Of a DNA stretch of 64,000 bases, positions 1 to 64,000 are shown piece after piece. The notes under the pieces are model-generated. The model made no database searches, was not told where the DNA came from, and worked only from the letters and a program-made list of their open reading frames with translations. The DNA is from Providencia vermicola (lineage in GTDB: Bacteria > Pseudomonadota > Gammaproteobacteria > Enterobacterales > Enterobacteriaceae). The position numbers were made by a program, and so were the translations under genes. The stretch is from assembly GCF_020381325.1 (NCBI RefSeq), contig NZ_JAGSPI010000008.1, forward strand, positions 62,001 through 126,000, given 5' to 3'. How positions within the stretch are numbered: position 1 is the stretch's first letter; each line of letters starts with the position of its first letter.

Positions 1-92
1 GTGAAGCAGACTTAAACCTGCAAGGTGCACGCGGTGCATTGTGGGTTGGCGAGGTAACTTGTGAGCCTCAAGAAGCATTTGCTAAACGTTAA
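1..92 (+). CDS. ecpC: C-terminal tail of ecpC-like fimbrial usher (partial)
   Basis: An open frame enters from the left edge (first full codon at 3) and ends at the TAA of 90-92, giving 29 residues with a Trp-Val-Gly segment, a Cys and a basic C-terminus. Too little is present for domain assignment. Identification rests on position: the next two genes are recognisable EcpD and EcpE, and in the E. coli common pilus operon the usher gene ecpC directly precedes ecpD. The gap to ecpD is 25 bp. Confidence 0.6.
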   Translation, partial: EADLNLQGARGALWVGEVTCEPQEAFAKR

Positions 93-117
93 TTATCTCT
101 TTAAAGGCTAACTGAAT

Positions 118-1734
118 ATGCGATTATTATCGATAACAGCACTCTTTTTTTCATTTGCTGTTTTAACGCCGAATTCTTTTGCAGCAACCGCACCACTGCA
201 AGAATATGTCATTGTTGAAAACCAAATTGATAACGAATTTTTTATTGTGGCAAATAGGGTTGATCCGCGTTTTTCGGGTTCCAATGTTTTCACAAAATAT
301 CAGCGTAATAGTCAATTAAGTTTAGGCTATATGGGATATACAGGTACACCATTTAGCTCAACGTATAATATAGGCGATATTTGGTTAGAAAATTCCCCTG
401 TTAACCAACCCTTTATTGGAAACCGTTGTATGACGAACAACCGAAATTGCCCTGCAACCTCTTATTGGCCTGCTCAGCAATTACGGGATAATGGCGCATA
501 TAAAATACAGCAAACAGGTACGCCAGGTGAATCAGGTTATTCAAGGCCTATTTTCTCGGAAGCATTTTATCGTTGGTTAGCGGAAATCCCGCCAGGAACA
601 GAATACACGTTTGATTTAAGAACATGTACAAGTCGTGATGATTATAATTTAAGTAACACAACGTGTATGACCAGCGGGGGCCGAACAAGCACGCAGCAAC
701 ACTACATTCCAACCAATAAAAAAGGGAACATTATTTTGAAAGGCACTGGCGCCTTGCAAGAGGTGTTTGTGGACAGCAATGGGAACCCAACTATTGGGCT
801 GGGTTCTAATTTTTGTTCCACGGGTATTGTGGCAAATGCTTCTGGTGTGATTTGTAAATTAGTGGAGTTAGAAACTAAAGGTTCATCAATTAGTGGCTCA
901 TTTACTGTCCGTATGTATATTGATAATGCAAAGTTAGGTTTAGCGAGGGCGCCAGCTGCGGCATCTATTAAATATAAAGGCACTAACAGTACACGTTGGA
1001 CAAATTGGTCTTCAACGACAAATATGTCTGATATTTTTAACAATGGCTCACAGAATATTGAAGTCTTTCTTTCCAATGCATATTTAAAATCGATTGTTGA
1101 TGCTTCGCCAAACTCCACTGTCACATTGGCGGATAGTGTTTATACGTTTGGTTTTCAGTCTCCGCTTCCTCAATCAGGATTTTATGAATTCACACCGTCT
1201 AACTACTTAATTATTAAACCAAGAGATTATGGGATTAGCATTATTCCTGCGGATTTTAATCCAAATCAATCGAAAACGGGTAAGGTTGGTAGCGAAGAGC
1301 CGCCGATAGAGTTTAATTACATTGTGACGACCAGTGGCCCAAGACAAGCAGACTCTATTATGGCAAAAGTTGAAGGACCCCAAACAACATTAAAAGGTCA
1401 GTCGTATTGTTTATTCACGTCAAGTGATAACAAATTTAATGTCCCTTTTTCTGCATACCTTTCATTTAAAAATGGCAGTGGGGTGAAGGAGTCACACCGC
1501 GCAAGTTGTGATAATAATGAAATTTCATTGAAAAATGCATTATGGGCGGAAACCCCTTGGGACAGGCCAAATGAAGATCTCGGTTCCTTTTATCGTACTG
1601 ATTTAGACTTATCATTCCCAATGAATGACGCTAATTCATTTTTCACATTAGACGGTATTGATTGGTTAGGGACAGTTTCAGCAAGTGGGACGATCACCGT
1701 TAAGGCGATTTGGACAGGGCCTGATATTCAATAA
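118..1734 (+). CDS. ecpD: EcpD-like tip adhesin/polymerised subunit of E. coli common pilus
   Basis: A 538-residue secreted protein close in length to E. coli EcpD (about 547), the tip subunit of the alternate chaperone-usher ECP (Mat) pilus. A signal peptide covers about residues 1-22, ending in SFAA. Matches recalled from EcpD occur along the length: the early LGYMGY and IWLENSPV segments, the IIKPRDYGISII segment near residue 370, the FNYIVTTSG segment near 400, and the SASG near the C-terminus. The protein is Cys-rich, as expected for periplasmic folding. It lies 25 bp behind the ecpC tail and is followed by ecpE after a hairpin. Likely role: adhesion to host cells or plants and biofilm formation. 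Confidence 0.88.
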   Translation: MRLLSITALFFSFAVLTPNSFAATAPLQEYVIVENQIDNEFFIVANRVDPRFSGSNVFTKYQRNSQLSLGYMGYTGTPFSSTYNIGDIWLENSPVNQPFIGNRCMTNNRNCPATSYWPAQQLRDNGAYKIQQTGTPGESGYSRPIFSEAFYRWLAEIPPGTEYTFDLRTCTSRDDYNLSNTTCMTSGGRTSTQQHYIPTNKKGNIILKGTGALQEVFVDSNGNPTIGLGSNFCSTGIVANASGVICKLVELETKGSSISGSFTVRMYIDNAKLGLARAPAAASIKYKGTNSTRWTNWSSTTNMSDIFNNGSQNIEVFLSNAYLKSIVDASPNSTVTLADSVYTFGFQSPLPQSGFYEFTPSNYLIIKPRDYGISIIPADFNPNQSKTGKVGSEEPPIEFNYIVTTSGPRQADSIMAKVEGPQTTLKGQSYCLFTSSDNKFNVPFSAYLSFKNGSGVKESHRASCDNNEISLKNALWAETPWDRPNEDLGSFYRTDLDLSFPMNDANSFFTLDGIDWLGTVSASGTITVKAIWTGPDIQ

Positions 1735-1752
1735 CTTTAATGGCTATTTTGT

Positions 1753-1783
1753 GGCTACTTGTAAAGACGCAAGTAGCCTTTTT
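1753..1783 (+). terminator. Rho-independent-type terminator between ecpD and ecpE
   Basis: Perfect 9-bp stem GGCTACTTG (1753-1761) / CAAGTAGCC (1770-1778), 8-nt loop, followed by TTTTT (1779-1783). It lies inside what should be one operon, so it may partly terminate transcription and lower ecpE expression relative to ecpD. Confidence 0.75.
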
Positions 1784-1826
1784 ATTGGTACCAATTCTTC
1801 CTTCAATTTAATAGCAGATTTTTATT

Positions 1827-2504
1827 ATGAAACGCTTCTCTTTGCTTAAAATCCCATTCTTAATGGTGTTGTTTTCGTTTTACAACAACGCATTTGCGTT
1901 ATATATCAACTCAGATATTTCTTCGATGGATTCGGGCCAAGAGTTTTTTTCTAAGCCATATATTAATGACACGAAAAAAACGAATTTATATAATTTTAGC
2001 GCTTATAAAATTGATAGACCAGGTGGCCAAGAACGAGGTGAGCCGATACTCAATGGTGAAATTATCTTTACTCCACTGAAGAAAATTTTATTACCAGGAG
2101 AGCAGGAATTTTTTAAGATATTTTATCGAGGGCAAGCGGATGAAACTGAGCGCTATTATAAGATCATTATTAGCGAAACGCCTTTGGATATGCGTAATGA
2201 TAATGGAAAAAAAAAGCAGCCATTATTTTACCCAACAGTGAGCTTAGAAACCTATTTTGTTGTGAGGCCCAAAAAACCAGACTTTAAATACGACCTCAAT
2301 TCAAATGATGGGGCACTAAAAAATACGGGTAATACCTATTTTAGGGTGTTATTACATGACAGCTGTGATGCAGATGATGATTCGGAACCTTATGTCTTTT
2401 ATTTGCTGCCTAATCAAGAGTTTAATGATGTGCGATTAAAGAAAAAAAGCCGAAAATATATTGTTATTTTCGATAAATATTACTCGGTTGGGAATTGTGA
2501 ATAA
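1827..2504 (+). CDS. ecpE: EcpE-like periplasmic pilus chaperone
   Basis: A 225-residue exported protein, similar in length to E. coli EcpE (236), the second dedicated chaperone of the ECP pilus. The signal peptide spans residues 1-24, ending in NAFA. Recognisable chaperone features are the LLPGEQEFFKIFYRG segment followed by ERYYKI near residues 90-115, the VVRPKKPDFKY segment near 150, and the NTGNTYF motif near 172, all similar to EcpE. It is the last gene of the ecp locus here, 92 bp downstream of ecpD and behind a terminator hairpin. A shared bidirectional terminator separates it from the converging fimbrial operon. Confidence 0.85.
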   Translation: MKRFSLLKIPFLMVLFSFYNNAFALYINSDISSMDSGQEFFSKPYINDTKKTNLYNFSAYKIDRPGGQERGEPILNGEIIFTPLKKILLPGEQEFFKIFYRGQADETERYYKIIISETPLDMRNDNGKKKQPLFYPTVSLETYFVVRPKKPDFKYDLNSNDGALKNTGNTYFRVLLHDSCDADDDSEPYVFYLLPNQEFNDVRLKKKSRKYIVIFDKYYSVGNCE

Positions 2505-2511
2505 TTAATGC

Positions 2512-2544
2512 AAAAGAGGCTTTTAATAAGTAAAAGCCTCTTTT
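2512..2544. terminator. Bidirectional terminator between ecpE and the converging fimbrial operon
   Basis: Perfect 14-bp stem: AAAAGAGGCTTTTA (2512-2525) and its complement at 2531-2544, 5-nt loop. It has A-rich and T-rich flanks on opposite sides, so it can end transcription from both directions. It sits between ecpE (ends 2504) and the FimH-like gene (ends 2550). Confidence 0.85.
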
Positions 2545-2549
2545 TAACA

Positions 2550-3572
2550 CTACGGTGTGGACATAATAATTGTTGCTGCAGAGTTAAACTGGCCTTCGGT
2601 GAGCTCATTTGGCGATAAATTTGGCTTCTTTACTAACGTAAACATTAATGTATCTCGGCCATGGCCATTTTCGATTTTTGAATTGAAATGCCCATTCATT
2701 GGGGAAACACGTTGCCCTTGATGATAAATTTCTACACCTAATCCTGGCATAATCGGGCCTTGGCTGCCGATATCACCTGTTCTGACGAGTAGCGCATCTC
2801 CTGAAAAGGTTGATGTTTCACCACTTAAAATCATTTTTATTGGTGCTGTTAGATTATTATCTTCACAGCTATATGTGATCTCAACATTACGCTGAAAACG
2901 GCTCGCACTACCCACTGTTGAAATGCCTGATGCATTAACCGTTTCAAAATCAACAATAATGATTTGGTTATCATTGATATCGCATGTCCCTGTTCCAACA
3001 ACGACATCATTTCCAGCATAGAAATTCCATTTAAAATAGGCGTGGTCAATATGTTGGTTGCTGCCTACAAATGTTGCATATTTATGGAGATCGAGTGTCA
3101 TCAATAAATCCCCTTTTCTGACTAAAACTGAAGGTGTAGGCTTAACATTTACTTGCAAAAATAACTTAATTTGTAAGGGCTCAGAGGCGGTGGTTAAACG
3201 GAAAACTGGAATTTCTTGACCACTAAATGGTGCTAAATAATAAGCACCGCGTACAACAACACCCGCTTTTAATTCAGGATTATTTTTAAACGCAGGGCCT
3301 AAGTCAGCTCCTGTGACATTCAGGTAGTCGACATAGGCGGAGGGAGCTTCATTGCGGCAGGTCATAAAGTCGCTCACATCCGCGAATTCATTAATTCGAT
3401 TAGGTACAGCAAAAATATCATTATCAAGAGGAACATCTTGAATGCTTTGTGTTCCGCCGCCAACTTCTTGGCCCCCATTTGTTTTACATTGGAATGCAAA
3501 TATGGTGGGGGAGAATAATAAGGTTGCGAGAAGTAATATTAATATCTTCATTGTTACTGATACCTTAATCAT
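2550..3572 (-). CDS. FimH-like two-domain tip adhesin
   Basis: A 340-residue protein with a signal peptide ending near residue 26 (TIFA), then a mature start FQCKTNGG and a GGGTQ segment resembling the FACKTANG and GGGS start of FimH. The mid-protein segment FKWNFYAGNDVVVGTGTCD parallels the FimH linker region (WNIYANNDVVV then GGCD), after which a C-terminal pilin domain follows. So an N-terminal lectin-like domain and a C-terminal pilin domain are likely. The ATG overlaps the stop of the upstream subunit (ATGATTAA), implying translational coupling; an alternative ATG is at 3551. It is the last gene of the operon, the usual place for a tip adhesin. Ligand unknown. Confidence 0.8.
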   Translation of the reverse strand: MIKVSVTMKILILLLATLLFSPTIFAFQCKTNGGQEVGGGTQSIQDVPLDNDIFAVPNRINEFADVSDFMTCRNEAPSAYVDYLNVTGADLGPAFKNNPELKAGVVVRGAYYLAPFSGQEIPVFRLTTASEPLQIKLFLQVNVKPTPSVLVRKGDLLMTLDLHKYATFVGSNQHIDHAYFKWNFYAGNDVVVGTGTCDINDNQIIIVDFETVNASGISTVGSASRFQRNVEITYSCEDNNLTAPIKMILSGETSTFSGDALLVRTGDIGSQGPIMPGLGVEIYHQGQRVSPMNGHFNSKIENGHGRDTLMFTLVKKPNLSPNELTEGQFNSAATIIMSTP

Positions 3573-4131
3573 AAATTAAACTAAAAATAGCGGTTGCAGT
3601 AAAATGGCCAAACGCAATACTTTTATTTTTTATTGCATCGGGTTCCCCTTGTACATTCGCATTAAAACTTAATATATTTGTACCATTTTCTAGATTGTAT
3701 GCGGGCGTCGTACTATTAATGGGAATTTTTTTACCACTGTATTCTAAAATTTCAATTCCTATGCCCGAAGCCATACTGCCAGAATCTAATGCAAGGAGGC
3801 CTGGTAGATTGGTATTTTCGGTTCCTGTAAATTTAACTGTCACCGTTTTAAAGATACTATTATCACAGTCATCTAGGTGAATATTAAAATTTTCCAGTGG
3901 TGTTTTTTGGTTAATATAGAGGTATTTATTTACGATAGTACCAAAGTCCACAATGATATTTTCATCACCAGGCCTGACCGTGCAAGCTTCAGCGACAAGC
4001 TGTCCTCTTATCTTAATTTCACCTATTTGGCCATTTTTTGCATGGCTCGTTAATGAAAAAAATAACAAACTGAATAGCATGAAGAGTATTATTTTTTTAA
4101 ATTTGTTAAAATTGAAATTTAAGTTATTCAT
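3565..4131 (-). CDS. Minor fimbrial subunit (type 1/MrpF-G-like)
   Basis: A 188-residue pilin-family protein: signal peptide with a Lys-rich start and hydrophobic core to about residue 31 (SHA), then a Cys pair (ACTV near 50 and DDCD near 88) typical of type 1 pilins, and a C-terminal beta strand ending in SLIYD with the penultimate-tyrosine signature used in donor-strand exchange. It is probably an adaptor between shaft and adhesin, because it directly precedes and overlaps the FimH-like gene. Assignment to a particular Mrp letter is uncertain. Confidence 0.8.
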   Translation of the reverse strand: MNNLNFNFNKFKKIILFMLFSLLFFSLTSHAKNGQIGEIKIRGQLVAEACTVRPGDENIIVDFGTIVNKYLYINQKTPLENFNIHLDDCDNSIFKTVTVKFTGTENTNLPGLLALDSGSMASGIGIEILEYSGKKIPINSTTPAYNLENGTNILSFNANVQGEPDAIKNKSIAFGHFTATAIFSLIYD

Positions 4132-4170
4132 ATAAATACCTTCAATGCTCTATCCGCTAATTGAATTAGC

Positions 4171-4785
4171 TTATTCATAGGTTATTTGGAAAGAAATAAT
4201 GCTTCGGTACGCGCCTGCCTGTAATTTTTCTGCAACTCTGACGGGGGCTACGTAATAAGTTAAAATATTTTGCCCAGACGAAATAAGTTGTGGTTCGCTG
4301 TACTCACCAAAGGCAATTTCTTTCCCTTTTGGGTTAGTAATTTGTAATCCCAATCCAGTAACACCTTCTACGCTGGCAATGTTAGGGCGAAACGGAATGA
4401 CAGGGGCAATAAACCGAATTTTCATCCCAGGCTGGGAAGTGCTCCATGTGACGTTGCCCGATTTATCATTTCTTAGGGCGGTTGGTGTGTCGATACAATC
4501 CAGTAATTCAATATTAATCGGGGTTTTATGGCCTTGTGCACCAATTGCTTTTAATGACGCAGTTTCAACATTCCCCAAATCAACGGATTGAAATGCAGAG
4601 TCCATAGATAAATGGCAAGCGCTCTCAGTTAAGGAGCCGTAAACAAAAATTTTTCCATTGGCGCCTTCGACATCCCAATTCCCTGTGGCATTATGAAAGG
4701 CATTCTCGGATGCTCCATATATTACAGACGATGGAAATATCAGAGATAACCCGAGAAGTAAGGTAAGACTTTTTTGATTAATCAT
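4171..4785 (-). CDS. Minor fimbrial subunit (MrpE-like)
   Basis: A 204-residue exported pilin-like protein. The signal peptide covers about residues 1-24 (SSVIYG). The Cys pair ACHLS near 57 and DCIDT near 96 is spaced as in classical pilins, and the C-terminus FQITYE carries the penultimate Tyr. It lies directly after the chaperone gene (10 bp gap), as mrpE does in MR/P-type operons, and probably acts as a tip or adaptor subunit. No adhesin domain is seen. Confidence 0.78.
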   Translation of the reverse strand: MINQKSLTLLLGLSLIFPSSVIYGASENAFHNATGNWDVEGANGKIFVYGSLTESACHLSMDSAFQSVDLGNVETASLKAIGAQGHKTPINIELLDCIDTPTALRNDKSGNVTWSTSQPGMKIRFIAPVIPFRPNIASVEGVTGLGLQITNPKGKEIAFGEYSEPQLISSGQNILTYYVAPVRVAEKLQAGAYRSIISFQITYE

Positions 4786-4795
4786 CTTTTACTCT

Positions 4796-5545
4796 CTATT
4801 TATTTTCAGGAATAACCTGGCATGTGCTGGCTTGGCATTTAAATTGCAATTTTGGGCGACCACCATAGTCATTGATATAGGTTAGTACTGGGTTCGCACC
4901 AACGGTGGAGCTTGGGACACCTAAATTTTCTTCGCTAAATGGCGCGATCATAACGGCTTTAAAATTATGATTTACAGGCGAGTTTATGCGCTCTGCTGCG
5001 CCAATAATGGTGATATAAAAAGGTGTTGGATTTTTAATAATATATTGGTCGCCTTGTTTAATAAGCTGTGTTTTTTCCTGCCAAGGGTTATTCAACATTT
5101 CCGTTTCACTTAGCATGATACTTTTCGGGCGGTAAAATAATTTAATTTTGCTTTGTAATGCTAATTGTAAAACATTCGGCTTATCACTTTTAGGTGGTAT
5201 CTCCCTTAAATTAAAGTAATAAACGCTTTCTCTGTCTTGAGGTAATTGGCTTATTTCAGGAAGCGCTTCAACACGAACTTGGCTTGATTTTTCGGGTTCA
5301 ACTCTTTGCACTGGAGGTAATACCGCAAAAGGAGAGGTAACTTTCACCCCTTGAATATTTTCTACCCAGCCTTGGGCTAAATAAGGCAGTTGGTTATTTT
5401 TATTGGTAATAGTAATTGAAACGCTTTTTTGATCGCCATTAAAAATAATGCGAGTTCTATCTAAAGCAATTGCTGAGAAAGCGCTTCCGCTAACTAAACT
5501 GCTTAATAAAATAGTACTGATATATAAATTAGTTAATTTTTTCAT
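4796..5545 (-). CDS. Periplasmic fimbrial chaperone (PapD/MrpD family)
   Basis: A 249-residue PapD-family chaperone. The signal peptide covers about residues 1-25 (SAFSA), then IALDRTRIIFNG starts the first immunoglobulin-like domain. RIIF with the following SVSITITNKN is the G1/A1 region, and YYFNLREIPPK near residue 100 is the family signature. It stabilises subunits by donor-strand complementation and delivers them to the usher. The start chosen is the ATG at 5545, preceded by GAG about 10 nt upstream; an in-frame GTG at 5554 is less likely. The usher gene ends 13 bp upstream. The C-terminal Cys pair (KCQASTC) fits chaperones of this clade. Confidence 0.92.
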   Translation of the reverse strand: MKKLTNLYISTILLSSLVSGSAFSAIALDRTRIIFNGDQKSVSITITNKNNQLPYLAQGWVENIQGVKVTSPFAVLPPVQRVEPEKSSQVRVEALPEISQLPQDRESVYYFNLREIPPKSDKPNVLQLALQSKIKLFYRPKSIMLSETEMLNNPWQEKTQLIKQGDQYIIKNPTPFYITIIGAAERINSPVNHNFKAVMIAPFSEENLGVPSSTVGANPVLTYINDYGGRPKLQFKCQASTCQVIPENK

Positions 5546-5558
5546 AGCAATCACTCAG

Positions 5559-8081
5559 TTACAGATTATTATCTGTTTCATTACGTTTATTTGATAATGG
5601 CTTACAAGGAATGAATAATCCTTGGCTAATTGTTTCTAAGTTCTCAGGAAAATGAATTTCACATTGAGCTGCGCCACCCCAATGAATAATCATGACTTCA
5701 TTTGGATTGATACCACTGACGTAGGCATATCCATTATCAGTGACGATCCCTGTTTCTTTTCCTTTCAAATTAGTAATCTGAGCACCAAATGGCGGCGCAG
5801 TGCCGTCAGACATACGCATTGAAAGCATCATTTTTTCACCAGACAATACATTAAATTTACGGTAGCCAATTGCACCTTCTGTTAATGTTGCCTGAACAAT
5901 AGAATCAGTTACCTCGGCATTATTCGGTAATGCATTTAAATCGACTTTAACTTTACTGCGGTAGTAACTATTTAAGTCAGGCACGACCACTTTACCGAAT
6001 GCATTGGATGCAATAGGGATACCGCGGTCTGATACGGGGATTTTAGCTATGCCGTCAGTGTCGATAAGTAAACGAGTGCCGCCAATATTTGAAACTCGGT
6101 GAGCATCCGCACCTTTCAACGTCATAGTGAATCCGCCTTGAGCCCCTAATCCAAATGACGTGTAGTTATTGTGAATATAGCTGGCATTTGCGGTTAATTT
6201 CGTATTATCTCCGTAATGAGTAATATAGGTGCTTGCGGTTCCACCTTTGTTGGTTGATCCTGCGCTCACTTGGTAATTAGTTCTATCTGATAGTTTGTCA
6301 TAATAGGTAGCCCGATTAACAGTATCATCCCGCGTTGCTTGTAATGAGTAACCAATATTGGCACCATTTCCCCAAGGCATTGATGCTGAAATATAAAGAC
6401 CGTCATCATTTGTTTCATTATATTTATTGCGATATGCAGATAATGAAATATTAATATTTTTCAGGCTTCCCCAATCTAAGGTTTTTGTTACCATTAAATT
6501 GTAGCGATTGCTTTCTGGCTTATCCCAATAGGTTTGGTGCGAATAATTTAAATAAGCAGTGATCCTTGATTCTCTAAAATTTTTATTTAGAGAAATCACA
6601 TACATTTCCTTATTACTGCCTTGGCGTTCGCCTGAATCTTTAGCTGTTAAAAAATCAGTCACAGTCATAAAACTGCGCTCAGAGAAGCGGTAACCTGCGA
6701 ATTGGACTTGGCTATCATAGTCATCAAAGCGCTTCGAATAGTTTATTCGATAAGAGTTACCTGTCAGTTTTTTATCATTCGGAATATTTGCAATAGAATG
6801 CGTAATATCGAAAGATAAAGCACCAAATGCTAATAGGTCGCGTCCTATACCTACGTTGAATGCATTATAGTCTTGGCTATTTAATGAGCCTGCGAGCAAT
6901 GACCAACCATTGGTGACACCCCATGACATTTCACCACTTGCGAATGTGTCTCCGTTCACATGGTGATCCATATCGGTTGGTCGACCCATTGCTAATTTAT
7001 ATCGAATACTACCAGGACGCGTTAAATAAGGGATATTAGCCGTTTCAACTTGATATTCTTGAACCGAACCATCCTGTTCTTCGATTCGAACATCCAGTTT
7101 ACCCGTCGTCGCATCGCTTAAGTTTTGGACACGGAAAGGCCCCGCAGCAACTTGTTCTTGGTAAATAACTCGCCCTTGTTGACTAATAATGACCGTAGCA
7201 TTGGTGGTTGCAACACCTGTGATTTCTGGCGCATATCCACGTAAGTTTGGTGGAAGCATTAAGATATCTGAGCGTAAGCTAATCCCAGTGAATCGAAAAC
7301 TGTCGAATAAATCCGTATTAAAATAGTCTTCACCCAAAGTTAGTTTTGCTTTAATGCTAGTTAAAGCTTTATAAGCATAAAGTCGGCTCCATTGGAAATC
7401 ATGCTCATTTTTACTATTTGAGCTAGTTTCTCGTTGGGCACGTCCCTGCCAATCACCCCTGAAGCGCCATGCACCAAGGTTAACACCTGCAACACCATTC
7501 GCCGTCACATTATAATTACTATTGTTATCGTGAGGTTTATTGGCTCTTGCATTAATGTTGTAGTCTAAAATAGCCCCTGAAATCCCCTCATCCCAAAGAG
7601 AGGGTGGATCCCAGTTAGCGGTTCTATATTCAAGATAGGCTTGCGGAATACTCAGGTATAATGTTGCGTCAGATAAATCGCCCTGAGCTTGAAAGCCAGG
7701 TAAACTGAGTAAATCAAGACACTCATTATTATGCCACCACGTAATTTTCTTCAATGAGTCCGCTGTTAGCCCTAATTGTTGGACTTGTTCTTGTGTAATA
7801 CATACAAGGCTTGCTTCAGGGTCATTTTCAGGTGCATAAAAAGAAAATCGTTGTTCAGGCAGAGTTTCTTTATTTAATTGTATTTTTAGAGGGTAAGTGC
7901 CAGGCATAATATAGCCAGCACGTGAGAATTGCTTAATATCGATGTTTTTTTTGTCTTCTAAATCAAATAATGCTGTATTAAATTGTATAGTATCAGCAGC
8001 ATATAACTGGGCAGATAATGACCCAAAAGCGAACATTATCGTTGTCGTTATTATATTTATTTTGTGTTGTTTAAAAAACAT
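5559..8081 (-). CDS. Fimbrial outer-membrane usher (FimD/MrpC family)
   Basis: An 840-residue usher, full length for the FimD/PapC family. Signal peptide to about residue 28, then TIQFNTALFDL, the N-terminal chaperone-binding domain start. The central beta barrel contains the plug domain near RGYAPEITGVA, followed by VIYQEQVAAGPF typical of ushers. The C-terminal domains contain PPFGA and the final Cys pair (CEIHFP and IPCK). It forms the pore for pilus assembly in the outer membrane. The start chosen is the ATG at 8081 because AGGG lies 9 nt upstream; an ATG at 8090 sits too close to that sequence. It lies between a minor pilin and the chaperone gene. Confidence 0.94.
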   Translation of the reverse strand: MFFKQHKINIITTTIMFAFGSLSAQLYAADTIQFNTALFDLEDKKNIDIKQFSRAGYIMPGTYPLKIQLNKETLPEQRFSFYAPENDPEASLVCITQEQVQQLGLTADSLKKITWWHNNECLDLLSLPGFQAQGDLSDATLYLSIPQAYLEYRTANWDPPSLWDEGISGAILDYNINARANKPHDNNSNYNVTANGVAGVNLGAWRFRGDWQGRAQRETSSNSKNEHDFQWSRLYAYKALTSIKAKLTLGEDYFNTDLFDSFRFTGISLRSDILMLPPNLRGYAPEITGVATTNATVIISQQGRVIYQEQVAAGPFRVQNLSDATTGKLDVRIEEQDGSVQEYQVETANIPYLTRPGSIRYKLAMGRPTDMDHHVNGDTFASGEMSWGVTNGWSLLAGSLNSQDYNAFNVGIGRDLLAFGALSFDITHSIANIPNDKKLTGNSYRINYSKRFDDYDSQVQFAGYRFSERSFMTVTDFLTAKDSGERQGSNKEMYVISLNKNFRESRITAYLNYSHQTYWDKPESNRYNLMVTKTLDWGSLKNINISLSAYRNKYNETNDDGLYISASMPWGNGANIGYSLQATRDDTVNRATYYDKLSDRTNYQVSAGSTNKGGTASTYITHYGDNTKLTANASYIHNNYTSFGLGAQGGFTMTLKGADAHRVSNIGGTRLLIDTDGIAKIPVSDRGIPIASNAFGKVVVPDLNSYYRSKVKVDLNALPNNAEVTDSIVQATLTEGAIGYRKFNVLSGEKMMLSMRMSDGTAPPFGAQITNLKGKETGIVTDNGYAYVSGINPNEVMIIHWGGAAQCEIHFPENLETISQGLFIPCKPLSNKRNETDNNL

Positions 8082-8118
8082 AAAAAACATCCCTAAAACA
8101 CCAATATAACTTTTAGAA

Positions 8119-8664
8119 TTAATAATAATCGACCTTGAACCTTAATAAGGTTTGGTAATTACCCGCTTTAACAGGATGATAATTGGTGACTAATTGCATT
8201 TGATATTTCAGTATCATTGTGCCAGGAGTAATTCCTAGTGCAGGTAATGGCTTTCCTGGTGTAATGGAATATCCTGAGATATCATGCAGTGCCAATTGCA
8301 CTCCTTTTGCTTCACCCGAGAGTGTGAAGAAATTACCTTCTGACGGACCATCAAAAGTGACTTCGAGTGAATTCCATTCGTTATTATCTTTTGAATATTT
8401 TTCCCAACGGCAATCAACGAGTTTAATATTGAATTCTTTTATGGGGCCTTTCCCAACTTCGCGAATATAGCTTGTTGGAAGAACCCCCATATTAATGGTC
8501 TGATCCCTTGACCCGATATCTATTGCACAGGCAGTATCGACTATTTCGCCGTTCATTGTGACTTTTCCCCATCCATGAGGTGATGCCGCCATTTGTGGCG
8601 AAAGAAATAATGTAAGAAGCAATAGAGACGATATATTTCTTGGCGAATAGATAAATCCTTTCAC
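8119..8664 (-). CDS. Minor fimbrial subunit (MrpB-like)
   Basis: A 181-residue pilin-family protein starting with GTG (8664-8662) behind a GAGG six bases upstream. The signal peptide reaches about residue 27 (MAAS). The Cys pair TACAI near 45 and DCRW near 84 and the C-terminal FKVDYY with a penultimate Tyr show type 1 pilin ancestry. Its place between major pilin and usher matches mrpB of the Proteus MR/P operon, thought to act as an anchor or terminator. The exact role is inferred from order only. Confidence 0.8.
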   Translation of the reverse strand: MKGFIYSPRNISSLLLLTLFLSPQMAASPHGWGKVTMNGEIVDTACAIDIGSRDQTINMGVLPTSYIREVGKGPIKEFNIKLVDCRWEKYSKDNNEWNSLEVTFDGPSEGNFFTLSGEAKGVQLALHDISGYSITPGKPLPALGITPGTMILKYQMQLVTNYHPVKAGNYQTLLRFKVDYY

Positions 8665-8694
8665 TTTAACCTCTGACTTAATTAGGTGGCTAAT

Positions 8695-8718
8695 AGAGGA
8701 ATACAGGAGTATTCCTCT
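8695..8718 (-). other. Stable stem-loop behind the major pilin gene
   Basis: Perfect 10-bp stem AGAGGAATAC (8695-8704) / GTATTCCTCT (8709-8718) with a 4-nt loop, between major pilin and minor pilin genes. It has no T-run on the minus strand, so it is more likely an mRNA-stabilising or partial attenuation hairpin favouring high pilin expression than a full terminator. Confidence 0.6.
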
Positions 8719-8730
8719 TTAACTAATCAA

Positions 8731-9294
8731 TTAGTTATAAGTTAAGGTAAAGTTAGTTACGCCTTCGAATTTACCTAATGGAATTTTATCTACTGCAACG
8801 TTTGCACCTTGTACATAAGCGCTATAACGTAGAGTGTTATCACCTGCTTGTAATTGGTGTTCTTGTGCTGTTGCAACACCCATATCTAATGCTGCACCGT
8901 TTGTATCCGTTAATTGAATACCGACGTTACCCGCAATAGTTGGATCGGTTGCATCTAAGCCAGTTACACCTAATAATTTAGAGTTGAACGCAGCACTAGA
9001 ACCAGAGAATGTGATGCTGACTTTGTCATTATAGACTTTGTCATTTGCATCTTTAGGGAATACACAGTCTTCTAATTCAATGTTGAATTGTTTCGCACTA
9101 GAAGTACCGCCATTTGCTAAAATAGAGTTAGCGATTTGGCCTAACCATACTGTTTGGTCAATAGAGTCGGAACTAATTGAGCAAGGTGCATCGATGATTT
9201 CACCTTTAAATGTAACTTTACCATGCCCTTGATCAGCGAGTGCTGGAGAAGCGATAGCGGCAGAAACAAGTGCTGCTAAAAATACTTTTTTCAT
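8731..9294 (-). CDS. Major fimbrial subunit (MrpA/PmfA-like type 1 pilin)
   Basis: A 187-residue pilin: signal peptide MKKVFLAALVSAAIASPALA (residues 1-20), mature start DQGHGKVTFKGEIIDAPCSI, Cys pair near residues 38 and 78 (EDCV), and the C-terminal FTLTYN beta strand with a penultimate Tyr. This is the standard major subunit of MR/P or PMF-type fimbriae. The ATG at 9294 is chosen because GAGG lies about 6 nt upstream; an upstream in-frame extension would add residues before the signal peptide. It follows the MrpJ-like gene by 82 bp and would be driven by the invertible promoter further upstream. Confidence 0.92.
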   Translation of the reverse strand: MKKVFLAALVSAAIASPALADQGHGKVTFKGEIIDAPCSISSDSIDQTVWLGQIANSILANGGTSSAKQFNIELEDCVFPKDANDKVYNDKVSITFSGSSAAFNSKLLGVTGLDATDPTIAGNVGIQLTDTNGAALDMGVATAQEHQLQAGDNTLRYSAYVQGANVAVDKIPLGKFEGVTNFTLTYN

Positions 9295-9376
9295 TTGAAC
9301 CTCATTTATATATAACAACGTGATGATTACCCAACAATTAAGTGGGCATAGTTAAAATTTTATATTTTTTAAATAA

Positions 9377-9766
9377 CTATTTGCTGTATAAAGAATTTAA
9401 AATAATTTCAGATTGCCGATTAAAAATATAATGGCAATTATCTTGCTCATCGAAGCGGCTTTCATTGTTATGAATAAATGAATTAGCATGAGGATGTTCT
9501 TCATTTATTTTCAATGTTATACTTTCGAAAAACGCACTAGGGTTAGTATCTAGATAGAATAAGATTGAAAATAACATCCCACAGTTAATGCTACATATTC
9601 CTCTTTCGTATCGAGAAATTTGTTGTTGTGATATTTTTAATTTTTTAGCTAGATCTTTACCGCTTAGCCCTTTTTCTTTTCTAAGGTGGAATAACTCCAA
9701 ACCAATTTGCTCAGTTAGTATTTTCTGAAAATTATCTATACTGGTTTTTAACTTATTATTTTTCAT
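9377..9766 (-). CDS. MrpJ-like XRE-family regulator
   Basis: A 129-residue cytoplasmic protein with a Cro/XRE helix-turn-helix at about residues 24-60 (LRKEKGLSGKDLAKKLKIS, then QQQISRYERG), a form typical of MrpJ-family regulators linked to fimbrial operons in Proteus. MrpJ represses flagellar genes when fimbriae are made. Here it is the first gene downstream of the invertible element and is co-oriented with the pilin operon, so fimbrial phase ON would also switch on this regulator. Role in motility repression is inferred from the family. A GGTGAG lies very close upstream of the ATG. Confidence 0.8.
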   Translation of the reverse strand: MKNNKLKTSIDNFQKILTEQIGLELFHLRKEKGLSGKDLAKKLKISQQQISRYERGICSINCGMLFSILFYLDTNPSAFFESITLKINEEHPHANSFIHNNESRFDEQDNCHYIFNRQSEIILNSLYSK

Positions 9767-9856
9767 ATCTCACCAATAAAGCTTTATGTCATTTGGTTTA
9801 TACAGTTAGATTGCGCTCGCAAAGCAAACAATTTGCTTTCTTTTTGACCGATAAAC

Positions 9857-9879
9857 GCAACAAAATAAATCAAAATGTT
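9857..9879 (+). repeat. Left inverted repeat of the phase switch
   Basis: 23 bp beginning GCAACAAAAT and ending AAAATGTT. Its exact reverse complement is at 10140-10162. It also overlaps a short local palindrome CGCAACA/TGTTGCG (9856-9862 / 9876-9882). Confidence 0.9.
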
Positions 9880-10096
9880 GCGTTAAATTGGTTTTAGATA
9901 ATTTGTTTAATATATTGGAGTTGTCAGGATTAAAATCTTTAATTCGCGTGTTTTGTTAGTAAATATGGAGTCTTTATCTGGTGGATTTTATTGGTGAAAA
10001 CATCACCGTTGGTAACTTTCTGTTGTAGATAACAATTTCTTACATTAATTACTAATTATCTCTAAAATAGATAATGCAAACAGAGTTTTATGCTAT

Positions 10097-10125
10097 TTGA
10101 TTTTAGTTAGTCTCAGAATTATACT
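10097..10125 (+). promoter_or_regulatory. Sigma70-like promoter inside the invertible element (pointing away from fimbrial genes)
   Basis: TTGATT (10097-10102), 17-bp spacer, TATACT (10120-10125), near the right edge of the element and reading rightwards. In this orientation it would transcribe into the AT-rich region antisense to the recombinase side; after inversion it would drive the MrpJ-pilin operon. It is the best promoter match I found in the element, judged by eye. Confidence 0.6.
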
Positions 10126-10139
10126 TATTAGGCATTTTA

Positions 10140-10162
10140 AACATTTTGATTTATTTTGTTGC
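10140..10162 (-). repeat. Right inverted repeat of the phase switch
   Basis: 23 bp beginning AACATTTTGA and ending TTTTGTTGC, the perfect reverse complement of 9857-9879. Confidence 0.9.
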
Positions 10163-10693
10163 ATTACCATTTGATTTTAAATGATTTTTTATATAGATCA
10201 TTGATTTTTATTTATTATTTAAAATATTTTTTATATTATTCTTATTTTTTGGTTTTATTTTTATATTTAATTTTTATTTTCCTGAATTACATGGCATTCA
10301 TGAAACTAAAAACTAAAATAATTTAATTATGATTTTTTTATTTATTAAATGTCTTTATATGACACTCTAAATACGAACTGAAATGTGATTTATACGTATA
10401 TATATTGATAATGTATTGTTAAATTTATGCGGTTGACTGAATACTCATATTTTGAGTATTTAAATTATGATAGTTGGTAAAAGAAGAATAAATAAAATTA
10501 TTAACTAACCTTATTTTGGCGGGTTGAAAAATAACGTACTAATGGCTCTATTTAGTGGTATTCACATTAAACATTCATAAGAATACCTCAGTTTTATAAA
10601 ACCAATTGGTTAAATAACTGAGGTATTCTTGGTGTTTAATTCATTTTATAATATTGAACTTTGGTTTCATGTTGACACAAGTCATTAATTTGT
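10163..10693. other. AT-rich non-coding spacer with hairpins, between switch and recombinase gene
   Basis: No credible gene is seen. It is extremely AT-rich, with long T-runs at about 10200-10280 and a small hairpin AATACTCA/TGAGTATT (10440-10447 / 10453-10460). The large palindrome at 10579-10630 is listed separately. Such AT-rich DNA next to fim switches commonly hosts H-NS, IHF or Lrp sites, but none is assigned here. Confidence 0.6.
10579..10630. repeat. Large palindrome with nested palindromic loop
   Basis: Perfect 15-bp arms AAGAATACCTCAGTT (10579-10593) and its complement (10616-10630) enclose a 22-nt loop containing the palindrome AACCAATTGGTT. Further out, ATTAAACA recurs in inverted form on both sides with a small offset. 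It lies 64 bp past the recombinase stop and could terminate or fold that mRNA, but lacks a clear T-run. Confidence 0.7.
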
Positions 10694-11251
10694 CTATTGA
10701 TTAGACCAAATACCGCTAAAGCGTTTTTCATTACTTGCGGTATAAATTACAGTATGGGCAATATTTCGATGCCCTAAATAGTCTTGAATTAATCGGGTAT
10801 CTCTACCGAGGTCAGCTAATGCATACCCACATGCATGTCTTAACATGTGCGGGTGAAGCTTGACGGGAAGTCCTGCTATCTTGCCGTATTGTTCAAATAA
10901 ACGATAAATTTGATAGCGAGAGATTTGGCTCCCTTTTTGTGAGATAAACAAGCTATCTGAGCTGGACGTTTTCCAAGAGTTTCGCTCGTTCAACCACCTT
11001 TCTATTGCAGTAAACTCTTCAGGAATTATCGGTTGAACAGTGGATAAACCTCCTTTTAACCGTCTGATGTAGATTATTTTTTGTACTAAATCAATATCAG
11101 CCATTGTGATGTGAGTCAGTTCGCTAACCCTTAGACCATGTAGGAAGCTCATTAATAACAAGCAGTAGTCGCGATTGGGATATCTCCCTTGTTTGGTTGC
11201 ATTTAATAGAGCGTTAACTTCTGTGCGTGTAATAAATTTACGTTTAGTCAT
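10694..11251 (-). CDS. FimB/FimE/MrpI-type tyrosine recombinase
   Basis: A 185-residue tyrosine recombinase, the short form typical of fimbrial switch invertases (about 180-200 aa). The catalytic set is visible: R41 in HGLRVSE, K66 in RRLKGG, H135 and R138 in HMLRHACG, H161 in LGHRN and the nucleophile Y170 in VIYTAS. It inverts DNA between short inverted repeats; the 306-bp element at 9857-10162 is the obvious substrate. It reads in the same direction as the fimbrial operon and has its own upstream region. A GAG lies about 8 nt before the ATG. Confidence 0.92.
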   Translation of the reverse strand: MTKRKFITRTEVNALLNATKQGRYPNRDYCLLLMSFLHGLRVSELTHITMADIDLVQKIIYIRRLKGGLSTVQPIIPEEFTAIERWLNERNSWKTSSSDSLFISQKGSQISRYQIYRLFEQYGKIAGLPVKLHPHMLRHACGYALADLGRDTRLIQDYLGHRNIAHTVIYTASNEKRFSGIWSNQ

Positions 11252-11576
11252 TATGATCTCATTTATACCTCGTTACATTTCGCTATATACCGACAGTAAA
11301 TTAACTAAAAATAATTAATTTTTCTAAAATTAAATATAATATGTCATAAACATGCGTGATGATACCTAAATACAAGTGATTAATCATGATGACTTTTCAT
11401 ACTCTCTCACCGCGTTAAAAAGTGTAAGAAAACAGAAAGAACGGAATTCTTGAAGGATAAAATTTATTTTTCTAAAACAGGTCTCACTCACTGAAATAAA
11501 TTGATTTATGAGGGGATGTTGTTGCGTTGGTACTAAAGAGGAAGGGGATGTAAAGGGCATCTACGGGTAAAAATTT
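11252..11576. other. Intergenic region upstream of the recombinase gene
   Basis: About 325 bp without a credible gene. It should hold the recombinase promoter. I see AT-rich DNA near the recombinase start but no operator or repeat I can support. Confidence 0.5.
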
Positions 11577-11608
11577 GCCAAACAACGCCATAAATGACGC
11601 TGTTTGGC
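11577..11608 (-). terminator. Terminator of the fdoGHI operon
   Basis: GCCAAACA (11577-11584) pairs with TGTTTGGC (11601-11608), with partial inner pairing of ACGCC/GACGC. On the minus strand it is followed by AAATTTTT, 16 bp past the fdoI stop. Confidence 0.7.
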
Positions 11609-11623
11609 GGTTTTAATTTACGA

Positions 11624-12262
11624 TTATTCTTTCTTCTCTTTTTCTTCTTTTAATACTTCGCGATACCAACGAGGATGGTGTTTCCTTGCCCATCCACGCG
11701 TCACCCAGCCTTCAACCATGCTACGGATAGAGCCTTTTACCCAAAAGGCAGCATAAGCATGAACAACAACCGTAATTATCAGGGCTATTGCAGACAGTGA
11801 GTGTGCCAGTAATGCTGCTCGAATTATCGAAATTGAAAAATAATCAGCGAAATAAGGACGCCAAATAATAATTCCACTTACCGTTAGGACGATAAGGCAC
11901 AGGCTGAGAACCCAATAAATCCCTTTTTGGCCAAGGTTATAATGGCCGATATCGCCAGCTTCCTCATTACGTAATACCTTGTGAATGTTTTTAGCCCAAA
12001 TAAGGTCTTGCTTATCCACAAAGTTATATTTTAAATATCTAAAAAACATAAAGATAAATAAAAATGCCATGAGGCTACCGACAAAGGGATGCAGTATGCG
12101 AGATAACTGGGGCGTCCCTAAAATATTCATAAACCAGTTTAATGAGGGAAAAAAGAAACCTAATCCACTGAATGCCGTAAAGACAAAGGCAATGACGACT
12201 AACCAGTGATTAATTCGCTCAGATGCATTGTGGCGTAAAATTGTGTCGCTGTGTTTTTTCAT
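11624..12262 (-). CDS. fdoI: Formate dehydrogenase-O/N gamma subunit, cytochrome b556
   Basis: A 212-residue integral membrane protein with four hydrophobic segments (about residues 17-40, 50-75, 115-135 and 150-175) and conserved His residues (RHNASERINHW at the start, HPFVGS, HSLSAIALIITVVVHAY) that bind two b hemes in this family. It anchors the periplasm-facing enzyme and passes electrons to quinone. Its ATG overlaps the stop of fdoH as TGATG, so it is translationally coupled. The C-terminus is highly charged (KEEKEKKE). It is the last gene of the operon; fdhE, which follows fdoI in E. coli, is absent here. Confidence 0.93.
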   Translation of the reverse strand: MKKHSDTILRHNASERINHWLVVIAFVFTAFSGLGFFFPSLNWFMNILGTPQLSRILHPFVGSLMAFLFIFMFFRYLKYNFVDKQDLIWAKNIHKVLRNEEAGDIGHYNLGQKGIYWVLSLCLIVLTVSGIIIWRPYFADYFSISIIRAALLAHSLSAIALIITVVVHAYAAFWVKGSIRSMVEGWVTRGWARKHHPRWYREVLKEEKEKKE

Positions 12263-13200
12263 CAGTATTGCTCCTCGTTGTGCTCAGATTGTGCAGTTTG
12301 AGAAGCAGCTTCTTGTTCTTTTCGCGCTTCTTCCTCGTCTTCTTCTGTGGTGTGGTTTGGCCCGATACCAAAATAATGGAACATTGCGCCAGCAAAAGTT
12401 GCCGCAAAGCCGACAGCTGCAAGCGGTTTCCAAATTCCTTTCCAGAATTTTACCGTTTCACTGATTTCAGGATTTTCAGGGAGACCATGGTAAAGATTGG
12501 GTTTATCTGCATGGTGAAGAACGTACATCACGTGGGTTCCGCCGACACCTTGGGGGTCATAAAGCCCTGCATTTTGGTAGCCACGGGTATTCAGTTCAGA
12601 AACACGTTCTTGAGCAAGATGTTTCATATCTTCTTTGCTACCAAAATGGATAGCACCCGTTGGGCAGGTTTTTACGCACGCAGGTTCTTGACCAACTTCA
12701 ACACGATCGACACACAATGTGCATTTATAGGCGCGGTTGTCCTCTTTATTAATGCGGGGGACATCAAATGGGCAACCTGCGATACAGTAACCACACCCAA
12801 TACAGTGCTCGGATTGGAAGTCGACGATACCATTGGCGTATTGAACAATAGCGCCTTCTGCAGGGCAGGCTTTTAAGCAACCTGGGTCAGCGCAGTGCAT
12901 ACAACCATCTTTACGAATTAGCCATTCCAATTTGCCATTTTCTTCAACTTCAGAAAACCGCATAACCGTCCAAGATTTTGCCGTTAAGTCAATAGGGTTA
13001 TCATAAACACCAATATTGGTACCGACTTGATCACGAATATCGTTCCATTCAGAACAAGCCACTTGGCAGGCTTTGCAGCCAATACAGACAGTAACATCGA
13101 TCAGTTTCGCGATTTCTTCTTGATGGTTGCGCACGTGTGGTGCTGGCGTGAGGTTATTCGTTGCCGAACGGCGAATAATATTTTGAGATTGCAGTGACAT
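12262..13200 (-). CDS. fdoH: Formate dehydrogenase-O/N beta subunit, four [4Fe-4S] ferredoxin protein
   Basis: A 312-residue iron-sulfur subunit, slightly longer than E. coli FdoH (300). Ferredoxin cysteine clusters are visible: [11 protein letters not shown] near residue 39, [13 protein letters not shown] near 100, [11 protein letters not shown] near 133 and CTLCVDRV with the following CVKTC near 160-175. A single hydrophobic segment near 256-278 anchors it in the membrane. It carries electrons from the alpha-subunit molybdenum site to the cytochrome subunit. The C-terminal tail is unusually acidic and longer than usual ([14 protein letters not shown]). It is 9 bp behind fdoG. Confidence 0.93.
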
Positions 13201-13209
13201 AATTTCTCC

Positions 13210-16200
13210 TTACGCCTTTTCAACATTGACTAAAAACGCTTTATATTCAGGCGTGAATGCATTTGCATCACCAACTGATGGCGTCAATGTATTGGCAAGG
13301 AAACCTTTTTGTGTTGCTCCCTCAAATCCCCAGTGGCAAGGGATCCCAATGGTTTCAACCACATTACCATTAATAGTTAATGGACGAATGCGTTTGGTGA
13401 CTACGGCTTTGGCTTTAATAAAACCTCGTTTTGCACTGACTTTGACTTCATCACCTTGTTTAATGCCTTTTTGTGAGGCTAATTGTTCACCGATTTCGAT
13501 AAATTGGTCGGGCTGTGCAATGGCGTTTAATAATGAGTGCTTAGTCCAATGACGGAACAGTTCAGTAATAGAGTAAGTTGTTGCTACATAAGGAAAATCT
13601 TTTGCATTTCCTAAGTGATCCGCATCATAACTGTATAAACGAGCAACAGGGTTACGCGATACTTTTGGATGCAAAATATTGTGTTCTACTGGGGATTCAA
13701 ACGGTTCGTAGAACTCAGGAAATGGGCCGTCAGCCATTTTATCCACGGCGAATAAGCGACCGACACCCTCAGGTTGCATAATGAATGGCCCTACACCGCT
13801 GTTTGGTGGTGCATTACCAAAATCAGGGACATCAAAACCGCTCCATTGGGTACCATCCCACTTAATGAGTTGGCGTTTTTCATCCCAGGGTTTTCCACTT
13901 GGGTCGACGGAAGCTCGGTTATAGAGAACGCGGCGGTTTTGTGGCCATGCGAACGCCCAGCCTGGAGTACAGCCTAAGCCTGATGGGTCTGCATTATCGC
14001 GGTTCGCCATCTGGTTACCTTTTTCTGTCCAGCAACCAGAATAGACCCAGCAAAAACTGGCCGTTGAGCCATCGGATTTCAATTGGTGGAAACCATCAAG
14101 CTGTTGCCCTTTTTTGAACAATAACTTGCCCGCATCATCATAAATGTCCTGCATCGCTTGGCCATTCGCTTCTCTTGCCACTTCTTCGGGCTGTGGATCA
14201 TAAGGGTCAACATAATTCCAAGAGAGGTTCATTAACGGCTCAGGGCAAACACCGCCTTCTTCTTGGTATAATTGACGAAGTCGCATCAATAAGTGCCCTA
14301 GAATTTTGCCATCATGCCAGGCTTGTGCGGGGGGACGAGCGCCAGCCCAATGCCATTGTAACCAACGACCAGAGTTTGCAATCGATCCATTTTCTTCAGC
14401 AAAACAAGAAGATGGAAGGCGGAAAACTTCTGTTTGAATATCGGGGGTGGTGACGTCGTTCATCTCGCCGTGGTTTTGCCAGAAGTTTGATGATTCGGTA
14501 ACCAACGGGTCAATGATGACCAAATATTTGAGCTTCGAGAGTGCCACGCTACATTTGTTTTTATCGGGGAATGCAGCTAATGGGTTAAAACCTTGAACGA
14601 TATAGCCATTCATTTTTCCTTCAACCATCATTTGGGTTTGTGCCATGATGTCATAGCTCTTATCCCATTTAGGTAGCCAGTGGTAACCCCATTCATTGGC
14701 TGCAGTGGCATTATCACCCCAAAAGCTTTTCATTAAACTAATGAAAAAATCGGGCGTTCTTTTCCAGTAATTTACTTGGTCAGGCACGATTGAGCTTGGT
14801 GTAATTTGCGATAGGTAGGTTTGCAGTGAAGCCTGTTTTTCGTTGGGTAACGGCATATAACCCGGTAGATTCAAAGAGAGTAACCCTAAATCGCTATAAC
14901 CTTGGATGTTGGAGTGGCCTCGTAGTGCATTGACACCGCCACCAGGCATACCGACGTTACCCAGCAATAACTGGATCATACCTGCGGTACGAATAGTTTG
15001 GGCACCACCAGTGTGATGTGTCCACCCTAATGCATACAAAATGGTCGATGTTCTGTCTTTGCCAGAAGTAGAAGCAAGTTGTTCACAAATATAGATAAAG
15101 TCTTCAAGTGGCGTACCACATAAGGTTGTGACGACTTCAGGCGTATAGCGGGAAACGTGTTGCTTCAAGAGGTTCCAAACACAACGAGGATGTTGAAGTG
15201 TTTGATCCTTGAGCGCATGGCCATTTTCATCGGTTTCATAGTGCCAAGAGCTGCGGTCATACTGTTGTTTATCGTCATCAAAGCCGCTAAAAAGCCCATC
15301 ATCAAAATGATAATCTTCACGAACAATTAATGGCGCATTAGTATAAGCTGTCACATACTCATGTTGAATTTTATTATTTTCAATAAGATAGCGAATGATA
15401 CCGAGTAAAAATGCGGTATCTGAGCCCGCACGGATCGGCGAATACATATCTGCGACAGAGGCGCTGCGGTTAAAGCGTGGGTCAACAACAATGACTTTGG
15501 CATTATTTTTGATCTTGGCTTCGATAACCCATTTGAAACCGACGGGATGCGCTTCTGCTGGGTTTCCACCCATGATTAAAATGACGTTGGCGTTTTTAAT
15601 ATCAACCCAGTTGTTGGTCATTGCGCCGCGCCCAAATGTTGGAGCAAGCGCGGAAACGGTCGGGGCATGGCAAAGTCGGGCTTGGCAGTCGATAGCGAGC
15701 ATGCCTAGTGAACGGGTGAATTTATTATCGAGAATGCCAGTTTCATTGCTCGCAGCGGATGAACATAGCATCCCTGTTGTCAGCCAGCGGTTAACTTCTT
15801 GGCCTTTTTCATTATGAGTAACGAAATTCTCATCGCGGTCTTTTTTCATTAAGCGCGCAATTTTATCTATTGCCTCATCCCATGAAATACGTTCCCATTT
15901 ATCGGAGCCTGGTTTGCGATATTCTGGGTTTTTTAGGCGGTTTTCACTGTGGATATAGTCGATAAGTCCCGCCCCTTTTGGGCATAACGAGCCTCGGCTA
16001 ACAGGGTGGTCAGGATCCCCTTCAATGTGATAAATACTTTTTTCTACGTTTTTGGCGCCATCACCTAAGCTGTACATCAAAATACCGCAGCCCACGGAAC
16101 AATAGGTACAGTTGTTACGTGTTTCGACGGAACGTAATAGCTTATATTGGCGAGAACCTGCGAAAGATATATTTGGGGCAAAACCAAGTAGTGCAGCAGA

Positions 16201-16257
16201 AGTTCCTGCCATACCACCGGCACAGATTTTGAAAAAAGACCGTCGACTGACTTGCAT
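13210..16257 (-). CDS. fdoG: Formate dehydrogenase-O/N alpha subunit, cysteine form
   Basis: A 1015-residue molybdopterin oxidoreductase of exactly the family length that oxidises formate to CO2 in the periplasm. A twin-arginine signal (SRRSFFK, residues 4-10) directs Tat export. The [4Fe-4S] ligands are C50, C53, C57 and C92. The active-site residue is C196 in ARLCHAPT, encoded TGC at 15672-15670, where E. coli FdnG and FdoG have selenocysteine encoded by TGA. So the enzyme is predicted to work without selenium, or with altered kinetics. It is the first gene of fdoGHI. FdoG rather than FdnG is suggested by the N-terminal sequence but not proven. Confidence 0.93.
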   Translation of the reverse strand: MQVSRRSFFKICAGGMAGTSAALLGFAPNISFAGSRQYKLLRSVETRNNCTYCSVGCGILMYSLGDGAKNVEKSIYHIEGDPDHPVSRGSLCPKGAGLIDYIHSENRLKNPEYRKPGSDKWERISWDEAIDKIARLMKKDRDENFVTHNEKGQEVNRWLTTGMLCSSAASNETGILDNKFTRSLGMLAIDCQARLCHAPTVSALAPTFGRGAMTNNWVDIKNANVILIMGGNPAEAHPVGFKWVIEAKIKNNAKVIVVDPRFNRSASVADMYSPIRAGSDTAFLLGIIRYLIENNKIQHEYVTAYTNAPLIVREDYHFDDGLFSGFDDDKQQYDRSSWHYETDENGHALKDQTLQHPRCVWNLLKQHVSRYTPEVVTTLCGTPLEDFIYICEQLASTSGKDRTSTILYALGWTHHTGGAQTIRTAGMIQLLLGNVGMPGGGVNALRGHSNIQGYSDLGLLSLNLPGYMPLPNEKQASLQTYLSQITPSSIVPDQVNYWKRTPDFFISLMKSFWGDNATAANEWGYHWLPKWDKSYDIMAQTQMMVEGKMNGYIVQGFNPLAAFPDKNKCSVALSKLKYLVIIDPLVTESSNFWQNHGEMNDVTTPDIQTEVFRLPSSCFAEENGSIANSGRWLQWHWAGARPPAQAWHDGKILGHLLMRLRQLYQEEGGVCPEPLMNLSWNYVDPYDPQPEEVAREANGQAMQDIYDDAGKLLFKKGQQLDGFHQLKSDGSTASFCWVYSGCWTEKGNQMANRDNADPSGLGCTPGWAFAWPQNRRVLYNRASVDPSGKPWDEKRQLIKWDGTQWSGFDVPDFGNAPPNSGVGPFIMQPEGVGRLFAVDKMADGPFPEFYEPFESPVEHNILHPKVSRNPVARLYSYDADHLGNAKDFPYVATTYSITELFRHWTKHSLLNAIAQPDQFIEIGEQLASQKGIKQGDEVKVSAKRGFIKAKAVVTKRIRPLTINGNVVETIGIPCHWGFEGATQKGFLANTLTPSVGDANAFTPEYKAFLVNVEKA

Positions 16258-16722
16258 CAGCGTCTCCTTGTTAATTGATAAGAAAGCCCAAGGCTAGGTC
16301 GTTAAAAACAACCTATCCGCGGCGAATTTCATTTTTCAATCATTCAAGACAGACCTGAGCATCATGTTCGAACTCAATGTAATGAACTACTACATAAAAT
16401 GATGGGCGCTAATTATAATTACTAAAAAAAATAAATCCATAGTAACAATATGGAAACAGCTAGGCAGGAAATTGCATAACAAAAGGTGATAATACCAAAG
16501 GATAATCGAAAAATTTACGTTTTAGTGGGAAATATGACTCAGTCAGTGTTGCTGAGAAAAATATATCAATATACTCAGTTATTTTTTCAGAACTTATTGT
16601 TTTAATTCAATCATTGCACCCTCTCACAAATTTACCTCCCTAAATTCTACATAAAGGCCCTATTTGGCGTATAATCAGCAAATTGATTATTTTGTGCTAT
16701 TTCATCATTATTAATCGTCATC
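16258..16722. other. Divergent intergenic region between fdoG and the rpiR-type gene
   Basis: About 465 bp with no credible gene. It should carry the promoters of both divergent units. TATAAT-like boxes on both strands overlap at 16412-16419 (AATTATAATT), the minus-strand one with a weak -35 upstream. I did not find an FNR or NarL box that I would defend. Confidence 0.4.
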
Positions 16723-16779
16723 ATGTTGTTGGCCCCTACAGTACAAAGGGATTTTTCGGCGAAATTGGTCAGGTGGGAT

Positions 16780-17520
16780 ATGTTGGAATTTTTAAAAAAT
16801 TACGATAATTTAACGCTCAGTGAAAAAAAGGTATTAAAATACCTGAACGATAATATTGCCGATATACCTTACTTAAATATCAATGAGTTAGTCGCAAAAA
16901 CCTATGTGTCGAAAACAGTCATTATTAACTTATCGCAGAAATTAGGCTTCAGTGGTTTTAAAGAGCTTAAATTTCAAATTAATAATTATATTCTGTCCAA
17001 AAATAAAACTGAAAAAGTCACTCCCGCTTCCTACAAAAAACAACTCGAGAAAAACATTAATAAAAGTTTTACGCTGATTAATGAAGAGCAAATTAATGAC
17101 TGCGCGAATATCTTACATAAATCGCGAAATATTTTTATTGTTGCGAGGGGGACCAGTAAGGCCGTAGGGTATTATCTTGAGCACTTACTCTTTGCATTAG
17201 GTCTGCACTGTTTTTTTATTAATGACTACAATTTGTCTGATTCTTTCACTCGGCTCGTCAGCAAAGATGATACGGTGATATTTATTTCACTTTCTGGCGG
17301 AACAAAAAAGATTATTGAGACCGCTAAAATTGTCCAATTAAAAGGCGCAAATATCATTAGTATGACTGCATTCAATACGAATGAATTAACCAGTTATACT
17401 GATAACACGCTTTTTTGTTTTGCAGACAGTTACGATACTAAAAGAGATGATACTAAGTCTCGTATCGGTTTTTTTATTTTAGTTGACTTACTTATCAATG
17501 AGTTAGAAAACCTACTTTAG
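16780..17520 (+). CDS. RpiR-family transcriptional regulator with SIS domain
   Basis: A 246-residue regulator. Residues about 1-75 form the RpiR helix-turn-helix (LTLSEKKVLKYLNDN, then INELVAKTYVSKTVIINLSQKLGF), and residues about 105-230 form a SIS sugar-phosphate-binding domain (IFIVARGTSKAVG and VIFISLSGGTKKI). Such proteins sense phosphosugars. The start chosen is the ATG at 16780, with AGGTGG just upstream; an upstream in-frame ATG at 16723 would add 19 residues ahead of the domain. It directly precedes a PTS permease and lyase, so it most likely controls them in response to the imported phosphorylated substrate, through the palindromic sites at 17594-17620. Confidence 0.88.
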   Translation: MLEFLKNYDNLTLSEKKVLKYLNDNIADIPYLNINELVAKTYVSKTVIINLSQKLGFSGFKELKFQINNYILSKNKTEKVTPASYKKQLEKNINKSFTLINEEQINDCANILHKSRNIFIVARGTSKAVGYYLEHLLFALGLHCFFINDYNLSDSFTRLVSKDDTVIFISLSGGTKKIIETAKIVQLKGANIISMTAFNTNELTSYTDNTLFCFADSYDTKRDDTKSRIGFFILVDLLINELENLL

Positions 17521-17593
17521 ACGAATTTCTTAATTTACTCTTCTTATATTACCGCCTTTTTATTGTTGTTTTTAACAATAATGCCGTTTCAAA

Positions 17594-17620
17594 ATGACCT
17601 AGGTCATAAATTATGACCTA
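17594..17620. promoter_or_regulatory. Candidate RpiR operator: repeated ATGACCTA half-sites
   Basis: Perfect 14-bp palindrome ATGACCTAGGTCAT (17594-17607) followed by a further direct copy of ATGACCTA (17613-17620), 19 bp from the first. It lies about 95 bp upstream of the PTS gene and behind the RpiR gene, the expected place for the local regulator to bind. Confidence 0.55.
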
Positions 17621-17713
17621 AGATAATTTTTAAAACCAGGACATCATTTCTTTTATAAAACCCCCAAGCTAGTATGCCTTTAATTCTAATAATAGAAGTC
17701 ATAAGGAAAAAGT

Positions 17714-19270
17714 ATGGCCAGAAGAAAGTTTGGTGAATCTATCCAACGCTTTGGGAGAACATTACTCCTTCCGATTGGTGTGCTTGCACCTATCGGTATG
17801 ATATTGGGTATCAGCGGTGCGTTAGTGCAAACGTATATGATTGCACGCTTTCCTTTCCTCGGAAATGAAACCGTTAACGCATTATTAGTTAGCATTCGTT
17901 CTATTGCAGGGGTGATTTTCGATAATATCCCATTGTTGTTTGCGATGGGGGTCGCTTATGGGATGAGCCAGAGAGATAAGGGGATTGCCGTCTTCGCGTC
18001 GGTAGTCGGTTATTTATCCTTGATCATTACCATGAATATTTGGTTGGTGCTCACCGGCAAGCTCGCAGATGCAGCGATCATGAGCCAAGTGGGGCAGATT
18101 AAAGTCCTTGGCATACAAACTCTGAATATTAGTGCGGCAGGGGGGATCATTACGGGTTTAATTGCCTCTTGGGCGACTGACAAGTTCTATAACCTTGAGC
18201 TTCCTACCGCGTTTGCCTTCTTCTCGGGGAAAAAATCGGTATCCATTATCATGATTGGTTTAATGATCATGGTTGGGGCGTTATTACCGTTTATCTGGGA
18301 AGTTTTAGTCCAAGGGTTAATGAAGTTATCTGCTGTATTCTTGAGCCCTGTCGGCCCATTCTTTACGGCAGGTGGTGAACGTTTATTTATTCCGTTTGGC
18401 TTACACCATGTCTGGAACGTGTTATTCCGTTTCACTGAAGCGGGCGGTACCTATGTTATTGATGGACAAACTTTTGTGGGTGTTGTCCCTGCGTTAACTG
18501 AAGTGTTATTTAAACAAGGCCCTAACAGCGAATATTGGGCGATGATGCCAAGTTTGACTCGCTTTATGGCGCAACAACAAATGTTAGTAACACTGTTCTT
18601 ATTCCCTGCGATTGCGCTGGCAATTTACAGAACATCGAAGAAAGAAAACCGTGCAGAAGTGAAGTCGATGTTGGTGACAATGGTACTGACCGCGATGCTG
18701 GGGAACGTAACAGAACCGCTCGAGTTTACCTTCGTATTTATTGCGCCACTGCTGTATCTCATTTACGCGATTATCGTGGGTATCGGTGCAGTATTACTTT
18801 CTTTCGCGGGTGTTGCTATTGGTTATATTCGTGGAACGGTATTCGACTTCACGATATTTGGATTGCTATACGAGCATACCAACTGGATATTCTTAGTCAT
18901 CATTGGTAGCTGCTTAGCCGTCGTCACTTACTTTATTTTCTACTGGGCGATTATCAAATTTGATATCAAAACGCCAGGGCGTGAAGAATCCAGCAATCTG
19001 AAAAATACTTTAATTAAAGAAAAACGTTATGGTGAAATTGCAGAAATTTTAATCCAAGCGTTAGGTGGCAAACAAAATATTCGTAACGTAGATAACTGTA
19101 TTACTCGTATGCGTATTGATGTTGGCGAAGTGAATCAAATTGATAAAGATTTAATGTTGGAATCAGGATGTACCGCATTCTTCTTTCCATCGGCAAACCA
19201 TGTCCATGTCGTTTATGGGCCGAAGGTTGAATTCGTTCGCAATGCTGTTGATGAAGCAATGAAGAAATAA
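17714..19270 (+). CDS. PTS EIICB permease, glucose/maltose (MalX-like) family
   Basis: A 518-residue phosphotransferase-system transporter. Residues about 1-420 form the EIIC membrane domain with around ten hydrophobic segments and the GLHHVWNVLFRFTEAGG region, typical of the glucose/maltose/N-acetylglucosamine group. Residues about 435-518 form the EIIB domain with the phosphorylatable C462 in NVDNCITRMRID. No EIIA domain is attached, so EIIA-Glc (Crr) is the likely donor. MalX of E. coli is similar in length (530). It imports and phosphorylates an unknown sugar or sugar conjugate. The next gene starts 14 bp downstream and encodes a lyase, which suggests the substrate is not a plain hexose. 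Confidence 0.88.
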   Translation: MARRKFGESIQRFGRTLLLPIGVLAPIGMILGISGALVQTYMIARFPFLGNETVNALLVSIRSIAGVIFDNIPLLFAMGVAYGMSQRDKGIAVFASVVGYLSLIITMNIWLVLTGKLADAAIMSQVGQIKVLGIQTLNISAAGGIITGLIASWATDKFYNLELPTAFAFFSGKKSVSIIMIGLMIMVGALLPFIWEVLVQGLMKLSAVFLSPVGPFFTAGGERLFIPFGLHHVWNVLFRFTEAGGTYVIDGQTFVGVVPALTEVLFKQGPNSEYWAMMPSLTRFMAQQQMLVTLFLFPAIALAIYRTSKKENRAEVKSMLVTMVLTAMLGNVTEPLEFTFVFIAPLLYLIYAIIVGIGAVLLSFAGVAIGYIRGTVFDFTIFGLLYEHTNWIFLVIIGSCLAVVTYFIFYWAIIKFDIKTPGREESSNLKNTLIKEKRYGEIAEILIQALGGKQNIRNVDNCITRMRIDVGEVNQIDKDLMLESGCTAFFFPSANHVHVVYGPKVEFVRNAVDEAMKK

Positions 19271-19284
19271 AGAAGGGATACGAA

Positions 19285-20655
19285 ATGAGAGCATTATACG
19301 ATTCTAAAAGTAAAACAATTGATGATCGAGGTATTAAAGCGCTTTTATCTGATGAAGCGAAATATACAACTTGGTTAATGTTTGAATCTATGTTGGCTCA
19401 AGCACAAGCGGAGCAGGGGTTTATTCCCCAATCCGCAGCTGATGAAATTAAAGAAAAGGCGATTATTGAGAATATTGATTTCGAAGAAATGAGCCGTATT
19501 TATCAAAAAATCGGCCATGGCTTCGTGCCTTTTCTGAAAGTATTAGTGAATGCCTGTTCAGAAGAGAGTGGAAAATATATCCACTACGGTATTACCACAC
19601 AGAATATTCAGCAGAGTTCCCAGTTGTATATGATGAAAACAGTACACAACAAGTTTATGTTGTTACTGAGTGAAATCATTGAAAACCTTTCTGGTTTAGC
19701 AGAAAGAACTAAGCACATGGTAATGCCAGGCAGAACCCATGGACGCCATGCGATCCCGATTACTTATGGCTATAAAGTGTCGGTGTGGATAAGCGATTTC
19801 ATTGATTGTTATCAGCGCATGAAAGAGTGTGAAAAGCGCGTATTCACCATCATGATGGGCGGTGCGGTTGGTGCTTTTAACTCGATGCCAGGTATCGGTT
19901 TAGAAGTACAAAAACGCGTCGCCGAGCTAACAGGCATGCATGCGATGGAAGTGCCATCGAGAAACCTAAGCACCCATAAATTAGAATATATGGCGAATTT
20001 AGCGCTGATGGCGAATATCTGCCATAAAATTGGTGAGGAAGTCTACAGCACCACATTGGAAGAAATTGCTGAGGTTTCTGAAGGGTTTACGAAGGGCACC
20101 GTAGGCAGTAGTACGATGCCACACAAGATTAACCCGAAATTAGCAAAAGGCATTATTGCGAATTCACAGAAACTGTATTCTTTGCCAAGCGTGGGGATGT
20201 ACTCAGCGGTACGCCCTTATGAAGGTGATAGCAGTTCTTATATGTTATTCGATGGCTTAATTGAAGAAGCGTTAGAATTAACGACAGAAATCTTATTAAG
20301 AACCGAAGAGCTTTCAAGAACGCTGGTTCCTCATGAAGATAGAATGCTGCATAACGTATTGAGAAATAAAGGGTTAGATAACACTGAGTACGTAATGATG
20401 AAAATGGCAGAAAAACTAGGGAAAGATAAAGCCCATGAGCTGCTATATGAAGAAGCGATTAAGACCGCAGCAGATGGCGAGGATTTCTATACTAACCTCA
20501 CCAAAAACAGTGTGATTTCCGCTGCTTTTAGCAATGATGAAATTAAAGCGATGCTAGACCCGCGTTCTTATATTGGTTTGTCTGTTGAGATAGCAGAAAA
20601 AGAAGCAAAACGTGGCTTAGCGATTTCGCAAGAAATTAAAAAAAGCTATCAATAG
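19285..20655 (+). CDS. Lyase of the fumarase/adenylosuccinate lyase superfamily, substrate unknown
   Basis: A 456-residue all-helical lyase. The superfamily signature GSSTMPHKIN spans residues 274-283, and S275 corresponds to the catalytic loop Ser. The second conserved region GRTHGRH includes H152, and IHYGITTQNI near residue 100 is the first conserved region. It catalyses beta-elimination releasing fumarate or a related acid. It resembles adenylosuccinate lyase and carboxymuconate cycloisomerase, but its place in an RpiR-PTS operon (14 bp gap) argues against housekeeping purB. I infer that it splits an imported, phosphorylated sugar conjugate; the substrate is not identifiable by eye. A strong terminator follows. 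Confidence 0.85.
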   Translation: MRALYDSKSKTIDDRGIKALLSDEAKYTTWLMFESMLAQAQAEQGFIPQSAADEIKEKAIIENIDFEEMSRIYQKIGHGFVPFLKVLVNACSEESGKYIHYGITTQNIQQSSQLYMMKTVHNKFMLLLSEIIENLSGLAERTKHMVMPGRTHGRHAIPITYGYKVSVWISDFIDCYQRMKECEKRVFTIMMGGAVGAFNSMPGIGLEVQKRVAELTGMHAMEVPSRNLSTHKLEYMANLALMANICHKIGEEVYSTTLEEIAEVSEGFTKGTVGSSTMPHKINPKLAKGIIANSQKLYSLPSVGMYSAVRPYEGDSSSYMLFDGLIEEALELTTEILLRTEELSRTLVPHEDRMLHNVLRNKGLDNTEYVMMKMAEKLGKDKAHELLYEEAIKTAADGEDFYTNLTKNSVISAAFSNDEIKAMLDPRSYIGLSVEIAEKEAKRGLAISQEIKKSYQ

Positions 20656-20680
20656 CAATTATTAAAAAATGATAAAAGAG

Positions 20681-20707
20681 CGACCTATTTATTAGGTCGT
20701 TTTTTTT
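20681..20707 (+). terminator. Terminator of the RpiR-PTS-lyase operon
   Basis: Stem CGACCTA (20681-20687) / TAGGTCG (20693-20699), 5-nt loop, followed by eight T (20700-20707). Confidence 0.9.
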
Positions 20708-20860
20708 GATAAGCAATAATAGCGTATAACTGATTATATTTTTTAAAGTTGTACTAATTGATGAGTTTTTCATTTAATGCTTTTTTATTTATACATAGAT
20801 ACGACATCTCCTCTGTTGAGTTGTCATTTTTGCTCTCTTAAATAAAGGTGAAAATTATTT

Positions 20861-21199
20861 ATGTCTAAACAATATCGCTTTATTGCTAAAGCTGTTGATT
20901 TTCTATTACCCAGCCTTAAAAATGCGGAACCAGATAAAAGTGCGATTTATATATATGCGACAGGCTCTTTTGAACATGAAGAGGAAGTGAGGAAAATTCG
21001 ATTTTTTCTCAGTGGGTTAGCGGTGAATTCAGCGCCGTTTACAGCGCTACTCGCCTTTGTTTTTGGTTCAAAAGAGGCTGATGCGAAAACAGGGTTTACG
21101 CCACCAACCCAGCTAGTTTTTACCTGTACAGAGAATGAGCTGAATGCAGGTGCTTTTGATATTGTCTCTTTAGGTTTAGAGTCAGAAGGACTTTGGTAA
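20861..21199 (+). CDS. Hypothetical protein, 112 residues
   Basis: A small protein without recognised domain. It starts with a basic segment (MSKQYRFIAKAVDFLLPSL), has a charged middle (EHEEEVRKIRFFLSG) and one modestly hydrophobic stretch (NSAPFTALLAFVFGS, about residues 56-70), with no signal peptide. An AAGGTG lies about 10 nt before the ATG. It is flanked by the PTS operon terminator upstream and its own terminator downstream, so it is probably monocistronic. Coding status is supported by the ribosome-binding site and by a terminator on each side; function is unknown. Confidence 0.6.
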   Translation: MSKQYRFIAKAVDFLLPSLKNAEPDKSAIYIYATGSFEHEEEVRKIRFFLSGLAVNSAPFTALLAFVFGSKEADAKTGFTPPTQLVFTCTENELNAGAFDIVSLGLESEGLW

Positions 21200-21231
21200 A
21201 AATTATCGCTAGGAAAATAACGGGGTATTTG

Positions 21232-21268
21232 TTAGGCAAAAATGCCGTTTACTCCCTCTTTTGCCTAA
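21232..21268 (+). terminator. Terminator between converging hypothetical and FUSC genes
   Basis: TTAGGCAAAA (21232-21241) pairs with TTTTGCCTAA (21259-21268), and TTATTTTT follows on the plus strand. The right arm overlaps the FUSC stop codon. Confidence 0.6.
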
Positions 21269-23067
21269 TTATTTTTCAAATGCTTTTTTAATTGAAAAAG
21301 TGCTTGTTGTCTTATTTCATTACGCTGTAAAAACCGAAAAATTGCAGCCATTTTTGTTGGTTCTAATCTGTTTTGTTGAATTCGTTTTTCAAGCACTTTA
21401 AGCACTCTCATCTTCGATCCTTGATGCGCAAATTGTTTCTGTAAAATAAACAGATTTATCCAAACGCCATGTCGAGATGCAAAAAATTCCAGTGTTGATT
21501 CATAAGGTTGCTCATTTTTACGTGCAAGTAATAAGCCGCTCAATAAACGGTGCATCATCTGGGTATTCGACGGCTTGTTCCCTTGAATTAGTGTGGTGAT
21601 CCCTTGTTTAAATTGCTGTTCTGAAAGATAAATTAATTGCTGGTAACGTTTTTTAGGATTGGTAGGAAAAATCCATGCAAAAGCCGCCATGGCAATTAAT
21701 GGGCCAGAGACTACCGCAATGGCATTACCCACATTTTGCGCCAGTGAAAGGGAAAAAGGATAGCTGGGTTGTAGCAATATCAGTGAAACCATAATGTAGT
21801 CAAATGCGATTAGGGCTAATTTATTGTGTGAATAAATCACAACGCCACTAATGATGACTGGAGTAATCAGCAATGCCATTTGCCATGATGATGAGGCGAA
21901 AGGCCATAAATACCAAGTGCAAATTAATGCGGCAATCGCACCAAAAAATTGCCCCGTAAAGATGTATTTCATAAATCTTGCAGGGTAATCAATGGAGGCA
22001 AACAAGGCGAGCATAACTGATAGCCCCAGTGTTAAGTAAGCCAAGGCTTGCCATTGTGTCCATAACCATAAAAAGCCAACCGCTATAATGGCGATAAAAG
22101 AACGTGCAAAAGCATGCCAAGCAGAAATTTTATTTTGATGGAGTTTTAGCTTGTCATGCTGACTCGGGCGTTTGGTTGATTTTCCGAGAGCCGCATAATA
22201 AAGAGGGATTAAGAGCAATTTTAGTACGCCATTTGGGCATAAAGACAAAAGATGTTTCCATTGTCTATCCGTAGGCTCTTGCGATGGAAAATAGAAAGGT
22301 GGCATCGATTGAAATTGTTCTAAATGTAGCAATATCTGGCTTTGGAAAATAAGCTTCTGTCGAGCTTTGGCGACTTGTTTGCGGTGGTAGCGCCAGCCAA
22401 TACGGTTTGCTTCTAAAATCTCTTCATAGCTCGCCATTGTTTGCCAAAGTTGGTCAATATCCTGTTGCTTTATCGGACGTTTTTGTTCCAAAGCCTGATG
22501 CAAAATTGGATAAAACTGTGTATCGACTTGATTTTTAAGGGCAATGACGGGCTCTTGTTCTCGCTTCGGGGTAAATAAAAAGTTAAACACCACCGCCGAA
22601 AGTACTCCAACGAGGATTGTCCACAGTCTATCCCAAGCCACCATAAATAAGCTATCGGTACTATGGACACTCAACATACTGACCATGACCGCAGAGTAAC
22701 CCGCCAAAAAGGTACCATAGGCGACAAAGCCTTTTTGCAGCTGACCGATACCGCTACACGTTCCTAACCATATTGCTAATCCCACAATAAATAACAAAGG
22801 GTTAATGAGATGCAGTTGAATTAATATCACACCAGCTAGCACACCAATGACGGTGCCGGCAAAACGCCACCAACTTTTTTCGAGTAAATTTTCTCGCCAA
22901 GGTTGTGCTGAAGCCCAGACCGTCATGGCTGCCCATTGTGGATGAACTAATCCCATATATTGAGCAATAAAAAGTGCAGCGACAGAAGCGCAAGCGGTAA
23001 TAAAGGCAAAACGAAAGCGTATAGGATTAAACCCTAAGCGAAGCAGTAAATTTGTATTATGTGGCAT
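21265..23067 (-). CDS. FUSC-family (aromatic acid exporter/YccS-like) membrane protein
   Basis: A 600-residue inner-membrane protein with two clusters of hydrophobic helices (about residues 20-170 and 320-465) separated by a soluble region, the duplicated layout of the FUSC family (AaeB, YdhK, YccS). The family-typical HPQWAAMTVW segment is near residue 42 and WWRFAGTVIGVLAG near 66. The C-terminal part is soluble and basic. It probably exports aromatic or toxic organic acids. It is divergent from a MarR regulator across 109 bp holding two identical palindromes, so it is likely repressed by that regulator and induced by a phenolic ligand. Confidence 0.85.
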   Translation of the reverse strand: MPHNTNLLLRLGFNPIRFRFAFITACASVAALFIAQYMGLVHPQWAAMTVWASAQPWRENLLEKSWWRFAGTVIGVLAGVILIQLHLINPLLFIVGLAIWLGTCSGIGQLQKGFVAYGTFLAGYSAVMVSMLSVHSTDSLFMVAWDRLWTILVGVLSAVVFNFLFTPKREQEPVIALKNQVDTQFYPILHQALEQKRPIKQQDIDQLWQTMASYEEILEANRIGWRYHRKQVAKARQKLIFQSQILLHLEQFQSMPPFYFPSQEPTDRQWKHLLSLCPNGVLKLLLIPLYYAALGKSTKRPSQHDKLKLHQNKISAWHAFARSFIAIIAVGFLWLWTQWQALAYLTLGLSVMLALFASIDYPARFMKYIFTGQFFGAIAALICTWYLWPFASSSWQMALLITPVIISGVVIYSHNKLALIAFDYIMVSLILLQPSYPFSLSLAQNVGNAIAVVSGPLIAMAAFAWIFPTNPKKRYQQLIYLSEQQFKQGITTLIQGNKPSNTQMMHRLLSGLLLARKNEQPYESTLEFFASRHGVWINLFILQKQFAHQGSKMRVLKVLEKRIQQNRLEPTKMAAIFRFLQRNEIRQQALFQLKKHLKNN

Positions 23068-23103
23068 AGATTATCGGTGAGTTTGGCGTGTTAAAAGGGT
23101 TGA

Positions 23104-23122
23104 TAGTTGATAAAATCAACTA
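23104..23122. promoter_or_regulatory. Palindromic operator 1 (MarR type)
   Basis: TAGTTGATAAAATCAACTA, a 19-bp perfect palindrome around AAA, between the divergent FUSC and MarR genes. An identical 19-mer lies 43 bp to the right. Confidence 0.75.
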
Positions 23123-23146
23123 AAGGCAGTGTGATTATCGACTAAT

Positions 23147-23165
23147 TAGTTGATAAAATCAACTA
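23147..23165. promoter_or_regulatory. Palindromic operator 2 (MarR type)
   Basis: Identical 19-mer to operator 1, extended by one paired base on each side (23146-23166). It lies directly upstream of the MarR start (23177), so bound repressor should block its own expression. The 43-bp centre spacing is about four helical turns. Confidence 0.75.
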
Positions 23166-23176
23166 ACGAGGGATTT

Positions 23177-23638
23177 ATGCGTACAGAACAGGCACGGGTG
23201 TTTGGGGTGATTAGCCGAGCAGCCCACCATTATATGAAATGGATGGGTGAGCCTTATGGGATCAATGCCATTGAGTGTTTAATGATTTTACATATTCATC
23301 AATATGATGCCTTGACACTCGAACAAATTTCGAAGGCGATGGTGGTGGATAAGTCAGTGACAACACGAGGGGTTGGTAAGTTCTTGGAAAAAGGCTGGAT
23401 AGTCAAAACCCACAGTCAAACAGATAAACGGGCTTACCATATATCGTTGACACCCTATGGTCACACTATTGTGGGTGAATTAAATGATAAATTAGATAAG
23501 TGGAATGATTACTTAGCCACTGGTTTATCTGAAGGCGAAGCGCAGCAATTATTTGCCTCTTTAGAAAGCTTGGCAAAGAGGGCGGTAGAAAGTTCGGTAA
23601 CGGATTTTCCTTTGATATGTGAAGGAAAAATGACGTGA
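23177..23638 (+). CDS. MarR-family transcriptional regulator
   Basis: A 153-residue winged-helix regulator. The DNA-binding core spans about residues 45-110: LTLEQISKAMVVDKSVTTRGVGKFLEKGWI then the wing THSQTDKRAYHISLT with the family DKR motif. The ATG at 23177 is preceded by GAGGG; an in-frame codon at 23150 would add nine residues and overlap the operator, so it is rejected. It is divergent to the FUSC transporter and flanked by two identical palindromes, consistent with auto-repression and ligand-induced release. Confidence 0.9.
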   Translation: MRTEQARVFGVISRAAHHYMKWMGEPYGINAIECLMILHIHQYDALTLEQISKAMVVDKSVTTRGVGKFLEKGWIVKTHSQTDKRAYHISLTPYGHTIVGELNDKLDKWNDYLATGLSEGEAQQLFASLESLAKRAVESSVTDFPLICEGKMT

Positions 23639-23646
23639 GATGACAT

Positions 23647-23676
23647 AAAAAAGCCAGTTGGGTTTAGCAACTGGCT
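23647..23676 (-). terminator. Terminator behind the invasin-like pseudogene
   Basis: AGCCAGTTG (23652-23660) / CAACTGGCT (23668-23676), 7-nt loop; on the minus strand a run of six T follows (23652-23647). It also lies just behind the MarR stop. Confidence 0.75.
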
Positions 23677-23699
23677 GAGTATTTAAATTGAGTTATTAT

Positions 23700-25220
23700 T
23701 TAAATACTGGGCGTATGTGGGCTGCGGTTCATCCCTTCCCAGTAAAACTCTAGTTCGTTGGTTGCTGATTTATCACCGAATTTCAAATGAGTCTGTAATT
23801 TTCCAGTTCCATAATGGTCACGCCAACATGCACTCATCACTGAATATGTTCGTGAAGTGCTGTCAAATTTATAGCGGTCGCTTTTGGTAATCTGATATTG
23901 ATTATTAAAACTAAAGGTATCAACATTGCTCTTTACCTTTTCAACAGAATGATGAATAGTCAAGGGAACGAGTAGCTGCTTGTTACCTAGACTGACTTTG
24001 GTGATAGGCTGGATCATAAAATGTCTATCACTGTCAGTCCAGAAACGTGCGCATTCATTCTTTTTATCATCAACACCATCATCGGTGACTATATAGCGTG
24101 GTTGATAATCAGTTTGTATAGAACCAATTTTGCTTGGGTCAGTATACTCGACTTGTGTATCATGATTTTAGCTTAATAGACCCCTTTATTCGTAGCCAGT
24201 TCTCGGACATCCGAAATGGTAATGGCGTTATTATTGCTATTCCATTGTACTGTTTTACCTGTTACTGGATTATCCCATTGGTCTTTTAGCTCAAAGGTAG
24301 CAGTTGCCTGCTCCTGCCCATTAGCAACAATAGTTTGCGGTTTGATTACCAGAATACTATTTTGTGCTTTTGCCGCGGAGGCAATAAAGTGAATTGTGGT
24401 TTCTTCTGTTGCGTTATTGAGTAATTGTGCAGTTACCTTGGTGTCCCCAGATGTATAACCTGACAATTCGGCCTGTGCCTGACCTCGGTGATTAGTCTGT
24501 GTGGTGCAGGCTACCCTGTGTGAAAAATAACTTTTCCTTTGTTTCATAAATGGGATGTAATACATCGATTTGAGAGTTGCTAAGTGAAAAATCTTTATCT
24601 GCTTCAAGGCGAATTTGCGCGTTACCAGTTCGATTTAACCACTGCGCAATAGAATCATTTGCTGTTGACATAGCGATATTGCGAGCTAGATTTTCAGCTG
24701 AATCTACACTGGGTTTGTTTGATAGAAATCGACCTGCTTGTGAGGTTAGTTGGGCGAATTTTATTTCTTTAGGGGTTGGTGTTGCCGTCGGCTTGTGCTG
24801 TTTTGGGTTATCCCACTGAATTGTGGGCAGGGGAGCCATTGGGATATCTAATTCTTCACCTGGTTTTAATTGCTCAAATGAATGGGCAAAGGTACGAAAC
24901 TGATTTAATTTTCGTAGTGAATCAACGGACATATTATATTTTTTGGCGACAGAGCTCGTGCTTTCGCCCTCTTTTAAGATATAAGGCTGAGTTTGACGGT
25001 CGTTCAATATGGCTGTATTTGGCAATAATTTGTGATTATGGCTATTTGCACTATTAGCCATAATGGGGGTGAAGGTACATGCCAATGGGAAACTAATTTG
25101 GGTAATAATATTTAACCAAGTTATTATTTTATAGTTTTTGGGAATAGGATCCCGTGATCCGGTTTTCATTAAATAGCTCCGAATAGAATAAATAAAAGAT
25201 ATGCTTAAGGTATATTTCAA
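23700..25220 (-). pseudogene. Decayed intimin/invasin-family (inverse autotransporter) gene
   Basis: Three broken pieces in gene order. Piece one (25220-24492) holds a signal/hydrophobic segment, a LysM-like peptidoglycan-binding module (YILKEGESTSSVAKKYNMS, residues about 80-130) and the start of the beta barrel (QWLNRTGNAQIRLEAD, ending LFFTQGSLHHTD then stop). At about 24500 it is fused out of frame to piece two, part of a bacterial Ig-like Big_1 domain (GQAQAELSGYTSGDTKV to TVQWNSNNNAITIS) ending at 24173. Piece three (from about 24160 to 23700) is a C-terminal remnant with two Cys. The barrel is deleted, so no outer-membrane display is possible. Confidence 0.8.
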
Positions 25221-25373
25221 TGGAAAGGTCTAGGGACTTATTTCCGCTAATATAATATTAATAGAGTGATGTTTAATTTATTTTATTGCTTTATTTGGTA
25301 GAGTATTATTATTAATGGTCTTGTTTTTTTATGAAATCGTCGAGAAATTAAAACCATATTATAATTTATATGG

Positions 25374-25805
25374 TTATTTTATTTGTGTAACTGTAAGTGT
25401 AATTTTTTCTGATAAATTATCAGGTAGCTTTGTTATTTTATTGCTCATCATGATTAGCTCGCTATTTTTCTCTATTCGGATACTAATTCCTAGTTTTTCC
25501 ATATTGTTAGCCGTATTTTCGAGTAAGTTAATTTTAAAATCGATGGTTTTATCCGCATCTTTAGAGCGTAATTGATAGTTTAATAAATTCTCCGTTGGTG
25601 ATAGTAAAGTATCTATTGGACTAATAGATATAGTTATCTCAGAGTTTTCAGGAATGATTGATGGTGAGTAAATAACCCCTTGTAATTGATGGTTTGAAGA
25701 ATTTTGAATAGCTTTAGGGAAATAGCTACAACCGAGTAATGTGCTAATAAAAAACAGAGAAATTAAAGGTTTATATATTTTATTTAGCGTTCCAATGATT
25801 AACAT
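25374..25805 (-). CDS. YscW-like lipoprotein, putative T3SS pilotin
   Basis: A 143-residue lipoprotein with signal peptide and lipobox LLGC at C26. The mature part shows a beta-rich pattern like the YscW/YbaY family: GVIYSPSIIPENSEITISI, then TIDFKINL and GISIRIEKNSELIMMSN. YscW-type pilotins help secretin insertion in the outer membrane. It lies just downstream of a winged-helix regulator and the prg/org operon, so it is likely the pilotin for InvG. SPI-1 systems normally use InvH or MxiM, to which this shows no likeness that I see. Family assignment is by eye. Confidence 0.65.
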   Translation of the reverse strand: MLIIGTLNKIYKPLISLFFISTLLGCSYFPKAIQNSSNHQLQGVIYSPSIIPENSEITISISPIDTLLSPTENLLNYQLRSKDADKTIDFKINLLENTANNMEKLGISIRIEKNSELIMMSNKITKLPDNLSEKITLTVTQIK

Positions 25806-25819
25806 GATAATAACTCAAC

Positions 25820-26248
25820 TTATTGAAATGAGAGGGAAAATACTTTCTGAAAGAAGCATTTAATATATGCATAAAGTGTATTTTGTGGATAATATTTAGA
25901 TAAAACAGGCATTTCTGATTTTTCGCCAGTATATAAAATGCCAATTCTTGGTAGTGTCATAATAAGATTTTCATCTAATTCAACTTTTTTAAATGATTGG
26001 CGGAGTTGCCTTACTAGCTTGTAATAGCTGCTTTCGGTAACAATTGTTCCTCTTTTTTCCCAAACTTCGTACATAACCTCTCTTTTATTACTCTTTTTTA
26101 CGAGTAGTAATTTTAATAAGCAAGATTCATTTTCTGTCAGGCTGATAGATTTTTTTCCTTTGGAAAGTGTCCTCTTTAATGGGTTATAAACCACTTCCTC
26201 GGATAACAAAATCATGGGTTCTATTTCCGCGTATTCCATATTACTCAT
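25820..26248 (-). CDS. OmpR/ToxR-type winged-helix regulator in the T3SS island
   Basis: A 142-residue protein whose residues about 15-112 match a trans_reg_C winged helix: VYNPLKRTLSKGKKSISLTE then ESCLLKLLL, with the recognition region SSYYKLVRQLRQSFKK and the final beta hairpin IMTLPRIGILYTGE. There is no receiver domain and no clear membrane segment. HilA, the SPI-1 activator, carries the same fold at its N-terminus but is far longer (553 aa). AGGA lies 7 nt before the ATG. It is 14 bp ahead of the pilotin gene. Proteins of this fold bind 10-11 bp direct repeats; such repeats lie upstream of invF (30921-30950). Confidence 0.75.
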   Translation of the reverse strand: MSNMEYAEIEPMILLSEEVVYNPLKRTLSKGKKSISLTENESCLLKLLLVKKSNKREVMYEVWEKRGTIVTESSYYKLVRQLRQSFKKVELDENLIMTLPRIGILYTGEKSEMPVLSKYYPQNTLYAYIKCFFQKVFSLSFQ

Positions 26249-26561
26249 ATATTTTCCTATAAGTGATGACTGAGTAAGAATTTAGTCATATCCTAACTTC
26301 CGCTAAAATATGCTTCAATATAAAAAAACAAGACATAGTCATAAATGAAAAAAATTAAGTCGTTTTTTTACAACCAGTCTGAATTTATTGTTAGGATAAA
26401 TTTAACTTATATTACTAGGATATATATATCAAAAAAATATACATAATTTTTATTTTTTGGAGGATGGGAAGGGAGTATAAAGAAGATGAAAAATCATTAG
26501 AATAAGTGAGCGTTTTACTCCCCTAAAAAATGTATTTTATATTGATAATTGAAATAGGTTT
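26249..26561. other. AT-rich gap between the orgC-like and regulator genes
   Basis: About 313 bp without a credible gene. It probably carries the promoter of the winged-helix regulator and the end of the prg/org transcript. No clear terminator or operator is seen. Confidence 0.5.
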
Positions 26562-27026
26562 TTAATCCCAATCATCATCATCGTTACCATCAACATTAAA
26601 ATGAGATAAATTCCTGTTAAGTTGCTCTGTAAAAGGCTGATTCATTAAATTTATTGCCATATAACGATTCAGCCCTTTTGTGAATTTATCATAGAGGGAG
26701 GGAAGGGAATCACTCGGAAGTGATTTTAGTGTTTGAACGGTGCCAGCAATAAAATTCTCTTTTTCATTTTTTTTAAGCCGTGTGAGGGTGCTGAAAATAG
26801 TGGAGAAAAAGTCTTTATCTGTCTCTTTTGATTGTAACTGTTTAATAAATTTATCTATTTTCTTTTGTGATTCAGCTGAAATATCAACAATATTTTTTAC
26901 TGTTTTCGGTGCTGAGAATTCCACATGTTTAGTCGCCGTTTTTATCCTATCCTGTAGGTGATTTTTTGAGATTGCTGTATTTTTTAGTGTTGGTTCATTA
27001 ATCGGGTTATTTGCCTGTATCTTCAT
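26562..27026 (-). CDS. orgC: OrgC-like T3SS protein (positional homologue)
   Basis: A 154-residue hydrophilic protein, last gene of the prgHIJK-orgABC-like operon. It overlaps the orgB-like gene by 20 bp. In Salmonella OrgC (about 150 aa) is a secreted protein that aids needle assembly. The LYDKFTKGLNRYMAINLMNQPFTEQL segment near residue 110 resembles the conserved OrgC C-terminal part only loosely. The tail is strikingly acidic (DGNDDDDWD). No signal peptide. Assignment rests on position, size and weak similarity. Confidence 0.6.
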   Translation of the reverse strand: MKIQANNPINEPTLKNTAISKNHLQDRIKTATKHVEFSAPKTVKNIVDISAESQKKIDKFIKQLQSKETDKDFFSTIFSTLTRLKKNEKENFIAGTVQTLKSLPSDSLPSLYDKFTKGLNRYMAINLMNQPFTEQLNRNLSHFNVDGNDDDDWD

Positions 27027-27726
27027 TTTTTGGGTTCTCCGTGTGTATTTTTTCGATAAGCTTTTGGTAGGCTATTTTTCGTTCATTAAGTATTTGGCAA
27101 CGCGTTGGGATGGAGAAAATTTGTGGTAGCGTATTTTTAGTCGCAATTGAGGGCGAAAAGTCGCAAATTTGATTATTACTTTCTAACGCAATTGATCCAT
27201 AATCAGCGTGAGAGAGTATTGTAATATTTTGTTTTGTAATATTTAAATTCGATTGCATATTCGCGGGTAAATGTAAGGTGATTTTTGATGTCATTTTGCT
27301 TTTCTGAGCGAAATAATGCGCAATAATTTCTTTTAATCGGTCATCATCAAACAGTGCCATGAGCAGATTTTCTAATTTTTTTTGGCTTTGATTAACCTGT
27401 TCTTGAAAAGTAATTTCACTGTGTTCCAACTTTGTAATAAAATCATGCAAAAGTTGTTTTATGCCATCATCATATCCTTGCTGGTAGGCAGTTTTATGCA
27501 ATTGAAGCACACTTTCTTGAGCGTGTTGATAAAGGTCATTAGATTTCTTTTTGGCATATTGTATGATGCTTTTTTTATATTTGAATGCGGTTAATACCTG
27601 TTTTTTAATCAGGACTTTTTCTTGTGCCATTGTCATTATTTGTGTTTGTGTTTGTGTTTGTGTTTGTGTTTGTGTTTGTGTTTGTGTTTGTGTTTGTGTT
27701 GACTTAGTTTCTACTTCTATTGACAC
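27007..27726 (-). CDS. orgB: OrgB-like T3SS sorting-platform protein (SctL) with (TQ)n tract
   Basis: A 239-residue SctL-family protein, the regulator/stator that links the ATPase to the sorting platform. An Ala/Lys-rich coiled region and HKTAYQQGYDDGIKQ near residue 80 resemble the OrgB/FliH helical part. The GTG at 27726 is chosen because GGAGG lies 9 nt upstream; ATGs at 27636 and 27630 have no ribosome-binding site. This start puts a run of about ten Thr-Gln dipeptides (residues about 10-29) inside the protein, encoded by the hexanucleotide repeat at 27641-27700. It overlaps orgA by 23 bp and orgC by 20 bp. Confidence 0.8.
   Translation of the reverse strand: MSIEVETKSTQTQTQTQTQTQTQTQTQTQIMTMAQEKVLIKKQVLTAFKYKKSIIQYAKKKSNDLYQHAQESVLQLHKTAYQQGYDDGIKQLLHDFITKLEHSEITFQEQVNQSQKKLENLLMALFDDDRLKEIIAHYFAQKSKMTSKITLHLPANMQSNLNITKQNITILSHADYGSIALESNNQICDFSPSIATKNTLPQIFSIPTRCQILNERKIAYQKLIEKIHTENPKNEDTGK
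27641..27700. repeat. Hexanucleotide microsatellite, ten units of TGTGTT
   Basis: Exactly ten tandem TGTGTT units (plus strand; AACACA on the coding strand) inside the 5' part of orgB. Slippage by whole units changes the number of Thr-Gln pairs without frameshift. Confidence 0.95.
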
Positions 27727-28195
27727 GATGAAACGCCTCCTCAATCAGGTTCCAAGGTAAGATCTCTTTGGAATAATTTGAAATAAGTTGTTGTGTATTT
27801 TGGCTAAACATATATTTTGCGCGTAAAACATAAATATTGCCGAAAGGGGCAAGGCAAGCCAAGAGCTGAGCTGCACCAAAGGCAGATAGAAACTGTGGTA
27901 TATTCTCTTTTTGAATCATATTCTTATGGAATGATTCCTTTTGCCATAAACTACCGAGTGTAATAGCAATTGTTGGAAATGCTTCCCAACTATTTGAAAA
28001 CAGGCTGGGTAATACACGAGTATGATTGTCTGGCATTTTTAATGCGTACTTTTCAATCAGATATTGGTTATGCTGCTGTTGTAATTTTACGGGTAATTGA
28101 TGATAAATTGGGGCGCTAAATTCCTGATGAAAGTAGCTCCCTGGTGCTAAGAAAATATTCTCTTGGTCAATAAGAAGTTTATTTAGTAATAACAT
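27704..28195 (-). CDS. orgA: OrgA-like T3SS sorting-platform protein (SctK)
   Basis: A 163-residue SctK-family accessory protein that connects the SctD inner ring with the SctQ pod. Residues about 95-125 (NIPQFLSAFGAAQLLACLAPFGN) and the terminal WNLIEEAFHRVNRS match the general look of OrgA/MxiK. It overlaps prgK by 17 bp and orgB by 23 bp, indicating tight translational coupling. The family is poorly conserved, so position carries much of the weight. Confidence 0.78.
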   Translation of the reverse strand: MLLLNKLLIDQENIFLAPGSYFHQEFSAPIYHQLPVKLQQQHNQYLIEKYALKMPDNHTRVLPSLFSNSWEAFPTIAITLGSLWQKESFHKNMIQKENIPQFLSAFGAAQLLACLAPFGNIYVLRAKYMFSQNTQQLISNYSKEILPWNLIEEAFHRVNRSRN

Positions 28196-28928
28196 CTAAA
28201 TTACTCTCAGTTATTTCACTGGCTCTTTTCTTATTTGTTTGCTGTTTCAATATAAAAGCGAATAAGCTAAAGAGAAAAATAATCACGACAAAAACAGTTC
28301 CTATTAAGACAGGTTGAATACTATTTTCAGATGTTGGGTTTAATTGGTATTGGAGTGGCGGACGATTAATCACAACAACGGAAACATTATCGTAAGTCGT
28401 TTCTATAAAACTATTATTTAAAAAGAGTTTTATTTTATTCATCATCATTTTTGGATCTTCATTCCCTGAATAAGTCACCAAACTAGACACTTTTTGTATT
28501 GGTTTTACTGTGCCATTGCCATTTAATGGGTAACTTACATGCACCCGTGCATTGACGACATCAGGGATAGATAACAGGGATTGTTCTAAACGCTGTTCAA
28601 TTAAAGATAATAAACGAGTTCGCTCCGCTTGTGGCGAAGCCACAAGTGAGTCGCTAGGGAAGGCCTGAATAATTTCAATTGGCTCTTTTGAGGGCAAGTT
28701 ATATTGTTGTAATAAGTCAACGGCTAATACGAAATTATCAGGGGAAACTCGAATAGAGTCTCCATTTTTATTATCATGTTTACGGCTTGCTTCAATACCA
28801 TGTTTTTGTAGAACAGCGAGCACCTCGTTACTTTGCCGTTGACTTAAATTACTTAACAATAATTGATTATCACAACCAAGTAATAAACTGATAAAGCTAA
28901 TTAATAATAGTTTCTTTAAAATATTCAT
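28179..28928 (-). CDS. prgK: PrgK-like inner-membrane ring lipoprotein (SctJ)
   Basis: A 249-residue SctJ lipoprotein. The signal peptide ends in a lipobox LLLGC with lipidated C19. The two ring-building motifs follow: NEVLAVLQKHGIEASRKHD (residues about 34-52) and the second domain with LSIPDVVNARVHVSYPLN (about 118-135). A membrane helix spans about 208-228 (IGTVFVVIIFLFSLFAFIL). It forms the inner-membrane ring of the needle complex with PrgH. It starts right behind the inner-rod gene (stop at 28931). Confidence 0.92.
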   Translation of the reverse strand: MNILKKLLLISFISLLLGCDNQLLLSNLSQRQSNEVLAVLQKHGIEASRKHDNKNGDSIRVSPDNFVLAVDLLQQYNLPSKEPIEIIQAFPSDSLVASPQAERTRLLSLIEQRLEQSLLSIPDVVNARVHVSYPLNGNGTVKPIQKVSSLVTYSGNEDPKMMMNKIKLFLNNSFIETTYDNVSVVVINRPPLQYQLNPTSENSIQPVLIGTVFVVIIFLFSLFAFILKQQTNKKRASEITESNLDVITK

Positions 28929-28930
28929 GA

Positions 28931-29230
28931 TTATTGCGCTTTTAACACAGTATCAATAGCGGAAACACTTTTATGAGTGAGTGTACTAATCATACTCATC
29001 GCTAAATTGTAGTTACCGACTTGGTTTTGTATTTCAAGTAATTGAGCGGGATTACTGACATCCAGATTATTGGCTTTGCTGAGCAAATTTGCTTTTTCAT
29101 TACCAACCGCAGCGGTATATTCCGAAAATAATTTTTTTACCTTATCCTCAAAGGAACCAATAGATATTGGCGAGGTTGTATCATCAGTAATACTAGATGA
29201 TATGTCAGAAAGGGAGATAGGTGTAACCAT
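28931..29230 (-). CDS. prgJ: PrgJ-like inner rod protein (SctI)
   Basis: A 99-residue small helical protein in the slot of PrgJ/MxiI. The C-terminal part PAQLLEIQNQVGNYNLAMSM then STLTHKSVSAIDTVLKAQ matches the rod/needle helix pattern. AGGA lies 7 nt before the ATG. It forms the short rod between the secretin-enclosed export gate and the needle. Confidence 0.88.
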   Translation of the reverse strand: MVTPISLSDISSSITDDTTSPISIGSFEDKVKKLFSEYTAAVGNEKANLLSKANNLDVSNPAQLLEIQNQVGNYNLAMSMISTLTHKSVSAIDTVLKAQ

Positions 29231-29284
29231 ATATTTATCCTATAAAATAAGAGCACCATAGTAATAGGTGCTTTTATTCAAAAA

Positions 29285-29617
29285 TTAAACGTTACGAATA
29301 ATCGCTTGAGCGGCGTCTTTAATTGATTTCATGACGTTACTCTGTAATTGGCGGGCCATATTATAATTACCACTTAGCGCGGTGATTTCGCCCAGTACTA
29401 GGGGGTTATCGACCTCAAGGTTGGTATCGTTGAGCTTGCCATGTAGTCGATCCGCAATGACTTTAGTTCTTGCACTAAGGCCAGCCGAAGCACGGTACAT
29501 CATTCCCCATTTGCTGTCACTGACACCACTTTCTTCGAAGGTTGAACCTACCCATTGACCTGATTCTATTCCTTTATTATTCGAGTCTGTTGCTGTATTC
29601 GTTCCAATTTCTGGCAT
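29285..29617 (-). CDS. prgI: PrgI-like needle protein (SctF) with extended N-terminus
   Basis: A 110-residue protein whose C-terminal half (NPLVLGEITALSGNYNMARQ then LQSNVMKSIKDAAQAIIRNV) follows the conserved needle-subunit pattern. Usual needle subunits are 73-89 residues, so about 25-30 extra residues lie at the N-terminus (Ser/Thr/Asn/Gly-rich, MPEIGTNTATDSNNKG). The start at 29617 is well supported by AGAGGA 7 nt upstream; internal ATGs at the MMY position are not preceded by a properly spaced site. The WVGSTF segment may be the counterpart of the N-terminal Trp of PrgI. Confidence 0.85.
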   Translation of the reverse strand: MPEIGTNTATDSNNKGIESGQWVGSTFEESGVSDSKWGMMYRASAGLSARTKVIADRLHGKLNDTNLEVDNPLVLGEITALSGNYNMARQLQSNVMKSIKDAAQAIIRNV

Positions 29618-29639
29618 AATGTTTTCCTCTTGATTAATA

Positions 29640-30809
29640 TTAAAAAGTTTTTTCGTTAAATAACCAATGGTTATTACCTAATAAAATATAACCATCTTCA
29701 TTTGTGATAAAAGATTGGCCTACAAATTCATTATTGGCCAATGATATAGAGAATTGAATTTGCTGCTCTCCCCATTGTTGATAAAATGAATTTACAAAAT
29801 TGATTAGTGAGATAGTTTGATTGTCGTTTAAGCTATCTTTAATCATAAATATGGTTTTATTATTTTTAGTGATTTTATGCCATTTGACGTGGCTTTCTGT
29901 TAATCCTAGTTCTGCATTTTTTAGTAATTCATCGAAATTAACAATGTTTGAGGTATAACCTGTATAGCAGATAAAGTAATTTTTGAATGTTTTTTCAATA
30001 AAATTATTACCTTCTACCATATTCAGGCTGGATAATGAATTAATGACTGGATTGCAGGGGTCAGTAATATCAATATTTAATAGATCAGGAATTTTATTTG
30101 ATATTTTGTTTTCTATCTCATTTTCTAATTGGTTCTTCATTTTTATAGAGAAATTGTTGCGAAATTTTGTTTTCAGCAGTTGTTGCATACTCCAATCATA
30201 ATCTCGCTGGGATTGAACTAATATGAGGGGCATGTTGTTATTGTTTTTTGTCACAATAATTTTTTGTGTGCTACCGATAAGCATGTTTTCAATAGATTGT
30301 AGTTGGGCATCTTTTTGTAACGTGGAATTATTTGGAAAAAAGCAATAACCAACAAGAATACAAACGAATAATGATAGACCAGTAAAAAATTTATAGTTGT
30401 ATGGCGATTTATTAAATTTATTATATTTTTTTTCTGTTTTAATAGGCTGCCATTGCTTATCTTCAGTTATTAATGGTGTTTCCCAAGGTGTATCGATTTC
30501 TTTAAGTGAGAATGGGAATAGCTCTTTTAAAACAGTTTCTTGTAGATTTATGGGGATGATTTCACTCTGGTTTTTTGTGTGAAGATCGACTGCAATTTGG
30601 CCTTCATGGGAAATAATTGAGAACGTGAAAGTTTCTTGATGGCTAGGTATTGAGTAGCCAGTGAAACCTTCATCAGTCAAGTTAGCCTTATATGTGTCTT
30701 CCTCACCAATAATAATCAAATTGGCATTTAAATTAATTATTATTTCATGATCATGCATCTTGCCACTCATGATCTTCATCACGTAAGTCTGATTATGGAT
30801 ATCTGCCAC
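29640..30809 (-). CDS. prgH: PrgH-like inner-membrane ring protein (SctD)
   Basis: A 389-residue protein, nearly the length of Salmonella PrgH (392). The N-terminal cytoplasmic forkhead-associated-like part (about 1-130) binds the sorting platform, a single membrane helix lies at about 140-158 (FFTGLSLFVCILVGYCF), and a large periplasmic region forms the ring. The start is GTG at 30809 with AGAGA about 9 nt upstream; an ATG 30 bases downstream has no clear site. It heads the minus-strand prgHIJK-orgABC operon, divergent from invF. Confidence 0.88.
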   Translation of the reverse strand: MADIHNQTYVMKIMSGKMHDHEIIINLNANLIIIGEEDTYKANLTDEGFTGYSIPSHQETFTFSIISHEGQIAVDLHTKNQSEIIPINLQETVLKELFPFSLKEIDTPWETPLITEDKQWQPIKTEKKYNKFNKSPYNYKFFTGLSLFVCILVGYCFFPNNSTLQKDAQLQSIENMLIGSTQKIIVTKNNNNMPLILVQSQRDYDWSMQQLLKTKFRNNFSIKMKNQLENEIENKISNKIPDLLNIDITDPCNPVINSLSSLNMVEGNNFIEKTFKNYFICYTGYTSNIVNFDELLKNAELGLTESHVKWHKITKNNKTIFMIKDSLNDNQTISLINFVNSFYQQWGEQQIQFSISLANNEFVGQSFITNEDGYILLGNNHWLFNEKTF

Positions 30810-30920
30810 GTATATAATCTCTGTAAAAATAAGTTGAATGTATTAGATAGAATAAAAAAAGTACTGTCAGCTGAATTAATCTTATTATTTATGACTATGT
30901 GAACACAGACTAAAGTGGAA

Positions 30921-30961
30921 AGTATTCCTTTTTATTCCTTTGTATTCGTTGGGCATATATT
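30921..30961 (+). promoter_or_regulatory. Three 10-bp-phased direct repeats ahead of invF with -10-like box
   Basis: TATTCCTT at 30923, TATTCCTT at 30933 and TATTCGTT at 30943 recur with an exact 10-bp period. A TATATT box follows at 30956-30961. Such phased direct repeats overlapping the -35 position are typical of OmpR/PhoB-fold activators. invF starts at 31006. Confidence 0.5.
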
Positions 30962-31005
30962 TCAAGCTGCTGTGTGAAAAAATCAATAGATGAGGCTTAT
31001 ATATC

Positions 31006-31785
31006 ATGACAAAGAAAGATATCGCTGCACCGTTGGAAAATAAAAACTGCTGTTTTTCTTTGCAGGATAAATTGGTTTTGGTAGTACCAAATGATGGCGC
31101 GACGACTTTTTTTTATAAATCACCATATTCAAACTTAAATATTTCGTTTGATAAACAATCTATATTTATTACCAATGATGAAGCGTTAGAGAGTAATGAG
31201 AACCTAAACTGGGATATTTATTCAATAGCATTATCAGAGTTGATTGAAATTCTTGCTGTTATTGATACAGCGATGGGGCAATCATTCTTTTCGAAGAAGG
31301 AAAATTGCAGCTCAAGCGAACAAGTCACACAAGAATTTATCACATTGGATGAAGAGCTTTTTACCAGTGTCTCGATTAGAAATGTTGTTATCGATTTGGT
31401 GATTAAAATACACCCGTTATTTAACTGCTGGTGCAATGTATTACGTAAGTATGAAGCTTACGGAATGATGCGTTTTATTTTGGAAGCGGCACAGAGTGAT
31501 AGGAATGCCAACATTAATCAGCTTTGTGCTCGTTATGGTGTATCAGCATCTTATTTTAGACAACTTTATCGAGAAAATTTTAATAAAACAGCAAAACGTA
31601 AAATTATGAGTGTTCGTATGGCGAATGCAATTTTACAGTTAATTGAGAGTGAAAGTTCAATTTTAGATGTTGGGTTAGAAGCGGGTTACTGCTCAGCCTC
31701 ACATTTCACCAATGATATCAAAAAAGAACTGGGGTTAACACCTTCAGAAATAAGACATCTTGGAGCAAATTTATATGAGCAGTAA
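31006..31785 (+). CDS. invF: InvF-like AraC-family activator
   Basis: A 259-residue regulator with a C-terminal double helix-turn-helix of the AraC family (about residues 160-250: NINQLCARYGVSASYFRQLY, AKRKIMSVRMANAILQLIE, then SASHFTNDIKKELGLTPSEIR). Salmonella InvF, together with chaperone SicA, activates effector and translocator genes. It is the first gene of the plus-strand inv/spa operon and overlaps invG by 11 bp. A GAGG lies about 10 nt upstream of the ATG. Confidence 0.88.
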   Translation: MTKKDIAAPLENKNCCFSLQDKLVLVVPNDGATTFFYKSPYSNLNISFDKQSIFITNDEALESNENLNWDIYSIALSELIEILAVIDTAMGQSFFSKKENCSSSEQVTQEFITLDEELFTSVSIRNVVIDLVIKIHPLFNCWCNVLRKYEAYGMMRFILEAAQSDRNANINQLCARYGVSASYFRQLYRENFNKTAKRKIMSVRMANAILQLIESESSILDVGLEAGYCSASHFTNDIKKELGLTPSEIRHLGANLYEQ

Positions 31786-33472
31786 AAGAAAAGGGGCAAT
31801 ATTACTGACACTCCTTTTACTGAATTCTAATGTTTACGCGGCCCAATCTGAAATATTTGTTGCAGAGCCAGTCGCACACGAAAAAAGCCATGACACCTTC
31901 GTTGCGAATAATATTGCAGTAGGTAAGGTGTTTGAAGCAGTGGCTGAACAATTAAATAAGCCCATTATTTTAAGCAAATTAGCGGCCCAGAAAAAAGTCA
32001 CGGGTAATTTTAACCTAGCGAATGCCGATGAAATGTTTAAGGCTCTAACACGTCGTATTGCGTTAGTGTGGTATGACGATGGCGCCAGCATTTATGTTTA
32101 TGATAATAGCGAAATGCGCAGCGTTATTGTGCCAACACACCGCGTGAGTAGTGGGCAAGTGCTAAGTTATATTCAGCGTAATGGGATTTATGATGAACGA
32201 TTCCCTGTACGTTCCCAAGGTGCTGATAACTTGCTCTTTATTTCAGGGCCCCCTCTGTATGTTGAGCTTATTAAAGCGGCTACGCTATACCTTGAGAAAC
32301 AATTAAACCAAGAAGAGTCAACAAGCAGTGAAGTTGCTGTTATTTCATTGAAACATGCTTCTGTCACCGACCGGACATATTCATCCCGCGGTCAAAGTAC
32401 AACGGTGCCTGGCATGCTGACCGTTATTAGTTCGTTATTTAAAGATAGCGGCAATATGGTAGAGGAAACCGTTAACATCCAGCCTGCAAAACTTAATGTA
32501 TCTGGGGATTCAATTGATGAACTGATGGATGCGCCAATAGGGGAAGAAAGGCAGGAAAAAAAGCAGGTTATTGTTAACCGCTCTTCGGGGAAAAATGCAC
32601 TTTCATTAGTGGCTCATCCAGATAGTAATAGCTTAATTGTTAAGGGCAGCCAAGAGCAAATAAACTATGTAAAACAGCTTGTTCGTACACTAGATGTACG
32701 TCGTCGCCAAGTTGAACTCTCATTATGGATTATCGATATCACTCGTTCTGAGTTAGATAATTTAGGCGTGAGTTGGGAAGTAGGAGCATTTAAAGCGGGT
32801 CGAGGGGCGATAGCCTTTAACCGTAGCACACTATCGAATAGCCAAGAGTTTCTGTTGCAAATTGATGCACTTAGCAAAAAAGGTAATGGGCATATCGTGT
32901 CGCGCCCTGTTTTACTGACGCAAGAAAATATTCCAGCGCTATTTGATAACAACACCAGTTTTTACGCCAAATTGCAAGGTGAGCGTATTGCGACGCTAGA
33001 GCAAGTGACTTACGGCACCATGATCAGTGTCATGCCACGTATTTCAGCGGGTCAGCAAGTTGAAATGGAAGTGAATATTGAAGATGGTGCACAAAGCTAT
33101 GGGAGTGATGGAAAGGCTTCTAGCGTTGAGGGGTTGCCGTCTATTAATCGCACCAGTATTAATACGGTTGCACGCATTGCGAAGGACAATAGCTTACTGA
33201 TAGGTGGTTACACTCGTGAGCAATATATTGAAAATGAAAGCAAAATACCTGGGTTAGGGGATATTCCTTGGATTGGCGGATTATTTAGTAGTTCCTCAGT
33301 TAACCAACAGAAAATGGTTCGCTTATTCCTTATTCAGCCACGTTTATTGGATGAAAATGAAGCGTGGGATGGTCGACAATTTTCAGAAAAAACACGTATT
33401 ACTCAACGTGATAGCCAGCTGCATGGCACGGTACAATTTTTACAGCAATATATGAGTGAATCATGGCAATAA
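31775..33472 (+). CDS. invG: InvG-like outer-membrane secretin (SctC)
   Basis: A 565-residue secretin. Signal peptide about 1-23 (NVYA), N0/N1/N3 periplasmic domains (KVTGNFNLANADEMFKAL; VIVPTHRVSSGQVLSYI; SLVAHPDSNSLIVKGS), then the secretin core from about 305 with VQLSLWIIDIT-like beta strands and the hallmark VEGLPSINRTSINTVARI and IPGLGDIPWIGGLF near 490-515. It forms the outer ring of the needle complex. The ATG at 31775 has GGAG 9 nt upstream and overlaps the invF stop. Confidence 0.94.
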   Translation: MSSKRKGAILLTLLLLNSNVYAAQSEIFVAEPVAHEKSHDTFVANNIAVGKVFEAVAEQLNKPIILSKLAAQKKVTGNFNLANADEMFKALTRRIALVWYDDGASIYVYDNSEMRSVIVPTHRVSSGQVLSYIQRNGIYDERFPVRSQGADNLLFISGPPLYVELIKAATLYLEKQLNQEESTSSEVAVISLKHASVTDRTYSSRGQSTTVPGMLTVISSLFKDSGNMVEETVNIQPAKLNVSGDSIDELMDAPIGEERQEKKQVIVNRSSGKNALSLVAHPDSNSLIVKGSQEQINYVKQLVRTLDVRRRQVELSLWIIDITRSELDNLGVSWEVGAFKAGRGAIAFNRSTLSNSQEFLLQIDALSKKGNGHIVSRPVLLTQENIPALFDNNTSFYAKLQGERIATLEQVTYGTMISVMPRISAGQQVEMEVNIEDGAQSYGSDGKASSVEGLPSINRTSINTVARIAKDNSLLIGGYTREQYIENESKIPGLGDIPWIGGLFSSSSVNQQKMVRLFLIQPRLLDENEAWDGRQFSEKTRITQRDSQLHGTVQFLQQYMSESWQ

Positions 33473-34560
33473 CGCCAATGAATTACAGCAACCGGTTTTT
33501 ATCCAATCTTCAGGATAAAAACCGTGCATCATCAAAGAGCAATAGTGATGACAGCGAGGAGGTTGCTCGTGGCTTAGGTGTTATTGATAGTAGTAGTGAA
33601 TATGCATCAATGGCTATGCTAGCTGCAAGCCATGTGCGTCGAGGAAGCTCCCGAAAGGCGCCTGATGAAGAATGGACTCGTTTCTCTGAACGCATTTTAG
33701 ATAATGATGCAGATGAAAAAGTGATGAAAATCGAGGGGTTGCTAAATAAGCAGCTTATGACACCGCAGCAATTACGTGCATTATTGTTGCAGTTTTTCCC
33801 AGACCCCAGCGATTTACTAATGGCGCTCGCAACATTAATTCATCGAAGAAAGTTAAAGCAGGAGCAAATTAACAACCTCGAGACATTAAATGAGTCTCTT
33901 CTGAATGATGAAAATGCGCGCAATGCTCAAGCTGGTGCAAATGTCGCCCTATTAGCGAAAGCATTTGCTGAAAAACTAAAACAAAGTGCTGGGAACCTGA
34001 GGGCTGTTTATCGTGAGTTTATTAATTATGATGGCCCTGTGGTTTATTTATATGAACAGTGGGTTGAAGAGCTAGAGTTTCAAGAACGTGAAAATATGAT
34101 GCGTTATCTCGCTAGGGCATTGGCATGTGATTTGCAGGCCTTGCCATTGGGAGATGTCAATGTCAGTGAATTTGGTAATTTTTTTATTCGGGTAGGACGA
34201 CTAAGAGAATTACAGTCACTTGACCATATATTTAGCCAGCAATTTTTTCTATCAGCATGTTTTCAAAATAATATTGAGATCAATAAACCCATATTGGAAA
34301 AATCGCTTAGCCAAGTTTTTACCAGCGGGATCCGCGGGCAAACAATATTTGAAGAAAAAGTAGTTTATTTTATTAATAAAGAACTTCGCATTGCTCATAC
34401 CGAAATACGTGCTCAATTTTTGCAGTTATTACTATTGGCTTTTTCAATGATCCCTGTAGCGGTTTTTCCATCATTGGAAGAGAGAGAGCAATTATTGGAA
34501 TCTTTAAAAAAACATATGAGCGATATTGTGGTTAAAGAACAACAGAAAAATAATAGATAG
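33463..34560 (+). CDS. invE: InvE-like gatekeeper protein (SctW)
   Basis: A 365-residue soluble helical protein of the YopN/TyeA-InvE/MxiC family, which holds back effectors until translocators are secreted. The N-terminus is hydrophilic and low complexity, and the middle has QQLRALLLQFFPDPSDLLMALATLI (residues about 103-127), a conserved region of the family. It overlaps invG by 10 bp and precedes invA as in SPI-1. Confidence 0.88.
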   Translation: MAITPMNYSNRFLSNLQDKNRASSKSNSDDSEEVARGLGVIDSSSEYASMAMLAASHVRRGSSRKAPDEEWTRFSERILDNDADEKVMKIEGLLNKQLMTPQQLRALLLQFFPDPSDLLMALATLIHRRKLKQEQINNLETLNESLLNDENARNAQAGANVALLAKAFAEKLKQSAGNLRAVYREFINYDGPVVYLYEQWVEELEFQERENMMRYLARALACDLQALPLGDVNVSEFGNFFIRVGRLRELQSLDHIFSQQFFLSACFQNNIEINKPILEKSLSQVFTSGIRGQTIFEEKVVYFINKELRIAHTEIRAQFLQLLLLAFSMIPVAVFPSLEEREQLLESLKKHMSDIVVKEQQKNNR

Positions 34561-34576
34561 GAAATTCATAATATTT

Positions 34577-36643
34577 ATGAAAAATGTAACAGGTTTTTTA
34601 TTACAGATCCGACAGCGACCTGAATTAATGGTATTGGTGATTATGGTTATGGTCATCGCCATGTTAATTATTCCATTACCGACAGTTTTGGTCGATTTAT
34701 TAATTGGCCTGAATATTATGATCTCAGTACTTATTTTCATGAGTTCTTTTTATATTACACGAGTACTGAATTTTCAGTCATTTCCATCCATTTTATTAAT
34801 TAGTACATTATTTAGATTAGCTTTATCAATTAGTACAAGCCGCTTAATTCTATTAGAGGCGGATGCTGGTGATATTATTGCTACTTTTGGTGAGTTTGTT
34901 ATCCAAGATAACCTTGTTGTGGGGATGGTGGTATTTGCCATTGTCACCATTGTGCAGTTCATCGTGATTACGAAAGGTTCAGAGCGTATTGCCGAAGTGG
35001 CTGCACGATTTTCTCTTGATGCGATGCCAGGCAAACAAATGAGTATTGATGCTGATTTGCGAGCAGGGGTGATTGATGAAGCGACTGTGAAAGAAAAACG
35101 TGGAGATCTCGAAAAAGAAAGTCAGCTATTTGGTTCTTTTGATGGTGCCATGAAATTTATTAAAGGCGATGCGATTGCGGGTATTGTGATCATCTTTGTC
35201 AATTTAATTGGCGGCATTTCTGTCGGTACCGCACAGCAAGGCATGGATATTTCGACAGCGCTGAATACTTTTTCCCTGTTAACGATAGGTGATGGTTTAG
35301 TTGCTCAAATCCCTGCACTACTAATTTCTATCAGTGCAGGCTTTATTGTAACGCGCGTCGGGGGAAATGATAAAAATTTGGGTGAGAATATTGTTTCTGA
35401 ATTATTTGCTAATGATTTTACGATATTAATTACCGCATTGATTGTTCTTTTTATGGGATTTTTACCAGGGTTTCCAACAACTATTTTTCTATTTCTGTCT
35501 GCACTACTCATTGGGCTTTTTGCTGTGCGTTATTATAAAAAACGCAAGAAAATAACCACTCAGAAACAACAAGAAATAGAGAGTGTCACATCAGAAGCAA
35601 CAGAAGGGGAAACGCAGCGTGTTAACCAAGATTTTGTTGATGAATATATTCCTGAGACGCTACCTATTATTATTTCAGTGAATCAAAATTATAAAGAACA
35701 TTTAGAGGAAAATAATTTCTTATCTCGAATGAAAAAAGATGTTTTTATTCGTTATGGTTATCGAATCCCAGATATTGCAATAAATTATTCCCCAATAATT
35801 GAAGAAAATAAAATAGTAATATTAATTAATGAAGTCAAGGCGGGAGAATATGACATTTGCTTTTATGGCCATCGATTACTATCAAATACGGATGAGTTGG
35901 CATATCTCGGTGTGGATTTAACCGAGTATACAGATGAGTATGGCTCAAAAAATATTTGGTTTGATAACAAAGATAAAGAAAGTATTGAGCAATTAGGCTT
36001 GTATGCTCGCGATGATGTTTCAGAAATGATTGATTGTGTCAGTACACTTATGTTACGGCATATTAACGAATTCTTTGGTATTCAAGAAACCAAAAATTTA
36101 CTTGATGATCTAGATGGTAAATACCCCGAATTGCTCAAGGAGTGTTATCGCCACGCCACTGTGCAGAAAGTCACTGAAGTTTTCCAACGTTTATTAATGG
36201 AAAAAATCTCAATACGAAATATGAAACTGATCATTGAGATTTTAGTGCAATGGGTACCCAAAGAAAAAGATAGCCTGATGCTTGTTGAGCATATTCGTAG
36301 TGGGATGGCGAGGTATATTTCATCAAGGTTTGCGGTGGACGGACGCCTCAATGTTTTAATGGTCAATTCAGAGTTTGAAGACATCATTCGACAAGGTATT
36401 CGTCAATCATCTGGTGGCGTGTATTTACATCTTGAGCCAGAAGCAAGTAATGCTTTAATTCAATCAGCAGAGCTTGCGTTAGAAAATAATTATTTATCAA
36501 TCAGAGATGTGAACGTACTGGTTCCTGTTGATATTCGTCGTTTTGTGAAAAAAATCTTAGAAGGGCGTTTCCCTGAGTTAGAGGTTCTCTCCTTTAATGA
36601 AATTTCGGACACCATAAAAGTGAATGTAATTAAAACTATTTAA
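34577..36643 (+). CDS. invA: InvA-like export gate protein (SctV, FHIPEP family)
   Basis: A 688-residue protein matching Salmonella InvA (685) along its length. Seven to eight membrane helices lie at about 10-320 with the conserved RLALSISTSRLILLEADAGDI segment and the FHIPEP-family segment EVAARFSLDAMPGKQMSIDAD near 170. The large cytoplasmic domain (about 350-688) forms the nonameric export ring; FGIQETKNLLDDL and HATVQKVTEVFQRLL are highly conserved. It ends SVNVIKTI-like as in Salmonella. The start at 34577 aligns with known InvA; an upstream in-frame ATG at 34526 overlaps invE. Confidence 0.95.
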   Translation: MKNVTGFLLQIRQRPELMVLVIMVMVIAMLIIPLPTVLVDLLIGLNIMISVLIFMSSFYITRVLNFQSFPSILLISTLFRLALSISTSRLILLEADAGDIIATFGEFVIQDNLVVGMVVFAIVTIVQFIVITKGSERIAEVAARFSLDAMPGKQMSIDADLRAGVIDEATVKEKRGDLEKESQLFGSFDGAMKFIKGDAIAGIVIIFVNLIGGISVGTAQQGMDISTALNTFSLLTIGDGLVAQIPALLISISAGFIVTRVGGNDKNLGENIVSELFANDFTILITALIVLFMGFLPGFPTTIFLFLSALLIGLFAVRYYKKRKKITTQKQQEIESVTSEATEGETQRVNQDFVDEYIPETLPIIISVNQNYKEHLEENNFLSRMKKDVFIRYGYRIPDIAINYSPIIEENKIVILINEVKAGEYDICFYGHRLLSNTDELAYLGVDLTEYTDEYGSKNIWFDNKDKESIEQLGLYARDDVSEMIDCVSTLMLRHINEFFGIQETKNLLDDLDGKYPELLKECYRHATVQKVTEVFQRLLMEKISIRNMKLIIEILVQWVPKEKDSLMLVEHIRSGMARYISSRFAVDGRLNVLMVNSEFEDIIRQGIRQSSGGVYLHLEPEASNALIQSAELALENNYLSIRDVNVLVPVDIRRFVKKILEGRFPELEVLSFNEISDTIKVNVIKTI

Positions 36644-36662
36644 ATAAGATAAGGAATGTAAT

Positions 36663-37070
36663 ATGAAATATCGTTTTATAGAAGTATTAAATGAATATTT
36701 AAATGTGATGGGGCGTAGTGACTTAATTAATAGTCAATTGGATTGTCATTCAAATATTCAATTAGAGATGAATGATTTACCTGCGATTAACGTTGACCTT
36801 TCATCGGATGAGCTCATTATTTGGTGTAATGTATTGCCATGCAATTATAGTCTTTTAGACTCAATGAGTGCATTGTTATTAAAATCCATCCTTGAATACC
36901 CGCCGCGTAATTTTCAACCTGGGCAACCTGCTTTAAATCTTGTTGAGAATGAATTGATTCTATCTGCGGTTTTGAAACCCTCTTCATTGAATGAAATGTC
37001 ATTATTTTCAGATAGCTTTGAAGAGTTTTTTGAACGCGTTGTTGAATTACGCCAATTATTATCTGCTTAA
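36663..37070 (+). CDS. invB: InvB-like T3SS effector chaperone (class IB)
   Basis: A 135-residue acidic chaperone of the InvB/Spa15 family, small and dimeric, which binds SipA and other effectors. AAGGA lies 7 nt before the ATG. It sits between invA and invC as in SPI-1, and its stop directly abuts the invC start. Recognisable is the FQPGQPALNLVENELILSA stretch near residue 81. Confidence 0.85.
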   Translation: MKYRFIEVLNEYLNVMGRSDLINSQLDCHSNIQLEMNDLPAINVDLSSDELIIWCNVLPCNYSLLDSMSALLLKSILEYPPRNFQPGQPALNLVENELILSAVLKPSSLNEMSLFSDSFEEFFERVVELRQLLSA

Positions 37071-38366
37071 ATGATGAAATTTTTCGATATATGCGCACAC
37101 CCTGTGCGCATTCATGGATGCCTTATTGAAGCGCCATTGCAAGGGGTTTTTATTGGCGAAATCTGCTTTATTGAACAGTCGATTTTGAATGCTCAAATTA
37201 TTGCAAAAGCGCAGGTGGTGGGTTTTAAAGAAGGGCTTACAGTTCTAAGCTTGATTGGCCGTATTCAAGGGTTAACCCGTGAAGTTGTTATCAGGCCCAG
37301 TGGTTATCCTTTTGTTTTCCCTGTTGGTCAGCACCTTGCAGGTAAAATTTTTGATGCGACAGGGGAGGAAGTTGGGCGGCTAACTGAAGATGAAAGTGAA
37401 ATTAATCATATTGATAATAAATTACAACGTATTGATAGCCCACCAATTAGAGTGACTCAACGGCACCCAATTGATAAACCCCTGTTCACGGGTATTCGAG
37501 CAATTGATGGGTTGCTAACCTGTGGTTTGGGGCAGCGTATTGGTATTTTTGCTGCTGCAGGAAGTGGAAAAACCTCTCTGATGAATATGATCATTAATCA
37601 GGCGGAAGCGGATATTCATGTCGTGGCGTTAATCGGTGAACGTGGTCGTGAAGTTATTGAATTTATTGAGGAGCTGAAATCTTCACCTCAAGCTGGACAG
37701 ACTATTTTAGTTTATGCCACCTCGGACAGTCCCCCTGTTGAGCGTTGTAATGCCGCATTACTCGCCACGACGATTGCGGAATATTATCGTGATGAAGGCA
37801 AAAATGTCCTGCTTTATATGGATTCGATGACACGTTATGCAAGAGCCTTGCGTGATGTGGCATTGGCAACAGGCGAGTTGCCTGCAAGACGGGGTTATCC
37901 AGCGTCAGTATTTGAACAATTACCACTGTTACTTGAGCGCCCAGGGCGTCTCAAACACGGGGCAATCACCGCTTTTTATACGGTGCTATTAGAAAGTGAA
38001 GATGAGGCAGACCCAATTGGTGATGAGATCCGCTCTATTTTAGATGGTCATATTTATCTTAGCCAAAAACTGGCAGGCCGCGGCCATTACCCTGCAATTG
38101 ATGTTTTAAACAGTATTAGTCGTGTATTTTCTAAAGTTACACAACAAGCGCATCAACAATCGGCGGCGCGGGTGCGTGAGATGCTAGGAAAACTCGAACA
38201 GCTTCAGTTGTATCTCGATCTCGGTGAATACCAACGGGGTGAAAATGCAGATAATGATGAAGCATTAGATAAGCAAACCAGTATTGACGCTTTTTTAAGA
38301 CAACATATGACGGAGAGTCAATCTGTGGAAACACTGCTGGATGACTTAAATCAGTTGGCTTCATGA
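37071..38366 (+). CDS. invC: InvC-like T3SS ATPase (SctN)
   Basis: A 431-residue F1-type ATPase that strips chaperones and unfolds secretion substrates. The Walker A AAAGSGKT spans residues 161-168 with K167, followed by VVALIGERGREVIEFIEEL, the Walker B VLLYMDSMTRYARA and the family signature PARRGYPASVFEQLPLLLERPG. It begins immediately behind the invB stop (a second ATG is one codon later) and ends overlapping invI as ATGA. All hallmark residues are intact. Confidence 0.96.
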   Translation: MMKFFDICAHPVRIHGCLIEAPLQGVFIGEICFIEQSILNAQIIAKAQVVGFKEGLTVLSLIGRIQGLTREVVIRPSGYPFVFPVGQHLAGKIFDATGEEVGRLTEDESEINHIDNKLQRIDSPPIRVTQRHPIDKPLFTGIRAIDGLLTCGLGQRIGIFAAAGSGKTSLMNMIINQAEADIHVVALIGERGREVIEFIEELKSSPQAGQTILVYATSDSPPVERCNAALLATTIAEYYRDEGKNVLLYMDSMTRYARALRDVALATGELPARRGYPASVFEQLPLLLERPGRLKHGAITAFYTVLLESEDEADPIGDEIRSILDGHIYLSQKLAGRGHYPAIDVLNSISRVFSKVTQQAHQQSAARVREMLGKLEQLQLYLDLGEYQRGENADNDEALDKQTSIDAFLRQHMTESQSVETLLDDLNQLAS

Positions 38367-38821
38367 GTGTCAAAAATCTATTACAGTTGGCTGAGCGTCG
38401 CTTGGAAAAAACACGTAATGAGCAGGTACGATTACACTCACAAATTAATACGTTACAAAATGCCTCTCAAGATATGAGAGAACGAATCCTGATTTTATCT
38501 GAGCAGGTTGCTTTATATGAAAAATCCCAAGAACTCAGCCCGATCGCTTTTTGGGAACGCCAACGGTTGAAAGCGGCGGTACTCAGTAATATTGCCCAGT
38601 TTGAATATGAAATTGACACTATGTCGACTCAAATAGGCAAATATCAACTCTTAGCTAACCAAATGGCAACGCAGGCGCGAGTATTACAGGGTAAGTGTGA
38701 AAAATTCCAAAAATATCTTAAACAACAATCTATCACTAAATGTTTAAAATCAGAGCAACAACAGCATACTGAAATAGAGGAGCTCTTTATTCATGTCCGT
38801 AATAAATTCATCAAAGAGTGA
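38363..38821 (+). CDS. invI: InvI-like ATPase stalk protein (SctO)
   Basis: A 152-residue, mostly alpha-helical coiled-coil protein in the SctO position, equivalent to the FliJ/F1-gamma stalk that plugs into the ATPase and InvA ring. Heptad-rich segments run through LAERRLEKTRNEQVRLHSQI and the C-terminal half. It overlaps invC by 4 bp (ATGA) and invJ by 29 bp, showing coupled translation. Confidence 0.88.
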   Translation: MSVKNLLQLAERRLEKTRNEQVRLHSQINTLQNASQDMRERILILSEQVALYEKSQELSPIAFWERQRLKAAVLSNIAQFEYEIDTMSTQIGKYQLLANQMATQARVLQGKCEKFQKYLKQQSITKCLKSEQQQHTEIEELFIHVRNKFIKE

Positions 38822-40133
38822 AAGTGTTATAAGCAATTCTTATATGGGAACTGTAGAGCCCTCAGATAAAAAATTATCGGGTTACGTTCTAATAGGTAAA
38901 CAAGAAGAGAAAAATACCAGTTTACAAATGATGGCTAAAAAAATAGCCATGAGTTTTAATAAAAGTAAAATACCATCAGATGTAAAACAAAATATTTTTT
39001 TTCAATCTAACGAAATAGAAAATCGTATTACGCCAGTAAATATCCAACCAACTAATATACTGAAAGAAAATGTTGTTTCTTCGAATGAGGAAAATAATCA
39101 TTTAATTATAAAATCAGATTTTTTTGAGTTATTCAATTGTCAGGAAGAAAATATTATTGATGCTAATAATGTGAATCCGCTTGTTTCTAATATAAAAGAC
39201 GAACCTCATGAAATTCAATTAACTAAAGAAGATGAGTTTATTTTTCTGCAACATAATGAATCTGATATCAATAAGAGCCAGGTGGCTTCCATTGAGGAGG
39301 AAGTAGATGACGTTTTATTAACACAAAGTGAGTTTGATGATGAAATTCCATTGATTAATCTAAATGGGATGCTTGCTATTCCATTACGAGATAGCCCCTT
39401 ACCAGTAAAACCGTTATTTGGCCTGACACAAGCAGCACTTATGCCTAAAAGTACCCCGCTATATTTTGGCGCGGTTGATGAACAACATAATGATGGTACA
39501 CATTTTATTCAATTATCTCATGAGGAAAAGAGTGGTCATCAGGTGGTGAATGTAGAGTTGGGTAGCGATAAAGAAACGGTATTACATAATGAAAAAGCGT
39601 CACATTTTTCGGATGTAGGTGCATTGGATGATCAGCAGTCATTGATTCAAACATTTGCTGATTTTAGACAAGAGCTGACGAAAAATGAGAAAAAAGCACC
39701 TGTTTTACAAGAGATGCTAAATATTGAGGACGCTAATATGGTTCAGAATAGTTCATCACGGATTGATGTGGTTGGTGAAGTGTATCGCCAGACTCAGGCT
39801 GCGCCATTACAAGGAACAACGACTAACCCTCAGAATATCAATCAACCTATTGAATATAATTCGATTTCTCATTCATTGCTTGCCAATGAAAATGAGCCAA
39901 GAACGTTAACTTATACTTTTCATCAATGGAAAAATACACCATCAGTGACTTTTGAATTGGCGACTAAAACCGAATTGGTTGCTCTGACCCAGAGCCAAGA
40001 AGTGCAAGAAACTCTAAAAGAAAATAAGCACTTACTAAATAGTGAACAAGATATTTACTTTCACCAAGAACAACATAAAGAGCGTGGACAACATCACCCG
40101 CAGCAGGAACATCACCAGCAAGAAGAAGATTAA
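38793..40133 (+). CDS. invJ: InvJ-like needle-length regulator (SctP)
   Basis: A 446-residue hydrophilic protein in the InvJ/Spa32 position. It has low sequence conservation as usual in this family, an early NSSKSESVISNSYMG start, acidic repeats in the middle, and a charged His/Gln/Glu-rich C-terminal tail (HPQQEHHQQEED). Salmonella InvJ is shorter (336), so this is a longer ruler-like protein. GGAG lies about 10 nt before the ATG. Role: needle length control and substrate switching, inferred from position and composition. Confidence 0.7.
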   Translation: MSVINSSKSESVISNSYMGTVEPSDKKLSGYVLIGKQEEKNTSLQMMAKKIAMSFNKSKIPSDVKQNIFFQSNEIENRITPVNIQPTNILKENVVSSNEENNHLIIKSDFFELFNCQEENIIDANNVNPLVSNIKDEPHEIQLTKEDEFIFLQHNESDINKSQVASIEEEVDDVLLTQSEFDDEIPLINLNGMLAIPLRDSPLPVKPLFGLTQAALMPKSTPLYFGAVDEQHNDGTHFIQLSHEEKSGHQVVNVELGSDKETVLHNEKASHFSDVGALDDQQSLIQTFADFRQELTKNEKKAPVLQEMLNIEDANMVQNSSSRIDVVGEVYRQTQAAPLQGTTTNPQNINQPIEYNSISHSLLANENEPRTLTYTFHQWKNTPSVTFELATKTELVALTQSQEVQETLKENKHLLNSEQDIYFHQEQHKERGQHHPQQEHHQQEED

Positions 40134-40135
40134 GT

Positions 40136-41065
40136 ATGTTGAAAATAAGGCGAATAAGCCAACGTGAAAACCAATTAAAAGATTGGGAGAAACAGTACCA
40201 AGTAACAGCAATCCTTAATAAAGATAATATCGGAAAACGTTATTTTAAAATAGGTTTAAAAAATGATGACCAGCAAATTCAATTGGTTATTGATGTGCAT
40301 GGCTGGTGCCAACACCGTTGGCCTCATTTAGCCCATTACGCATGGGACGCAGTAGATAATCAAAGTATGTGCGAGATATTTAAATTTGAAAATGATAATA
40401 AACCTTTTTTTGCCCCTGCGTTTTACTGTTATTCCGTGGATGTTGTTAACAACAGTAAGATTGAAAGGTTTGGTTTATCCGTATTCGAAGATCAGCTTGG
40501 TACGGTAATTTTAGAGGTTCCATTTGAAGGGTTACCAGCTCGAAATCTTGCACATTATTCCTATGGCAATCTATTACTCTCCATGGATTGGGTTTTAGGA
40601 TACAGCTATATCAGCGCATCATTATTAGGCTCTTTAGCGTTAGGTGATGTGCTGTGTATTCAACAATTAACATTGAATATGACAATCGCAGGGCAAATAT
40701 TTGCACGGTTTCAAAAACAAGATGAGGGGGTATTTATGATTGAAGAACTTATTTCGACTGAACATGATGAAAATAACATACATGCTGCGGCAGATTATCA
40801 GGATGAAGTTATTCGCCCATTTAATATTAACGAGATGAATATTAAATTGAGCTTTGTATTAGGAAGTACAGATATTAAAGTTAATGAATTGCAGAATATA
40901 CAATTGGGAACTGTTTTTTCAATTGGTGAAAATAAAGAGCGAGAAGTTAAAGTCTATGCGAATAAACAATTCATTGCAGAGGGTGAGTTGATTTATATTG
41001 GAGATAGTGATGACCTTGGTTTAGAAATTACTCGCATTATTAGCCTTGGTGATAAAAGAGTTTAA
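40136..41065 (+). CDS. spaO: SpaO-like sorting-platform/C-ring protein (SctQ)
   Basis: A 309-residue SctQ protein of similar length to Salmonella SpaO (303). The C-terminal part (about 230-305) is the SpoA domain: LSFVLGSTDIKVNELQNIQLGTVF then KVYANKQFIAEGELIYIGDS. It builds the cytoplasmic pods that recruit substrates. An in-frame internal ATG at 40736 (M201) with its own strong ribosome-binding site predicts an additional short form. It follows invJ by 2 bp. Confidence 0.92.
   Translation: MLKIRRISQRENQLKDWEKQYQVTAILNKDNIGKRYFKIGLKNDDQQIQLVIDVHGWCQHRWPHLAHYAWDAVDNQSMCEIFKFENDNKPFFAPAFYCYSVDVVNNSKIERFGLSVFEDQLGTVILEVPFEGLPARNLAHYSYGNLLLSMDWVLGYSYISASLLGSLALGDVLCIQQLTLNMTIAGQIFARFQKQDEGVFMIEELISTEHDENNIHAAADYQDEVIRPFNINEMNIKLSFVLGSTDIKVNELQNIQLGTVFSIGENKEREVKVYANKQFIAEGELIYIGDSDDLGLEITRIISLGDKRV
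40736..41065 (+). CDS. Predicted internal translation product of spaO (SctQ-C, short form)
   Basis: Inside spaO, ATG at 40736-40738 is in frame and preceded by GAGGGGG with a 5-nt spacer (40725-40735). It would give the last 109 residues of SpaO, containing the SpoA domain. In Salmonella a short SpaO form begins near residue 203, and in the Yersinia YscQ system a short form stabilises the full-length protein. The near-identical position supports function. Confidence 0.65.
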   Translation: MIEELISTEHDENNIHAAADYQDEVIRPFNINEMNIKLSFVLGSTDIKVNELQNIQLGTVFSIGENKEREVKVYANKQFIAEGELIYIGDSDDLGLEITRIISLGDKRV

Positions 41066-41066
41066 T

Positions 41067-41732
41067 ATGCCAACCGTTCCACAAGAAATTCCATTATTAG
41101 CGTTAATTGCATTTTCGACTTTACTCCCTTTTTTGATTGCAGCGGGAACCTGTTATTTAAAAATATCCATTGTATTGGTTATGGTACGTAATGCGATGGG
41201 GGTACAACAAGTGCCCTCAACGATGGTATTAAATGCTATTGCGTTATTATTATCTATTTTTGTCATGATGCCAGTTTTACAAGATGTCAATAATTATATG
41301 CGCCAAGAAAATGTGGATTTTAGCAATATAGAATCTATTGATCATTTTGTGGATGACGGATTAGGGCGTTATAAAACCTATTTGCAGAAATATTCAGACC
41401 CTCAGTTAGTGACTTTTTTTGAGTCTATTCAGCAAGGGCGTAGCGAGGACGAAATTAGTGCGGATGCTACTGCACCGACACTTTTTTCACTGTTACCTGC
41501 TTATGCATTAAGTGAAATTAAATCGGCTTTTCAAATTGGTTTTTATATTTATTTGCCTTTTGTTGTTATTGATTTAGTCATTTCCAGTATTTTACTGGCA
41601 CTGGGCATGATGATGATGAGCCCTGTGACAATATCGGTACCCGTAAAATTAATTCTTTTTGTGGCGATTGATGGTTGGACTCTGATTTCTAAAGGGTTGG
41701 TGATGCAATATTTTGAATTAGCACAACATTGA
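41067..41732 (+). CDS. spaP: SpaP-like export gate protein (SctR)
   Basis: A 221-residue membrane protein, SctR/FliP family, with four hydrophobic segments (about 10-30, 47-70, 158-180 and 188-212). It carries family motifs CYLKISIVLVMVRNAMGVQQVPS near the first loop. It forms the core of the export gate with SpaQ and SpaR. The start is ATG at 41067 with AGAG 6 nt upstream, just after the spaO stop. Confidence 0.95.
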   Translation: MPTVPQEIPLLALIAFSTLLPFLIAAGTCYLKISIVLVMVRNAMGVQQVPSTMVLNAIALLLSIFVMMPVLQDVNNYMRQENVDFSNIESIDHFVDDGLGRYKTYLQKYSDPQLVTFFESIQQGRSEDEISADATAPTLFSLLPAYALSEIKSAFQIGFYIYLPFVVIDLVISSILLALGMMMMSPVTISVPVKLILFVAIDGWTLISKGLVMQYFELAQH

Positions 41733-41746
41733 CGCGAGGTAATGAG

Positions 41747-42016
41747 ATGGATGAGATTGTCTATGCCAGTAATAAAGCAATGTTATTGATTGTTATTTTA
41801 TCGGCGATCCCAGTCATTGTTGCTACGGTTGTTGGGTTATTAGTGGGACTAATTCAAACAGTCACGCAGCTTCAAGAACAGACTTTACCTTTTGGTGTGA
41901 AGCTATTAGCGGTATTTGGTTCTTTATTTATGATCTCTGGCTGGCTAGCCGACAAAGTGATGAATTACGCTATTGAGGTCATTACAACTGCAATTCCCGC
42001 GGTGGGGCTATTTTAA
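41747..42016 (+). CDS. spaQ: SpaQ-like export gate protein (SctS)
   Basis: An 89-residue, two-helix membrane protein of the SctS/FliQ family, with the conserved AVVGLLVGLIQTVTQLQEQTL-like hairpin between the two helices. The ATG at 41747 follows GAGG by 7 nt; the ATG at 41729 overlapping spaP would be weaker. The stop overlaps the spaR start (TAATG). Confidence 0.95.
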   Translation: MDEIVYASNKAMLLIVILSAIPVIVATVVGLLVGLIQTVTQLQEQTLPFGVKLLAVFGSLFMISGWLADKVMNYAIEVITTAIPAVGLF

Positions 42017-42810
42017 TGAGCCAGGAGTTGATTTCGTTGGCGTCATACTTATTTTTTCTCTTTCAACAGGGACTCATTAAGTTGGCACTTGCGTGGTTAC
42101 GAATTGCCCCAGTGATGTTTTTTTTACCTTTTTTGAGTAATAAGCTGCTTAATAGTGGCATTATAAAAAACTGTGTCGTTGTGTACTTAGCTTTAGGCTT
42201 ATGGCCTTTTTTCTCCGCAGCAGAAGTACAGTGGCAACAAGTTGGATTAACTGAAATTTTTCTTTATGAAATCACAATTGGTTTGGTGCTCGCCTTTATA
42301 TTAGGTTTACCCTTTATGATAGCGAATATTATCGGGGAATTAATTGATACTCAACGAGGGGAAACTATCAGTAGTATCGTCGACCCCGCTAGCGGGGCGG
42401 AAGCATCGGAACTCGCTGTTTTCTTAAGCTATATTGTCTGCATGGTTTTTTTAGCCCAAGGTGGTATGTACCAGCTATCAATAATTTTTGCACAAAGCTA
42501 TTACTTATTGCCTTTGGGGCAGGGGTTCTCTTCATTTAATAGCTTACCCCTAGGTGAATGGCTGAATAATATGGTTGTAAAGGGGGTTATTTTAGCTGCA
42601 CCCATTATTGTGACATTATTTATTACTGAAGTTGCTTTAGGGTTATATTCACGATTTTGTCCACAATTAAATGCATTTTCATTATCTTTAGCAATAAAGT
42701 CGACTATCGCATTTATTGTATTTTTACTTTATTTCCAAAATGAAGTGCCTGACATTTTAGTCAATATGATTTCATTATCACCATTATCAAAAGTGTTCCT
42801 CTCAACGTAA
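42016..42810 (+). CDS. spaR: SpaR-like export gate protein (SctT)
   Basis: A 264-residue polytopic membrane protein of the SctT/FliR family, the same length class as SpaR (263). It has seven to eight hydrophobic segments with the conserved FMIANIIGELIDTQRGETISSI stretch near residues 98-118. It completes the SctRST export gate and is coupled to spaQ. Confidence 0.95.
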   Translation: MSQELISLASYLFFLFQQGLIKLALAWLRIAPVMFFLPFLSNKLLNSGIIKNCVVVYLALGLWPFFSAAEVQWQQVGLTEIFLYEITIGLVLAFILGLPFMIANIIGELIDTQRGETISSIVDPASGAEASELAVFLSYIVCMVFLAQGGMYQLSIIFAQSYYLLPLGQGFSSFNSLPLGEWLNNMVVKGVILAAPIIVTLFITEVALGLYSRFCPQLNAFSLSLAIKSTIAFIVFLLYFQNEVPDILVNMISLSPLSKVFLST

Positions 42811-42834
42811 TAAATTTTAATAGGGGGAAAGGGT

Positions 42835-43908
42835 ATGGCAGAGAAAACAGAAAAACCAACCGACAAAAAAATAAAAGATTCAGCAAAGAAAGGGCAGAGC
42901 TATAAAAGTAAGGACTCGGTAGCGGCTATTGTACTGGTTGTCAGTGCTTTTGTTTTTGAAGGAATAACAAATTTAAATGATTTAGCAATATTAACTAAAA
43001 AAATATTAATTTCACCAGCGAATATTCATATTGATACTTTGTTATGGGAGTTTTTCACTATTTTTATTCGTGTGCTATTACCCGTTTTATTAGCCTGTTT
43101 TTTAGCAGGAACGCTGATCTCATTATTACAGAGCCGATTTAGGTTGGCGACAGAAGCGGTAAAAATTGATTTCACAAAGCTTAATCCTATAGCGGGATTT
43201 AAAAAAATATTCTCACTTAATTCATTAAAGGAATTAGTAAAAGCCTTCTTATATTTGATTGTTTTTGCTATTTCTGCGGGCGTCTTTTTTTATTTCTGGC
43301 GCCACGAAATTTTTATGCTTTATCGCACGGTACTAGATGGCATGATACAGCAATGGGTCAATCTATCAACGACATTCATTGTGGTCTTTTTAGCGGTTGC
43401 GCTTTTGATCATCGTTATTGATATGATCACGGAGTTTTTCCTATTTATTAAGAATTTAAAGATGGAAAAACAGGAGGTTAAAAAAGAGTATAAGGATAAT
43501 GAAGGCGACCCTCATATTAAGAGTGCACGTCGGAGCATACATCAAGAGTTATTATCTGAAGAAGTTAAATCAAATGTGCGTAACTCAACATTCGTTATGG
43601 CAAACCCAACGCATATTGCATTACTCATTTATTATGACCCTGATATCGCACCGCTACCGTTTTTATTTTCTAAAAGTAGAGGGTTACAAGCAAAAGCGAT
43701 CATCAAATATGCCGAAAAACAGGGAGTGCCTGTTGTTAGAGATATTCCTTTAGCAAGAAAAATTTGGCGAAATTATAAAAAAGATAGGTTTATTGATGAA
43801 ACTGGATTAGAAGAAATCATGAATATTGTTTCGTGGCTAATTCGGGTTGAGCTTATTCGCATGGGGGTAGATATTGATAATCTACTCGAGAAAGAAAATG
43901 ATAAATAA
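42835..43908 (+). CDS. spaS: SpaS-like autocleaving substrate-specificity switch (SctU)
   Basis: A 357-residue SctU/FlhB-family protein. The N-terminal part has four membrane helices (about 30-50, 75-100, 135-155 and 175-200). The cytoplasmic domain contains the autocleavage motif N257-P258-T259-H260. GGGGGAAAGGG precedes the ATG. It controls the change from needle to translocator secretion. It ends the spa operon; a 146-bp gap precedes the translocator genes. Confidence 0.95.
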   Translation: MAEKTEKPTDKKIKDSAKKGQSYKSKDSVAAIVLVVSAFVFEGITNLNDLAILTKKILISPANIHIDTLLWEFFTIFIRVLLPVLLACFLAGTLISLLQSRFRLATEAVKIDFTKLNPIAGFKKIFSLNSLKELVKAFLYLIVFAISAGVFFYFWRHEIFMLYRTVLDGMIQQWVNLSTTFIVVFLAVALLIIVIDMITEFFLFIKNLKMEKQEVKKEYKDNEGDPHIKSARRSIHQELLSEEVKSNVRNSTFVMANPTHIALLIYYDPDIAPLPFLFSKSRGLQAKAIIKYAEKQGVPVVRDIPLARKIWRNYKKDRFIDETGLEEIMNIVSWLIRVELIRMGVDIDNLLEKENDK

Positions 43909-44054
43909 ATGACTAATTTATAAAGTAAGGCGAATAATAAATATAAATTAATAAATAAAATCGTTTTTTTAAAGCGGAGGTTTTTTTGATTAATTATTAT
44001 GGAAATAAGTTTATTTTTTCATCATATATTAAATTTTAACGTAAAGGTAAATAT

Positions 44055-44537
44055 ATGAATAATACACAGCATTTAGAGGAGAAAAATGTCGATATGGAAG
44101 CATTGCTCGGAAATATTACTACTGCTTTGATGGAAGGTTCGACTTACAAAGATATTCATGGGATCCCACAAAGCACAATGGATGGCATTTATTCTTATGC
44201 TTATGAATTTTATCAGCAGGGTAAATTAAAAGAGGCCGAAACCTTTTTTCGTTTTTTAAGTATCTATGATTTTTATAACACTGACTATGTTATGGGGCTA
44301 GCGGCTGTATATCAGTTAACTAAGCGTTATGAAAAGGCAACAGAATTATATGCCTTGGCTTTTGTGCTAGCTAAGAATGATTATCGTCCTTTATTCCATG
44401 CTGGCCAATGCAATTTAATGATGAAAAAAGCCAGCGCAGCAATTCATTGTTTTGAGAGTGTTTTAGAAAGTAGTGCTGATGTGGATTTACAGAAAAAGTC
44501 ACAGGCTTATTTAACTGCTTTAAAGCAAAACGTTTAA
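44055..44537 (+). CDS. sicA: SicA-like translocator chaperone (TPR, class II)
   Basis: A 160-residue chaperone with three tetratricopeptide-like repeats (YSYAYEFYQQGKLKEAETFF; VMGLAAVYQLTKRYEKATELY; PLFHAGQCNLMMKKASAAIH). It holds translocators SipB and SipC before secretion and co-activates InvF in Salmonella. AAGGT lies 7 nt before the ATG. It heads the sip gene block. Confidence 0.93.
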   Translation: MNNTQHLEEKNVDMEALLGNITTALMEGSTYKDIHGIPQSTMDGIYSYAYEFYQQGKLKEAETFFRFLSIYDFYNTDYVMGLAAVYQLTKRYEKATELYALAFVLAKNDYRPLFHAGQCNLMMKKASAAIHCFESVLESSADVDLQKKSQAYLTALKQNV

Positions 44538-44539
44538 AA

Positions 44540-46789
44540 ATGACTCAGAGAGATCTCCAAATGGTTGATATTTCAGATATTGGCAATAGCGCGCGAATTA
44601 AAAATATTCACACTTTTTTGCAAGGTAACAACCCATTAGCGCTAAGTGAAGATATTACAAAATCAGCACTTGCTTTAGAAGAAGCATGTGGCGAGCTGGT
44701 TTCTTCAGAGCAAACAAAGCGCGCTCGAATAGAAGGTTCACCACAACTGAGTAAGCCAAAGATGGCGAGAGCATCACAAGGAACTCAACCCGAAAGTAGC
44801 GTGAATTCAAAGACGTTATTCATTGAAACGTTTTCAACAATTCGGCGTCTATTGCACGAAGGTAATCTTGGTGAGTTAAGTAATCGTTTACAACTTTTAA
44901 ACCTTGAATCGGCCTCTTTACGGGAGCAAGGGCAGTCATTGCTAGATTCTTTTGCGAAATCAACAGAAAAAATGCGTGATATTGGAATGCAACTTGTTGA
45001 TGTTAAAGGGAAACTAGACTTAGCAAAAAATACGCTAGTCGGTACTCAAAATTTATCACAGAACCATCAGCTTTCTGTAGTAAATAATCTAAAAGAAATT
45101 ACGAGTATTAAAAAACAATTGCAGGATAGCGAACAACGACTAGCGCAAATTAATACCCTTGAAAAACCGATTACGGAAGCTATTTATCAAGAGGAAGTTG
45201 CGCTTGAAAGAGAAATAGGTGTACTCGCTAATAAGCTGACTGAGCTAACCAATGAACAGAGCATCTTAGAAAGTACAGAGGGTGCTTTTAAAAGCGAAAT
45301 CGAAACACTTACTCAAAATGCTCATCAACTTCAAGATAGGTTTGAGGTGCTTTTAGATAAGGAAGCTGAGTTAGCGAAAATTGCCGATAATGATAGCCAA
45401 AAATTAAATGCTTTTATGGAAACAGCGCCTAGGCCCGTCGAGGTTGATGGTGAGAAGTGGGAAAACACGTTAGCCCTTTTAACGATGCTAACAGCGCAAC
45501 TTAAAAAGGCGATGAATGAAGATTCAATCCGCAATATGAAAGAGCAAGAAGCGGTAATGATGAAAATCAATGAAGCCTCTCGTAAAGACTCTGATGCAAA
45601 AGCCAAAGAGGCTGCTGAGTCTGAGCGTAAAGCCGCAGATGCCAACAAAGCGGCATCGTGTGCCAGCAAAATTTTCAGTTATGTGCTTTTAGCCGTTTCA
45701 GTCATTGCCACCGTGGCGTCTTTCGGAACCGCAGCTCCCTTAACCCTTGCAATAGCTGCTATTGGTATCGCGATGGCAGTAGCCGACATTGTATTGGAAG
45801 AAACAGGGCATGGGAGCTTGATGCAGATGCTTGCCAATGAAATATCTTCAGCAGTGACAGATATGTTAATTAGTTTTGGTGTAGATGAAGATAAAGCCAA
45901 ACAAATTGGCAGTATCGTCGGCATGATTGTCGCCGCCATCGCTTTCTTGGCAATTTCGCTGCTTTCTATGGGATCGATGATAAAAAACCTCGTGAGTACG
46001 GTAAAAAATGCGGCTCAGTTGTTGCTTAAGAATGTGGGTTCTTTGCTTAAAAACACAATTAAAGCCATGCCAAAAAGTTTAACCAATGCGTTGGGAAATA
46101 TTGCGACTAACACGGCAAAAGTGACAGATTCCGTAGCTGACGGTGCAGACAGCATGGTGAAATTATCAACGCTAGCGAAACTATCGGATAAGTTTGATGA
46201 CGCGAGTAATATCGCGAAAAGTGTCAATCAGGCTGCGAGCAAGGTAGATAAATCCTCAGGCTTTATTTCACTTGGTGGGCAAATGGTGAAGGTCAGCGAT
46301 CCCGTGGCGGATAGCGCAGATAGTGTGGTGAAGTTAACCAAATTGACGAAGTTAGCGGATAAGTTTGATGATGTAAAAGGGGTTTCTAAGTCGGCTAACC
46401 AAGTCACGAACAAAATAGATGATGTATCAGACACGGCGTCATCGACAGAAAAGCTCACTAAAGGTGTCAAAAGTCAGAGTGCAACGATGGCGCGTGTTGA
46501 AGTAGGGATGAAAGCAACAGGGGCTGGGCTGACAGTCACGAATGCTGCGACAACGGGAGGCCTTCGTTTGAATTCAGCTGCACATATTCGTGATATGAAA
46601 GAGATGTTAGCAGGAATGATGCTAAATAATGAAACCATTCAATCGTTAACTGAACTGCTTAATACCCTTATTAAAGCCATGTCAAAAAACAGTGAGCAAT
46701 TTGATGAAATGTTCATGGGCATGATGACGTCTCTAAAGCAATCTGGCGATAATAAAGTCGATATATTAAAAACAGCTCGATTTGCATAA
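44540..46789 (+). CDS. sipB: SipB/IpaB-like large translocator (enlarged)
   Basis: A 749-residue translocator, well above SipB (593) or IpaB (580). The N-terminal half is long coiled coil (about 100-350). The conserved pore region lies at about 370-490: ASCASKIFSYVLLAVSVIATVASFG, the GIAMAVADIVL region, and QIGSIVGMIVAAIAFLAISLL. Behind it is an extra segment with an internal duplication of about 44 residues (527-570 and 584-627). It inserts into host membranes with SipC. The ATG follows the sicA stop by 2 bp; the ATG at 44561 with AGAGAG upstream is an alternative start seven residues later. Confidence 0.9.
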   Translation: MTQRDLQMVDISDIGNSARIKNIHTFLQGNNPLALSEDITKSALALEEACGELVSSEQTKRARIEGSPQLSKPKMARASQGTQPESSVNSKTLFIETFSTIRRLLHEGNLGELSNRLQLLNLESASLREQGQSLLDSFAKSTEKMRDIGMQLVDVKGKLDLAKNTLVGTQNLSQNHQLSVVNNLKEITSIKKQLQDSEQRLAQINTLEKPITEAIYQEEVALEREIGVLANKLTELTNEQSILESTEGAFKSEIETLTQNAHQLQDRFEVLLDKEAELAKIADNDSQKLNAFMETAPRPVEVDGEKWENTLALLTMLTAQLKKAMNEDSIRNMKEQEAVMMKINEASRKDSDAKAKEAAESERKAADANKAASCASKIFSYVLLAVSVIATVASFGTAAPLTLAIAAIGIAMAVADIVLEETGHGSLMQMLANEISSAVTDMLISFGVDEDKAKQIGSIVGMIVAAIAFLAISLLSMGSMIKNLVSTVKNAAQLLLKNVGSLLKNTIKAMPKSLTNALGNIATNTAKVTDSVADGADSMVKLSTLAKLSDKFDDASNIAKSVNQAASKVDKSSGFISLGGQMVKVSDPVADSADSVVKLTKLTKLADKFDDVKGVSKSANQVTNKIDDVSDTASSTEKLTKGVKSQSATMARVEVGMKATGAGLTVTNAATTGGLRLNSAAHIRDMKEMLAGMMLNNETIQSLTELLNTLIKAMSKNSEQFDEMFMGMMTSLKQSGDNKVDILKTARFA

Positions 46790-46805
46790 TTTTAAAGGAA
46801 AACAA

Positions 46806-48047
46806 ATGGATATCAAAAATTCTAAAATACAAGCTAGCATGATCAATAGTTTGGGTTTAATGCAGCCACCTGTTACACAAGACGGGCCAAATGCATCAAC
46901 TGTAGAGAGTTGCAAAGAAATCAGTTTGCTGAATGTTCCGTCTGTTGACGTTGAGTTTAACACTGAAAAACCAGCCTTAAAATTGGCAACTAAAAAGGTT
47001 GATGATGAGCAATTATCCAGTGTATTAGGGCAATTTGCTTTATCCAATCAACCAATTCCTGTACAGGTTTTTGATGAAAATAAAGCGGTTTTTGAAAAGG
47101 TTTTTCAACATGTAACGCCATTAGATGTCGCTGAAATTAAACAATTACCACAGATTGTGAGTGCTATTTATAAAGAGGTACTCAATAATCAGGTTACGGT
47201 TACAGAGGGATCTAACGAGGTTAAGTCGGTTAACGAGGCAAAATCTAGCCAGTTTGTTGGTATTGTGAGTAGCGATATTCTACTTGAGTTGGCTAAGATC
47301 ATCCGCAAAGTACTAAGTGAATTGAATATTTCAGACCGCAAAATTAGTGCAGATTTCTTAATGCTGAATGCCAAGATGGTGGAAGCCGCGGCAGAGTCGA
47401 CCATAAAAGAAGGTAAAGAAATGATGATCGGCGCATTAGCGGGTTTTTGTACTTCGATGGCCATCAGTATGGCGGGGGCTGGGTTCCAATTAAAATCACT
47501 GCGCACTCAGAATCAGTCAATTAAAAATAATTTAGTGAAAGGCAATCAAAATAATTCCGTTGCTGATCGTTTAGGTGAATTAAACAAAAGTAGCAATCCA
47601 TTAGCAAAAAGTCATTCATTGAGCTTAAAAGGTAAGGATGGCCAGGCAATAGATATGGTGGATAACCCAAGTGCATCTCAGCAAGCCACGGCAAGTCAAC
47701 GGACAGCGGAATCTGCCCTACGAACGAATAAGCTTGGTCAAGCCGAATATCAAAAACATGACCAAGTGATGAACAGTGAGCGAACAAAAAGTAGTATCGC
47801 GGAACAAGGTGCTCGCTTAGCGGATAACGCAGGTCAAATGGCGACTTCGGCAAACCAAATTAATGTCAAAGAAGAAGAAGCCAATAAAATGCAGCAGCAG
47901 TCCGTGGCAGATATTGCTCGTTCAGTTTCTGGTGATAAAGATAAGCAGGTCGACAAAGATAGAGACTTAGTGAAACAGATGAATGAGCATTTGCGTGAAA
48001 TTCGAGAAGGCCAGTTAAGGACTTTTCAAAGTGTTGTAAGGGGATAG
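46806..48047 (+). CDS. sipC: SipC/IpaC-like translocator and actin nucleator
   Basis: A 413-residue protein close in length to SipC (409). One hydrophobic segment lies at about residues 205-230 (EMMIGALAGFCTSMAISMAGAG), as in SipC/IpaC. The C-terminal region is Gln/Ala-rich and helical. In Salmonella the C-terminus bundles and nucleates actin. AAGGA precedes the ATG at 46806; an ATG at 46782 overlaps the sipB end and is rejected. Confidence 0.9.
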   Translation: MDIKNSKIQASMINSLGLMQPPVTQDGPNASTVESCKEISLLNVPSVDVEFNTEKPALKLATKKVDDEQLSSVLGQFALSNQPIPVQVFDENKAVFEKVFQHVTPLDVAEIKQLPQIVSAIYKEVLNNQVTVTEGSNEVKSVNEAKSSQFVGIVSSDILLELAKIIRKVLSELNISDRKISADFLMLNAKMVEAAAESTIKEGKEMMIGALAGFCTSMAISMAGAGFQLKSLRTQNQSIKNNLVKGNQNNSVADRLGELNKSSNPLAKSHSLSLKGKDGQAIDMVDNPSASQQATASQRTAESALRTNKLGQAEYQKHDQVMNSERTKSSIAEQGARLADNAGQMATSANQINVKEEEANKMQQQSVADIARSVSGDKDKQVDKDRDLVKQMNEHLREIREGQLRTFQSVVRG

Positions 48048-48049
48048 TG

Positions 48050-49051
48050 ATGGAAATTGTATCACAGAGAAATTATGCCAATACAATACCTGCGAACATG
48101 GCTGGGAAAATGCCAGAAAATCATCGTTCTCAGGTTAGTGAAAATATTAATATGGATATTTTAGCCGATCCTTATGAGCAAGGCGTTCAGTTTGCGAAAG
48201 ATCTTGGGTTTTCTTTTAGTCCAGCGAACTTTCGTGAAAATATGGTGAGCTCTGATTTAGATAAAATTAAAGCACAAGGGCAAGCGGCTAAACGTGAGCT
48301 CAGCTATACCGATGATTTAGTAAACGGTTTGCGAACGAAAAGAAGCGTCACGGAAGAAAAGCTCGAAGATGGGCGCCCGCATATAAAGAGTGTGAGTGAT
48401 CTCATTGAAAATATCCATTCAGGCTATCAAAAACAGTACGGTAAAGTGATAAAAGGTGCAACAGAGTTCATGCAAGACATGAATACTGCATTGGGTAAGA
48501 TAAGTAGCCATATACAAGCAGGCAGCGACGGGAAAATAAAGTTTAACGGTAAAGCGGCTATATTAGATATTGATAAAACAGTAAGTAAGTATGCAGGATT
48601 AGGCTTCTGGGAGGATACGAATCACAAGCCCTCATTAGATAATTTTTTTGGAAATTGGGAAGCTAACATCTCTAATGCTAAGCTTATTATCCAGATACCT
48701 GAAACAAAAGGTGCATTGGATTTTTGGGAGAAAAAGCTCTCAGGGCAAGGTTTTATTGTTAAAGGTAATGGAACAAACATAAATATTTATCCTAACTTTA
48801 AGCCTATTAAGGAAATTTATTCGAGTATTAAAAATATTTCTATTGAATGGCGACATGATAATATTATGGTTCAAGAGTTTCAAAGTTTACAAACAGCGAT
48901 AGATAGCCAAAAGAATGCAATTAATAGCAGCGTGTCTAGACTACTAGAAACTTTTCGTCAAGATAACAGCCATTTTGAAACATTAGTTCAATTGTTAATT
49001 CAATTAGTGAAAGATTTAAATCAGAATAATAGTTCTCTAGTCAATATGTAA
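48050..49051 (+). CDS. sipD: SipD/IpaD-like needle tip protein
   Basis: A 333-residue tip protein (SipD 343, IpaD 332). It has an N-terminal helical hairpin (DLIENIHSGYQKQYGKVIKG start of the coiled coil) and the conserved C-terminal coil (QEFQSLQTAIDSQKNAINSSVSRLLETF), which lines the needle tip. It senses host contact and triggers translocator release. The ATG at 48050 is chosen with AGGGG upstream; GTG at 48047 overlaps the sipC stop. Confidence 0.9.
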   Translation: MEIVSQRNYANTIPANMAGKMPENHRSQVSENINMDILADPYEQGVQFAKDLGFSFSPANFRENMVSSDLDKIKAQGQAAKRELSYTDDLVNGLRTKRSVTEEKLEDGRPHIKSVSDLIENIHSGYQKQYGKVIKGATEFMQDMNTALGKISSHIQAGSDGKIKFNGKAAILDIDKTVSKYAGLGFWEDTNHKPSLDNFFGNWEANISNAKLIIQIPETKGALDFWEKKLSGQGFIVKGNGTNINIYPNFKPIKEIYSSIKNISIEWRHDNIMVQEFQSLQTAIDSQKNAINSSVSRLLETFRQDNSHFETLVQLLIQLVKDLNQNNSSLVNM

Positions 49052-49108
49052 CTAATCAGAATTAAAAGTCACTAAAATTCAAATCATAATTTATTGTGAG
49101 GGTATCTC

Positions 49109-50641
49109 ATGCATACAAGCGCGATCCATTCTAAATCCATTGAAGTACCAAGGATGATATCTGCTAATAACTCAGCATCTGTATCATCTAATATTTCGTC
49201 AATTCATTCTTCAGGAATGAAAGAGACATTACCACTGAACTCAGAAAAAAATGTGAGTACAGGCACGCCACTCATGAGAAAAGAGGAACTTCATCGTTTA
49301 AATAACCAAAAACAGGCCCAAAAAATTGCTCATCTATTAGGTGGTGATATTACTGTTGATATGGTTAAACATGCATTAAACTTTGATGGAATGGGGGATT
49401 TAAATCAGCAAGCTATGAATTATCGCCCAGAAAGTAGCTTGGTTGTTTTAACTTTACTGGAACCCCATGAAATGGAGGATGGGTTATTAGCATCAGCCGC
49501 TAAAATGGTGAAAGACTTGAACCAAACAACGAATGATACTTATAAAGTCATTCTTAAAAGTTCATTAAAACAATTTGATAAAAAACTTCAACAATCGTTA
49601 TTTGGTATTAAAGGTGATAATTTTTTAATTATGAGTGAAAGGTTTAAAGAGATATATATTAAACCTAAATTTGAAAACATTTTAAAACCGTACTTATCCG
49701 AAAATATAATAAAACAGCTTTCGATGGATGATTGTTTACTCTCTTTGGAAAATAAACGTAAACAAGAAAAAATCTCGGTTTTAAATGACGCTTATCAAAA
49801 GGAAGGAAATACTCCATCTGTTGATAAAGCTCATTATATGCACAGCATGTTTAGCATATTGGAAGAAAGCTTAGAAATTATTAAGACATTAAAAACGACC
49901 GTTGATTGGCAAGAGCATTCTCCTCCCTCTAATTTAGAAAATTCGCCTTTACACGTAGCGGATGAAGTTGATGGAGCAGCGGGCTTACCTCAGTCCAAGA
50001 CGTCATCACAGCATCATATATCAGGTAGTTATAATACAACGAATAACTATTACTTTAGTTCTCCACTCAGTGAAAATATCACAAAGATCAGTTATAAAGA
50101 TCCTGAAGTGGATCACTCATCACCAGAAGAGTCTAAACCAACCAAGCAGAGCGAAGATCCCGTATTAGCACCTGTCAAAAATCAATTTATAGCGAAACTG
50201 CCGCGCACTATATTAAACCAATCCGCGAAAGAGCCGGAAGTGGATTACGAATTTCCAAAGGTGAATAACTCTATTTACCAGAGCAAGGGCTTTGTTGCGA
50301 GTACGCTGCGTGGTAACCAAGATACACAGGCAAAGGTAAAGTCAGGACGTCAATCGGCCAAACAAGATGCCATACAGCAGTTTTTACCTAAAAATGGTCA
50401 TCTTTTAGGGAGCTACTTAAGAAATGGCGAAGTGCCCGCCAAAGTCACATTATCAACGGAGGGCGCATTAATACGTAGTCAATCGGATAAAGAAATTTAT
50501 CGTGGCACACGTGAAGTAACAAAAGTGGTCGTAGATACAGCGTCTTATCTGCCGAATAGCGAGACTCCGGTGACATTAACGGAACGAGGCGCATTGACGC
50601 GCGATCAAAGCAAAAAAGATGCTTACACCACAGGCCAGTGA
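49109..50641 (+). CDS. SipA-like effector, divergent
   Basis: A 510-residue secreted-effector candidate in the sipA slot (SipA is 685 aa). The N-terminal third is helical with a region resembling the SipA chaperone-binding and focal part (LKSSLKQFDKKLQQSLFGI to ENILKPYLSENIIKQL). The middle is Ser/Asn/Pro-rich and disordered. Two short related modules, PEVDHSSPEE and PEVDYEFPK, recur at about 330 and 373, and two C-terminal modules (YLRNGEVPAKVTL..GALIRSQS and YLPNSETPVTLTERGALTRDQS) end the protein. The SipA actin-binding domain is not recognised. GAGGG lies 8 nt before the ATG. Confidence 0.65.
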   Translation: MHTSAIHSKSIEVPRMISANNSASVSSNISSIHSSGMKETLPLNSEKNVSTGTPLMRKEELHRLNNQKQAQKIAHLLGGDITVDMVKHALNFDGMGDLNQQAMNYRPESSLVVLTLLEPHEMEDGLLASAAKMVKDLNQTTNDTYKVILKSSLKQFDKKLQQSLFGIKGDNFLIMSERFKEIYIKPKFENILKPYLSENIIKQLSMDDCLLSLENKRKQEKISVLNDAYQKEGNTPSVDKAHYMHSMFSILEESLEIIKTLKTTVDWQEHSPPSNLENSPLHVADEVDGAAGLPQSKTSSQHHISGSYNTTNNYYFSSPLSENITKISYKDPEVDHSSPEESKPTKQSEDPVLAPVKNQFIAKLPRTILNQSAKEPEVDYEFPKVNNSIYQSKGFVASTLRGNQDTQAKVKSGRQSAKQDAIQQFLPKNGHLLGSYLRNGEVPAKVTLSTEGALIRSQSDKEIYRGTREVTKVVVDTASYLPNSETPVTLTERGALTRDQSKKDAYTTGQ

Positions 50642-50649
50642 GGGGTTAA

Positions 50650-50904
50650 ATGGATATTAAACCAAACAAGATTCACTGGTTATGGCTGTTGGAACAAATC
50701 CAGCAAATACGGACCTATTCAGGGATCACGAATAGCTACACTATGGATTCTGCACTGATCGTAGACGTACATATTGATTCGCTGGAAATGTTAGAGTTAA
50801 TCACTGCTATTGAGCAATATACGGGGCAGGGAATTAATGATGAAACTTGGATGAAGTGGCGTTATTTACGCGATATCGTCGATTACCTTTCAAATGTTAA
50901 ATAA
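50650..50904 (+). CDS. iacP: IacP-like acyl carrier protein
   Basis: An 84-residue acyl-carrier-family protein in the iacP position behind sipA. The phosphopantetheine attachment Ser is seen in IDSLEMLELI near residue 42. In Salmonella, IacP modifies and promotes secretion of SipA, SopA and SopD. GAGGGG precedes the ATG. It ends the T3SS operon at a strong terminator. Confidence 0.88.
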   Translation: MDIKPNKIHWLWLLEQIQQIRTYSGITNSYTMDSALIVDVHIDSLEMLELITAIEQYTGQGINDETWMKWRYLRDIVDYLSNVK

Positions 50905-50908
50905 CACC

Positions 50909-50941
50909 AAAAGCCACTGGATATTTAAATAGTGGCTTTTT
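50909..50941 (+). terminator. Terminator of the inv-spa-sip operon
   Basis: AAAAGCCACT (50909-50918) pairs with AGTGGCTTTT (50931-50940), 12-nt loop, with a T-run to 50941. Confidence 0.88.
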
Positions 50942-51220
50942 GCTTTTCATTTTCTGAGTTATTTCGCCTAATCTCATCATAAAAAGATGTCTTCTTGTTA
51001 ATTGTTTATTATCTATCTTTATAAATAGAAATTTAATAATTGATTTTTTGAATATAAAATTTGAGATTAGTCATCGTTATATCAATAAGCTAACATCGAA
51101 ATTAACTATTTTTTATAAAATAAAATTAACATTAATTTTTCATGCCTTGAAATCGATCACAAAATAAATGGTTCAATAAATGTAATGTTCGAAATAATAA
51201 TTTCAATTTAAGGGGTTGAA
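50942..51220. other. AT-rich intergenic region behind the T3SS operon
   Basis: About 280 bp without gene between iacP and the monophosphatase gene (with the terminator, a gap above 300 bp). It contains a possible CRP site (51146-51161). No sicP, sptP or iagB homologue is present where SPI-1 has them. Confidence 0.6.
51146..51161 (+). promoter_or_regulatory. Possible CRP-cAMP binding site
   Basis: CTTGA-AATCGA-TCACA, matching TGTGA-N6-TCACA at eight of ten positions. It is 60 bp upstream of the monophosphatase start, suggesting catabolite control of the phosphatase-transporter pair. Scored by eye only. Confidence 0.45.
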
Positions 51221-52009
51221 ATGGACGCTATTTCGAGCAGGTATCAATTCATTCAAAAAGTTGCTATAGATGCGGGGAAGCTGGCAGTTCTTTATTACCA
51301 TCAACGTGGGCAATTAAATATTGAAAAGAAGCAAGGTGATGGGCAAGACCTTGTTACAGTTGCGGATAAAAACACAGAGAATTTTATTCGCGAAAAAATT
51401 AACCATCATTTCCCTGATGACGCCATTTTTGGTGAAGAAGGCGGTTTTTCTCAAGGAAAATCAGGCTATACCTGGGTGGTTGACCCAATCGATGGCACCA
51501 GCGCCTTTATTTTTGGCCTTGCATCTTGGTGTGTTTCCATCGCATTACTTGATGAGCACAAAAATACGGTGATTGCGGCGGTGTATGATGCCGTTCATGA
51601 TGACCTATTTCATGCAATGCAAAACCATGGCTGCTATTGCAATGAAACACATGTGAATGTTAATCCAGTCCATTCTTTAAATTCAGGCTTATTAGGTGTG
51701 GGCATTTCAACTAGAATGTCACCTGAAACTATTATTCCATTTTTAGATAAGTTACTCCATGCGAACGGCATGTTTGTACGCAATGGCTCGGCGGCATTGA
51801 TGTTAGCTTACGTTGCAGCAGGTCGACTGATTGGCTACTTCGAACCACACCTCAACTCTTGGGACTGCCTCGCTGGGTTGTTATTAATCCAAGAAGCAGG
51901 CGGCACAACCAATGATTATTCTTCGAACCCCGATTTTCTAATGAAAGGAGGCTATGTTTTAGCGTCAAGCCCTGATGTCTATCAGCAGCTTGATACGTTC
52001 CTTAAGTAA
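51221..52009 (+). CDS. Inositol-monophosphatase-family phosphatase
   Basis: A 262-residue Mg-dependent, Li-sensitive-type phosphatase. Motif 1 is GEEGG near residue 72, motif 2 DPIDGT spans 88-93 and motif 3 WDCLAG starts at W214-D215. The family includes SuhB, CysQ and histidinol-phosphatase HisN-type enzymes. Housekeeping suhB lies in other contexts, so this is a specialised copy. It is 48 bp upstream of an organophosphate antiporter, so it may dephosphorylate an imported sugar, glycerol or inositol phosphate. Substrate unknown. Confidence 0.85.
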   Translation: MDAISSRYQFIQKVAIDAGKLAVLYYHQRGQLNIEKKQGDGQDLVTVADKNTENFIREKINHHFPDDAIFGEEGGFSQGKSGYTWVVDPIDGTSAFIFGLASWCVSIALLDEHKNTVIAAVYDAVHDDLFHAMQNHGCYCNETHVNVNPVHSLNSGLLGVGISTRMSPETIIPFLDKLLHANGMFVRNGSAALMLAYVAAGRLIGYFEPHLNSWDCLAGLLLIQEAGGTTNDYSSNPDFLMKGGYVLASSPDVYQQLDTFLK

Positions 52010-52057
52010 TTAAAGACAAAATATTAAAATAATTAAGAACGATAAAAGGGCAATAAA

Positions 52058-53452
52058 ATGAGTTCTAAACTTTCCTTTTTTGATATTAAAAGACTCCCGA
52101 TTGGCAAGGTCCCTCTCTCTGTACAACGTGATTTATGGCTACGCAAATTTATGGAACCCTTTTTGGTGATGTGTCTCGCCTACACAGGGATCTACTTTCT
52201 ACGCTATAACTTTAAAGCAGCAACACCATTTATTATTGAACAAACAGATTTTACGTTAAGTGATTTAGGTACAGTGGGGTTTGGTTTCTCCATTACCTAT
52301 AGCTTAGGGCGGGTATTGCTTTCCTATTATATTGACGGGAAGAATACCAAGAAGATACTCAGTTTCTTGTTATTACTGTCCTGCGCATCTTCATTTGCCA
52401 TTGGGATGTTCTTGTTGTCTTCAGGCCATTCACTGGGAATATTTATTTTCCTATGGGCACTCACTGGGTTATTCCAAGCACCTGGTGGGCCTTGCTCAAA
52501 TTCAACCATTAACCGCTGGACGCCAAGAAAAAATCGAGGCCGTTATATTTCATGGTGGAATGCCTCTCATAATATTGGCGCAATCTTAGCAGGGCCAATT
52601 GCTTTATTTGGAATGGAATATGCATTCAATGGCAATGTTGCTGGGATGTTTATTTTCCCTATTTTATTTGCCGCTGTTATCGCAACTTTTGGCCTGTTTT
52701 TCGGGAAAGATGACCCATCGGAATTAGGGTGGAATACGCCAGAAGAGATTTTTGATGAGCCTGTGTCTAAAGCGGATACCGCGGCAGAGAGCATGTCAAA
52801 GCGTGATATTTTCGTCAAATATGTGCTGAAAAATCCCGCAGTCTGGTTTTTATGTTTTGCGAATTTATGTGTATATACCATTCGAATTGGCGTCGATAAC
52901 TGGAGTGTGGCATACGTTAAAATGGCGCTAAATTGGGATGATATTTCTGCAATAGGAACGATTACTGCACTTGAACTCGGTGGGTTTTTAGGTTCACTGA
53001 CATGGGGTTATGTCTCAGATAAAATGGGGGGAAGACGCGCGTTACTCGGCATGTTGTGTATGATTTCAGTGATTTTCCCATTGATAGCCTATCAGAACAT
53101 GACCAGCGTTTGGGGGATTTACATCGCACTGTTTTTTGAAGGGTTCTTCATTTTTGGCCCTGTGATCCTGATTGGTATTTCTATCATTGGGTTTGCGCCA
53201 AAATGTGCGACAGCGGTGGTTAACTCAATCCCAGGTTTCTTTGGTTATCTGTTCGGTGACGGGATGGCAAAAGTACTCGTTTCACGCATTGCAGACCCAA
53301 AAGGTGATGGTATTTCATTAGGCGGTTTAACGCTACACGGTTGGTCAGATACCTTTTATTTATTATTTGCAGCAACAGCGGTAGGTATTGTGATGTTAGG
53401 TATTGTTGCCATTTATGAAGAACGGAAAATTCGTTTAGATAGAGCTGGATAA
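52058..53452 (+). CDS. MFS organophosphate:phosphate antiporter (UhpT/GlpT/UhpC-like)
   Basis: A 464-residue 12-helix transporter of the OPA family. It shows the typical N-terminal RYNFKAATPFI (similar to RYNxxxAxPxL), the loop FFQAPGGPCSNSTINRWTPRKNRGRYISWWNASHN in the middle of the first half (given here as short parts: GLFQAPGGP and RGRYISWWNASHN) and the second-half GFAPKCATAVVNSI segment. It probably exchanges an organic phosphate for inorganic phosphate. No UhpA/B-type regulator is present beside it, so the substrate cannot be named. It follows the phosphatase gene in the same direction. Confidence 0.88.
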   Translation: MSSKLSFFDIKRLPIGKVPLSVQRDLWLRKFMEPFLVMCLAYTGIYFLRYNFKAATPFIIEQTDFTLSDLGTVGFGFSITYSLGRVLLSYYIDGKNTKKILSFLLLLSCASSFAIGMFLLSSGHSLGIFIFLWALTGLFQAPGGPCSNSTINRWTPRKNRGRYISWWNASHNIGAILAGPIALFGMEYAFNGNVAGMFIFPILFAAVIATFGLFFGKDDPSELGWNTPEEIFDEPVSKADTAAESMSKRDIFVKYVLKNPAVWFLCFANLCVYTIRIGVDNWSVAYVKMALNWDDISAIGTITALELGGFLGSLTWGYVSDKMGGRRALLGMLCMISVIFPLIAYQNMTSVWGIYIALFFEGFFIFGPVILIGISIIGFAPKCATAVVNSIPGFFGYLFGDGMAKVLVSRIADPKGDGISLGGLTLHGWSDTFYLLFAATAVGIVMLGIVAIYEERKIRLDRAG

Positions 53453-53467
53453 TTTTTTCAAGTACTT

Positions 53468-53513
53468 AGCCTTTTGTGACATCAAATGTGCGAAAGGCTG
53501 TCACTTCTTTTTT
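53468..53513 (+). terminator. Possible terminator behind the organophosphate transporter
   Basis: AGCCTTT (53468-53474) pairs with AAAGGCT (53493-53499) across an 18-nt loop. A T-rich stretch (53507-53513) follows. Moderate quality. Confidence 0.45.
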
Positions 53514-53697
53514 GTATCATTTATTTTCTCTGCTTTTCAGTCATATAAAATTCATATTTCTATCATCAAGTGATAATGCTCACAAAATAGGATCACCTCG
53601 TTTGCTTAATTCTACGCGCGTAGACTATGCTTTAAGTAAATAAAATCACAAACTATATTGTCTTGATTAATCGGCTTTGCGCCAATACCAAGGGTTT

Positions 53698-55089
53698 ATG
53701 ACTATGGTCACACAATCAAATGTTGAGACTAATCAACAAGCTGCACAAGAGCGGTTAAATACTCCCGAAGGGAAGAAAGATTTCCGCCGAGCGATTTTCT
53801 CATGCTGGTTAGGGACAACCATGGAGTACGCAGATTTTGCTCTTTATGGTTTAGCGGCAGGTATCATTTTTGGTGATGTTTTCTTCCCTGATGCGACGCC
53901 GATTATGGCATTGCTCTCAAGTTTTGCCGCCTACTCTGTGGGGTTTATCGCACGTCCGATTGGTGCTCTGTTTTTTGGATGGCTCGGGGATAAACATGGC
54001 CGTAAGATGGTTATGGTCATCACGATTGCATTAATGGGGTTATCGACCACATTAATCGGTGCGATACCTAGCCATGCACAAATTGGTGTTTGGGCGCCAG
54101 TCTGTTTGGTTATTTTGCGATTTGCTCAAGGGCTAGGTGCGGGGGCTGAGTTATCGGGCGGTACCGTGATGTTAGGGGAATATGCGCCAGTAAAACGCCG
54201 AGGTTTGGTTTCTTCGATTATTGCGCTCGGCTCAAACAGTGGAACCTTACTTGCCTCCATGATTTGGCTGATCGTGTTACAAATGGACAAGGAAAGCCTG
54301 ATGTCTTGGGGTTGGCGTATTCCGTTCCTCGGTAGCATTTTAATTGCGTTAGCCGCATTATTTATTCGCCAACATATGCGTGAAACTCCTGTATTTGAAC
54401 GCCAAAAAGCACAGCTAGCGGAAGAACGACGTTTAGCCTTGGAATCTGATGCGGTAGCACATCCCGTTGATAATCGTTCATTTTGGCAGAAAACAAGGGC
54501 ATTTTGGACGATGGTTGGCTTGCGAATTGGCGAGAATGGCCCATCTTACCTTGCTCAAGGTTTTATCATCGGTTATGTCACAAAAATATTACTGGTGGAT
54601 AAATCGGTTCCGACTACCGCAGTGCTAATCGCATCAATTTTAGGATTTGCCATTATCCCATTTGCGGGTTGGTTATCGGATAGGTTTGGTCGCCGTATTA
54701 TTTACCGCTGGTTTTGCTTTTTATTAATGCTGTACGCCGTGCCTGCATTTATGTTGTTGGATTCTCGTGAGCCAATGATTGTTATTCCAACCATTATTGT
54801 GGGGATGGGGTTAGCGTCACTTGGGATTTTTGGGGTGCAAGCGGCATGGGGGGTTGAATTGTTTGGTGTGCGTAACCGCTATACCAAAATGGCATTTGCG
54901 AAAGAACTCGGTTCCATTTTGTCGGGTGGGACGGCGCCACTGGTCGCCTCTGCATTACTGTCCTGGACAGGGCATTGGTGGCCAATTGCGATTTATTTTA
55001 TGGGAATGGCGTGTATTGGGCTCGTGACAACATTCTTTGCACCAGAAACACGAGGCCGTGACCTGAACTTGCCGGAAGATGCAATATAA
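53698..55089 (+). CDS. MHS-family MFS transporter (ProP/ShiA-like)
   Basis: A 463-residue 12-helix symporter. The early GTTMEYADFALYGLAAG-type segment, SYSVGFIARPIGALFFGW and LRFAQGLGAGAELSGG are hallmarks of metabolite:proton symporters (KgtP, ShiA, ProP). The ATG at 53698 is preceded by AAGGG; a TTG at 53677 is in frame but weak. It lies upstream of a LacI regulator and a nucleoside hydrolase, suggesting a nucleoside or related carboxylate as substrate; not provable here. Confidence 0.85.
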   Translation: MTMVTQSNVETNQQAAQERLNTPEGKKDFRRAIFSCWLGTTMEYADFALYGLAAGIIFGDVFFPDATPIMALLSSFAAYSVGFIARPIGALFFGWLGDKHGRKMVMVITIALMGLSTTLIGAIPSHAQIGVWAPVCLVILRFAQGLGAGAELSGGTVMLGEYAPVKRRGLVSSIIALGSNSGTLLASMIWLIVLQMDKESLMSWGWRIPFLGSILIALAALFIRQHMRETPVFERQKAQLAEERRLALESDAVAHPVDNRSFWQKTRAFWTMVGLRIGENGPSYLAQGFIIGYVTKILLVDKSVPTTAVLIASILGFAIIPFAGWLSDRFGRRIIYRWFCFLLMLYAVPAFMLLDSREPMIVIPTIIVGMGLASLGIFGVQAAWGVELFGVRNRYTKMAFAKELGSILSGGTAPLVASALLSWTGHWWPIAIYFMGMACIGLVTTFFAPETRGRDLNLPEDAI

Positions 55090-55159
55090 GTGGTATATAA
55101 AAGCCAGAACGACTGTTATTCTTTGCAGAGAATAAGGGCAATCGAATAAGGAATGCAGT

Positions 55160-56161
55160 GTGTCTGATGAGAATAACCGTAAAGTGACGCGAGTAGATGT
55201 TGCTCGTGAAGCGGGAACATCGGTTGCGGTGGTCAGTTATGTGATTAATAACGGCCCCCGCCCTGTAGCGGAAGCGACAAAACAAAAAGTGTTGGCTGCA
55301 ATCAAGAAAACGGGGTATCGCCCCAATGGGATTGCAAAAGCGCTTGCATCAGGCAGTACGCAGACATATGGGTTAGTGATCCCCGATATCTCAAACCCTT
55401 TTCTGGCTTCGATAGCCCATGCGCTACAACGGGAAGCATTTAAACATGGGCACGTTTTACTACTTGGGGATGCGGGTGATTCAAGAGCACGCGAAAAAGA
55501 GCTGATCAACAACTTACTGTTACGGCAGGTTGAGGGATTGATTTATACCAGTGTTGATAGGCACCCTTATATTGACCTGATCCAGTCGTCAGGTACACCG
55601 TGCGTCATGCTCGATAGAGTAGAAGCTTCAGAAGGTGTTAGCACTATTCAAGTGAATGAGAAGCTGGCGGCTTTTAAGATCACCCACCATCTGATAGAAC
55701 ATGGATATAAAAAAATTGGCATTATTTGTGGGCCAAATGAAATGCTCAATACGCAAGACCGCTTGAGTGGCTGGCAAGAGGCATTGGCAACAGCAAACCT
55801 TCAAGTACAGCAAAAATGGATTTTAGCGGGGAACTATACGCGCGATTGGGGTTATCAGGCAATTTATCAAATGCAACAGGTTGGTTTGCCAGAAGCCATT
55901 TTTGCGACAAATGAATTACAGGCTTTCGGTTGCTTAAAGGCGTTAGCGGAGCTAAAAGTGCGTGTTCCTGAAGATATTGCACTGGTTTGCTTTAATGGCA
56001 CAATTCAATCTGAATATACCGTTCCTACGCTGACAACAGTCCGTCAACCCGTTGATAAAATTGCCGAAAAAGCGATACAAATCTTACAAAACTGGCCATA
56101 TAAAGAAGCCATTTGTGAGGTGGAGTTTGAATTACAGATTGGGCACTCTTGTGGGTGCTAA
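55160..56161 (+). CDS. LacI-family transcriptional regulator
   Basis: A 333-residue repressor. The DNA-binding domain covers residues about 8-55 (TRVDVAREAGTSVAVVSYVI, then the hinge GYRPNGIAKALASG), with a periplasmic-binding-like effector domain behind it. The start is GTG at 55160 with AAGGA 7 nt upstream. It lies between the transporter and the nucleoside hydrolase on the same strand, so it likely regulates this nucleoside gene set, with ribose- or purine-like ligand. Confidence 0.9.
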   Translation: MSDENNRKVTRVDVAREAGTSVAVVSYVINNGPRPVAEATKQKVLAAIKKTGYRPNGIAKALASGSTQTYGLVIPDISNPFLASIAHALQREAFKHGHVLLLGDAGDSRAREKELINNLLLRQVEGLIYTSVDRHPYIDLIQSSGTPCVMLDRVEASEGVSTIQVNEKLAAFKITHHLIEHGYKKIGIICGPNEMLNTQDRLSGWQEALATANLQVQQKWILAGNYTRDWGYQAIYQMQQVGLPEAIFATNELQAFGCLKALAELKVRVPEDIALVCFNGTIQSEYTVPTLTTVRQPVDKIAEKAIQILQNWPYKEAICEVEFELQIGHSCGC

Positions 56162-56185
56162 CGATTTAATATTTCAGGGAAAATT

Positions 56186-57166
56186 ATGCGTGTAATTATT
56201 GATTGCGATCCAGGTAATGGCATTGCAGGCGCGAATGTTGATGATGGGCTCGCACTTGCGCTTGCGATTGCGGCACCTGAAATCCAGTTAGACATGATCA
56301 CGACGGTTTCAGGCAATACGCCAAGTCGCGTAGGGTATAATGTCGCCAGCCATTTGGTGCGTTTATTAAAGGAAAATATCCCTGTTTACCGAGGTGCATC
56401 ATCCGCCCTAGTTGAAGCCAGTGCTCCATGGCGGGAGCAGCTAGATAATGGTGCGCAAAGAGCACAACTGACTCACCTATGGGACAACCTTCCTTCAGTG
56501 CCTGTGTTACCTGAATCGATTCCTGAAGCGGCTTTACGTATTGGTAAACGGGTTTGTGAAAATCCGAAGCAAATCACCATTATCGCCATAGGCCCACTCA
56601 CTAATATTGCGATGGCGATGCAGTTATTTCCTGAATTTGCGGAAAATGTTGCTGAAATTATTATTATGGGAGCGGTTTTTAATGTGCCAGGTTATGTGAA
56701 AGACACAAACTTTGGCTTAGACCCAGAAGCGGCTCATGCAGTCTTAAACAGTGGTGCGAATATCACGTTAGTTCCTATGGATGTAACGGTGCAAACCCAG
56801 ATGGTGCATAGCGACCTCGACAGGTTTGCTGAGCTCGCCTCGCCACTGAGCCAATTTCTGGTCAGTACTCTGCGCCCATGGATAGACTATTCGCGAGCAA
56901 CGCGGCAACTTGAAGGCTGCTGGATCCACGATGTATTAACCGTGGCATGGCTATTGGATAAAAGCGTGGTGACTTATGAATTGCAACAAGTGGATATTGA
57001 GTTGCAGGGGGCGTTAAGAGGAAAAAGTTACCGCCTCGAGCCACTGCGACTACGCGTGGGGATCCCAGCGTTAAAAACTAAACCTATTAGAGTGTTGCAG
57101 TCAGTTGATAACCAAAAGTTATTAGCGTTAATTTTTCAAACCATAAAAAGCTATTCAACGAAATGA
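56186..57166 (+). CDS. Nucleoside hydrolase (IunH/Rih family)
   Basis: A 326-residue nucleoside N-ribohydrolase. The Ca-binding N-terminal motif reads DCDPGNGIAGANVDDGLAL, with extra residues between DxDPG and VDD compared with the usual DxDPGxDD. ITIIAIGPLTNIAMAM, the EIIIMGAV segment and the late IHDVLTVAWLL with the catalytic His/Asp pair are present. It cleaves nucleosides to base and ribose. It lies 24 bp behind the LacI gene. The stop overlaps a hairpin. Confidence 0.9.
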   Translation: MRVIIDCDPGNGIAGANVDDGLALALAIAAPEIQLDMITTVSGNTPSRVGYNVASHLVRLLKENIPVYRGASSALVEASAPWREQLDNGAQRAQLTHLWDNLPSVPVLPESIPEAALRIGKRVCENPKQITIIAIGPLTNIAMAMQLFPEFAENVAEIIIMGAVFNVPGYVKDTNFGLDPEAAHAVLNSGANITLVPMDVTVQTQMVHSDLDRFAELASPLSQFLVSTLRPWIDYSRATRQLEGCWIHDVLTVAWLLDKSVVTYELQQVDIELQGALRGKSYRLEPLRLRVGIPALKTKPIRVLQSVDNQKLLALIFQTIKSYSTK

Positions 57167-57186
57167 TAGCGCCGATTGGCGCTATC
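57165..57186. repeat. Palindromic hairpin copy 1
   Basis: GATAGCGCC (57165-57173) / GGCGCTATC (57178-57186) with GATT loop, overlapping the nucleoside hydrolase stop codon. A second near-identical copy is at 57322-57341. Confidence 0.8.
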
Positions 57187-57321
57187 AGACTACGGACAAA
57201 CCGATTAGGTTTGACTGCAGGTTGGTTTTGAAAAAGACTAAGGAAAATCAATTCATTGATTTTCGGCTGATAACACAAAGCAGGAAAAACCACGCTTTTA
57301 TCCTGCTTTGTCAACAACCTC

Positions 57322-57341
57322 ATAGCGCCGATTGGCGCTAT
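57322..57341. repeat. Palindromic hairpin copy 2
   Basis: ATAGCGCCGATTGGCGCTAT, identical to the core of copy 1, 156 bp further on, just behind the yahJ stop. Between both copies is another hairpin with ACAAAGCAGGA/TCCTGCTTTGT arms. Confidence 0.8.
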
Positions 57342-57353
57342 CTTGCATGAGTG

Positions 57354-58742
57354 CTATGCAACAGATTTTTGCATAACACCATGGGCAAGGTTACCTTTAT
57401 GGAAGCTTGCATGTCTTGGTGAAATACGTGCGACGGCTTCAGCGGAGCAAGACGCATCAACCAACACGAAACTTGCATCATCTCCTTTTGCAGGCCACAC
57501 CTGCGTTCCTTTTTCATCTAGCGGCAGAATGTTGCCTGTCGCGATTGCCAGTGAACGTGATAACGAAAGTTCGTCAGGGCGGGTATAAAGCTGTGCGTAT
57601 AAATTGGCTTTTTCCAGCATATCCCCAAGGCCAAATGGCGACCAATGGTCAACCACGCTATCTGTTCCGGTCATCACAAATACACCATTTTTATTGAGTG
57701 TCTTCAGTGGCATATGCAGTGTGCCAATCGGCACTGTTGAGGCAATGGTGATTTGTTGTTCTGCTAGCTGTTTTGCCGTTTTTTCAGCTTGCTCTGGGCT
57801 CAGCGTTGCGAGAGCAAATGCATGGCTGATGGTGACTTTTCCACGTAAGCTACGGTTTTCATCCACAGTTTTGATCATGTACTCAATAGCGGCAAAACCC
57901 GCAGGGCTGGTTTCATGTAGATGAATATCCACGCCTTTGTTGTAATCCAAGGCGATTTGGAACATGGCATCAAGGGATTTTTCCATCGCCCCATCGACAT
58001 TAGTCGGGTCTAAGCCACCGACATAATGAGCGCCTGCTTGCATAGCTTCACGCATTAATGGCACTGATTTAGAGAGTAAGAGCCCATGTTGCGGGAACGC
58101 GACAATTTCGCAGGTCAAATCTTGTTGATGTTCACCCAGTACTTTTTGTAGTGCCTCTAAATTTTTCAATCCAGAAACGGGTTCGATATTGCAGTGGCTG
58201 CGTGCAATGGTTGATCCTTGGGATTGGATCAAGTTGATCAGTGCGTGCGCTCTTTCTTCGGTGAAAGGTTGCAACTCGGGCAACATTTTTTGCTCAAGTG
58301 CGATCATATCCATAATCGTTTTTCCTTCACGGGAAGCAGGAGCTTGCCATGGGCCGCCATAGAAGGTCTTATCGAGGTGAATATGCATATCGCGAAATGC
58401 AGGTAACATCAATTTACCTTGTGCACTATAGGCATTTAAGGTGCTATTGGTATGTTGTTTATTCGGTAAAACCGCAACAATTTTACCTTGATCGATTTCA
58501 ATGGTTTGCAAGGCCGTTTTCGTACCGATTACCGTTGAATCTCGGAAATTAAACCCTGTTTCAAGTAATACATCATCGAGGTAGTAGTGCTTGTCGGTGA
58601 TGCTTGAAATAGCGGATTGCCCTGTGGGTTCATTTTGTGCATGGGCGATACTCGACATCGCGCCAAACAAGGTGCAAGCGGCAGCTACTTTTGCGCCTGT
58701 GGATAGGAACTCTCTTCTGCCGGATGGTCTTTCTGCTGTCAT
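57354..58742 (-). CDS. yahJ: YahJ-like Tat-exported metal-dependent deaminase/amidohydrolase
   Basis: A 462-residue protein, the same length as E. coli YahJ (460) and highly similar. A twin-arginine signal (SGRREFLSTGAKVAAACTL, about residues 7-25) predicts periplasmic location. Metal ligands of the cytosine-deaminase fold are visible: HIHLDKTF, SHCNIEP, HLHET, SHAFAL and TGTDSVVDHW. Substrate unknown; cytosine-like bases are plausible. The ATG at 58742 has GGAG upstream. It is last in the yah-like operon and converges on the nucleoside hydrolase gene. Confidence 0.92.
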   Translation of the reverse strand: MTAERPSGRREFLSTGAKVAAACTLFGAMSSIAHAQNEPTGQSAISSITDKHYYLDDVLLETGFNFRDSTVIGTKTALQTIEIDQGKIVAVLPNKQHTNSTLNAYSAQGKLMLPAFRDMHIHLDKTFYGGPWQAPASREGKTIMDMIALEQKMLPELQPFTEERAHALINLIQSQGSTIARSHCNIEPVSGLKNLEALQKVLGEHQQDLTCEIVAFPQHGLLLSKSVPLMREAMQAGAHYVGGLDPTNVDGAMEKSLDAMFQIALDYNKGVDIHLHETSPAGFAAIEYMIKTVDENRSLRGKVTISHAFALATLSPEQAEKTAKQLAEQQITIASTVPIGTLHMPLKTLNKNGVFVMTGTDSVVDHWSPFGLGDMLEKANLYAQLYTRPDELSLSRSLAIATGNILPLDEKGTQVWPAKGDDASFVLVDASCSAEAVARISPRHASFHKGNLAHGVMQKSVA

Positions 58743-58772
58743 AGAAACTCCTTTTTTGGATGGCACTAACCG

Positions 58773-58798
58773 CCCAGATCATGTTCAAACGATCTGGG
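58773..58798 (-). other. Hairpin between yahI and yahJ
   Basis: CCCAGATC (58773-58780) / GATCTGGG (58791-58798), 10-nt loop, no T-run. Possible mRNA processing or stability element in the operon. Confidence 0.5.
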
Positions 58799-58866
58799 AG
58801 ATTATTAAACTGCGAGACGGATAAGACATTCGCGGATCCTAATGAAGCGATCAGCGAACCCAATGT

Positions 58867-59817
58867 TTATCCTTTAACGATGTGGGTACCTGTTTCACCG
58901 CGTAAGGCTTCAGGTAATTTTTCAGGGGTAGTGATAATCACGCGCTTACCGCCGTTAGCAATAAACGATAGGCTTGCTTCAATTTTTGGCAGCATGCTAC
59001 CCGCAGGGAAATGCCCCTCTTCCATATAGCGTTGCATATCGCTGGTGGAGGTTTCACCAAGGGCTTTTTGCTCAGGTTTACCGAAGTGAATACACACTTT
59101 TTCAACACCTGTTGTGATGATCAAAATATCTGCATTCAGTTCTTTTGCGAGTAGCGTTGTTGATAGGTCTTTATCAATTACTGCATCAACGCTTTTGTAT
59201 CCACCATTTCCATTATCAATGACAGGGATACCACCACCGCCAGCAGCAACGACGACATAATCGTGCTCTGTTAAGGTGCGAATGGCTTTTGATTCAATCA
59301 CTCGCTTTGGTTCTGGAGAGGCAACAACACGGCGATAACCACGGCCAGAGTCTTCCACAAAATGCCACGTTGGATTAGTTTGTTGCAATTCGTTGGCTTG
59401 TTCTTGCGTGAAGAATGCACCAATTGGCTTTGTTGGGGCACTAAAGTTCGGGTCGTTTTTATCCACTTCCACTTGCGTGACAACCGTAATCGCTTGGCGA
59501 TTATGGCGCTTCGCAAGGACGTTAGTGAGTGCTTGCTGAACTAAATAGCCGATCCCACCTTGTGTGTCTGCAACACAGTTAGCGAGCGGTGTTAATGGCA
59601 AACCTTCGGTTTCGTGCGCAATTTCAGCACGACGCAAATCCAGCCCAACTTGAGGTCCATTTCCATGAGTTAAAACAATGTTGTAATCGCCTTCAAGCAT
59701 GTCGCTAATATGGTGCGCGACTTCTTGAACCGCTTTTTCTTGAGCTTCGATAGACTGGCTGTTGTTATCTTTGATAATACTGTTGCCCCCGATGGCAACA
59801 ACCACGAGTTCTTTCAT
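58867..59817 (-). CDS. yahI: YahI-like carbamate kinase
   Basis: A 316-residue carbamate kinase, matching E. coli YahI (316). The fold is seen in VVAIGGNSI, LTHGNGPQVGL, AAGGGGIPV and DKDLSTTLLA, with IITTGVEKV near the end. It makes ATP and carbamate from carbamoyl phosphate and ADP. The ATG at 59817 has AGGA about 10 nt upstream. It stands between the permease and yahJ. Confidence 0.94.
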   Translation of the reverse strand: MKELVVVAIGGNSIIKDNNSQSIEAQEKAVQEVAHHISDMLEGDYNIVLTHGNGPQVGLDLRRAEIAHETEGLPLTPLANCVADTQGGIGYLVQQALTNVLAKRHNRQAITVVTQVEVDKNDPNFSAPTKPIGAFFTQEQANELQQTNPTWHFVEDSGRGYRRVVASPEPKRVIESKAIRTLTEHDYVVVAAGGGGIPVIDNGNGGYKSVDAVIDKDLSTTLLAKELNADILIITTGVEKVCIHFGKPEQKALGETSTSDMQRYMEEGHFPAGSMLPKIEASLSFIANGGKRVIITTPEKLPEALRGETGTHIVKG

Positions 59818-59891
59818 TGTTAATATTTCCTGATACAGAGAGTTCGGATAGTAGGTGTGCAGCACACACCTACTAGGCAAGGTTGGCTACG

Positions 59892-61454
59892 TTACACTGA
59901 CTTGCTGAGCTTCTCAGACTTTTCAGCTTGTTGTTCTTCAACCGATTTACGGCTATCTAAAAAATGCTTGAGTACAAATAAAGCCGCCATCATGAGGTAA
60001 GCGTAAACAAACATCAAGGTTGAACCGGTTGCAATTCCTACCGCTGGGGAGTGAATAATTCCAAAGAACACTAATATTGCACCTGCAGCCGCGGCAATCG
60101 CACCACGTAATGGTTGATTGAGGATGGCGAAGATAGCAATACAGCCCCACAACATACTGGCTAATGGTGCGCCGTTACCTAAATGAACAAGTCCTTGGTA
60201 ATAAACGCCTTTGTGTAATAGAACTTTAGTACCTATCGCACTTGCAGAGGTGCCTGCAGCGCCCATTACACTGTTCACCATGGTCAGTGCCCAGTTGGCA
60301 ATCCATGGGAATAAACAGATAAAGATGACAGGGACTTCCACTTTTGGCGTTTCTCGCACCACTTGGTTTGCGGTAACGACCCCGATGAATACCAGAATTG
60401 GCACGATAGCGGTCATTGGGATGATAGCTAACATAAATGCACCAATACCGAATAATGGCACGATAAACATGGTGATACCTGATGCTAAGGTATAACCCAC
60501 GCTTGCGCCCATTGCTTTCCAACCGGCGTGGCCCACATAAACAGTGACAGGGAATGGGTTACCCATAAAGCAACCAACTGTGGAAGATAAACCGTTCGCT
60601 AACATGACTTTACGTGTGTTGTACTCATCACCTGCCGCGTGCGCACTTTCAATGTTTTCAAGGTCAAAGATATAGTTTGCTAAGCCCAATGGTACCGCGG
60701 ATGCTAAGTATGGCAGTGCGTGTGGTAAGCCTTGGAAGAAGCTATCAATGTGGATACCTGGAGGGTTAAAACCAAATGACGCCATAGAGTCTTTAATCGC
60801 TTCGGCACTTTGTAAGCCAGAAACCCATGCTAATACAGTACCTGCGATTAACAGCAGTAAACCTGTTGGAACGCGAGCAAAGATAGGCTTTTTACCGAAC
60901 CAGTTAATGAAGATTAACAGTAAAACCACAAAAGAAACGGTCGGTGCTTCAAACGCTTGCAGCATTGGGTTCATCGCTAGAAGCAGTAAACCTAAGCCAG
61001 ACAAACAAGATAACAGCACGGTACGTGGGATCATCTTACGGATAGTTTCACCTAAGAAGGAACCACCCACTAAGATCATTGATTCTACAAAACACCAAAC
61101 CAAGGCGATTTGAATGGCAAACTCGGCATTCTGCGTGGTTTGGTACACGGGCATGATAACTAAGAAAGTTACGGTGAAGATGGACGGCGCACTTGGGCCA
61201 GAAGGCAGTGCGGTCACATCATTACGACCCGTTTGTTTGATCATTTGCTGACCAAAGTAGGCATAACTGATGCTGGCGAGTAAAACGGCGAAGCCAAAAG
61301 CGGGAGCGATGCGGCCGTAAACAATTTCGGATGGGATCCCAACGACGAAAATTAATAAGCCCATCATGGTGAGGAGGTTGGTCAGGTTATTGGTCATTAG
61401 GCCGAAGTAGGCCGCCAAGTCACCGCGTTTCCATTTGATATTAAATATACTCAT
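59892..61454 (-). CDS. NCS2-type nucleobase/xanthine-uracil permease
   Basis: A 520-residue polytopic membrane protein with about 12-14 hydrophobic segments. It shows AzgA/NCS2-like features: an early RNDVTALPSGPSAPS segment, VPLGLANYIFDLENIESAHAAGDEYNTR and GNPFPVTVYVGHAGWKAMGAS. It probably imports a purine, pyrimidine or related ring compound; E. coli has no such gene between yahG and yahI. AGGGG lies about 9 nt before the ATG, at the edge of a palindromic repeat. Confidence 0.85.
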   Translation of the reverse strand: MSIFNIKWKRGDLAAYFGLMTNNLTNLLTMMGLLIFVVGIPSEIVYGRIAPAFGFAVLLASISYAYFGQQMIKQTGRNDVTALPSGPSAPSIFTVTFLVIMPVYQTTQNAEFAIQIALVWCFVESMILVGGSFLGETIRKMIPRTVLLSCLSGLGLLLLAMNPMLQAFEAPTVSFVVLLLIFINWFGKKPIFARVPTGLLLLIAGTVLAWVSGLQSAEAIKDSMASFGFNPPGIHIDSFFQGLPHALPYLASAVPLGLANYIFDLENIESAHAAGDEYNTRKVMLANGLSSTVGCFMGNPFPVTVYVGHAGWKAMGASVGYTLASGITMFIVPLFGIGAFMLAIIPMTAIVPILVFIGVVTANQVVRETPKVEVPVIFICLFPWIANWALTMVNSVMGAAGTSASAIGTKVLLHKGVYYQGLVHLGNGAPLASMLWGCIAIFAILNQPLRGAIAAAAGAILVFFGIIHSPAVGIATGSTLMFVYAYLMMAALFVLKHFLDSRKSVEEQQAEKSEKLSKSV

Positions 61455-61470
61455 TTTAAGTATTCCCCTG

Positions 61471-61605
61471 TATACCCGTCATTACCCTTCATACTTTAAG
61501 CTGCAACTGCGTTGGCTGCTCTCGGCTACACAGGTCACATACTGGTGTATGCTCCCTGAGATATCCTCGTTTGCCGCCTTGCTGCAACTTAAATTATTTT
61601 GGGTA
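61471..61605. repeat. ERIC/YPAL-like palindromic intergenic repeat
   Basis: An imperfect palindrome of about 135 bp. The left end TATACCCGTC is followed by CTTCATACTTTAAGCTGC; TGCGTTGGCTGC and, inverted at the other side, TTGCCGCCTTGCTGCAACTT then AAATTATTTTGGGTA make the mirrored arms. The pattern is familiar from short repeats in Yersinia, Serratia and Proteeae. It lies between the yahG-like and permease genes. Confidence 0.65.
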
Positions 61606-61690
61606 ACTGCTTACTCATTTTAAGCCGCAACAGAGCTGGTTTTGCTTTACTTCTGTATGTTAATAATTTGGGTATTGATATTTTATTATT

Positions 61691-61708
61691 GCCCGACTAA
61701 GGTCGGGC
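61691..61708. terminator. Possible terminator hairpin behind yahG
   Basis: GCCCGAC (61691-61697) / GTCGGGC (61702-61708), 4-nt loop; weak T-tracts on both sides. It lies 21 bp past the yahG stop on the minus strand, so it may reduce transcription into the permease. Confidence 0.5.
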
Positions 61709-61728
61709 GTTTATTGATTAAATGGAAA

Positions 61729-63144
61729 CTAAGCGTATTTTTCCGCGTAGGCCAACATCGCTTTTTCAAAGCAATCAAACGGCGGGTGAACAATACCTGC
61801 TCCAATCATACCGATACCTGCATCTTTATGGGCAATTGCTGTATTGATGACAGGTAAAATACCGCTGGCGGAAACTTTCGTAATATCAATGGCAGTTGGG
61901 ATACCCATAAAGCCGAGCAATGGGATAGTCACATTCGGGTTTTCGCCTAATGTGATTTCGCGCATTTGACGAGAGAAATCCACCGCTTCTTCTACTGTAC
62001 CGCCGACTAATGCCACGATTGCGGGGGCCGTTGCCATTGCAAAGCCGCCGATACCATAGGTTTCAGTGATGGCAGAGTCACCAATATCTAAGCCTGAATC
62101 TTCAGGTTTATAACCTGCGAACATTGGGCCGATAACTTGTTGTGAAGGGCCGGTAAACCAATGACCTGGTAAGCCACTGATACGCAAGCCAAACTCGTAA
62201 CCGTTACGCGCCATCGTAGTGACCACGGTGCTGTACTCAATGCCGTGTGCCGCATCCATTGACGCTTTACACATAGCCATCCATGTTGGGCCTGAGAAAT
62301 AGTCACTGCTTGCGACGAAATCAAACACGTCTTTTTGTTGTGCGACAGAGAAATCGGTTTGGATAATCCCAGTGGTTAGCGCTTGGATAAGCAATGTAGT
62401 GCCCGCGTTATTACGGTTATGACACTCATCCCCCATATGCAGTGCTTGTGCTAACATCAAACGCAGGTCAATTTCACCGACAATTTTCATAGCGTCACGT
62501 AGCATTGGACCCAAGACATCACGCATCCAATTTAAACGGTCAATCACGCTTTGGTCGTTTGCACCCATGCGCAGAATTTTTGCCATTTGCTCACTTAAGT
62601 TAGTGAACGCGCGGTTACCGTAAGTCTTGTTTTCAACGATGTGCATAAACATCGATGCAGACGTCACACCCGCCATGGAGCCAACACAATCATGTTCATG
62701 GCACGGAGAGAAAATAATTTCACCTGATGCCGCAACTCGCTCAGCATCCGTTAAATCTTTCGCGAGACCTTCAAAGACCAAAGCACCTGTTACTGCACCT
62801 TTCATTGCGCCGCACATATCTTTCCATTCCACTGGCGGGCCTGCGTGTAAAATGGTGTTTTTTGTCATCCCTGGCACAACATTAATCGCTTGGTCGTAGC
62901 CGATTAATACAGGTTGAGATTGAATAATACGTTCAAGAGCTTGTGCGTTAGCGGCTTCAATTTTTTCTTGCAGCGCGGCATTTCCTTCGATTTGGTCGAG
63001 AGCACGAATAACCGCAATGTTACCTTGTCCTGGTGGTGTCCACGTTAAGTGAGTCACTGGAACATGTTGTTTTTTCAGGTCATCACTGAACATCTCAATA
63101 CCCACATTGATGACACTTAATGGTTGCTTAAATAATGTCGTCAT
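61729..63144 (-). CDS. yahG: YahG/YlbE-like DUF1116 protein
   Basis: A 471-residue protein of the DUF1116 family, same length as E. coli YahG (472). SVINVG and HDCVGSMAGVTSASMF, and GIVHPPFDCFEKAM near the C-terminus, are conserved. Related proteins in the E. coli allantoin operon (FdrA, YlbE, YlbF) are linked to oxamate carbamoyltransferase activity. So this may be part of a carbamoyl-transfer enzyme feeding YahI. The ATG at 63144 overlaps the yahF stop (TAATG). Confidence 0.9.
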   Translation of the reverse strand: MTTLFKQPLSVINVGIEMFSDDLKKQHVPVTHLTWTPPGQGNIAVIRALDQIEGNAALQEKIEAANAQALERIIQSQPVLIGYDQAINVVPGMTKNTILHAGPPVEWKDMCGAMKGAVTGALVFEGLAKDLTDAERVAASGEIIFSPCHEHDCVGSMAGVTSASMFMHIVENKTYGNRAFTNLSEQMAKILRMGANDQSVIDRLNWMRDVLGPMLRDAMKIVGEIDLRLMLAQALHMGDECHNRNNAGTTLLIQALTTGIIQTDFSVAQQKDVFDFVASSDYFSGPTWMAMCKASMDAAHGIEYSTVVTTMARNGYEFGLRISGLPGHWFTGPSQQVIGPMFAGYKPEDSGLDIGDSAITETYGIGGFAMATAPAIVALVGGTVEEAVDFSRQMREITLGENPNVTIPLLGFMGIPTAIDITKVSASGILPVINTAIAHKDAGIGMIGAGIVHPPFDCFEKAMLAYAEKYA

Positions 63145-64000
63145 TATGCATTCTCCCCTTTCCACACAAACTCACGTCCTAATAACCCAGTATTGGTGCT
63201 GCTGCTTGCCCAAATCACACCTGCATCGGTCAGCATTTTGACCTGTGCATCCATATTCGGCGTATCTTGGTCGGTACCCAGCACATAACCTAAAATTTCG
63301 AGTTCACGGCCGTCTTGCTTGGCAATGTTTTTCGCTTCTTTGATAGCGTCAATCATCACGCCAACAGGGTCTTCGTGAGAACCAAAACCAAGGACGAAAT
63401 CCATCATGATGACGCCAACTTCTGGATCACGGGCTTCTTGCAGTAAACGCTCAATACGGTTTGTAGGGTCGATCATTGGGTGTGGTTTACCGTTGGTAAA
63501 GTCATCATCACCAAAGTCAAGGAACGTGTGGGCAATGCTTTTGTTTAAATCTTTCAAGCGATATTCAGGGTTTGGCTGGATATTGCTGTAAACATCGTCA
63601 TATTTTTCCAGTGCCGCAAACATGGCTTCATCACACAGCGTACCGCCACAGAACAGGCCACGAATGTATTTTTGCTCAGGTTTGAGTTTAGCTCTCACTT
63701 CATCGATTAATGGCAGGTTCAGTGGGTGCAGGTCTAAATCTTCTTTACGAATCCCTGTCAGTAGAACCGCTTTCAGTGCCGCCTCTTTGGTGCCTTGTGC
63801 AAAGGTCAGCCCTGGTTTGTCTTCTGGTAGTGGCTGGCTACCTAAGAAACAAACAACAACGGGTTTATGGCATTTTTCAGCTTGTTCAAGCACTTTTTTC
63901 GCAACCGCTGGTGCGGGTGGCTTAGAAATCAATGCGATAACTTTCGTTTCTTCATCCGCATCAAGCATCTTCAGGGCATCAATCATCATGATACCGCCGA
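63144..64000 (-). CDS. yahF: YahF/FdrA-like protein, N-terminus beyond window
   Basis: The C-terminal 284 or so residues of an FdrA/YahF protein (about 515 residues in E. coli), acyl-CoA-synthetase-like Rossmann domains. The frame is open to the right edge through GGIMMIDALKML. Segments IALISKPPAPAVA and MMDFVLGFGSHEDPVG fit the CoA-ligase-like domain. It is translationally coupled to yahG, indicating that both act in one complex. Confidence 0.88.
   Translation of the reverse strand, partial: GGIMMIDALKMLDADEETKVIALISKPPAPAVAKKVLEQAEKCHKPVVVCFLGSQPLPEDKPGLTFAQGTKEAALKAVLLTGIRKEDLDLHPLNLPLIDEVRAKLKPEQKYIRGLFCGGTLCDEAMFAALEKYDDVYSNIQPNPEYRLKDLNKSIAHTFLDFGDDDFTNGKPHPMIDPTNRIERLLQEARDPEVGVIMMDFVLGFGSHEDPVGVMIDAIKEAKNIAKQDGRELEILGYVLGTDQDTPNMDAQVKMLTDAGVIWASSSTNTGLLGREFVWKGENA

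Follow-up and report, generated by a model that had tools for sequence, protein, structure and literature searches.

A probable promoter-inversion switch with a single MrpI-type recombinase at a fimbrial operon of Providencia vermicola

Inversion of a promoter segment upstream of fimbrial genes is well known, and the fim, fot, mrp and mad systems are among those described (excerpts of PMC9820224 and PMC5903667), the mad switch being named in the latter. At the mrp locus of Proteus mirabilis the invertible element is 252 bp long, MrpI is the sole recombinase and the last gene encodes MrpJ, which represses motility (excerpts of PMC9820224). Morganella morganii KT is described with three mrpI copies and a duplicated mrp operon (excerpt of PMC3521468), and genome-wide inversion detection has located an invertible site near fimbriae in Providencia stuartii (excerpt of PMC5903667).

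Here we describe a locus within a 64-kb stretch of the P. vermicola genome (the window; the assembly comprises 4.24 Mb in 19 contigs) that is very probably a promoter-inversion phase switch controlling a fimbrial operon (Table 1). A first-pass annotation had reported exact 23-bp inverted repeats at 9857-9879 and 10140-10162 delimiting a 306-bp segment, and the coordinates confirm this; 260 bp separate the arms, which reach 26 bp, one mismatch included, on outward extension. The window has no second exact inverted repeat of 16 bp or longer whose arms start within 1 kb, and in 300 dinucleotide-preserving shuffles of positions 9251-11300 the longest inverted repeat is 17 bp (in one shuffle), with none reaching 18 bp. 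The GC content of the element compares with 21% for the stretch between it and the recombinase gene (10163-10693) and 39% for the window. The MrpJ-like first gene, the promoter, the phase and the kinship of the arms with mrp arms, all described below, are additions to that annotation.

Table 1. Features of the predicted switch and the adjoining genes (window coordinates).
Feature	Position	Strand	Remarks
Predicted invertible element	9857..10162	.	306 bp, 26% GC; exact inverted repeats at ends
Operon-side arm	9857..9879	+	Centre of 31-bp dyad site 9854-9884 (AACGCAACA-N13-TGTTGCGTT)
Recombinase-side arm	10140..10162	-	22/23 columns invariant (8 genomes)
Sigma70-like promoter, TTGATT-17-TATACT	10097..10125	+	Points away from operon
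Hairpin, likely terminator	10579..10630	.	Between recombinase gene and element; 21-nt arms, 90% complementary
Tyrosine recombinase, FimB/FimE/MrpI type	10694..11251	-	PF00589 2e-43; 185 aa
MrpJ-like HTH regulator, first gene past switch	9377..9766	-	HTH_3 9.6e-10
Major fimbrial subunit	8731..9294	-	PF00419 1.3e-15
Fimbrial subunit-like protein	8119..8664	-	No Pfam match; fimbrial NCBIfam matches below cut-off
Outer-membrane usher	5559..8090	-	PF00577 4.4e-158; NF011812 1023 bits (cut-off 972)
Periplasmic chaperone	4796..5554	-	PF00345 1.3e-36
Minor fimbrial subunit	4171..4785	-	PF00419 2.7e-08
Minor fimbrial subunit	3565..4131	-	PF00419 5.6e-18
Tip adhesin, FimH-like lectin and pilin domains	2550..3572	-	PF09160 6.4e-09; PF00419 2e-13

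The genes are all transcribed leftwards, in the order recombinase, hairpin, element, MrpJ-like HTH regulator, major subunit, subunit-like protein, usher, chaperone, two minor subunits and adhesin. The earlier placing of the element in front of a fimbrial operon is thus borne out, the MrpJ-like gene coming first and the chaperone-usher genes after it. The HTH protein contains SQQQ-x-SRYERG, which an alignment of nine proteins shows to be common to the HTH genes that end mrp operons, and we take the SQQQ-x-SRYE motif to be a mark of MrpJ. For the major subunit, the ATG at 9294 is a likelier start than the one at 9318 in the list of open reading frames. The best PDB match of the adhesin is FimH (1.7e-13), with FmlH/FmlD chains also matched, and no chain named MrpH is among its 25 PDB matches. 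Two stretches containing the hairpin fold at -31.2 and -33.1 kcal/mol; a terminator scan found none.

Two rightwards-transcribed frames (118-2504) are convergent with the operon; the first encodes an EcpD-like adhesin, which scores 379 bits with NF047911 (cut-off 900), and the second has no NCBIfam match. Elsewhere in the window, an uninterrupted frame on the minus strand (13210-16257), recognized by eye, encodes a formate dehydrogenase alpha subunit with a cysteine in CQARLCHAPTV at the position where E. coli FdnG has selenocysteine.

The recombinase is a short, single-domain phage-integrase protein that exceeds the cut-offs of two subfamily models (NF007370, 242 bits with a cut-off of 221; NF007371, 236 bits with a cut-off of 222), and these matches, together with PF00589 and the gene order, agree with the initial assignment of a FimB/MrpI-type recombinase near a fimbrial operon. 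The catalytic set originally listed for it (R41, K66, H135, R138, H161 and Y170) was verified in full; for FimE, residues R41, H136, R139 and Y171 are given (excerpt of PMC9820224). No second recombinase of the subfamily was found in the window genome, where the two other relatives are frames of 312 and 333 aa with 30-33% identity. The nearest named loci are those of P. vermicola P8538 and Providencia rettgeri RB151 and YPR31 (94% identity), followed by Providencia burhodogranariea and Providencia alcalifaciens BIGb0506 (86%), and identity to MrpI of P. mirabilis ATCC 29906 is 64%. A tree of 104 rows, built by a quick method with no bootstrap and flagged by the program for long branches, places the window protein and MrpI in one 63-row set (SH-aLRT 97), nearly all from the Morganellaceae, within which the 12-row branch of the window is sister to 51 rows that include P. 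mirabilis MrpI (SH-aLRT 96); the clade of the window lies beside genomes G001 and G019 (SH-aLRT 86). In seven comparisons dN is 0.014-0.045, with dS of 0.65-2.7 in five and saturated in two, and on these alignments the recombinase is under strong purifying selection.

Comparison of 24 Providencia genomes, one per species, shows a close recombinase orthologue (at least 86% identity) in ten, and the full element, with an interior of 260-261 bp, in eight of these (8/24 overall). Among these eight, the operon-side arm is invariant at all 23 columns and lies in a run of 31 successive invariant columns (9853-9883), whereas only 57% of interior columns are invariant and the left and right flanks fall to 26% and 21%. 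Variation within the arms is confined to base 7 of the recombinase-side arm, which is T in the seven relatives and A in the window; the same column of the operon-side arm is A, so that the window has A in both arms. The dyad of the operon-side arm is complete (9/9 pairs) in seven genomes and has 8/9 pairs in the remaining one. We considered this strong symmetry as a mark of the OFF state and retain it as an observation and not as a mechanism. Nine of nine pairs are found in three of four Proteus loci (5/9 in L051) and two of four Morganella loci (8/9 and 7/9 in the others), OFF Photorhabdus loci have 7-8 and mrp-type Providencia loci 6-7 of nine, and the letters of the dyad differ in each genus.

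The arms and both promoter hexamers are retained in all eight elements despite 16-24% divergence of the interior. If the inner edge of the operon-side arm is not counted, the longest invariant stretch of the interior covers 14 bp, including the -10 box TATACT; the -35 box TTGATT, 17 bp away, sits in an invariant block of 9 bp. A further invariant block of 10 bp (10041-10050) is without explanation. A consensus promoter scan by itself gives no excess over shuffles (13 found, 14.2 expected) and was dropped as evidence in favour of conservation and of the position of the motif in other elements. The window assembly looks OFF, since the promoter faces away from the operon, and all eight full elements, from distinct Providencia genomes, are oriented alike, with no inverted copy of the window element among them.

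In two genomes the switch region is interrupted by scaffold gaps: P. burhodogranariea (G021) has 333 N where the element should be (L037, 11117-11449), and P. mirabilis ATCC 29906 (L045) has a gap of N at the mrp switch, upstream of mrpI. Mixed-phase cultures could have caused both gaps, and other causes exist. P. alcalifaciens BIGb0506 (G013) retains a single arm and the element's recombinase-side end, with the recombinase frame open; by eye, the -10 end adjoins the recombinase-side arm as in the other genomes, and frames that look transposase-like by eye follow the remnant. Of the operon, only the last subunit and adhesin genes and a piece ahead of them are recognized.

Very probably the recombinase binds the arms, exchanges strands inside them and flips the DNA between. 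In the assembled orientation the promoter reads toward the recombinase side, which corresponds to OFF. Inversion would bring the -10 box to 9894-9899 and the -35 box to 9917-9922 on the minus strand, and a transcript starting near 9887 would have a leader of about 120 nt, cross the operon-side arm and run through the MrpJ-like gene (ATG at 9766) into the fimbrial genes. ON cells would be the main producers of the regulator, which, like MrpJ, probably reduces motility and may also act back on the operon. We infer that inversion occurs in living cells and that the promoter is active, inversion by an MrpI-type enzyme being taken over from the behaviour of the family.

The arms have a core in common with the arms next to MrpI-type recombinases in Proteus, Morganella and Photorhabdus. 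Proteus repeats span 23 bp, one mismatch included, and Morganella repeats 20 bp; the earlier statement that Proteus mrp repeats are longer than those of fimS fits these lengths. A TTGAC box lies 54-55 bp from an element end in all 31 mrp-type rows, at the distal end in 28 and the operon-side end in three. As four rows repeat a locus (and three rows contain N), these represent 27 distinct loci, 24 OFF and three ON, and the ON rows are all from Photorhabdus (L049, L058 and L083). Between two Photorhabdus species (L056 and L058) the inside is turned round, while the base after AACA that distinguishes the arms (A in the operon-side arm, G in the recombinase-side arm) keeps to its flank. This puts the exchange within the arm, on the inner side of that base. 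The corresponding bases (operon side/other side) are A/G in Proteus, A/T in seven of eight Providencia at the window locus and A/C in mrp-type Providencia, and do not differ between arms in Morganella or in the window.

In Morganella, a second, co-directional switch (L087, 992-1343; L088, 893-1246) lies beside a recombinase scoring 206-214 bits and has arms close to those of Providencia. A third Providencia type (L136, L137, L149, L150 and L151) has a recombinase of about 51% identity, in whose match the search called one stop; its sites resemble GTTGTCAAAATGCACCAAATTGACAAC and form pairs of 334-352 bp end to end, with two HTH frames after them.

In the window genome the arm site has two matches with no mismatches and eight others with three mismatches (nine matches for a control pattern); it thus occurs only at the element when fewer than three mismatches are allowed, and the recombinase has no other evident target in that genome. 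A genus-wide scan gives 15 matches in G019 and one for the control, and with a palindromic form of the site and at most three mismatches G019 has 31 matches at 16 positions (L189-L196) and the control has two. At this threshold 22 of the 24 genomes have matches, which outside G019 and the known switches mostly carry three mismatches. The 16 positions make up seven inverted pairs (near 541k, 595k, 685k, 1199k, 1238k, 1913k and 1917k) and two single sites (1596k and 3369k). Five pairs measure 320-324 bp end to end, share a near-palindromic site and precede an MrpJ-like gene; all have the same promoter as the window element, 67-70 bp from the distal end, and all are OFF. Fimbrial genes are recognizable after three of them: 1238k and 1917k are followed by a major subunit and then another subunit, 1199k by a chaperone and more frames. 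Behind 1913k a run of 2937 N begins, and the frames after the 541k regulator were not recognized as fimbrial. As 1913k and 1917k are near-copies flanking this N run of about 2.9 kb, they may be one locus doubled by assembly. The two remaining pairs, of 242 bp, lack the promoter motif; one is flanked by a transporter and a ROK-type frame, the other by a frame without family and a hydrolase. Several of the G019 stretches have scattered N, and one single site is within 300 bases of an N run.

No family recombinase adjoins any G019 pair in the stretches examined. The single short family recombinase of this genome (1783940-1784452) is 63% identical to that of the window, with no pair of the site within the 10 kb examined around it. 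One pair has a 217-aa integrase-like frame (1911153-1911602; PF00589, 44.5 bits) some 1.6 kb away, and as G019 has 22 PF00589 matches in all, another enzyme could act there. G001 (L197, 4507-4827) and G013 (L199, 1769-2091) each have one site-matched pair with the same distal promoter; an HTH gene comes next, then genes for a major subunit, a subunit and an usher. Neither pair was found to have a family recombinase beside it in the stretch examined (1.8 kb on the far side in G013). Both genomes also have an mrp-type recombinase, which in G001 is about 26 kb from the pair.

The promoter motif (TTGATT-N16-18-TA[AT]A[CT]T), which was written after the elements had been inspected and so is not a blind test, lies 65-70 bp from the distal end in seven of nine elements and never faces the operon; only the 242-bp pairs lack it. 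It is found in 0.6% of shuffled elements per strand and once in the window. The G001 element, brought in once the motif had been settled, carries it at 66 bp and precedes an MrpJ-like gene, although this is not a fully independent test since its interior is akin to those of 1199k, 1913k and 1917k (scores of 95-104, controls 28-48). When the promoter end is excluded, the eight elements that bear the motif form three groups of interior similarity (that of the window; 1199k, 1913k, 1917k and G001; 541k, 1238k and G013), and between groups the scores are near control, the highest being 63 for 1199k and 1238k against 46. About three lineages, and not eight separate cases, therefore back the position of the motif. 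Wherever the promoter of an element of this kind can be read (15 elements: eight at the window locus, five in G019 and one each in G001 and G013), the phase is OFF; this does not differ from the three ON among 27 mrp-type loci (Fisher p 0.54), and equally it reveals no flip. An account of the G019 sites as mobile elements was rejected in general, most pairs of interiors scoring near reversed controls, with exceptions among 1199k, 1913k and 1917k, between 595k and 685k and, more weakly, among 541k, 1238k and G013.

With slightly more doubt than belief, we entertain the idea that one family recombinase serves as a trans-acting master switch in Providencia, the window being the one-switch form to which the recombinase is attached. 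Action in trans would mean that each flip releases its own MrpJ-like regulator, and that a single enzyme generates combinations of fimbrial and motility states. In G013 the switch beside the recombinase is wrecked and a site-matched pair lies elsewhere.

For the window locus itself, three other accounts deserve weighing against a working inversion switch. The switch may once have worked and now be fixed OFF, with the arms and recombinase persisting for other reasons, such as service of the recombinase at other sites or binding of another protein to the arms. The shared orientation of all eight elements speaks for this, and in G013 the recombinase frame is open where most of the element and operon have given way to transposase-like frames; however, the confinement of the site to the element leaves the recombinase no other evident target in the window genome, and arms and promoter boxes have been held while the interior diverged, and we regard a fixed-OFF locus as unlikely. 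That a host recombinase (XerC or XerD) or a distant enzyme acts on the arms in place of the neighbour is considerably less probable still. The site-matched pairs of G001, G013 and G019, which have no adjoining family recombinase in the stretches examined, are compatible with such an enzyme, but at the window locus the recombinase adjoins the full element in eight of eight genomes, the arms resemble those beside MrpI-type enzymes, and the only other relatives found in the genome are the two long, distant frames.

A repeat arising by chance or for structural reasons without recombination, as a hairpin or as the ends of a mobile element, might be thought of in so AT-rich a region, but the shuffles fall short of 18 bp and a 260-nt loop is unfit for a terminator; nor does the window element appear to be a repeated mobile unit, as its interior has no clear homology with the site-matched elements. 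We give this explanation almost no credence. Returning to the inversion switch, the suggestion in the first-pass annotation that it is active or recently active is favoured by the constrained recombinase, arms, spacing and promoter and by a family in which both orientations are seen, and is weakened by the uniform orientation of the eight elements. The locus is thus best regarded as a real, probably active switch of a known kind.

Providencia, a genus with opportunistic urinary and gut members, here gains a defined fimbrial phase switch whose ON and OFF states can be predicted, and in which fimbriation is tied to an MrpJ-like regulator sited first behind the switch. The matching sites at loci with no adjoining recombinase provide a natural setting in which to ask whether a single enzyme operates several switches. 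In the open-licence PMC literature, where absence is weak evidence, we found no earlier report of this locus in the P. rettgeri/P. vermicola group, of the order recombinase, switch, regulator and operon, or of site-matched switches without a neighbouring recombinase.

Among the described systems, the P. stuartii site shares with the window the genus and a fimbrial locus but, in the excerpt of PMC5903667, is an 844-bp segment that has imperfect repeats of 14 bp and encloses a recombinase frame. The mrp-type loci of Photorhabdus, whose identity with mad is putative, have kindred arms and occur in both orientations, and differ in a divergent recombinase and in an MrpJ-like gene that, where seen, is at the far end of the operon. 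In E. coli fim the recombinase is upstream and co-directional, and the same arrangement is found in a Klebsiella locus (L099). The window element is similar in size to fimS (excerpt of PMC5903667) and serves an operon with a FimH-type adhesin, but has one recombinase where E. coli has two (FimB and FimE), a regulator as the first gene, and arms of 23 bp compared with 9 bp (excerpt of PMC6083910). With mrp of P. mirabilis it shares the recombinase family, a promoter inside the element, an MrpJ-type gene in the operon and, in other Proteus species, a related arm core. However, mrpI is divergent with the switch on its 5' side, whereas the window recombinase reads toward the operon with the switch on its 3' side; MrpJ ends the mrp operon, whereas the MrpJ-like gene comes first here; the window adhesin matches FimH in the PDB; and the -35 box is about 54-55 bp from the element end in mrp-type elements and 65-70 bp in those of the window kind. 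In gene order the window operon departs from the mrp (MR/P) layout, with a co-directional recombinase and the regulator in first place.
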